Source of the DNA: a virus
Direction: 5' to 3' (one strand)
DNA length: 29,363 nt
IMG/VR virus record: IMGVR_UViG_3300009149_000193
Location: 1-29,363 of that record
Positions 1 to 29,363 of the stretch are shown piece after piece. The notes under the pieces are model-generated. The model saw only the letters and a program-made list of their open reading frames with translations. It was not told the DNA's origin and did not search any database. The position numbers were made by a program, and so were the translations under genes. Position 1 is the first letter of the stretch. The number at the start of each line of letters is the position of its first letter.

Positions 1-263
1 AGCATCCATATAAACTCAGCATACGACTCGAACGCGCAAATCAAGTCAATCACGTAGCTGACTGTCAGGTCAAAGAAAATCAGCGTGATTATCTTTGCCC
101 TGGCTGTCAGGTTGGAAATTAAAGATTCTCGCACATCAGTGTTGCCGTCGCATTGCCACTGCACGGGCTCCTCTTCAAGCCACGGCTCAGGTTCATGAAG
201 TCCGCCCAGCTGAGTGGCAAGACTGCGGGTTCCGCAGCGCCCAGATCCGCATCCAAATATCAT
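1..263 (-). CDS. Sulfotransferase-like protein, N-terminal part (runs off left edge)
   Basis: The minus frame is open from the ATG at 263 to base 1 (87 residues, no stop seen), so the gene continues outside the window. The N-terminus reads MIFGCGSGRCGTRSLATQL. This looks like the 5'-phosphosulfate-binding loop of PAPS-dependent sulfotransferases (Gly-rich, G-T-x-S-L-A). It is followed by an HEPEPW segment, and related bacterial and phage sulfotransferases have an HE..P..P/W motif at this point. Members move a sulfonate group from PAPS to a sugar, lipid or protein; the acceptor here is unknown. The start is well supported: a GAGGAGG ribosome binding site lies just upstream and the ATG overlaps the stop of the upstream DNA-binding gene by four bases (ATGA), implying translational coupling. 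The 3'-phosphate-binding half is not in view, so family assignment rests on the loop alone. Another P-loop enzyme is possible. Confidence 0.62.
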   Translation of the reverse strand, partial: MIFGCGSGRCGTRSLATQLGGLHEPEPWLEEEPVQWQCDGNTDVRESLISNLTARAKIITLIFFDLTVSYVIDLICAFESYAEFIWM

Positions 264-493
264 GTCCCCTCCTCAGCGCCGGGACCGGCGCTGTCGCTGG
301 GCCCCACTCTTCCACGACGAAGCGGAGTATCGAGATAGGCCTGCACGTCCGAAAGCGTGACGACTATCTGGCCAGAACCCAATCTGGTGTGGGGGATATG
401 GCCAGATTTGACCCGCGTGTCGATTCTTCCGTACCTCGTACAAAGTTTTTCTGCTGCTTTTGCGATCGTCCAAAGTTCGCTTGCGTCTGGCAT
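260..493 (-). CDS. Excisionase/MerR-like small DNA-binding protein
   Basis: 77 residues. Residues 5-56 (ELWTIAKAAEKL, then RVKSGHIPHTRLGSGQIVV, then LSDVQAYL) have the layout of the winged helix-turn-helix used by excisionases and HTH_17 proteins: a 'tissue' helix with AAEKL, a V/I.SG.IP...G wing and a final helix. Such proteins bind and bend DNA in excision, or act as small regulators. No integrase is in the window, so excision is not shown. The ribosome binding site AAGGAA sits six bases before the ATG. The C-terminal tail (DSAGPGAEEGT) is low complexity and its codons form a perfect AGCGCCGG/CCGGCGCT palindrome. The stop overlaps the sulfotransferase-like start. A terminator-like hairpin lies 28 bases upstream of the start, so this pair may be controlled separately from the genes to its right. 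Confidence 0.68.
   Translation of the reverse strand: MPDASELWTIAKAAEKLCTRYGRIDTRVKSGHIPHTRLGSGQIVVTLSDVQAYLDTPLRRGRVGPSDSAGPGAEEGT
275..292. repeat. 18-bp palindrome, copy 1 (AGCGCCGG-GA-CCGGCGCT)
   Basis: Perfect inverted repeat with 8-bp arms and a 2-base centre, lying in the last codons of the excisionase-like gene. Read in gene direction, it ends exactly where the GAGGAGG ribosome binding site of the sulfotransferase-like gene begins. The same 18 bases recur at 21195-21212 and a variant at 17845-17862. Confidence 0.85.
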
Positions 494-520
494 ATGAAAT
501 TCCTTGAGAATGTGAGTTAC

Positions 521-549
521 AAAAAGCCCCGTGGATGTCCCGCCACGGG
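521..549 (-). terminator. Rho-independent terminator-like hairpin / possible attenuator
   Basis: On the minus strand CCCGTGG (549-543), an 8-base loop and CCACGGG (534-528) are followed by GC and five T (525-521). An alternative outer stem, CCCCGT/ACGGGG with an inner CCCG/CGGG hairpin, is also possible. It would end transcripts from the ParB-like gene at 693-1541. It lies only 28 bases upstream of the excisionase-like start and downstream of a candidate promoter at 648-676, so it could also act as an attenuator for that gene pair. Confidence 0.6.
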
Positions 550-554
550 ACGGG

Positions 555-573
555 GACCTGGGAGGGTCAGGTC
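555..573 (-). other. Leader hairpin upstream of the terminator-like stem
   Basis: GACCTG (555-560) and CAGGTC (568-573) form a 6-bp stem with a 7-base loop. A weaker stem, TCCGG/CCGGA, lies at 622-637. Together with the 521-549 hairpin they occupy most of the 199-base gap 494-692, in which I see no protein-coding or tRNA gene. Confidence 0.35.
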
Positions 574-647
574 ATGTGCAGGTTTAGTGGCTATGAAACA
601 CTCAGCACTCTGCACTCACTGTCCGGTCACTCCCGGATGTGGTCAGT

Positions 648-676
648 TTTAGATTGCACCAGCGAGCAAACGACAA
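648..676 (-). promoter_or_regulatory. Candidate sigma-70-type promoter for the excisionase/sulfotransferase pair
   Basis: Minus strand TTGTCG (676-671) and TCTAAA (653-648) are separated by 17 bases, each matching the consensus hexamer at four of six positions. It sits just after the stop of the ParB-like gene and would give a leader of roughly 150 bases containing the hairpins at 622-637, 555-573 and 521-549. The match is modest and could arise by chance. Confidence 0.3.
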
Positions 677-692
677 AACTCAACAGGTGCCA

Positions 693-1541
693 TCAGGGGA
701 CTGAAACCCGATTTAAGTGATACTCTTCCGGGATAAGACTCAGAAGACTGGGGAATGATTCTGACTGCCTGACGATCAGCGTGCGGCAGGTCTTTCCCTT
801 GAGGTGTAGCTTGAAAGCTTTAATTGTGATGTGCCCAATGAGTGCCTCTTCATTGTTCCGGCGACCATCTTTGTTTGAGTTCATTCTGCGAAGCTTCTCT
901 CTTAGCACGTATGCTGGATCACTTTCCCTGAGAGCGGCCCCAGTACAAAGTGCTTCGAAGAATTCTTCAGACTTCTCCTCATTAATCAGATCAAAGGCGT
1001 ACCGGAATGCCACATACAAACTCCCGAGCATAATGCCTGTCATTCGATGCTTATGTCTGGCAGCACGAAGAAATCGCTCTTCGTTGTCTTTCATGTACTC
1101 CAGCAGCTCGATCGTACTGATATTGCTCCTGTTTCCGTGCCGAGTAGCCAGCCCCGACATCAGCATCATGGCTTTCCGGACAGCAGATGCCATGGCGTTT
1201 GTGTCCATATAGCCAGCCGCATGGAAGATGTCACCTGCCGTTCGCTTTTTGCCGGTGTCCTGGACTGCAAAGGTGCTTTCGTCGACCCCCCGAGCAACTC
1301 CCGTGACAATCGGGACTCCTGAGTCAACAACAGCCATGAGCCGGTGCTGTCCGTCAATAAGCCGAGAACAGCCATCCGTGAGCTTGATGGTGTCGCCAGT
1401 TTCCTTCCAGCGACCATTCTTGATGTCGGACGCAAGCCTGGCCACAAGACCGGCAGACACTGGTCGATTGCCGGAGTTAACGCTCAGCCACACCGCTGCC
1501 TGCTCGGGAGTGACCTGCTCTGACGAAAGAGTAATTGCCAT
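693..1541 (-). CDS. ParB-like (DGQHRL) protein
   Basis: 282 residues. The N-terminal 100 residues resemble the ParB/sulfiredoxin nuclease-like fold: residues 63-68 are DGQHRL, the counterpart of the GxxR box (D-G-x-H-R), preceded by a segment (GLVARLASDIKNGRWKETGDTIKL) typical of phage and plasmid ParB-like proteins that describe a 'current default' parameter to be replaced. The remaining two thirds are helical with basic patches and no assigned domain. Some ParB-fold proteins bind DNA or hydrolyse CTP; neither is shown here. A good AAGGAA site lies six bases before the ATG. The gene ends the main leftward run and is followed by a terminator-like hairpin. It is distinct in sequence from the second ParB-type protein at 5561-6484. 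Confidence 0.7.
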   Translation of the reverse strand: MAITLSSEQVTPEQAAVWLSVNSGNRPVSAGLVARLASDIKNGRWKETGDTIKLTDGCSRLIDGQHRLMAVVDSGVPIVTGVARGVDESTFAVQDTGKKRTAGDIFHAAGYMDTNAMASAVRKAMMLMSGLATRHGNRSNISTIELLEYMKDNEERFLRAARHKHRMTGIMLGSLYVAFRYAFDLINEEKSEEFFEALCTGAALRESDPAYVLREKLRRMNSNKDGRRNNEEALIGHITIKAFKLHLKGKTCRTLIVRQSESFPSLLSLIPEEYHLNRVSVP

Positions 1542-1647
1542 CTGGTTTTCCTTCTGAGTATTGAAGAAACTGATTTTCCGCTGCCGAACTGTATTCTTGC
1601 TGACTGGCCTGGAATGTCCAGTCTTAATTCGTGTGTTTTTATGAGAA

Positions 1648-1890
1648 TTACGATCTGCTAATCAACGCAACGGCCAACTCTATTGCGTTTAGGGTCCAGA
1701 AAGTACGCCACTGCCACTGTTCCTGGTCTCTCCACCACGCAACGGCCAGTCCGCCCATGAACAGGTGTGCAATATCCTTGTATACCTGGACAAAACTCAA
1801 TGGCTCTGGATCGACCGTTGCTCCGATCCAGACGCGAACCGCAGACAATGCCACCGCGAATGCTATTGTTGCCTTCATCTTGGATCTCAT
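1648..1890 (-). CDS. Small membrane protein
   Basis: 80 residues with hydrophobic stretches at about 6-24 (ATIAFAVALSAVRVWIG), 41-52 (AHLFMGGLAVAW) and 64-77 (FWTLNAIELAVALI), so two or three membrane passes are likely. The basic N-terminus (MRSKMK) suggests an inside-N orientation. No family is recognised. Holins have this size and character, but no endolysin is nearby, so I do not call it one. The start is uncertain: neither the ATG at 1890 nor the ATG four codons later (1878) has a clear ribosome binding site. It begins 16 bases after the stop of the gene upstream and so probably depends on that gene's translation. Confidence 0.6.
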   Translation of the reverse strand: MRSKMKATIAFAVALSAVRVWIGATVDPEPLSFVQVYKDIAHLFMGGLAVAWWRDQEQWQWRTFWTLNAIELAVALISRS

Positions 1891-1906
1891 TATCGCAGTG
1901 AGAGCG

Positions 1907-2218
1907 TCATCTTTCGCGGATCCACATTTCAGGCGGGTCGAAGTTCGTATTTAACGAACCCTGCTCAGACTCAATATAGACAGATCCCGGCTCAGACTCG
2001 AAGAAGTATGAGAACTCATGGTCGTTTTCGCACCACAGCTTAATCTCAACCACGGATCCGCCTTTATCGTGAATCCTGATAGGCAAGGTAACTACCCGGT
2101 TTCCCGTAATTCGTGTTGAGAACTTCTGCTGCTCGCCCTGTGCGTACCCGAGATGGACATTGTTAGTTGAGCATGTCGGGCAGATGAGCTTTCCATCCTT
2201 CTCCTGAATCACTGGCAT
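1907..2218 (-). CDS. Small protein with possible zinc-ribbon half sites
   Basis: 103 residues, family not recognised. The N-terminus reads MPVIQEKDGKLICPTCSTNN, with a CPxC knuckle at 13-16. A second metal-ligand-like group, WCENDHEF, lies at about 62-69, so a zinc-ribbon fold is possible. Between them the protein is beta-rich, and the C-terminal quarter is acidic. A GGTGAAG site lies four bases before the ATG, and the start lies five bases after the stop of the 61-residue gene to its right, as in a polycistronic message. Function unknown. Confidence 0.6.
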   Translation of the reverse strand: MPVIQEKDGKLICPTCSTNNVHLGYAQGEQQKFSTRITGNRVVTLPIRIHDKGGSVVEIKLWCENDHEFSYFFESEPGSVYIESEQGSLNTNFDPPEMWIRER

Positions 2219-2223
2219 TTACT

Positions 2224-2409
2224 TCACCAATCCATTGTATTTTGTGAGTGTCTGTCTAATTCGTTGACGACAACTTTGAGGTCTTTGAGTATCTCATCCG
2301 GGAGATACAGCTCGTCGTCTTTGTGTCCCGTGCCGTTTACATACTGGACAACTTTCGACCAGTTGTCGAGGCCCAGTTTTCTGGCAATCGAGTCAAGTAG
2401 CCCTTCCAT
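2224..2409 (-). CDS. Small hypothetical protein
   Basis: 61 residues, mostly helical and acidic, with no recognised family. A GGAG ribosome binding site lies seven bases before the ATG, inside the end of the preceding gene, with which it overlaps by 17 bases. Tight packing and the good initiation site make it likely to be expressed. Confidence 0.55.
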   Translation of the reverse strand: MEGLLDSIARKLGLDNWSKVVQYVNGTGHKDDELYLPDEILKDLKVVVNELDRHSQNTMDW

Positions 2410-2743
2410 GGGCTCGCTCCATAAGTGCTATCATGTCTGATTCCAGAACTTCAAAGTCCTTCCAGACGCTATCTTTCCCGGCCAATTTCATAATCGCAAC
2501 AGCGCGAACAATAAGCTGGATCATCTCAGGGGCCAAGGCGATCAATCTGGCGTCTGCTGACTCTGGGTCCAAATCCCCATCACTGTTTAAGAGCCAGGTC
2601 TCCGGATGTCCACCCCTAATTTCCTGCTGGCAATTATAGCACTCCGCATACACCTCATGCCCTGTCGACCTGAGGACTGATTTGCCGTCCTGATCTTCCA
2701 GTCGCCACTCTCTTCCATGCCGTACCCAGTGCCATTTATCCAT
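2393..2743 (-). CDS. Phage accessory protein with Ea22-like ADARLIALAPEM motif
   Basis: 116 residues. The segment SADARLIALAPEMIQLI (about 62-78) is the conserved signature of many small early phage proteins related to lambda Ea22 and to the Ead group. Their function is unknown. Before it stand paired cysteines (ECYNC, residues 34-38) and a WHWVRHGREWRLEDQDG beta segment. The ATG has GGAGAG upstream and overlaps the preceding stop by eight bases. It is probably a non-essential host-interaction gene; no enzymatic motif is visible. Confidence 0.6.
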   Translation of the reverse strand: MDKWHWVRHGREWRLEDQDGKSVLRSTGHEVYAECYNCQQEIRGGHPETWLLNSDGDLDPESADARLIALAPEMIQLIVRAVAIMKLAGKDSVWKDFEVLESDMIALMERAHGRAT

Positions 2744-3011
2744 GAGTCTCTCCGTCTGTTTTAATCTGACCCCTCAGCTTCATGACAATGGCTCGCATTT
2801 CCTCTTTGGCCAAGCCTGGAACAAACGAGTCGATTTCTCGGAACTTGTATCTTTCAAGATTACTGATTGTCTCGAAACCACCAGCCCCGTAAAAGTCACT
2901 CGGATGCAGAATATTCCGATGCTGTTCTAAAAGCTCAGCTGCCTTTCTGCTGAAGTCTAGCCTTTTACGCATAACATCACTGGTAATTGCATTGGTGATT
3001 TCTTCAAGCAT
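2736..3011 (-). CDS. Hypothetical helical protein
   Basis: 91 residues, predominantly charged helices (MLEEITNAITSDVMRKRLDF, later LAKEEMRAIVMKLRGQI). No family recognised. AAGGAA lies about nine bases before the ATG. It follows the methyltransferase-like gene after a 40-base gap and overlaps the next gene by eight bases. Confidence 0.55.
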   Translation of the reverse strand: MLEEITNAITSDVMRKRLDFSRKAAELLEQHRNILHPSDFYGAGGFETISNLERYKFREIDSFVPGLAKEEMRAIVMKLRGQIKTDGETHG

Positions 3012-3051
3012 TTTTGGTTTCCTTGTGCGATTATTGAGAACTATTGCCCAG

Positions 3052-3663
3052 CTAGGCCTTGTCGTGATGATTCACCTCGAAAACTGCTCTTGAGAATCCC
3101 ATCGGAGTTACTGATCGCAGATCGGCCCGCTCCGGTGAGGGTGACATTTCCCAGATAGCCTGGCTGACCCCTTCTGGCTTTTCTGTTATCTGGAACTCAG
3201 GCATAACGAATGTGTCGTTCGTCCAGAGGCACGTCTTCTTCTGGTACATGTCTCCGTAATTCCATGGCTGGAATATGTAGTCGGGTTTACTCCACATCGT
3301 TGATAGTCGGCCAACTGGATTTTCGATCATCCACGGGGCGCGACTCCATTCCCCGATGCGTCGACAGGCTTCGACGAGAGACAGGGCATCGATCAGCAGA
3401 TTCAGCCCCTTCTTTGGCCAGTCCTGAGATCCAGAGACGGCGAACAGAGTGCATTCCGGGGCTCCGAACACCATAGCTATATCCCAGTCGGGATCCGGCC
3501 ACCATGTCCTGACGTCGCCCCACTGGTACGTAATATTGCCTTTGATTGTCGGCTTGCGTATAGGGTGCTGAAGATCAACGCAGATACATTCGTACCCGGC
3601 TTCTGCCCATGGCTTTACCATGTTTCCTGTGCGGTCACACAGAGAGATCACCTTCTGAATCAT
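3052..3663 (-). CDS. Short DNA cytosine-C5 methyltransferase-like protein
   Basis: 203 residues, about half the usual length of a C5 methyltransferase. Visible parts in order: SLCDRTGNM (7-15), in the place of the SAM-binding motif I; CVDLQ (28-32), motif II; GAPECTLFAVSG (67-78), corresponding to the catalytic P-C loop with Cys71; MIENP (112-116), corresponding to the ENV/ENP motif; YGDMYQKKTCLW and a closing SVTPMGFSRAVFEVN, which phage relatives share. This supports a SAM-dependent enzyme acting on cytosine in phage DNA, plausibly to evade host restriction. The target recognition domain is very reduced. The Pro-Pro-Cys is replaced by Ala-Pro-Glu-Cys, so activity on a different pyrimidine or loss of activity cannot be excluded. 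GGGAG lies five bases before the ATG, which overlaps the end of the preceding gene by 29 bases. Confidence 0.65.
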   Translation of the reverse strand: MIQKVISLCDRTGNMVKPWAEAGYECICVDLQHPIRKPTIKGNITYQWGDVRTWWPDPDWDIAMVFGAPECTLFAVSGSQDWPKKGLNLLIDALSLVEACRRIGEWSRAPWMIENPVGRLSTMWSKPDYIFQPWNYGDMYQKKTCLWTNDTFVMPEFQITEKPEGVSQAIWEMSPSPERADLRSVTPMGFSRAVFEVNHHDKA

Positions 3664-3898
3664 GCGTACTCCCGTGAATTAACTTCCAGACACCATCTTC
3701 AAACTGAAGACTGTCGCCTGGCTGTATCTTGTGTACTGAATTATCGTAATCTGTGTACGTGCTGCCTTCGGACGTGATAATTCGATTCGACAGTATGGCC
3801 CGCCCCGCCTTTGACGGCAGGTTGCCAGCCCGGCTCCGATAACAGAGCTGGCCCCTGTCGTTTATCCCCAGGTGGGCCACGTGTCGGATGTTAATCAT
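3635..3898 (-). CDS. Small hypothetical protein
   Basis: 87 residues from the ATG at 3898, which overlaps the preceding stop as ATGATTAA. A GTG at 3931 would add 11 residues but would overlap that gene by 41 bases. The protein is beta-rich with a short segment IQPGDSLQFEDGVWKLI that resembles a small barrel turn. No family recognised. It has no strong ribosome binding site of its own, so reinitiation after the upstream gene is likely. Confidence 0.5.
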   Translation of the reverse strand: MINIRHVAHLGINDRGQLCYRSRAGNLPSKAGRAILSNRIITSEGSTYTDYDNSVHKIQPGDSLQFEDGVWKLIHGSTHDSEGDLSV

Positions 3899-4103
3899 CA
3901 CAGATTGATTTTGCGAGGACGTTTCTGACACTTTGGATAGCGTCGTTTCCGGACATCTGTTCTGAGCCTGAATACACTACGCGAACATCGCCGTTCGACT
4001 CAATGGCGATATGCCCGGTGCAGTATTCAGTCTCAGGATTGAATGTCAGGAACGTACTGACCCTGCTACTGGAAGGGAACTGACGAATGGAAAATCTACT
4101 CAT
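3891..4103 (-). CDS. Small hypothetical protein
   Basis: 70 residues from the ATG at 4103, with AAAGGG about eight bases upstream. A TTG at 4136 would extend it by 11 residues but has no better support. The sequence (MSRFSIRQFPSSSRVSTFLT, then GHIAIESNGDVRVVYSG) suggests a small beta protein. No family recognised. The gap 4104-4200 on its upstream side holds no other gene. Confidence 0.5.
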   Translation of the reverse strand: MSRFSIRQFPSSSRVSTFLTFNPETEYCTGHIAIESNGDVRVVYSGSEQMSGNDAIQSVRNVLAKSICDD

Positions 4104-4200
4104 GTCGCACACCCTTTCTTGTAGGTGGACTGTCAATATCTAAATTGTGACGTATTTTTGCCTACCGAGTCGATACCATTAATTAGGTCGAGGTTCACGG

Positions 4201-4974
4201 CTAGTAGTTAGACCACAGGCATTCCGTCTTGATTTCCTTGAGTTTCGAGCTGCTGGCCTTGTTGTCGATCTGTATTTCGTGCCTTTTCCATCCATACTCT
4301 CTCTCCGCGTCAAGATACAAATCAGATCGATATCCAGATAGGATGAATTTGCCTTCGACTCCCCCTAAGGCGACCAATAGATCGGAATGTTCCGAATCTG
4401 TCATCTCAAACGCATAGTCGCTAGTCGTTACTCGTGTCTCGTGTTTATATGGAGGATCTGCGTAAATGAGCGTGTTTGGGCCATCTTGAGACTTAATTAC
4501 GTCTATTGCGTCCCTGTTCAGCACCACTACTCGCCTCAATCGTTCATGAGCATCCCGTAGCCCTTCGACAGCGGACAGCCATGAAGACACCTGCTCATTC
4601 ATTCCTCGCCGCGTCCTGTTTCTGCTAAGGGTCGCGAAGTCCTTCCCGAGGCCCTGTCGAGACTGTCGAAAACGAACAAAGAACCTCCACGCCTCCGTAA
4701 CAGAAGAGTCCCCAGAGAAATACCCGACGCTCGAATCGTCTTCGAATTTCTCCGGGAGACTAAATACAGTTTCGTCCAGGGCAGTGAGGTCGCAAAGCCT
4801 TTTGAATTCATTGTAGGAATCTGGATCGCGGAGACATGACCAGAAGTTGGTCAATCCAGAATTGAGATCATTCACCACCTCGCTGTGCCCTTCTATCCAC
4901 TTTACGGGCTTCGCAAAGAGAACAGCCAGCCCTCCGGCGTATGGCTCCACATAGTGAATATGAGGAGGGAACAT
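4201..4974 (-). CDS. D12-class DNA adenine-N6 methyltransferase, main open part (N-terminus frame-displaced)
   Basis: 257 residues from the first in-frame ATG. YVEPYAGGLAVLFAK (8-22) is the SAM-binding F.P.GG motif I and YADPPY (171-176) is the catalytic DPPY motif IV of the Dam/D12 family, which methylates adenine N6 in a short recognition site. The ATG at 4974 is probably not the ancestral start. The same frame continues upstream as SGGKYYLANQIIS, the conserved GGK..L N-terminal motif (motif X), before meeting a stop. The residues that should precede it (PLKWH) lie in another frame that begins at an ATG at 5074, overlapping the endonuclease stop by ATGA. The whole gene would be about 290 residues, a normal size for the family. 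As read, the enzyme either lacks motif X and is probably inactive, or relies on frameshifting, or the sequence has an error. Confidence 0.8.
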   Translation of the reverse strand: MFPPHIHYVEPYAGGLAVLFAKPVKWIEGHSEVVNDLNSGLTNFWSCLRDPDSYNEFKRLCDLTALDETVFSLPEKFEDDSSVGYFSGDSSVTEAWRFFVRFRQSRQGLGKDFATLSRNRTRRGMNEQVSSWLSAVEGLRDAHERLRRVVVLNRDAIDVIKSQDGPNTLIYADPPYKHETRVTTSDYAFEMTDSEHSDLLVALGGVEGKFILSGYRSDLYLDAEREYGWKRHEIQIDNKASSSKLKEIKTECLWSNY

Positions 4975-5011
4975 GCTAATGATCTGATTTGCGAGGTAGT
5001 ATTTACCGCCG

Positions 5012-5074
5012 CTAATGCCACTTCAGCGGGTGACATGCCCGTGAAGTGGATTTTCCTTTCTTTTTAATGATCAT
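5012..5074 (-). pseudogene. Displaced N-terminal segment of the D12 methyltransferase
   Basis: ATG at 5074 gives MIIKKKGKSTSRACHPLKWH and then a TAG at 5014-5012. LKWH is the usual lead-in to GGK in D12 methyltransferases. The GGC GGT AAA codons for GGK begin at 5010 in the +1 frame, four bases after the CAT codon. Thus TAGC (5014-5011) is extra relative to a WHGGK consensus, or one base is extra relative to WHYGGK. The ATG overlaps the stop of the HNH gene (ATGA), which marks it as the genuine start of the broken gene. Confidence 0.72.
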
Positions 5075-5592
5075 ATGTGCTTCCATGTTTTACGGTTACA
5101 AATATAGCTTATGTTTGCTTCGGTAACGCCAAATTCAGATGCGATTCGACTAAGCGTCTCTCCACGTAATCTCGCGTCGCGAATTTCAACAACTTTTTTA
5201 TCGGTTAACTTGACTGTTGAGGATCGTGTCCCAACACAGTCAGTGCCGTGCCTCTTCATGTCCTCTTTGTTTGATTCTGGAGTGTCCCACCTTAAGTTAC
5301 ATGGAGAGTCATTCGTGCAATCGCCATCGTCGTGACAGGCTTCCATTCCTGGTTCTCTTGGGCCTTTTGTTGCTAGCAAAGAAAAATAGCTTCCGTACCT
5401 GCGAACATAGTTCCCGCTGTCGCTCCTTAGCGTGTACCTCTTTCTGCCGTCTGTCTTTCTTACGTCAGGCTTTAGCTCTCGTTTTCTTTCTCCACGAATC
5501 CTCCAGACTTTCCCGTCACACGAAACGATATATTTCGAAAACCCTGGTATCCGATGCCATTTAAGGGGCTGCTGCAAGCGTGACTTTTTCAA
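5071..5592 (-). CDS. HNH homing endonuclease with NUMOD4 and C-terminal helix-turn-helix
   Basis: 173 residues. Residues 11-31 (KWHRIPGFSKYIVSCDGKVW) match the NUMOD4 DNA-contact motif (W..I.GF..Y.VS..G.V). Residues 85-113 (ACHDDGDCTNDSPCNLRWDT, then PESNKEDM) are an HNH_3 nuclease with His87, the conserved Asn/Leu-Arg-Trp strand and Asn108. Residues 128-170 form a helix-turn-helix (LTDKKVVEIRDARLRGETLSRIASEFGVTE) seen in free-standing phage homing enzymes. It would cut a specific site, usually in a cognate gene of related phages, and so spread itself. Start: the TTG at 5592, with AGGG six bases upstream, because no ATG precedes the catalytic domain. The start overlaps the ParB-type gene by 32 bases and the stop overlaps the methyltransferase ATG, so it is embedded between two genes rather than inside one. 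Confidence 0.85.
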   Translation of the reverse strand: MKKSRLQQPLKWHRIPGFSKYIVSCDGKVWRIRGERKRELKPDVRKTDGRKRYTLRSDSGNYVRRYGSYFSLLATKGPREPGMEACHDDGDCTNDSPCNLRWDTPESNKEDMKRHGTDCVGTRSSTVKLTDKKVVEIRDARLRGETLSRIASEFGVTEANISYICNRKTWKHI

Positions 5593-6484
5593 GTTCTGCC
5601 CTAATACTGTTCAGGTGATTGATTGCGATATCCAGCTGAGAATGCAGTGCCTCAGGGATTGATAATCTGGCTACGTGTAGCGATTTAACCTGTGAGCCAA
5701 GAGTTAGAATCGTCCCTTCGAGGCTCGCCACATTCTTGATGATCTTCTTTTGGTCGGCCTTCTTCCCAGGCTGGCCGATCTTCTGCGCGACTCCGTATCC
5801 GGTAGATACTCCCTTTTGGAGAGCGTCCTCAATCAGCCCGGCCTTCTTTTCATTCCCGGCACTTCGCCACGCCTCTGCTGTCTTGATCGCCCGCTGCCCC
5901 ATCTGGAACGTCTTCTTGCTCACTCCAATATGGTCACACGCCACGTCCTGCGGAGAGGCAGCTGATCCAGTCCGGGCCACGTAGCTCCGGGTAAGCTCAA
6001 CCACTTTCTCGTAGCTCTGCCTGGTCATCCCAGACAGCTCCATCAGCTCTTCGTCGGTGTGTGCGTCCGGCTCGTAAATCGGAAGCCCGGAAGCCCGGCG
6101 AATCCTGTTCTGCGTCTGAAGCAGCTCCGTCAGGTACATGATCTCTCGTACCTTCTGGACATTTGACCGATTCCTCTGGTGGCGATTATCCTCAATCAGG
6201 GCGAATCCGACTTCTTCAGCGTTATTAAGACTCCGCCTGACAACAACAGGAACTTCACTCAGGCCTGCGTGCTCTGCGTGAAGCTTGCGACGATGCCCCT
6301 TAACGATCATTCCGTCCGGAAGTACCTCTATCGGCGTGTCGATTCCGTGATCCTGAACCGACTTGAGCATGTCCGGATCAACGCTCTCTTCTCCGTAAAT
6401 CTCATAATTGAGAGGGTTGTTCCTAAGCAGGGAAATCGGAACTGTCGTTATTGTCCCGTCCGGAATCTGGCTGAGGTCTTTCAT
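5561..6484 (-). CDS. ParB/Srx-domain protein with helix-turn-helix
   Basis: 307 residues. Residues 14-105 form a ParB/sulfiredoxin N-terminal domain: VPISLLRNNPLNYEIYG, then IDTPIEVLPDGMIVKGHRRKLHAEHAG with the GHRR box at 63-66, and EEVGFALIEDNRHQRN. The middle (about 140-230) holds helix-turn-helix material (LMELSGMTRQSYEKVVEL; IGVSKKTFQMGQRAI) and the C-terminus is a long helix likely to dimerise. This is the layout of chromosome- and plasmid-partition ParB proteins and of phage regulators that use the same fold. No ParA is in view, so a regulatory or DNA-modification-linked role is as likely as partition. The ATG has no strong ribosome binding site and overlaps the upstream gene by 62 bases, so it is probably translated by coupling. 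Confidence 0.8.
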   Translation of the reverse strand: MKDLSQIPDGTITTVPISLLRNNPLNYEIYGEESVDPDMLKSVQDHGIDTPIEVLPDGMIVKGHRRKLHAEHAGLSEVPVVVRRSLNNAEEVGFALIEDNRHQRNRSNVQKVREIMYLTELLQTQNRIRRASGLPIYEPDAHTDEELMELSGMTRQSYEKVVELTRSYVARTGSAASPQDVACDHIGVSKKTFQMGQRAIKTAEAWRSAGNEKKAGLIEDALQKGVSTGYGVAQKIGQPGKKADQKKIIKNVASLEGTILTLGSQVKSLHVARLSIPEALHSQLDIAINHLNSIRAELEKVTLAAAP

Positions 6485-6782
6485 TTAGGGCGATATCCAA
6501 AATTCTGGTGAAGTTCTGGTTTCTTGTCTGTAAATATCCGGGAAATACACATTCCCCGTCTTCGTTTATCTCTGTCAGTATGAACAGGGGGACGAAATCA
6601 GACCCCTGAGCATTGTCTGTAAATATGGTGATCGCACAGTCATTCCCCTTGGGATCGCCGACGATCTGCACGTTTTCGAGCTGAATGTCAGCAGGATGCC
6701 AGTCCTCCAGTAACTCCGGGTAGAGTTCCTTCATTCTTGATCGGGCGGCATCTTCGAGAATCTGAGACGTTGATTTGCTCAC
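6423..6782 (-). CDS. Hypothetical protein, first gene of the leftward run
   Basis: 119 residues from a GTG at 6782, with AAGAAAG upstream (an ATG at codon 17 is the alternative). It has an acidic helix-beta core (SQILEDAARSRMKELYPELL; VGDPKGNDCAITIFTDNAQG) and a polar acidic tail. No family recognised. It overlaps the ParB-type gene by 62 bases. Being first after the candidate promoter at 6822-6849, it should be the earliest translated product of the left arm. Confidence 0.5.
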   Translation of the reverse strand: MSKSTSQILEDAARSRMKELYPELLEDWHPADIQLENVQIVGDPKGNDCAITIFTDNAQGSDFVPLFILTEINEDGECVFPGYLQTRNQNFTRILDIALNERPQPDSGRDNNDSSDFPA

Positions 6783-6821
6783 GGCCTTCTTTCTTAATTT
6801 GAGGTAGCTGGATTTCAGGGC

Positions 6822-6849
6822 AGTCTATCAGCAAATTTCATCGCGTCAA
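6822..6849 (-). promoter_or_regulatory. Candidate sigma-70 promoter for the leftward gene run
   Basis: Minus strand TTGACG (6849-6844), a 16-base spacer and TAGACT (6827-6822): five and four matches to the consensus. It lies about 40 bases before the first leftward start codon in the divergent gap 6783-7014, the natural place for it. No equally good rightward promoter is visible there. Confidence 0.45.
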
Positions 6850-7014
6850 GAAATCCCGGGATAGAAATCAAAATGGACATGCGACTACCATTACTTACGT
6901 TTTCTCTGAGTGAGTAGTCCATTCTCAGGCTCCGTGGATGGGCTGCTCTTTTATTCTTTCTGCTCTTATGTCATGTTTTGGCACTCAAGGCCAGAATATA
7001 CGGAGCAAACACAG

Positions 7015-7434
7015 ATGCGATTTTTCCCTTCCCGCGACGATAAGATTGCAGGCTTACGATCCGAGATTGCCCAGATCCGCAAGGACAAGAGGGCTACACA
7101 GGCGGAAAAGAACCAGGTCGAGGCAAAGCTCCAAGCCAAGATCTCGGAGATGCGAGGGGTAATCGAAGAGCTTGAAGACAAAGTCGGAGAGCTTAAGGGG
7201 CGGGTTGGAGAACTTGAGCAGATCGAGAGCGACCTGAGGATAGAGTCCGAGCAAAACCTGAACGCCTTTCAGTTGTCTGAACAGAACGTGGAGCTTCAGG
7301 CCCACATAATCGCCGGTTACATCGCGGTTCGAAAAAGCGAAACGCTGGCCGTAAACGCAACACAAGGTGTTCTGGAAAACGGAGTGAAGAATGCCCCTGA
7401 CCAATCTGGAATCGATACTGCAGAACGCTGGTAG
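7015..7434 (+). CDS. Coiled-coil protein upstream of portal
   Basis: 139 residues from the ATG at 7015, which has GGAG ten bases upstream. A GTG at 6910 in the same frame would add 35 residues including a hydrophobic stretch (GLLFYSFCSYVMFWH) and cannot be excluded. Residues 8-80 are one long heptad-rich helix (IAGLRSEIAQIRKDK; KLQAKISEMRGVIEELEDK; VGELKGRVGELEQIESDLRI), so a dimeric or trimeric coiled coil is likely. No family recognised. It overlaps the portal start by 44 bases. A scaffold-, holin-associated or virion role is possible but unsupported. Terminase genes, which often precede portal, are absent here. Confidence 0.6.
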   Translation: MRFFPSRDDKIAGLRSEIAQIRKDKRATQAEKNQVEAKLQAKISEMRGVIEELEDKVGELKGRVGELEQIESDLRIESEQNLNAFQLSEQNVELQAHIIAGYIAVRKSETLAVNATQGVLENGVKNAPDQSGIDTAERW

Positions 7435-8812
7435 TTCGTTCCGCAACGTGGAGTTCTCTCAAGGCAAGACTCCCGGGCGGGACATTCGGCCTCTTCCGGC
7501 AGAGCAGCAGTTTCCTGTAATGGCGAACAGACTGGGTCCTGCGGGAAATCCAGCAAGGTGGGTCGAGGACCGAAATAAGTACGCCCAGCAGTACAAGGGC
7601 TCAACTTATATCGCCATCGGGGCGATTGCTCGCATGGCTGCAATGCAGAAAGCCAAAGTTTTCCGCAAATTCAAGCAGAAGGGCACTTGGAAGACGGAAG
7701 AGGTTTCTCCGACTCACCCGCTTGTTCAGCTTCTCCGAGATGTAAACCCGGTCGACACTGAGTGGGACTTGTGGTTTTACATGGTCGGATGGAGGCTCTT
7801 GACTGGCGATTCGTTCCTGTACAAGGCAAAGAACGGGTTCGGTGTCCCCCAGCAAATCTGGCCAATGCCGACACAGTGGGTCAAGGTCCTGTCTGGCGAG
7901 ACAGAGATGGTTGGCGGATATCAGATCAACTCTGGTTCACTGGGAGACGACTGGGTCGTTCCTCCAGACTGGATGATTCACGTCAAGAATCCGAGCTTGG
8001 ACTGGTCAGACAGTGGCCGGTATTACGGAACACCGTCAATCAAGGCTGCTGCCACGACGATTGACCTGGAAGATGAGATGCACCGGCGTCTGTACTACCA
8101 GTTCAAGAACTTCGCGGCTCCCGGTATGGTCTTTGAGTGCGACAAGCGACTCCAGCCGCACCAGGTTCACCAGCTTTGGGCTAACCTGTTTGCTCAGCAC
8201 AGCATGGCCGATCAGACCGGTGCTCCGATGATTTCTCACTCAGGCCTGAAGCTTTCCGGGCAGTACAATTCCGGAAGCGTCAAGGAGCTTGACTACTCTT
8301 CGAGCCTGGACAGAACCCTGTCGATCACCTTGGCCACGCACGGGGTTCCCAAAGAAGTTGTGGGTCTGACGGATGGATCAAACAAGAGTACATCCGAGGC
8401 TGCACTTATTGTATTCGCAAAAAACACGGTCGATCCGATTTTGGAGCACCTGTCTCAGCATCTGACACAGAAACTAGCGTCTGACTTCCCGGGCAACCTG
8501 TTCATTAAACTCGGTCCCTGTAACGTCGACTCACAGCAGAGCTTGCGGGACAATATTCTGACATGCCTGAAATGCGGCGCTATTACTCCTGATGAGGTTC
8601 GTGAGCTACTCATGCAGCTCAAGCCTTTCGGCGGCGAGATGGGCGACCGACCCGTCATGGTGTCTGGTTTTCAGATCATTGATCCAGCAACTGGCAACCC
8701 TGTTGTTCCGGGAGAGGAGCCAAGCAAAACCCCTGAGAAATCAGACCAGAATGGGTCGACTCCTCCGAAGCAGGCTCAGGTGGGGCGGATGGCTCTGAAT
8801 AACTCGAATTGA
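7391..8812 (+). CDS. Portal protein (HK97-type phage portal)
   Basis: 473 residues, normal for phage portal proteins. The core reads as the HK97/SPP1 portal family: YIAIGAIARMAAMQKAKVFRK (wing and clip lead-in), HPLVQLLRDVNP, LLTGDSFLYK, the SGRYYGTPSIKAA segment followed by the long stem helix, and VVGLTDGSNKSTSEAALIVF in the crown. Twelve copies form the ring at the capsid vertex through which DNA is packaged and to which the connector attaches. The start is supported by GGAG before the ATG. The final 50 residues are a Pro/Gly/Ser-rich polar tail; its DNA is also antisense to the 3' end of the minus-strand gene 8676-9410. Confidence 0.9.
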   Translation: MPLTNLESILQNAGSSFRNVEFSQGKTPGRDIRPLPAEQQFPVMANRLGPAGNPARWVEDRNKYAQQYKGSTYIAIGAIARMAAMQKAKVFRKFKQKGTWKTEEVSPTHPLVQLLRDVNPVDTEWDLWFYMVGWRLLTGDSFLYKAKNGFGVPQQIWPMPTQWVKVLSGETEMVGGYQINSGSLGDDWVVPPDWMIHVKNPSLDWSDSGRYYGTPSIKAAATTIDLEDEMHRRLYYQFKNFAAPGMVFECDKRLQPHQVHQLWANLFAQHSMADQTGAPMISHSGLKLSGQYNSGSVKELDYSSSLDRTLSITLATHGVPKEVVGLTDGSNKSTSEAALIVFAKNTVDPILEHLSQHLTQKLASDFPGNLFIKLGPCNVDSQQSLRDNILTCLKCGAITPDEVRELLMQLKPFGGEMGDRPVMVSGFQIIDPATGNPVVPGEEPSKTPEKSDQNGSTPPKQAQVGRMALNNSN

Positions 8813-9410
8813 CGCTCGGAGTAACTGGAACTCTGTGATGTGACAGTATCGCATCATCCAATAGGGGGAGATCATTAGGAGACTTAACTCTCAATAGCTC
8901 TTCTCGGGTTCCCTTTTTGAGCTTCCTGTTAATCACGAACAGCCCGACAGTTCTGGGTTCTCCGGACACCCACTGAGGAAACAGGCTCTCTTCCAGGTAT
9001 ATTGCCCTCTCCTTGATCATCATCTTCATGTCTTCGAGCGGTACGTTGCCTTCTAGATGCCCGCTGTTCAAGTTGAGGTTGTTTGCAAATCTCCAGTATC
9101 TATCTGCCATCCTTACATACCCACAGTTCAGGAGATCGACTATTCCTGAGATTAGGTCTTTCCATCCAGATCGCATTCCTTGCCGGAGCTTCTCCAGGCC
9201 AATGTCCACCCTGCCCATGGCTTTTCTGGATGTGATATTCAGTGAGTTGGTTAACTGTGCGGTATCAGGTCGCCCTAGCCATGACGCCAAAACTTGCCGT
9301 ATCATTTCCGACTTATCCAGCCGCCTAACGCCAGCCGCATCCTGAAGCAGCACAGACAGCTCATTCGATGCGCGGAACTTAATGGACACAGAATCAAGTC
9401 TCTCACTCAT
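8676..9410 (-). CDS. Ribbon-helix-helix-like protein on the opposite strand
   Basis: 244 residues. Residues 5-46 (LDSVSIKFRASNELSVLL, then LDKSEMIRQVLASWLG) fit a CopG/Arc-type ribbon-helix-helix: a short beta strand, then two helices with SEMIR in the second. Such domains bind operators as dimers. The middle is helical without a known family. The last 45 residues (SEPSAPPEPASEESTHSGLI and onward) are low complexity and lie antisense to the portal 3' end for 137 bases. It is the only minus gene within the head-tail cluster, so it is likely a separately transcribed 'moron' or a regulator. The start has AGGAAATCC seven bases before the ATG, and that site is half of a palindrome shared with the divergent protease gene. 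Confidence 0.65.
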   Translation of the reverse strand: MSERLDSVSIKFRASNELSVLLQDAAGVRRLDKSEMIRQVLASWLGRPDTAQLTNSLNITSRKAMGRVDIGLEKLRQGMRSGWKDLISGIVDLLNCGYVRMADRYWRFANNLNLNSGHLEGNVPLEDMKMMIKERAIYLEESLFPQWVSGEPRTVGLFVINRKLKKGTREELLRVKSPNDLPLLDDAILSHHRVPVTPSVNSSYSEPSAPPEPASEESTHSGLISQGFCLAPLPEQQGCQLLDQ

Positions 9411-9422
9411 TAGGATTTCCTA
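9411..9422. promoter_or_regulatory. Shared bidirectional ribosome-binding-site palindrome
   Basis: TAGGA-TT-TCCTA lies between two start codons only 11 bases apart. On the + strand TAGGA serves the protease ATG at 9422; on the minus strand the mirror TAGGA serves the ATG at 9410. The last A of the palindrome is the A of the protease start codon. Confidence 0.75.
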
Positions 9423-9841
9423 TGTCTGAAAATGTGAATATGTCTGGCGACGTCTTTAAGTCATATGACGGAGAAGACGGGAGCCTGTATGTCTACGGAT
9501 CGCCCCTTGTCCCCGAGGTGACTGACCATCAGGGAGACATTATCAGTTCGGACGAGATTCGCAAATCCTGCCGCGACTACATGATTCGCAGTCAGGTTTC
9601 CGGGATTGGCCACCGAACGATGCTCTCGAAGCAGGATGTGCAGCTGACGCAGTGCTTTCTGGCCCCATGTGACTTCGAAATCGATGGGTTTGAATTCACA
9701 AAAGGCTCCATGATTACTGAGTACAGGATTCCTGCCGAGTCCGAAGAGCTGCAAAAGTCTGTGCGCGAGGGGACTTTCTGTGGATTCTCGATTGGCGGAA
9801 AGGCTGCCCACACTGAAATCGAAGAAGTCCCTTCAGAATAG
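9422..9841 (+). CDS. Prohead serine protease, XkdF / S78_2 type
   Basis: 139 residues, essentially one protease domain: YVYGSPLVPEVTDHQGDIIS (24-43), then a short helix and GIGHR (61-65) with the presumed catalytic His64, KGSMITEYRI, and REGTFCGFSIGG (115-126) with the presumed nucleophile Ser123. This is the pattern of the XkdF (Peptidase_S78_2) maturation proteases that trim scaffold and capsid during head assembly. Family members are usually longer, with a scaffold region fused at the C-terminus. Here the domain ends soon after the serine, and a scaffold-like gene begins 3.76 kb downstream. The start is fixed by AGGA seven bases upstream. Confidence 0.82.
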   Translation: MSENVNMSGDVFKSYDGEDGSLYVYGSPLVPEVTDHQGDIISSDEIRKSCRDYMIRSQVSGIGHRTMLSKQDVQLTQCFLAPCDFEIDGFEFTKGSMITEYRIPAESEELQKSVREGTFCGFSIGGKAAHTEIEEVPSE

Positions 9842-9858
9842 AGATAAGTGGACATTAA

Positions 9859-11340
9859 ATGCAGACACTGACATGGAATACTAATCGTGAGCAGATCGCA
9901 CCGGGCCGGTTTCGGTCCGACGTGCGAGGTAAGTGGATCAACTGGCTGGACGCCGACGGCTGGAAAACGATGTCGGCTGCGTTCGTCGAAGATTCGGGCG
10001 GGTTCCGAGCGGCCAACATCCCGGGCGTCTACCAGGCGCCTGCGAATTCCAATCAGCCGGTCACGCTATCAGTTGAGCAGCGATACAACGTCTTTAGCAA
10101 ATCACTAATCAACGACGCACCGCTGGTCATCGAAGCCACTCCGGAAAACATCCGCAACGTGGCGGGCATACTGAGCCCTGACCTGTCGAGCGTGGTCTAC
10201 CCCAACACCTGGGCAGACGGCATTGATCTGCGGTATCGAGTTACACAAAACCGAGGCCCTCGGGTATCTCGCGAAGTCGTGATTAACTCAATGCCAGCGG
10301 GGACCGGTGACCTGGAATTCTCATGGCTGATTGCGGCGGGCGGCGGCGCCCAACTGTACAAGGGCAACTCGCAGGCATGGCGAGGCAATCCAAACGATCG
10401 AGCGTTTATTCAGGGCCAGGGCATGGTGATGCGGGCTGGTAGAAGTCGGGCCGGCGAATCGACTGAACGTGGCAGTGGAATCAGAACGCCGAAAGCCTGG
10501 TACTACAACGCGGATGGTGAACCGGTCACGACTGATATTCGTGTCGACTTTGCCCTCGTCAGCCGTGACGTGATTCGAGCCACGAAGGTGATTCCGAGAT
10601 CGTTGGTAGTTGCTGCACTGGCTGCGGGCTCAGCATTGTACTCGGATGACACGAGCACGTTTTATCCGGACCCTAGTGTTGAGGTGACGAGTGTTGATGG
10701 GTTCGTGAGTTATTTCCAAGGGTCTGGAATGACGTGGGCTGAGGTTCAATCTCAGGCAACCAGCAATGGTGGTGACGATAACAGTTCTTTAGCGACTATG
10801 TGGCTCAGAGCTGACAGCATTACGAATAAATACGATGACATAGACAGGATGCTGTTAGGGTTTGATACATCGCCAATTGACGATACTCACCTCGTGGATA
10901 GTTCCACACTGAGAATAAGGCCATGGGATCAGATTTCCGATACTCTAGGTGAGCACGACTTATCTCTGGTGTCCTCGTCACCCGCATCAAACACGGCTAT
11001 TGTCAGTGGTGATATTGATAGCCTGGGTTCCACAAAACTCGCTACCGACATGACGAATGCCAATTGGACTGCGGGAACCGAACAAACTTTCACGCTAAAC
11101 GCGGCAGGATTAACCCATATTGATAATACAGGTGTGACAAATTTCGGAATACGATTCGAACCGGATGCAGCTAATGTTGAGCCTACATGGATTACCGGAA
11201 CACAGTTAAAGGTTCGAATCAAAACCGCAGACGATGCCGGTACGGATAACGACCCGCTCCTGACGGTCATTCACAGCGCAGGTGCCACAGGAAGCCCCAT
11301 TCCATACTACAATGCAGTTCAAGCAGGAGCCCTGTCGTGA
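9859..11340 (+). CDS. Beta-rich virion surface / fiber-like protein (DNRLRE-like C-terminal domain)
   Basis: 493 residues. Residues 1-245 form a beta-rich region with conserved-looking blocks (INDAPLVIEATPENI; YPNTWADGIDLRYRV; VINSMPAGTGDLEFSWLI) whose family I cannot name. After a short hydrophobic stretch (RSLVVAALAAGSAL, about 250-263), residues 270-490 look like a DNRLRE/carbohydrate-binding-type beta sandwich: DRMLLGFDTSPIDDTHLVDS, a central FTLNAAGLTHI strand, and a closing DPLLTVIHS strand. Such domains occur in secreted and adhesive proteins. Inference: a virion decoration or host-surface binding protein. The two halves differ in base composition, about 57% versus 40-45% GC in sampled 60-base segments, suggesting a fusion or exchange near 10.6 kb. 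The ribosome binding site is weak. The stop overlaps the next start (GTGA). Confidence 0.6.
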   Translation: MQTLTWNTNREQIAPGRFRSDVRGKWINWLDADGWKTMSAAFVEDSGGFRAANIPGVYQAPANSNQPVTLSVEQRYNVFSKSLINDAPLVIEATPENIRNVAGILSPDLSSVVYPNTWADGIDLRYRVTQNRGPRVSREVVINSMPAGTGDLEFSWLIAAGGGAQLYKGNSQAWRGNPNDRAFIQGQGMVMRAGRSRAGESTERGSGIRTPKAWYYNADGEPVTTDIRVDFALVSRDVIRATKVIPRSLVVAALAAGSALYSDDTSTFYPDPSVEVTSVDGFVSYFQGSGMTWAEVQSQATSNGGDDNSSLATMWLRADSITNKYDDIDRMLLGFDTSPIDDTHLVDSSTLRIRPWDQISDTLGEHDLSLVSSSPASNTAIVSGDIDSLGSTKLATDMTNANWTAGTEQTFTLNAAGLTHIDNTGVTNFGIRFEPDAANVEPTWITGTQLKVRIKTADDAGTDNDPLLTVIHSAGATGSPIPYYNAVQAGALS

Positions 11341-13100
11341 TTTATATTGACGTCGATGCAGCAGTGACAGTGCCTGTAAATATCATGCCCCTCTTGGATG
11401 ATACTGATTTCATCACTCGTGAGGTCGCCATTGCATACAACCAGGCTGGCATGGACCTTGTGTGGAATTTCATCACGCCAAACGGGACGATCACCCAAAC
11501 GGCTGTCACCCCGACAACTGCCGGGGTCTACGATTGGACGCATATTGGCGACGGTATGTACAAGATTGAAATTCCGGCATCGGCTGGTGGGTCGATCAAC
11601 AATGACACGGAAGGCGTGGGCTACTTCACTGGCATCTGTACCGGAGTTCTCGCGTGGCGGAGTCCTGACATCTGTTTTCGTGCGGCAGGGCTGAATGACG
11701 CACTGATCGAATCAGCCTACTCAGTGACACGTGGACTGACGGGGACGGCGTTGCCTGCAGCAGCAGCAGACGCAGCGGGCGGGGTTCCGATCAGCGACGC
11801 GGGTGCTTTGGATATTGACGCCAAGCTGGCGAACACGAACGAGATCACAGTTGCAAGAATGGGAGTGTTGACAGATTGGATTGATGCTGGTCGACTCGAT
11901 ACACTCCTTGATCTGATTAAAACTAAAACAGACTTCCTACCATCAGCAACTGCTGGAGCTGCGGGTGGAGTATTTATTGCGGGAACTAATGCAGCAACAG
12001 TAGTCACAACATCATTGACTACCACATTTACAGGCAACGTAACTGGGTCTGTGGGCTCGGTTACTGGAGCGGTGGGTTCTGTCACTGGTTCTGTTGGGTC
12101 GGTTGCTGGCAATGTAGATGGATCGACGGCAAGTGTTACTGGAGCTGTTGGTAGCGTAGCTGGTAACGTAGACGGAAACGTAACGGGATCAGTTGGATCG
12201 TTAACAGGCCATACAGTCCAGACCGGAGACACATTCGCTAAATTCGCAGGTATTACACTTCTGGCCGAGTGGCTCGGAATGATCTTCGGGAAACAGGCTG
12301 GTGATGCAACTGCCCTGACAGAAGTTAAAGCTACTGGTGCAGGGTCAGGTGACTTCAATCCGGTAACCGATTCACTGGAAGCACTCCAGGAAGATGGCAT
12401 TACTTCGGTTTCTGGAGCAGTTGGGTCAGTTACCGGGGCCGTCGGTTCGGTTGCAGGTAATGTCGGCGGTTCAACAGCAAGTGTGACAGGGGCTGTTGGC
12501 AGTGTTGCAGGTAATGTCGACGGAAATGTTACAGGGTCCGTCGGGTCTCTGGTCGGCCATACTGTACAAACTGCTGACCATACGGCAGCAATTGCAGCGA
12601 TCCCAACAACTGCCATGAGGGGTACTGACAACGCTGCTCTGGCAAGCGTGGCGACTGAGGCTCGATTAGCGGAACTTGACGCCGCAAACATTCCCGCAGA
12701 TATCGATACTATCAATACAGCGACTGCAGGACTTGCAGGTGCGGCTATGCGAGGTACAGATTCAGCGTCTACTCACTCTGCTGATGATGTGTGGACTGCT
12801 GCCGGCAGAGCCCTGAGCGACCCGGCTGGATTGAAGAAAACCACAGCCGTACCCAACTTCACGTTCGTTATGCACAGCGACTCTGATGGCAGGACACCTC
12901 AGGCCAGCGAGACCGTAACGGCTCAAAGGTCGATCGATGGAGCGGCGTTTGGGGCATGTGCAAACAGCGTCACTGAGATCAGTAATGGTGTTTACAAGAT
13001 CGATCTGGATGCTGCTGATCTGAATGGAGACAATATCGTCTTGAGGTTTACTGCGGCAAACTCTGACGACAAGCTCATCTCTATCCACACGGAGACATGA
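11337..13100 (+). CDS. Repeat-containing fiber-like structural protein
   Basis: 587 residues from a GTG coupled to the preceding stop, with AGGAG upstream. The N-terminal about 125 residues form a beta domain (LLDDTDFITREVAIAYNQAG, then GDGMYKIEIPASAGG and WRSPDICFRAAGLNDALI) seen in other phage structural proteins. Two collagen-like, glycine-periodic blocks follow at about 233-298 and 361-416, built from V-G-S-V-T/A-G units and each ending in GHTVQT. They are separated by a 60-residue globular segment. The C-terminal 85 residues are another beta domain (MHSDSDGRTPQASETVTAQR, then NSVTEISNGVYKIDLDAADL), again typical of phage surface proteins. Likely a trimeric fiber or head decoration. Its position beside the head protease argues for a capsid location, but this is inference. 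Confidence 0.62.
   Translation: MIYIDVDAAVTVPVNIMPLLDDTDFITREVAIAYNQAGMDLVWNFITPNGTITQTAVTPTTAGVYDWTHIGDGMYKIEIPASAGGSINNDTEGVGYFTGICTGVLAWRSPDICFRAAGLNDALIESAYSVTRGLTGTALPAAAADAAGGVPISDAGALDIDAKLANTNEITVARMGVLTDWIDAGRLDTLLDLIKTKTDFLPSATAGAAGGVFIAGTNAATVVTTSLTTTFTGNVTGSVGSVTGAVGSVTGSVGSVAGNVDGSTASVTGAVGSVAGNVDGNVTGSVGSLTGHTVQTGDTFAKFAGITLLAEWLGMIFGKQAGDATALTEVKATGAGSGDFNPVTDSLEALQEDGITSVSGAVGSVTGAVGSVAGNVGGSTASVTGAVGSVAGNVDGNVTGSVGSLVGHTVQTADHTAAIAAIPTTAMRGTDNAALASVATEARLAELDAANIPADIDTINTATAGLAGAAMRGTDSASTHSADDVWTAAGRALSDPAGLKKTTAVPNFTFVMHSDSDGRTPQASETVTAQRSIDGAAFGACANSVTEISNGVYKIDLDAADLNGDNIVLRFTAANSDDKLISIHTET
12033..12230 (+). repeat. Glycine-periodic repeat block A of the fiber-like protein
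   Basis: Encodes tandem V-G-S-V-(T/A)-G-type units ending in GHTVQT. Residues coded by 12120-12203 are identical to those coded by 12468-12551 in block B, although most codons differ. Confidence 0.85.
12415..12581 (+). repeat. Glycine-periodic repeat block B of the fiber-like protein
   Basis: Second copy of the V-G-S-V-(T/A)-G block, also ending in GHTVQT. Over the 28 residues from 12468 to 12551, the protein matches block A completely while 21 codons differ synonymously. Confidence 0.85.
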
Positions 13101-13101
13101 T

Positions 13102-13257
13102 ATGATTTTCGAGTGGAACGCCTTTAGTACGCACTCATACTTCGGAAATGCGTGGGACTGGACAGCCGGAGGTGCTGCTGCTGCTTCAGGCATCTATGTC
13201 ATCTATGGCAGCAATTCGTATCCAGCCAACCGCATCCGAATGGGAATAGGTATGTAA
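13102..13257 (+). CDS. 51-residue hypothetical protein
   Basis: The ATG at 13102 follows the fiber stop by one base, with GGAG seven bases upstream, and the TAA ends two bases before the next ATG. The sequence (MIFEWNAFSTHSYFGNAWDW, then GGAAAASGIYVIYG) is aromatic-rich with a short hydrophobic middle that might be a membrane or packing segment. No family recognised. Exact fit between neighbours, and the ribosome binding site, argue that it is real. Confidence 0.6.
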   Translation: MIFEWNAFSTHSYFGNAWDWTAGGAAAASGIYVIYGSNSYPANRIRMGIGM

Positions 13258-13259
13258 TC

Positions 13260-13529
13260 ATGTCGCGATCTTTCGCCCAAGGCCAGTACGGAAGCACGAT
13301 CATTGCAGACACGATCGCCCACACGCCCAGTGGTGACAATGATGAGTTCTTCTGCATCGATGTGATTACAGCTACCGTGTTTAACGCGGCAACAGCTGGG
13401 AACTTCACGGGGACGCTGGCTGGAATTTCGTTTCCTGCCGGGTCCAAAGTTTACGGAAGCTACACCACCGTCACGTTAGATTCGGGCACCGTTATCGCAT
13501 ACGAAGGCGTAACCCGAGCTGTTCGATAA
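13260..13529 (+). CDS. Small beta-rich structural protein
   Basis: 89 residues from the ATG at 13260. The pattern (FCIDVITATVFNAATAGNFT, then ISFPAGSKVYGSYTTVTLDSGTVIAY) is a small beta protein of a kind common next to phage head and fiber genes, probably a trimeric decoration or fiber-associated subunit. An earlier in-frame start at 13152 would overlap the 51-residue gene almost completely and is not used here. The ribosome binding site (AATAGG) is distant. Function inferred only from shape and context. Confidence 0.55.
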   Translation: MSRSFAQGQYGSTIIADTIAHTPSGDNDEFFCIDVITATVFNAATAGNFTGTLAGISFPAGSKVYGSYTTVTLDSGTVIAYEGVTRAVR

Positions 13530-13537
13530 AGTAGGTA

Positions 13538-13568
13538 TTGACGAACAGGTGAGGGTGTATGCGATACT
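13538..13568 (+). promoter_or_regulatory. Candidate extended -10 promoter for scaffold and capsid genes
   Basis: TTGACG (13538-13543), a 19-base spacer and GATACT (13563-13568) preceded by TGC, i.e. an extended -10 that can tolerate a poor spacer. It lies in the only sizeable gap of this part (13530-13601), about 34 bases before the scaffold start, where a strong late promoter for capsid genes would be expected. Confidence 0.4.
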
Positions 13569-13601
13569 TGTCTATCGGATCCTAATCTACAGGTGAACTG
13601 A

Positions 13602-14285
13602 ATGTCGGAATCAACAAAACGCCGAAGACTCAAGGACGTTTCGATCGGCGAAATCAGCATGGTCAAAAAGGGTGCTGTGCCCGGTTCTGATTTTGTTGTG
13701 TTGACCAAAGAAGACACATCTGTCGACCAGATCTCCCAGGCAATCGAATTGCTCAAAAGCATTGAAAGCCTGACCGTTGAAGCGGCTGGTCCGATTGTCG
13801 AGCTGATCAAGGAGCGGGTCGGTATTGAAATCTATCATTCCGAATGGGATGAGGATTCAGAGCCTGAAGTTGCAGTTCGTCTCAATACGACTATGGACAA
13901 GCTCAGCGAGAGAATGTCTGACCTTGAATCAGCTGTCCAGACAGTCGCATCCGCCATGAAGGTGGAAAAAGAAGACCTGGCGAAAGAGATCGACTCAATC
14001 AAAGCTCTCGTCAAGCGGGATGAATCCGCAATTGAACCCACGGATGGGAATGACGAGACTGTTAATACTGAGGTTGCTAAAGAAGACGAGATTGAAGAAA
14101 CAGCAACCGTTGACCCGCTCACAAGAGCGGTCCAATTGATGCGCAAAAGTAAACTCCAGAAAGCGAACTCAGCGACTCGCGTCACTGACACACTCGCCCT
14201 GGCTATTTTTTCGATGTCCAGCCTGACTAAACGGCTGGACGAAATCAAATGCTCTATGGCTCGCGCTTGCGGCCAGGACACTTAA
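13602..14285 (+). CDS. Scaffold-like head assembly protein
   Basis: 227 residues, highly charged and mostly helical, with a coiled-coil middle (MDKLSERMSDLESAVQTVAS, then KVEKEDLAKEIDSIKALVKR) and a basic C-terminal helix, as in phage scaffolds. The N-terminus (KDVSIGEISMVKKGAVPGSDFVVLTKED) resembles the junction EISLV..GANP...V.L.K found in XkdF-type proteins just after the protease domain. I therefore read it as the scaffold half of an ancestral protease-scaffold protein. Located directly before the capsid gene, it should shape the procapsid and be cleaved by the protease. AGGTGA lies six bases before the ATG. Confidence 0.62.
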   Translation: MSESTKRRRLKDVSIGEISMVKKGAVPGSDFVVLTKEDTSVDQISQAIELLKSIESLTVEAAGPIVELIKERVGIEIYHSEWDEDSEPEVAVRLNTTMDKLSERMSDLESAVQTVASAMKVEKEDLAKEIDSIKALVKRDESAIEPTDGNDETVNTEVAKEDEIEETATVDPLTRAVQLMRKSKLQKANSATRVTDTLALAIFSMSSLTKRLDEIKCSMARACGQDT

Positions 14286-14302
14286 TCTGGAGAGAATCTG
14301 TC

Positions 14303-15721
14303 ATGGCTGACACGAATACCGCTGCGACCGAAGAGACTGCTCAGGATCCCGCTGAGTTCATCGCCAAGAGCATCGAAGACCTGAACGAGGGCTTCGAAAA
14401 GATCACCGCGAATGTTGAATCACTCGCCAAGTCTGTCGATGAAAAATCGAAGGCTATGGTGCCGTGGATGGCCGGTGCTCCAGGCATGGCTGTTGGCGAG
14501 TCCGTCAACACCAGCCGTCACTTTAGTTTTTCACGGCTTGCCAAGGGACTGGTGCTTCATGCCACAAAGCAGGAGTACTCGGAAGACTGCAAGCTGGAAA
14601 TGGACTTCTGCCAGAAGCTGTCCAAAGAAGCGAAAGCAAACGGACAGACTGTCGGCGGTGCGTTCATGGTCCCGCTGGGCTCTGCCTATATGGAGTCGGA
14701 CGGCTCCGAGCTGACCAAAGAGTGGCGACAGATGAATCAGAACCTTCAGGGTTATGATCCGGATGAAGCCGCGTGGGTCTCCAAGCAGCTGCGAAAAGAC
14801 CTGACGTATCGCACCGCCTCTACTGGTGGCACGTTTGTGGACTTCCCGCAGCAGGGCGAGCTGATTGAATTCCTGCGAGCCAGCTCCCTGTGGGGCCGGA
14901 TTCCGGGCGTTCGAGAAGTGCCGATGCCGCAGCAGGGTCAGATTCACTACCCGAAGGTGACCGGAGCACTGACGATTATTGCTCACGCAGAATCGGAAGC
15001 GTCTACCGAGAGTACTCCGGCAACCGCAGACGTCTTGCTGCAGGCCAAGAAGTACGACGGCCTGGTCGAGATGACTGAAGAGTTTATGCGGTTCGCAACG
15101 ACAATTTCGGCTGACGCCTTCGTCCGAGACGAGCTGACGAAGGATATTACCCTGAAGGTCGACAAGGATATTGTTGACGGCCCGGGCGGTGCTTTCATCC
15201 AGGGCCTGATTCGGTACTCCGGAATCCAGACTCACACCGCCAGCACGACTGGTGCTAATGGCGACACACTGGAGCCGAAAGACCCCGAGCTGCTTCTGGC
15301 AAAGATCGCAGACAACAACGCACCTGTGGGAAGCGGAACCTTCCTTGCGATGCGGAACCTGATCTGGACCGCACTGAAGTACCGCGAAGACTCGCAGGGC
15401 CAGCCCAAGTTCCGAGCTGCCGCACTCGCTTACGGCGACGGCGGTGTTCGCGAATCGATCGGTGGTCACCCAGTGTTCACCGGAACCCAGGTTAACAACA
15501 TCCGAGCCAAGTCTTCGGGCACGGACCTGACATTCGTTCTGGGCGGCGTCCCGTCTGAACTGTTCATCGGACGATCTCCGATGGTCGAAGTTAAGGTTAC
15601 CGACAGCCACGGAAGCAACTTCGCTTCTGGCATCTTCACGATGCGTGGCACGCACTACATTGATGCGGTTCCTCGCCACGAGAACAGCTTTGGTCTTATC
15701 GACCAGCTGGTGAATGGCTAA
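14303..15721 (+). CDS. Major capsid protein, HK97 fold
   Basis: 472 residues from the ATG at 14303 (GGAGAG upstream). An upstream in-frame ATG at 14249 would overlap the scaffold gene and lacks support. The N-terminal about 100 residues are helical and charged (EFIAKSIEDLNEGFEKITAN), like the delta domain removed on maturation. The body has HK97-fold features: RTASTGGTFVDFPQQGELIE (N-arm to E-loop), SSLWGRIPGVREVPMPQQGQ, YDGLVEMTEEFM, a long spine helix around DAFVRDELTKDI, a P-domain to A-domain segment GSGTFLAMRNLIWTALKYRE, and the C-terminal GIFTMRGTHYIDAVPRHENS strand. It forms the icosahedral shell. Codon bias toward C/G endings is visibly stronger than in neighbours, fitting high expression. 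Confidence 0.9.
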   Translation: MADTNTAATEETAQDPAEFIAKSIEDLNEGFEKITANVESLAKSVDEKSKAMVPWMAGAPGMAVGESVNTSRHFSFSRLAKGLVLHATKQEYSEDCKLEMDFCQKLSKEAKANGQTVGGAFMVPLGSAYMESDGSELTKEWRQMNQNLQGYDPDEAAWVSKQLRKDLTYRTASTGGTFVDFPQQGELIEFLRASSLWGRIPGVREVPMPQQGQIHYPKVTGALTIIAHAESEASTESTPATADVLLQAKKYDGLVEMTEEFMRFATTISADAFVRDELTKDITLKVDKDIVDGPGGAFIQGLIRYSGIQTHTASTTGANGDTLEPKDPELLLAKIADNNAPVGSGTFLAMRNLIWTALKYREDSQGQPKFRAAALAYGDGGVRESIGGHPVFTGTQVNNIRAKSSGTDLTFVLGGVPSELFIGRSPMVEVKVTDSHGSNFASGIFTMRGTHYIDAVPRHENSFGLIDQLVNG

Positions 15722-15734
15722 TCATAAGGATTGA

Positions 15735-15764
15735 GGGCAGGTCGGACCTGACCTGCCCTTTACT
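15735..15764 (+). terminator. Terminator-like hairpin after the capsid gene
   Basis: GGGCAGGTC (15735-15743), loop GGACCT, GACCTGCCC (15750-15758), then TTTACT. A perfect 9-bp GC-rich stem with a short T run lies 14 bases after the capsid stop. The T run is weak, so partial termination is likely. Confidence 0.6.
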
Positions 15765-15788
15765 CCCCTCACGAAAACGGAGTTTCGA

Positions 15789-16274
15789 ATGGCTGTTGCA
15801 GAGAAAACAATTGCGGCTCTTCCGGCGGATAAGGTTCAACCACACGAATTCCTGCCCGCCTCAGAAGAGAATGAGTTCTACGAAGTCACGCTTCAGCTGG
15901 GCGCTCACTCATCCTGGTCTCCAGAGAACAGGATGTATCAGGGACAGAAGCGGAAAAAGGTTCCGACCGGCCCTGGAGAGTTCGATCACGTCCACAACCC
16001 GGCAGTGGTGAGTCCAGACGAGTCCTTCACTGGCCAGATGGTCAATGGATTGCTCTCTACTCACAACGAGTGGCTGAAGAAATACAAGGCGAGAGAGCAG
16101 CTCGGTCAAGTTGACTATCAGTTTCTCGTTCTTGACGTACGGAAGACGGACAGAGTTCCCAAGCGGCACCAGAATGCGATCACGAACGGAATGGTTTCAG
16201 TTCACATGATCGAATCGATCGTCCGAGGGATTGTCGCGGAAAGCCAGAAACCCTCTTCCGGAACACGGAAGTAA
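15789..16274 (+). CDS. Hypothetical head-region protein
   Basis: 161 residues. No family recognised. It has a mixed alpha/beta sequence with the segments FYEVTLQLGAHSSWSPENRM, DHVHNPAVVSPDESFTG and VDYQFLVLDVRKTDRVPKRH and a polar C-terminal tail. GGAG nine bases before the ATG supports the start. It sits between the capsid terminator and a small beta protein, where head-decoration or head-completion proteins are common. Confidence 0.6.
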   Translation: MAVAEKTIAALPADKVQPHEFLPASEENEFYEVTLQLGAHSSWSPENRMYQGQKRKKVPTGPGEFDHVHNPAVVSPDESFTGQMVNGLLSTHNEWLKKYKAREQLGQVDYQFLVLDVRKTDRVPKRHQNAITNGMVSVHMIESIVRGIVAESQKPSSGTRK

Positions 16275-16289
16275 TCGAGGAGAACTGAG

Positions 16290-16694
16290 ATGAGTTCAAT
16301 TGACATGGTCAATTATTTCAACACCACTCAGGTTGTTGATCCGGCAGCTAAGACATCTACGTTCAACAGCGGATCGCATGATTGCGTCGACTGTGGTCCT
16401 GATGTCTTTGTGATCGTGAATCTTGGTGCTGCGACCGGCACCAGCCCCACGCTGGACGTCAAGTTGCAGGAAAGCCGAAACGAAAACTCGGCTGACCCTG
16501 AAGCTGCCGACGCATGGTCGGACATTACCAGTGCCACGCTGACGCAGATCACAGGCACCGACGACAACACCATCTTTACGGGCCAGTTCCACAATCGCAA
16601 GGAGCGATATGTGCGAGCCGTGTGTACCATTGCTGGTACTACCCCGAGCTTCCTGATTGGCGTTACGCTGATGAGCCGGAAGACGTCCTGGTAA
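16290..16694 (+). CDS. Small beta-sandwich head protein (possible decoration protein)
   Basis: 134 residues with alternating beta segments: CGPDVFVIVNLGAATGTSPT, LDVKLQESRNENS, WSDITSATLTQIT, RKERYVRAVCTIAGTTPSFL, IGVTLMSRK. This pattern (LDVKLQES...W.DI...RYVRA...G..PSF) recurs in small phage head proteins found beside the capsid gene, probably surface decoration, but I have no named match. AGGAG precedes the ATG. A strong terminator follows it, so it is the last gene of its unit. Confidence 0.6.
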   Translation: MSSIDMVNYFNTTQVVDPAAKTSTFNSGSHDCVDCGPDVFVIVNLGAATGTSPTLDVKLQESRNENSADPEAADAWSDITSATLTQITGTDDNTIFTGQFHNRKERYVRAVCTIAGTTPSFLIGVTLMSRKTSW

Positions 16695-16742
16695 GACGGC
16701 AGCCTGAATTGAACTAGCCTGCCGCACTCGGCATGCCTATAA

Positions 16743-16780
16743 GGGCGAGGATCGTATTGCGGTCCCCGCCCCTTTTCTTT
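16743..16780 (+). terminator. Rho-independent terminator
   Basis: GGGCG(A)GGATCG (16743-16754), a 5-base loop TATTG, then CGGTCC(C)CGCCC (16760-16771) with one mismatch and one G-U pair, followed by TTTTCTTT. It ends only ten bases before the next start codon (16791), so downstream genes need read-through or another promoter. Confidence 0.72.
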
Positions 16781-16790
16781 GGGTATCACC

Positions 16791-17480
16791 ATGGCCCTGA
16801 CTGACATTATAACCCAGGCAGATCTGGAGCTTGAGCTGGGAGGCAGCCTCACAGCTGCTGACCAGGCGTTGTCGGCAGCTATCCGTCTACGGGTTGAAGC
16901 TCAGGTACGGCAATATGTCAGATGGAGCATAACCGAGGCTACGTTTACGCACTTCCTGCCACGATGGAGACAGGACAGCAACGAGCTTCAACTTCCGCAG
17001 CCATTTGTATCTTCAATTACGACAGTGCATGAGGACTACAACGCCAGAGGCGGGTCTAACGCTGGCGATTTCGACTCCGACACACTACTGACCATAGATA
17101 CAGATTACTGGCTTGACACGGAAACTGCTACACTGGCGAAGGCTGGAATACTGAGGCGGTATCAGAAAAACTGGCCAATGGAACCTCGAACCGTAAAGGT
17201 CGTCTACACAGCCGGATTTACGTCAACGCAGCTTGATAATGAGTTTCATTTTGTCAGAGAGGCTGTGTTTTTCGAAGCTGCGACTCGGTTTAATTTCGCC
17301 AAGCAGAGACAGGGCGTAACGGCAGGAACAGGCGTAGTCACTATGGAGAGGCTGAAGGACTACACCGTTCGATACGATGGGTCATCTTCATCTATGGCTC
17401 TTTGGAACTCCGGAAGCGGGCTTCTACAGAAGACAGAAAACAGCCTTGATCCGATCGTCTATTACGGGGAGATGATATGA
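16791..17480 (+). CDS. Head-tail connector / adaptor protein (gp6-like)
   Basis: 229 residues from the ATG at 16791; a TTG at 16779 lies inside the terminator T run and is rejected. The N-terminal helices (DIITQADLELELGGSLTAAD, then LSAAIRLRVEAQVRQYVRW) and the QLPQPFVSSITTVHEDYN strand followed by AKAGILRRYQKNWP and VKVVYTAGF match the phage gp6-type connector family (HK97 gp6, SPP1 gp15), which docks beneath portal. Position after head genes and before closure genes agrees. The ribosome binding site is weak (GGGT). Confidence 0.68.
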   Translation: MALTDIITQADLELELGGSLTAADQALSAAIRLRVEAQVRQYVRWSITEATFTHFLPRWRQDSNELQLPQPFVSSITTVHEDYNARGGSNAGDFDSDTLLTIDTDYWLDTETATLAKAGILRRYQKNWPMEPRTVKVVYTAGFTSTQLDNEFHFVREAVFFEAATRFNFAKQRQGVTAGTGVVTMERLKDYTVRYDGSSSSMALWNSGSGLLQKTENSLDPIVYYGEMI

Positions 17481-17845
17481 GTATCTCTTCGATCTGCGAC
17501 CGGTTCACAATCACCTTAGAGAGGCAGTCTTCAACTAGAGACGCCAATGGCGGTTCTGTCATTTCTTGGAGCACCGGAAACAGAGGAGCGCTACCCACGT
17601 CCGTGCGGTCTGATATGCAGACTGCAACTTCCGAAGAGCGAATCGAATACGGAATCAGGGAAACCGACATAGCATGGTGCATGTACTCCGCGTCTGACCC
17701 TCAGCTTGAGACAGAGGACCGAGTAACCTGGACCGACAATACAGGGATAGCAAGAATATGCCGAGTAAAAAAGCCGTCGTACGACATGGCCGGAAGAAAC
17801 AGAATCTGGGTAACGGTAGTCCAGGAGAAACAGAACTGGAACTAA
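17477..17845 (+). CDS. Head closure / head-tail joining protein
   Basis: 122 residues. Beta-rich with DRFTITLERQSSTRDANGGS at the start, EYGIRETDIAWCMYSASDPQ in the middle and NRIWVTVVQEKQ at the end, the shape of small head-tail joining (stopper) proteins of the SPP1 gp16 / HK97 gp7 type. It begins within the connector stop (ATGA overlap), confirming both the start and the coupling. The 3' end is overlapped by the next reading frame for 88 bases. Confidence 0.58.
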   Translation: MSISSICDRFTITLERQSSTRDANGGSVISWSTGNRGALPTSVRSDMQTATSEERIEYGIRETDIAWCMYSASDPQLETEDRVTWTDNTGIARICRVKKPSYDMAGRNRIWVTVVQEKQNWN

Positions 17846-18144
17846 GCGCCGAGGCCGGCGCTCCAGAAATCACCGGGGATGAGTTCCCACGAGTTATGGA
17901 AGAAGAACTCCCGCAGTCTGCTTCGGAGATTCCTGACCAGATCGAAGACCTGGGATCACTCCCTGTGATTCCTGAGCGAATGTTGCGTGAACTTCACACC
18001 GCCCCAAAAGGAGCCACTATTCGAATCAAGAGCGTTGAGGATTTTCAGAACGTCGAAACATATCTCGCAGCCTACAACCCAAAAAAGCTCAGTGTAGAGC
18101 ACCGGGCCGGGCTGGGAATGCCAGCAGTATGGATCAAACGATGA
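17758..18144 (+). CDS. Hypothetical protein with long overlap (start uncertain)
   Basis: 128 residues if it starts at the ATG at 17758, which overlaps the previous gene by 88 bases with only a distant AGGGA upstream. An ATG at 17896 would leave 82 residues, remove the overlap and place the 17845-17862 palindrome in the spacer. The N-terminal half is polar, low complexity and acidic; the well-structured part is PERMLRELHTAPKGATIRIK onward to the basic C-terminus. No family recognised. Position suggests a minor structural or assembly role. Confidence 0.5.
   Translation: MPSKKAVVRHGRKKQNLGNGSPGETELELSAEAGAPEITGDEFPRVMEEELPQSASEIPDQIEDLGSLPVIPERMLRELHTAPKGATIRIKSVEDFQNVETYLAAYNPKKLSVEHRAGLGMPAVWIKR
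17845..17862. repeat. 18-bp palindrome, copy 2 (AGCGCCG-AGGC-CGGCGCT)
   Basis: Inverted repeat with 7-bp arms and a 4-base centre. Its first A is the last base of the closure gene TAA. It shares AGCGCC-N6-GGCGCT with the copies at 275-292 and 21195-21212. Confidence 0.75.
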
Positions 18145-18461
18145 ATATTCAATTCAACAGCACAGAAGAATTTATCGAAGAACTCGAACTCGCCAACAGC
18201 GCGGAGAATAACAGAGACAAGGTGCGTGACGACATTGTCCGGATCGGGCTTGTCGAAGCCCTGGAAGAAAACTCCACCGACATTTACCTGAGCAGCACAT
18301 TCGTGTCTGGCGACGACATTTATGAACTTCTGGTTCATTGCGGCAGGAACGACCAGTACGTCAGTGACGGAACAGAAGAGTACGCCTCAATCAGAGAGTC
18401 TATGATTGACAGCATGTCAGGAATGGATCTCCAGATTCGATCGGGAAGAATCGATGGCTAG
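18129..18461 (+). CDS. Hypothetical acidic protein
   Basis: 110 residues, strongly acidic and mainly helical (STEEFIEELELANSAENNRD; SIRESMIDSMSGMDLQIRSG). An ATG at 18141 is an alternative start four codons on. No family recognised. It overlaps the gene before it by 16 bases and the next by 8, consistent with a coupled head-tail operon. Confidence 0.55.
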   Translation: MDQTMNIQFNSTEEFIEELELANSAENNRDKVRDDIVRIGLVEALEENSTDIYLSSTFVSGDDIYELLVHCGRNDQYVSDGTEEYASIRESMIDSMSGMDLQIRSGRIDG

Positions 18462-19059
18462 AGGTCGGCAAACTGTCACTATCAAGAATGACCAGGGGCA
18501 GTTTGCGCTTAAGCTGGAGAACGTACTTAAGAGCAGGATCGAGGAGATTCGTAAGGGTCTCCAGTTCCGCATACGTAAGAAGTGGAGCAAGCTCGCTAAG
18601 CCTGACCATGGAAATGCGGGCGAGCATCCCACAAGAGTCCAGGGCCATTTGCGGGAGTCTGTGAATGTGCGTCGAGTGAATCCGTTTGCGATTCGCATAT
18701 CAACCACTGGCCCGTTCGCAGCCAGAGAGAGAATGGTTTCGAACAAGCGAGTGATCAGTCCTAAGCGAAAGAAGAACCTTGCGATACCGATCAGCTGGGA
18801 GGCAAAGAAGTGGTCCAGCGATGGCAACTCAGCAAGGAGCTTTCCTGGTCTTAAGGTTATCCGCAGAATGAACTCAAGAGACGGCGGAGAGGTTACCGAA
18901 CCATTCGGGATCTTTCTGGGCCGTTCATTCGACGACCTTCATTATCAGCTCGTGCCTCATGCTGTAGTTATCGAGGCTCGTAAGGGCATTGACGAGGCAG
19001 TAGAGGAGGAGCACGAATGGATTGTCCGAAGGCTTCTGCATAGAGGGAACATCAACTGA
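18454..19059 (+). CDS. HK97 gp10-like head-tail protein
   Basis: 201 residues from the ATG at 18454 (GGGAAG upstream, 8-base overlap with the preceding stop); an earlier start at 18406 is less likely. The basic N-terminal helices (LKLENVLKSRIEEIRKGLQF) and the segment HPTRVQGHLRESVNVRRVNP, then PFAARERMVSNKR, FLGRSFDDLHYQLVPHA and a final long helix follow the layout of gp10/minor tail proteins (an alpha domain, R.SI/ESV after a Thr/Leu-Arg motif, C-terminal helix). These act between closure and tail-completion proteins. Highly basic overall. Assignment is by pattern and order. Confidence 0.5.
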   Translation: MARGRQTVTIKNDQGQFALKLENVLKSRIEEIRKGLQFRIRKKWSKLAKPDHGNAGEHPTRVQGHLRESVNVRRVNPFAIRISTTGPFAARERMVSNKRVISPKRKKNLAIPISWEAKKWSSDGNSARSFPGLKVIRRMNSRDGGEVTEPFGIFLGRSFDDLHYQLVPHAVVIEARKGIDEAVEEEHEWIVRRLLHRGNIN

Positions 19060-19508
19060 TGGCACTCTCCGCAGGAATCATTAGCCGATGGAATGACGCC
19101 AGTCTCGACACTTCTATTGCCCCTCTTGATCGCGGGCATTGGGGCGGACTTGAAGTAGATCCTGTGGCGGAGTCAGAGGCGGGCAAGGCGTTCCCAAGAG
19201 CCGTACTGGAGCTTGGCCCAGACACGGTCTACGAAGACGCGGTTGAATACAGCCTGAGGGTATCGCAGGTCCGCTTCCGGGTCTGGGATACTGGTCTAGT
19301 TGCGCTTGAGGGTTTCTTGGATACTATTGAGTCTAATATGAATGACTCTGACCGTGCCGGAACCAGCCCTTTGGCTATATCGGACGGTACAGTCGTTGAT
19401 CTTCGATTCGAAGCTCGCGAGGCGTACAAGCTGCCAGACAAGAATGTCTATGCTGGGTACGTTGATTTTACCCTAATGTGGAAGAAAGCCCGGACGACTC
19501 CGGCTTAG
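19059..19508 (+). CDS. Tail completion / tail terminator-like protein
   Basis: 149 residues. The sequence DAVEYSLRVSQVRFRVWDTG, then LEGFLDTIESNM, VVDLRFEARE and VYAGYVDFTLMWKK matches the pattern of the small tail-completion proteins (SPP1 gp17 / lambda gpU type fold): beta strands around one helix, ending in a strand that speaks for hexamer formation. It sits directly before the tail tube gene as these proteins do. The ATG overlaps the gp10-like stop (TGATG). Other minor tail roles are possible. Confidence 0.6.
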   Translation: MALSAGIISRWNDASLDTSIAPLDRGHWGGLEVDPVAESEAGKAFPRAVLELGPDTVYEDAVEYSLRVSQVRFRVWDTGLVALEGFLDTIESNMNDSDRAGTSPLAISDGTVVDLRFEAREAYKLPDKNVYAGYVDFTLMWKKARTTPA

Positions 19509-19529
19509 TAATCTCAAGGAGAGAGAAAC

Positions 19530-19916
19530 ATGGCCCTTTCTGGTAAGCAAGGCTATATGACGATCGGCAGCTGCACTATGGTTGCGCTGACTGATTGGGA
19601 CTTGACGTACGGCTCGCCGAACGAAGAGTACTTCGCTGTCAGTGGTAATGGCGCATCCGAAACCGTCGGCACAGCCGAGCGAGGCAGTGGCACCATGAAT
19701 ATGGTTGTCGACGCTGACGCTCTGGCCGCTGACCTGGCTGAAACAGGTGACCTTGTCACGCTGACGCTCCTGGGTCAAACTGGCCTGACACTGGCGACTG
19801 GATCTGCCCGGCTGGGGCAATTCAACTTCTCTGGAAACCGAGAAGGTACTGTTCAGCGAGCGTCCGTGCCGTTTATGACGGACGGCACTTGGACTGGAGC
19901 TGGCCTAAGGACATAA
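19530..19916 (+). CDS. Major tail (tube) protein
   Basis: 128 residues, short but within the range for siphovirus tube proteins. It is almost wholly beta (MALSGKQGYMTIGSCTMVAL, then LTDWDLTYG, GSGTMNMVVDADA and FNFSGNREGTVQRASVPFMT), with a W-x-L strand and a closing strand pair typical of the tail tube fold. It should polymerise in hexameric rings around the tape measure. AAGGAGAGAG gives a strong ribosome binding site, and codon use is C/G-ending as in the capsid gene, both fitting high expression. Position before assembly genes and the tape measure agrees. Confidence 0.75.
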   Translation: MALSGKQGYMTIGSCTMVALTDWDLTYGSPNEEYFAVSGNGASETVGTAERGSGTMNMVVDADALAADLAETGDLVTLTLLGQTGLTLATGSARLGQFNFSGNREGTVQRASVPFMTDGTWTGAGLRT

Positions 19917-19919
19917 TTC

Positions 19920-20696
19920 ATGAGCGGGCTATCAACGCTTTGTGGTGTCGGCCCGCTTATTGTTGTTCAAGGCAAGCCGGTACAGTTGCGAGGAAGAACC
20001 CTCAAGCACCTGGCAGAAGTGGAAATGCAGATCATGTATCTGCGTGGCGACCCACTCTTTCATGCCAGGTGCTTTGCTATGCGCATCCCCGAGTACGACG
20101 CTCGCGTGGCGTTCCTGGAAGGCATCCTCCCGGCCATTCGACACAAGTGGATCGGATGTAAGGGCTCGGACATCAATCGCTATTACAGGTCCCCTGAGGG
20201 CCGCGTAATGTCGTACTGGCAGTCCACTAGGGAATCGTCCGGGCGATCCTTCCTGGAGGCCGAGGAGGATTACTGTCAGGAAGTCGAAGACCAAGGTGAC
20301 GACTGGTGCCGCAAGATCGAATGGAGCATTGATGTAGCCACAGGAGATGCGGACGTGTGCTACATCTACGAGATACTCAATCTGTCCGAGACTGGATGTA
20401 CGGGAGACGAGGGATTTATGCGAGAGCGGTCTTCCCTGTTTGGAGCACTGATCAAGGAGCCGTTCAATATATCACCAGAAGACGTCGCGAACATGACACT
20501 GGGGCAGATCTCTCTGATGCTCAGAAAGTCCGATGAGCAAATTGAAGATGTGTCGAACGAAAAGAGTGTGATGATGATGCAGTCAAAGAAGCATACCAGG
20601 ATTCTCAGAAAAGAATACACTGAGCGATATCGGGTACTGGCGGAAAACATTGCCAGTGGCAGGCCCGCACTTTCCGGATTAGTCAAATCAAACTAA
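19920..20696 (+). CDS. Putative tail assembly protein
   Basis: 258 residues, mixed alpha/beta. Notable segments are QLRGRTLKHLAEVEMQIMYL at the start and DVANMTLGQISLMLRKSDEQ in the helical C-terminal half. Cysteines are unusually common in the N-terminal two thirds. No family recognised with confidence. Lying between tube and tape measure, it may fill the role of a tail assembly chaperone. It starts four bases after the tube stop with only a weak ribosome binding site, so coupling is likely. No slippery sequence is seen at its end, so there is no sign of the usual G/GT frameshift. Confidence 0.5.
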   Translation: MSGLSTLCGVGPLIVVQGKPVQLRGRTLKHLAEVEMQIMYLRGDPLFHARCFAMRIPEYDARVAFLEGILPAIRHKWIGCKGSDINRYYRSPEGRVMSYWQSTRESSGRSFLEAEEDYCQEVEDQGDDWCRKIEWSIDVATGDADVCYIYEILNLSETGCTGDEGFMRERSSLFGALIKEPFNISPEDVANMTLGQISLMLRKSDEQIEDVSNEKSVMMMQSKKHTRILRKEYTERYRVLAENIASGRPALSGLVKSN

Positions 20697-20705
20697 GGAA
20701 CTCAG

Positions 20706-21221
20706 ATGAGCAAAGATTTCTCAGTCAAGATCAACCGCAAGGCTGTCAAGTTCGGGAAACTGGGTCATAGGTTTCGCGTTCAGGCCTCTGTGGAAATCAG
20801 AAAGCATCGCGCTGCTGCCTTCAAGGAGTTCGTGGGCAACCTGCCTGCTGATCCTGCCGCGATGATTACGCAGACTAATGTTGCCCTGGACACGTACATG
20901 AATGGGGTGATTATCAAGGATGAGGACATCAACAGGTGGACTGGTACTCCAGAGGGGCTGCAATTTGCGTTTGGCCTTTCAATCAGGAAAGCCAACCCCG
21001 ATATGAAGGACGAAGAAGTCGAGGAGATGTACGACGAACTCGACAACAAGGGCATGGCCGATCTTCGCGACTTCTGGATGTCTGGACTTCAGGGATCGGT
21101 CTGGGATGACCTTATGGATAGGGCATTAGCTACAATTACTGAAGGACTCAAGAAAGACCTTGAGACTGAAGCTTCTGAAGATGCAGATCCTGATAGCGCC
21201 GGGACCGGCGCTGGAGACTAA
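20706..21221 (+). CDS. Putative tail assembly chaperone before the tape measure
   Basis: 171 residues, acidic and helical in the C-terminal two thirds (PDMKDEEVEEMYDELDNKGM), with a basic N-terminus. It directly precedes the tape measure, the usual place of a tail assembly chaperone. AAGGAAC precedes the ATG. The last codons (DSAGTGAGD) are low complexity and carry the AGCGCC palindrome, ending in the GGAG that serves as the ribosome binding site of the tape measure. Family not confirmed. Confidence 0.52.
   Translation: MSKDFSVKINRKAVKFGKLGHRFRVQASVEIRKHRAAAFKEFVGNLPADPAAMITQTNVALDTYMNGVIIKDEDINRWTGTPEGLQFAFGLSIRKANPDMKDEEVEEMYDELDNKGMADLRDFWMSGLQGSVWDDLMDRALATITEGLKKDLETEASEDADPDSAGTGAGD
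21195..21212. repeat. 18-bp palindrome, copy 3, identical to copy 1
   Basis: AGCGCCGG-GA-CCGGCGCT, the same 18 bases as 275-292. It is followed at once by GGAG, the ribosome binding site of the tape measure gene (ATG at 21224). Confidence 0.85.
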
Positions 21222-21223
21222 GA

Positions 21224-24200
21224 ATGGCCAGAGGACAATCAATTGCCAGTGCTCACGTAGACTTCTCGGCTGAGGGTCTGCCTGAGCTGCTGAAGGGCGT
21301 GAAAACTGCTGCTCATGCGTTGAGCGAACTGAAGCCACCTAGAATCATCGACGCTGCCCAGGCAAAGAAAATCGCAGATTTCCTGAATAAAGGAACTAAC
21401 GCAAATAAAAGACTGGCTGCGGACTTACGGGACCGACTAAGGAAGGGCCAGACAGAGTTCAGGACATCCTCGTTTGGCGGACTAAAGGATGCGCTCTTTG
21501 ATAAAAGAGCACTTGATGATGGGTTTCGCCAGTATGAGTCTCAGGCTAATAAAGCGCATGTGATTGACGAAAGGAGAAAGAAGGACCTGAAGGAGATTGC
21601 TGGTTTTGTCAACCGGCAGTTTGTGGGAAATATTAACGACCCAGCACTTCCTAAGGGAACCAAAGAGTCTGTCAGGTTCTCTGGCGCTGGCGGAACGCTT
21701 CCGATGCGTGAATCTCTCTTAGATCAAAGAGAGGGCTTCGAAGAAAAAAGAGGGCGGTTCAGAAGCGGCGACATCCACCGAGATCCAGTTGCATTTCTCG
21801 ACACGACAATCAAGGCTGGAAATGCATCTGGAGATCTCACAAGGGGATCAGAATACGAAACCTTCCTAAAGGCGATGCGAGAGCAGACAGTCGTCTCGGA
21901 AGGCGACAGTGAGGCCGTTACGCGAGTTGCACGCATTGCTGAACAGCAGATGTCAACTCTTGCTGGCGATACTGGCGCTATTCGCCTCTCGCAGAGATTC
22001 CAGGGTCAGTCTGACGAAAGACAGGGGAGGCAGGGCGAGCGAGAATCGCTTCGAGCTGATTCTGCCGACTTTGCGATGATGGGCATAGAGCAGGTCCACG
22101 CACAGCAGGACGGCACGCTCCCAGAAGACATTAGCGCGGAATTATCAAAACTGGCCGACGACACTGCTGATAATATCTCAAAGCAGCGCAAGCAGATTAC
22201 AGGCAGGTACTATGACGATCTAAAGCAAAGCCTGCTTTACGACCTGGCCGATGGAGATATTAATGATCGCCAGTTCGAAACAAGGATCGCCCGAGTAGGC
22301 GAGTCGCAATCAAGACTAAACAAAAGAAACTCTGGCGTTAACCAGAGGACGAACGACAGAGCAAACATCGGAGGAATGATTAGCGAGGACGTTGCTCGTG
22401 TAGACGCCGAGGGATTCCTGCCGAGTGAGCGGCTGCAACAGTTTAGCATGGTAGCGAAAGACGTGTTCGACAAGTTGGAGATCCATCTGGAAAACGCCCT
22501 GACTCGACCATACGACGCGCAGAGAGAGATGATACTTAGAAACGCAGTGATCGAACAAAATACCCACGGAACGGTTGATGAGGAGCAATTAAGACAAGAC
22601 CTGGAACGTAATGACCGCGCAGAGGGTCGCAACCGAAAACGCAATGAAGGGCTAACTGGTAGAGCGTTATCGGAAGAAAATATAGAACGGATTATAAATG
22701 ATGATTTTGGACAGGTTGCGGGTATAGCTGATCCCAATGAGCAGATCGCCCAATTCGGTATATTTGCAAAGCAGGTTTACTCTGAACTTGAGCAAAAGCT
22801 GGAGACGGCCCTCACTCAGCCATTTGACGCGCAGAGAGAGGCGATACTTAGAAACGCAGAGATCGAATCGAGAAGTCACCCTGCAGGAACAGTTGACGAG
22901 GAGCAACTAAAACAAGAGCTTGACCACGTCAACAGGCAGGAATCTCGCGCAAGAGAAAGAGACTCGATAGTCAGCAGTCTCCAGTCGGACGCCGACGACA
23001 TACAGGGAAGCGGCTCTGTTAGAGTCGCTAATCTGGAACGTGAAATTGCAGCGTTAGAGGAGATACGGAGACTGCGAGGCGGCAACGCTGACGTGGATGC
23101 AAGAGTCAATGAGGACATTGCTCTTAAGGAATCGCAGCTTCCAATCCTTAGAAACCTAGACCATGCAGAAAGTGAAGCCAAAGGTCTTGTTACGCAGATG
23201 AACAATTTGCGTAATGCAGGAAATCAGGCCACGCCTGCATACAGGGCCCTCGAAATGCAGCTGCGAGACAATATTCGCCAGACCGCAGAGCTTAATGCGG
23301 CAACCGGAGGATTTAACTCAGCAGCACATGCAGCATCTCAGGGGCAGCGTCGATACACATTCATGATGCAGCAAGGCTCGTACGCAGTACAGGACTTTGT
23401 CCAGGTTATCGGACAGACTGGCCTGAGTGGTGCTCTCCGTGCGTCTGCTAACAACGTAGCTCAGGTTGCAGCCACGTTCGGAACAATGGGCGGTGCGATC
23501 GCCAGTGCTGGTATTACCATTCTGATGATTGGTATCGCAGAAGCCATAACTGCTATGGGAAATAGCTCTGAAGACACATCTAAAAAGATTGAGAAGTTGA
23601 CCAGTAGGCTTGAGGGCCTTTTATCATTGCAACAACAATTACAGAAAGGAAGAGTAGATATAATCAAAGGGGACGACACTCTTGGTGTGTCTACAGCAAT
23701 GGGGTTCTCAAAAACAGCATCCGAAAAGGACCAAGAAGCTAAAAAGCTAAGACAAAATGCCAGTGTCGGTTATGACCAGGTAGCCGATGAGATGGCCGAG
23801 ATAGGCTTAAGCCACTCCCTGAATGTTCTGAGTACTGGCTATCAAAACCTAGACAATATGCTGAACAATATTTTAACGCTTGGCTATGCGTCAGAGGCAG
23901 GGGGTATTAACGATAGTGATAACTCGGGCACAGACACGTTTGAAGAAAGGATAATTCGCATATCCCTAATGGATGGGCAGGCTGCTGCCAAGGAAGAGGC
24001 TGCCAGACTATCTGTTAATGCTGGTCCGCAGCAATCAAAGAAAATGAACGACCTTGCCGATATTGATTCTGCTACATACGAAGGAAAAAAGAAGCTTCTC
24101 GATGAAATGCACAGGAGGCTCGAACTAGAAGAAAAACAAAAAACGCAAATAGAAGACATGATTAAGATTAATGAGCAGGCCGGACAGGCCGACAGGGAGG

Positions 24201-25657
24201 CTGCTGCGGCAACACGCCTGTTTAAAGAGGCCATCGTCAAGGCTGCCGAAAGACTAAAAGATTTCGCTTCAGGAAGATCTGGCCAAATGGGGTTTGGATC
24301 AGGAGAAGCTAACCTTGCAGATGCCGAAAGACTATCAGCCAGTCTTGTAGAGACAAGAGCAAACATAAAAGCGACCGAAGACCAAATGAAGGTTCTAGGA
24401 CCCAAGCATAAAGACTATGGCAAGCTTAAAGACAAACGAGACGATCTTCAATCACTGGCCGATCAAACTGGAGCTGGGATAGATAAATTCCTTCTGGCTG
24501 GCGGGTCGTTCGGTCAAAAAGAGACGCAAAGAGTCGACGCGATTGAGGCGAAATACGCCGACCAGTTGTCTCTTAACGCCGCAGAGACTGACCCGGTCCG
24601 CAAAGCAGCCATGAATAAGCGGGCAAAAGAGCGTAGAGAATTCGAGCTGGACGAAGAACTGAGTTCTTCCAGCTTCAGCAGAAACAAGAGAGAGACTAAG
24701 GCTGAGTTTGATGCAAGGATTTTAGAGACATCAACTAAGGCCACTAACAGGTTTCCGGGCCACGTTGCGCGTGCAGAGATTAGCCGCAGAGACATAGAAG
24801 GCCAGAGAATATCCAGTGCAGACGCATCCTCCCTGGAAGGAAGTCTGACTGGGCTTCCTCCCTTAGTTAAGTCGATGCACGACCTTGACGCGCAGACTGA
24901 GCTGTCGAAAAACCAAATCGACAAGTGGGCTCACGTTCTCGGAAAGACGCCTGCACAAGTAGCGGCAGCCACTGCGGCTATGCAGAAGTGGATTGCAGCA
25001 CAGAGAGACATAGCCCGGCTCAGTGAAGCTGAGGCAAGGCTAAAGTCCAGTGGGCAATTCGGAGCCCTTGAAGCTGGCAATACTACGCTTGACTCTGCAC
25101 AGCAGGCTGTCAAAGAAGAGCGTATTGCGCGACTCAAGAAGATTGCTGAAGATGACGCAGCGGGCCGACTGACACCTGCCGAAAAGCAGGCCCGAACAGC
25201 GGAAACGCAATCTCAATTCGCCGACGACATGGCAAAGGCTATAAGGCAGGATAAATTCAGTGACCTGTCACAGGACGCAAGCCTGGCCGACCGCCTTGCC
25301 CAGGCAGATGGTGATTTCAGCATTGAGGACCAGAGGGCCAAGATAAGGCGAGACCTTGAAGTCAAGAAGGCTGAGATTGAAGCCAATGTTGATACTGGGA
25401 ACGCAGAGCAGATGGACGAAGCGCGGAAGCTGATCGCAGGAGAGGCTATGATAGCTGGCGTTAAGGAAGCGGCACTTCAAAACGCTCCCGTTGGCGTGTC
25501 TGACATTGGGAGCCTGCACACACAGATACAGACATCACTCAAGGGCGACAAGCAATTTGACGCCATAGTTGAAGGCAACGCGATACTTACCAAGATCAAC
25601 AACGGCATCGGCGCTCTGGTTGCTGACTTCAGCACTGGTGGAAGGATCGGTCCATGA
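21224..25657 (+). CDS. Tail tape measure protein
   Basis: 1477 residues, by far the longest gene. Nearly all helix, with long charged coiled-coil regions in both halves and one hydrophobic segment at about 755-785 (ATFGTMGGAIASAGITILMI), as in tape measures that insert into the host membrane for DNA entry. At about 0.15 nm per residue, this length predicts a tail near 220 nm. Residues about 402-475 and 506-580 are a tandem duplication with a period of 104 residues (both contain FDAQRE/YDAQRE and GTVDEEQL). The GGAG ribosome binding site stands directly behind a palindrome. No peptidase motif was recognised. It overlaps the next gene by four bases. Confidence 0.9.
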   Translation: MARGQSIASAHVDFSAEGLPELLKGVKTAAHALSELKPPRIIDAAQAKKIADFLNKGTNANKRLAADLRDRLRKGQTEFRTSSFGGLKDALFDKRALDDGFRQYESQANKAHVIDERRKKDLKEIAGFVNRQFVGNINDPALPKGTKESVRFSGAGGTLPMRESLLDQREGFEEKRGRFRSGDIHRDPVAFLDTTIKAGNASGDLTRGSEYETFLKAMREQTVVSEGDSEAVTRVARIAEQQMSTLAGDTGAIRLSQRFQGQSDERQGRQGERESLRADSADFAMMGIEQVHAQQDGTLPEDISAELSKLADDTADNISKQRKQITGRYYDDLKQSLLYDLADGDINDRQFETRIARVGESQSRLNKRNSGVNQRTNDRANIGGMISEDVARVDAEGFLPSERLQQFSMVAKDVFDKLEIHLENALTRPYDAQREMILRNAVIEQNTHGTVDEEQLRQDLERNDRAEGRNRKRNEGLTGRALSEENIERIINDDFGQVAGIADPNEQIAQFGIFAKQVYSELEQKLETALTQPFDAQREAILRNAEIESRSHPAGTVDEEQLKQELDHVNRQESRARERDSIVSSLQSDADDIQGSGSVRVANLEREIAALEEIRRLRGGNADVDARVNEDIALKESQLPILRNLDHAESEAKGLVTQMNNLRNAGNQATPAYRALEMQLRDNIRQTAELNAATGGFNSAAHAASQGQRRYTFMMQQGSYAVQDFVQVIGQTGLSGALRASANNVAQVAATFGTMGGAIASAGITILMIGIAEAITAMGNSSEDTSKKIEKLTSRLEGLLSLQQQLQKGRVDIIKGDDTLGVSTAMGFSKTASEKDQEAKKLRQNASVGYDQVADEMAEIGLSHSLNVLSTGYQNLDNMLNNILTLGYASEAGGINDSDNSGTDTFEERIIRISLMDGQAAAKEEAARLSVNAGPQQSKKMNDLADIDSATYEGKKKLLDEMHRRLELEEKQKTQIEDMIKINEQAGQADREAAAATRLFKEAIVKAAERLKDFASGRSGQMGFGSGEANLADAERLSASLVETRANIKATEDQMKVLGPKHKDYGKLKDKRDDLQSLADQTGAGIDKFLLAGGSFGQKETQRVDAIEAKYADQLSLNAAETDPVRKAAMNKRAKERREFELDEELSSSSFSRNKRETKAEFDARILETSTKATNRFPGHVARAEISRRDIEGQRISSADASSLEGSLTGLPPLVKSMHDLDAQTELSKNQIDKWAHVLGKTPAQVAAATAAMQKWIAAQRDIARLSEAEARLKSSGQFGALEAGNTTLDSAQQAVKEERIARLKKIAEDDAAGRLTPAEKQARTAETQSQFADDMAKAIRQDKFSDLSQDASLADRLAQADGDFSIEDQRAKIRRDLEVKKAEIEANVDTGNAEQMDEARKLIAGEAMIAGVKEAALQNAPVGVSDIGSLHTQIQTSLKGDKQFDAIVEGNAILTKINNGIGALVADFSTGGRIGP
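22430..22940 (+). repeat. Tandem duplication inside the tape measure gene
   Basis: Two related segments of about 74 residues are offset by 312 bases. A 42-base core (22514-22555 against 22826-22867) is identical at 39 positions, so at DNA level the copies remain very similar there. Confidence 0.75.
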
Positions 25658-26688
25658 CAGTAGTGCGTAACATAATGTCGCCAGGTATATCTGGTGAGAT
25701 CAACCCAACGGGCGGGTCGTTTGAAGTCATAGAACGTATCGCATGGGCTGATACTATTGCTCGGATTCGTGAGATCTTCCCGCTAAGCACATCCAGTTCA
25801 ATTGGCCTGCCTGAGGTCGACCCCTTCTTTGGGACCTATCGGGCTTCGTCCAATAGGATGCGAGCACAGGGAGCAGAGCCAAAGCAGATAGGGAAGAATA
25901 TCGGGTTTACTGCCGGTGTTCAGATTCCTGTGTACGACTATAACGTGTTTACGATCACGTATTCGTCCGCAGAGAATACGTACCCGGATAGCTCAGACAG
26001 CTCCACTAACGACCCCGTTCCGTTCCTGAGTCATAGCTGGAGCGCTGGCGGCGAAGTCGTAACGATGGAGAACACGGACATGCAGTGGAGCGGTGGCGCA
26101 AAAGCCAAGGCCCACGCCGCCGCGTCGAACGCAAACTTTATCGTGCCCACGATTGAGCATTCAATTACATGGCACAGAGTCAAAACTCCCCCATTTGAAG
26201 CGATTAGATCAGCACTGGGGAAAGTTAATGAAACAACAATGGATTTCGACACAGGAGTAAATATTTGGCCAGAGACACTGTTGTTTCTCGGAGCTGAATT
26301 AAACAGGGACATTCTCACCGATGGGACTCGGGCATGGCAGGTTGTGTATAAATTCAGTGAGCGAAGAGTCGATACTGGATATTCAACCGCCAACATCCAC
26401 GTAAGAGATGGGGTCGGACTCTGGATAATCGGAAATGTGTTTTACACACCTGGATATGGTGTCGGCCCCTCGTTTGAGGAAAATGGCCTACCTGTATCCA
26501 CATTGACTATCGGCGGGTGGAATCATTTCTTCAGACAGAAACAAGGATCCATTGGAGACCATAAACCAGGATTCTTCCGTTTGCATTTAGGCAATGGGCT
26601 GACAAATAATGATTCATTTTATTATCAAGAAGAGCACGCAGTCTTTAGGAAATACGAACTCCTCGACCTGTTTACGCAGGTGCCCTAA
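25654..26688 (+). CDS. Tail-tip protein following the tape measure (distal tail-like)
   Basis: 344 residues, beta-rich. The N-terminus (SFEVIERIAWADTIARIREI) is followed by blocks such as FTITYSSAENTYP, EHSITWHRVKTPPFEAIRSA and LGAELNRDILTDGTRAWQVV. It overlaps the tape measure by four bases (ATGA). The first gene after the tape measure in siphoviruses normally encodes the distal tail protein. The sequence gives no named family, so the role rests on position and on its beta character. Confidence 0.55.
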   Translation: MTVVRNIMSPGISGEINPTGGSFEVIERIAWADTIARIREIFPLSTSSSIGLPEVDPFFGTYRASSNRMRAQGAEPKQIGKNIGFTAGVQIPVYDYNVFTITYSSAENTYPDSSDSSTNDPVPFLSHSWSAGGEVVTMENTDMQWSGGAKAKAHAAASNANFIVPTIEHSITWHRVKTPPFEAIRSALGKVNETTMDFDTGVNIWPETLLFLGAELNRDILTDGTRAWQVVYKFSERRVDTGYSTANIHVRDGVGLWIIGNVFYTPGYGVGPSFEENGLPVSTLTIGGWNHFFRQKQGSIGDHKPGFFRLHLGNGLTNNDSFYYQEEHAVFRKYELLDLFTQVP

Positions 26689-28013
26689 TGGCTAAAGAGC
26701 AACTACCCAGAATCACCCCTGGCGATTCGATCTACAAGGTCCTTAGTGCGGACTACCAGGGAAAAATTGCAGATGGGCTACGCAGATTCAATCAGCTGCC
26801 TGTTGGCCAGTCGATGCGGTCTACGGGCACTGCGAACTTTATCCCGCCCCGAACAGAGGGTCCTGAGAAGGTAGTCACAGGAAAGCTTCTGGGAGATGTA
26901 GGACCCGGGACTGACGCCAAATACGGATATGAGACGGGCGTGATTGAGGTACAGGTATTCGATTACGATGAGGGCCGACCTGATGACCAGGACGACGAGA
27001 GGCGATTCGAGATAGTCGACTACGACGTTTCACTTAATGTGATAACAATAACAGGCCTGCATGCAAGTAAGTTTCCAAAAAGACACGAGCTATGGCTGAG
27101 GGACTCAGAAGACAACAATGGGTCCACAAGAGACGGAACATACAGCGTCAATGTGGCCACAGACGTAATTGCTTCATCTGTAACAGAAATAGAGGTTTAC
27201 GAAACAATACCGTCGATAATAGATCCAGCTACATCCGAGGAACTCGTCAAGGGAAAGTTGTGGCTGTGGAGTTCGTACGAGCTGACAGAGACCGTTGATT
27301 ATAGAATGGTAGTCAACCGCAGCTCTTCTTCGTTCAGTAAGGACGATCTGGTTGAGGTATTCTGGGTTGACGATGAGTATCTGATGTTTGGAGCCAAGTC
27401 CCCTCCATCAAATACGATGCAGGTCGGAATGGCCTTGGACAACATTGGCGGACAGTATTCCTACACGGAATCATTCACTGACCCCGAAACAAACGTGACA
27501 AGCAATGTCCGGTACTACGAGGCTGGCGTTGGCAGGGTCAAGCCGTTCAAGTTGGACGAAAACCAAACGTACCCGGATCGAGATATCTTCAAGTATGACA
27601 TCTCGGACCTTGTTGACGGATCGGCCACAAATGGCCAGATCATCATCTCTGGGAATGTAATCAATCACTTCGGCTCTAACTTCGACTTGACTGCCTTTCC
27701 GGAGATACCGGGACACACAGTTACCGCGATCGACTCATCCAGTCTGACCGGAAAGTACGAGGTCCTGAAGGCGGAATACAATTCGTCGAACAACACGACG
27801 GAGATTACGACCGCCGAGGCGATCGGGGCCGCTATCGTGGACGGCAACAGGGTGATAGACGGCCAGATTGTCATGCCGGGGTGGTCGAGAATGCAGGAAG
27901 ACTCCACCAGCGTCTACGTGGTCAACAGGTCTAACCGGGCAATCCGAACCGGCACGATCGTGCATTACATGCATGACGGACATGAATATCGCATCCTTGC
28001 AGTGGAGTGTTAA
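26688..28013 (+). CDS. Tail-tip / baseplate protein
   Basis: 441 residues, beta-rich, rich in Asp, Ser and Thr. It starts within the last base of the previous stop (TAATG). The central region (VDYDVSLNVITITGLHASKF; EVFWVDDEYLMFGAKSPPSN) and a C-terminal segment with YVVNRSNRAIRTGTIVHYMH look like consecutive beta domains. No family recognised. Position suggests a component of the tail tip or an adaptor for receptor-binding proteins. Confidence 0.52.
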   Translation: MAKEQLPRITPGDSIYKVLSADYQGKIADGLRRFNQLPVGQSMRSTGTANFIPPRTEGPEKVVTGKLLGDVGPGTDAKYGYETGVIEVQVFDYDEGRPDDQDDERRFEIVDYDVSLNVITITGLHASKFPKRHELWLRDSEDNNGSTRDGTYSVNVATDVIASSVTEIEVYETIPSIIDPATSEELVKGKLWLWSSYELTETVDYRMVVNRSSSSFSKDDLVEVFWVDDEYLMFGAKSPPSNTMQVGMALDNIGGQYSYTESFTDPETNVTSNVRYYEAGVGRVKPFKLDENQTYPDRDIFKYDISDLVDGSATNGQIIISGNVINHFGSNFDLTAFPEIPGHTVTAIDSSSLTGKYEVLKAEYNSSNNTTEITTAEAIGAAIVDGNRVIDGQIVMPGWSRMQEDSTSVYVVNRSNRAIRTGTIVHYMHDGHEYRILAVEC

Positions 28014-29363
28014 ATGCCTGGCTGTTGTGGAGACTGCAACGGAAGAGGCAGGGTCCGTGTCATCTTCAATCCCTGCCCAGACGCAACGGGCCCGTCGGGT
28101 GACGTGCGACTGGACGAACTTGCTACGTCTGGAGCGCATGAGTTCTGGCCCGATTATACCGAGGATGAGGACGAGCAGGACGGCCCGGGTGAGCTGGACG
28201 GGTTCGGACATTGCATCTCATCTGCCGTGTCGGGTGACTGGAAAATCGAATACGGGTTTGGGTTCAGGGACGAGATTTCCTTCTCGCCAGTCGATACGGA
28301 ATACCGAATCATCTTCAAGAAGGGCAACGGTATCCGCGGGTTCGTATCAGTAGAGCTGATTAGCTCTGACCCGATAGAGTACGAAGTTACGTTCACGGGC
28401 ATTGCCCTCTGTATTCAGAATGTGGTTACTGTTTCTGGAGACGATGACGACAATGTAGTGTCCGATCTGTCTTTCGTGAACACGTCGGCCCCTGACAAGT
28501 CGACGTGGCGGCTCATTCCGGCAATCCTCGTCCGGCCTGGCGGAGGTGGAATCTTCCAGAACTTCGCTGGCTCGTATCTCGAAATTGATGGGGTCGTTCT
28601 GTACGGAGGGTTCCCGGTCAATGTATTCGGGCTATACGAAGGGCAGCCACCACCGCCTGTTGAGGATATTGTCGCAGTATTCGAAAATTCCGGATGGAGC
28701 GTCTCGGGAGTACCTGACAGGTACGCCAACTCTCAGTACGTGTACTCTCGAACCTTGGGCATTGACCGATCCGGGTTCGACTGGGAGCAAATGGTCGTAC
28801 TAGCTGATGAATGTGTTGCCAGATACAACAAATCGCTGCTTGACTCTACAGCCATCCGGACTGGACGCTGCCAGTCAAAGGTGGTCACTCTGTCAACGAA
28901 GACAATCCCTGTCATTGCTGCCATGAACGATGGAAAGTGGCATCTGCAGCATAACGATTTCAGAGACCCAGCTAATCCTGTTTACAGTCACTATTTCGAG
29001 TCTCCTGTTGCTGCGATCGAGTGTACTATTCCGACAATCGAGGACAGGGAAGGGAATACTCACGCCTATCAGGACCTTATGTATTACGTGCTGGACGACT
29101 CGGACCCGGCATCGTTGCCGGATTACTCTGGAGCGAGCGGGCGGATTCAGGTCCGGTACTTCATGGGCGTCGACCTGAACAATACAGTATGGTGCGAAAT
29201 ACACATCAGGGATTTCAATGCTCCCCTTCGTGATCTCCGAACCGATTCTGGCACTAATGTCTCTCACGATGTATGGAGATACGAATCTGACTCTCCATGG
29301 GACTACGCAGACAGCGTCGTGACATGCTCTTTTCGCAACTACAGAAACGGCTACGATGGGATA
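28014..29363 (+). CDS. Large tail-tip protein, N-terminal part (runs off right edge)
   Basis: The frame is open for exactly 450 codons to the last base of the window. The ATG abuts the preceding TAA, with GGAG seven bases upstream. The N-terminus is MPGCCGDCNGRGRVRVIFNP; CCGDC could bind metal. The rest is beta-rich and acidic, including FVSVELISSDPIEYEVTFTG and VYSHYFESPVAAIECTIPTI. No lytic or receptor-binding family is recognised. Being the last gene seen after two tail-tip genes, it is probably a further tail-tip or adhesin component. Its true length is unknown. Confidence 0.62.
   Translation, partial: MPGCCGDCNGRGRVRVIFNPCPDATGPSGDVRLDELATSGAHEFWPDYTEDEDEQDGPGELDGFGHCISSAVSGDWKIEYGFGFRDEISFSPVDTEYRIIFKKGNGIRGFVSVELISSDPIEYEVTFTGIALCIQNVVTVSGDDDDNVVSDLSFVNTSAPDKSTWRLIPAILVRPGGGGIFQNFAGSYLEIDGVVLYGGFPVNVFGLYEGQPPPPVEDIVAVFENSGWSVSGVPDRYANSQYVYSRTLGIDRSGFDWEQMVVLADECVARYNKSLLDSTAIRTGRCQSKVVTLSTKTIPVIAAMNDGKWHLQHNDFRDPANPVYSHYFESPVAAIECTIPTIEDREGNTHAYQDLMYYVLDDSDPASLPDYSGASGRIQVRYFMGVDLNNTVWCEIHIRDFNAPLRDLRTDSGTNVSHDVWRYESDSPWDYADSVVTCSFRNYRNGYDGI

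Follow-up and report, generated by a model that had tools for sequence, protein, structure and literature searches.

A recurrent hairpin-bearing insert splits D12 adenine methyltransferase genes of phages and may be crossed by translating ribosomes

The window analysed here, a stretch of 29,363 nt of viral DNA (IMG/VR record IMGVR_UViG_3300009149_000193), carries a D12-type N6-adenine methyltransferase gene in which the (P/L)KWxGGK motif is not contiguous in any one frame, being split by the four bases TAGC [Table 1]. The leader ATG and the stop codon of the preceding HNH gene (TGA, 5073-5071) overlap as ATGA. Past C5011, the next frame reads GGKYYLANQIIS, runs through DPPY and stays open to the stop codon at 4201. 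The body thus delimited harbors GGK, motif I (EPxxGG) and DPPY; it is recognized by the Pfam model MethyltransfD12 (PF02086, E 1e-16) from GGK onward, and its GGK aligned with that of DpnM (2dpm), a Dam-family enzyme of solved structure. Uninterrupted members of the clade, many of them from Planctomycetota MAGs and phages, encode PLKWHGGK in a single frame, indicating that TAGC is extra and that the upstream part belongs to the D12 gene. A preliminary description of this DNA had proposed the same layout of ATG, ATGA overlap, PLKWH and TAG, had placed the extra base or bases exactly before GGK and had assigned the segment from ATG to PLKWH to the methyltransferase; the minus-strand reading frames and the unbroken relatives bore it out on these points. 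It had missed the HNH ORF's own PLKWH copy, the hairpin over the PLKW codons and the Shine-Dalgarno (SD)-like sequence upstream of it. A short way downstream of the D12 gene is a second putative DNA methyltransferase (3052-3663, minus strand; phrog_757, E 7e-64), and a large ORF with many short GNVTGSVGSVTGAVGSV-type repeats (11337-13100, plus strand) possibly encodes a tail or fibre-like repeat protein.

Table 1 Features of the interrupted D12 locus, in window coordinates
Feature	Position	Strand	Remarks
ParB-like gene	6484-5561	minus	upstream of HNH gene
HNH gene ORF	5592-5071	minus	between ParB-like gene and D12 gene
Presumed original D12 5′ end (MKKSRLQQPLKWH, TTG start)	5554-5592	minus	fused in frame to HNH gene
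First PLKWH copy (...QQPLKWH)	5568-5554	minus	start of HNH ORF
HNH homing-endonuclease-like body	5071-5553	minus	NUMOD4-like start, HNH, C-terminal HTH ending WKHI
Leader ORF (MIIKKKGKSTSRACHPLKWH-stop)	5012-5074	minus	ATG 5074-5072, TAG 5014-5012
Internal SD-like GAAAGGA	5054-5060	minus	anti-SD duplex -8.4 kcal/mol
Hairpin: CCACTTCA-CGGG / loop CATGTCA / CCCG-(C)-TGAAGTGG	5018-5049	minus	3′ arm codes most of PLKW
Second PLKWH copy	5015-5029	minus	used by downstream D12 gene
Extra bases TAGC	5011-5014	minus	stop codon right after CAT plus one base; missing in uninterrupted relatives
D12 N6-adenine methyltransferase body	4201-5010	minus	GGK to stop codon; Pfam PF02086, phrog_56

Extra bases at the same point between PLKWH and GGK were found in six further IMG/VR phage contigs (4, 5, 6, 6, 7 and 11 nt), so that seven copies are known with the window included, their D12 proteins sharing 36-58% amino acid identity. 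One relative, L014 (52% identity), reads PLKWH-TGAT-GGK; the insert is TGAAGAC in L177, TGAAT (5 nt) in L176 and TAGGTGGTTTC (11 nt) in L134, and the 6-nt inserts of L004 and L032 (AGTAAT and ATAGAC, respectively) keep the frame. When the whole of IMG/VR was scanned for KWH and GGKxYLA separated by 1-30 nt, with no stop codon required, L134 and L176 came up as new D12 cases. A second IMG/VR scan, for an SD followed by a hairpin and requiring neither D12 nor a stop, recovered the known copies and L177, the remaining hits being non-D12, and a third, for KWH-stop-GGK, added no D12 gene to these. Searches based on the insert, on hairpin plus SD and on the stop after KWH thus meet on the same D12 genes. 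No copy was recognized among the matches listed from 392 Planctomycetota genomes, as judged from the sequences alone, and a DNA search of phage records found none. Separately, the D12 gene of contig L012 (2850-3000) encodes PLKWF followed by about 17 extra in-frame residues and then GGKGAFNGK; these residues hold a strong, different palindrome (GCCCGCAA...TTTGCGGGC), i.e., another in-frame hairpin insert at this motif.

In all seven copies a leader of 18-22 codons starts with an in-frame ATG and contains, at the same place, GAAAGG(A/G), with anti-SD pairing of -7.5 to -11.0 kcal/mol; most have an additional, separate SD-like sequence upstream that could serve initiation. In each of the seven, the 3′ arm of a hairpin consists of the LKW codons. 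Folding z-scores for the window hairpin were -3.9 and -3.5, and those of the last 50 nt up to the CAY codon ranged from -3.5 to -6.7 across the seven copies; in 38 D12 genes without insert the hairpin was absent (mean z 0.2, minimum -1.7). As read from the folds, L014, whose lysine codon is AAA (AAG elsewhere), carries the matching U in its 5′ arm, and the inner part of the stem varies among copies with pairing kept if a one-base bulge is allowed. Formally, covariation lends the stem little support: its outer part hardly varies, and a column test on ungapped pairs was not significant, the bulge displacing the inner part in three copies. An RNA model, R1, scored 67.5 bits on the window hairpin, the window being among its building sequences, and found no further full element over the D12 loci examined; its match in L002 (24.8 bits), which has no insert, reflects the LKWH/GGK codons in common. 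As an intrinsic terminator the hairpin could be discounted, no such site being called there. The internal SD, a hairpin with the PLKW codons at its end and a stop codon right after CAY occur together in the window and four relatives.

The nuclease gene of the window is related to phrog_59 HNH endonucleases (E 1e-29; Pfam HNH_3 matched below cut-off only). Its product begins with MKKSRLQQPLKWH-RIPGF, resembling a D12 start, and the two PLKWH copies differ synonymously. Because the HNH ORF itself starts with a PLKWH copy, it looks inserted into the D12 gene at that point, and we consider such an insertion at the PLKWH/GGK junction probable on the window's sequence. A full HNH gene adjoins the element in the window alone. 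L014 retains a short HNH C-terminal trace (...RRTWKHVQ-stop), in L032 a first stretch coding for LKWH precedes the second by 221 nt, the two being separated by nothing but an HTH remnant, and four copies have no adjoining nuclease; five of the seven have no upstream PLKWH copy. An IMG/VR scan for an N-terminal LKWHxxIPG[FY] gave no HNH protein other than that of the window, and a protein scan of IMG/VR for HNH relatives found none. On the simplest reading, nuclease and element would have been inserted together after the KWH codons, and the nuclease then lost in most lineages. Near uninterrupted D12 genes, a small HTH-only protein like the HNH C-terminus (L116, 2041-2226; a Thioalkalivibrio MAG) was seen directly before one, and a relative of the window's nuclease (L031, 1956-2486) about 500 nt upstream of another.

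When 48 D12 proteins were placed in a maximum-likelihood tree, the element-bearing rows came out scattered and called for 5 changes, of which well-supported branches force at least 3, as would be expected of a mobile element. Moreover, the D12 proteins of the window and L177 are 42% identical, yet their leaders match at 16 of 17 bases, suggesting that the element moves separately from the enzyme body. With recurrence at one exact spot in six other genomes and a homing nuclease in the window also pointing to a mobile insert, we regard a recurrent mobile element at a single D12 site as highly likely.

Whenever the insert breaks the frame (five of the seven copies), its first three bases are a stop codon (TAG, TGA, TAG, TGA, TGA) directly after PLKWH; in the two in-frame inserts they are not. 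Given stop-trinucleotide frequencies of 0.019-0.035 in the contigs, four out of four outside the window would arise by chance with a probability of ~4e-7. A pause for recoding predicts this regularity and decay does not. A fixed +1 frameshift was ruled out by the insert lengths, since those of 4, 4 and 7 nt call for a different shift from those of 5 and 11 nt, which need +2 or -1; an altered genetic code was ruled out as the stops include TAG as well as TGA, and the frame differs anyway. The triplet preceding GGK in the GGK frame is GAT, GAC, GAC, AAT, AAT, AGC or TTC, mostly Asp or Asn as in the in-frame copies, which favors a forward shift of 1-2 nt over a full hop. The P-site codon CAY matches none of the landing triplets (AGC, GAT, TTC, AAT, GAC). 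The internal SD lies ~45-55 nt away, or, by a hand count with the hairpin folded, ~3-9 nt from the triplet preceding GGK. A 5′ hairpin and an internal SD are known recoding signals. The preliminary description was right that CAU is a poor re-pairing codon, making a classical +1 slip with re-pairing unlikely. Its ranking of recoding as the least likely explanation did not hold, as all five frame-breaking cases combine a stop right after CAY with a 5′ hairpin and an internal SD.

Taken together, the sequences lead us to favor, with only modest confidence, a mobile cassette lying between the PLKWH and GGK codons, at which stalled ribosomes would be driven past the stop codon to make full-length methyltransferase. 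For the translational crossing of the stop taken by itself, we put the chances at about even. The fuller version, in which an HNH-linked mobile element uses hairpin, SD and stop to push ribosomes 1-2 nt onward or across a short gap without any matching landing codon, is slightly less probable than that. Counting against the favored reading are the mismatch of CAY with the landing triplets, the different shifts that the insert lengths call for, the weak covariation and the finding of a complete HNH gene beside one copy only. In the window, the cassette would comprise the homing-type nuclease, joined to the former D12 start, and after it a new leader re-supplying PLKWH; the cassette sequence is observed, and its origin by insertion is what we infer. 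Ribosomes initiating at the leader ATG would stall at the stop codon with His-tRNA in the P site. On leaving the exit channel the hairpin would refold, assisted by SD pairing, and tug the mRNA backward so that the ribosome advances. Decoding would then resume in the GGK frame, either by a forward shift of 1-2 nt (giving WH-S-GGK in the window) or by a short hop. The extra bases also interrupt the conserved target sequence, and this may shield it from cleavage by the nuclease.

The classic example of a bacterial virus gene that ribosomes bypass efficiently is T4 gene 60, whose link with a homing endonuclease has few counterparts. Few bypassing cases are known at all (PMC5009743). In gene 60, where bypassing arose after insertion of a homing endonuclease, a UAG directly follows the take-off codon, a 5′ stem-loop is believed to propel the ribosome by pulling on the mRNA, and landing is aided by an SD-like sequence (PMC5009743). 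T4 mobA/gene 60 and the D12 element share an HNH homing endonuclease beside a split gene, an insert at a conserved coding site, a stop adjoining the final codon of the first part, a 5′ stem-loop and an SD-like sequence (PMC5009743, PMC2988022); among our copies the stem-loop precedes the take-off site in all seven and the stop follows the take-off codon in five. In contrast to gene 60, with its 50-nt gap, the D12 inserts span 4-11 nt, the target is a D12 gene, the SD precedes the hairpin and the matching take-off and landing codons are absent, bypassing here being a prediction. Like +1 frameshifting in RF2 (prfB) and antizyme, the element would make ribosomes pause with a stop codon in the A site; it shares an internal SD with RF2 and, with antizyme, UGG as the second codon before the stop (PMC5009743). 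Unlike in these systems, however, CAY is not shifty, the SD is ~45-55 nt off unless the hairpin folds, and two copies need +2 or -1 rather than +1. Aeh1 mobE, which splits nrdA, is likewise a case of an HNH homing endonuclease that has entered the gene of a phage enzyme (PMC2988022); the two nrdA polypeptides reassemble, whereas the second D12 part has no nearby start codon in three copies. The byp elements of Magnusiomyces mitochondria are also short, frame-breaking inserts that ribosomes cross, and are numerous there (PMC5009743), but they occur in many genes under relaxed mitochondrial decoding, whereas the D12 element occupies one site in one phage gene family.

The main competitor to ribosomal crossing, a real if lesser possibility, is that a mobile element landing out of frame merely inactivates the methyltransferase, leaving the leader as a dead 20-residue peptide. 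Insertion of a mobile element at one site would account for the common position, and the two in-frame copies need no recoding. Motif IV is damaged in L134 (DAPY) and L176 (DPSY), which deviate at 8 and 10 of 78 conserved sites, respectively; together with D12 end branches that are not short, this suggests that some copies may be decaying. Against inactivation, random out-of-frame inserts would not put a stop right after PLKWH in five of five cases, and five D12 bodies are free of stops and internal frameshifts. L134 and L176, moreover, are sister copies whose inserts differ in length by 6 nt, leaving the frame unchanged. The D12 bodies retain most of their motifs. That of the window has 3 of the 78 conserved positions altered and does not clearly evolve faster than its sister, synonymous sites being saturated in nearly all comparisons. 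If the insertions are recent, intact bodies prove little.

Translational coupling, in which the leader terminates and D12 translation restarts at a start codon overlapping the 3′ arm of the hairpin under guidance of the internal SD, seems improbable. The SD does sit before the hairpin, and a GTG in the D12 frame lies 6 (L134) and 4 (L176) codons before GGK, giving MAL(N/GGF)GGK and allowing a coupled restart in these two copies only. The window, L014 and L177 have no D12-frame ATG, GTG or TTG before GGK; their first starts fall 12, 53 and 70 codons inside the body, with loss of GGK and, in two of them, of motif I too. An internal start at 4974, which by the preliminary description would have put the upstream part outside the gene had all relatives begun there, was rejected: it is not shared and costs GGK.

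Still less likely is removal at the RNA level, by a self-splicing intron or otherwise, of the segment from after the first PLKWH to GGK. Excision of 5553-5011 would join PLKWH to GGK exactly in the window, and the element is site-specific and has a homing nuclease. The five copies without an upstream PLKWH offer no such junction, however, and neither group I nor group II introns, with their conserved catalytic cores, were found by Rfam over 3900-7000 at E values up to 10. Lastly, a sequencing or assembly error, raised in the preliminary description and conceivable for a single metagenomic contig, is extremely improbable with the same structure in six independent contigs from other data sets; these further copies rule out random inactivation as well as error.

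Should the element inactivate D12 instead, it would represent a recurrent, site-specific route by which phages lose a DNA-modifying enzyme. If ribosomes do cross it, its copies would constitute a compact bacterial family of naturally occurring elements for recoding or bypass, and the pairing of homing nucleases with such elements would be a repeated event. The seven natural variants, with their different gap lengths, frames and stops, would then make it possible to tell apart what the 5′ hairpin, the SD, the stop and the landing codon each contribute.
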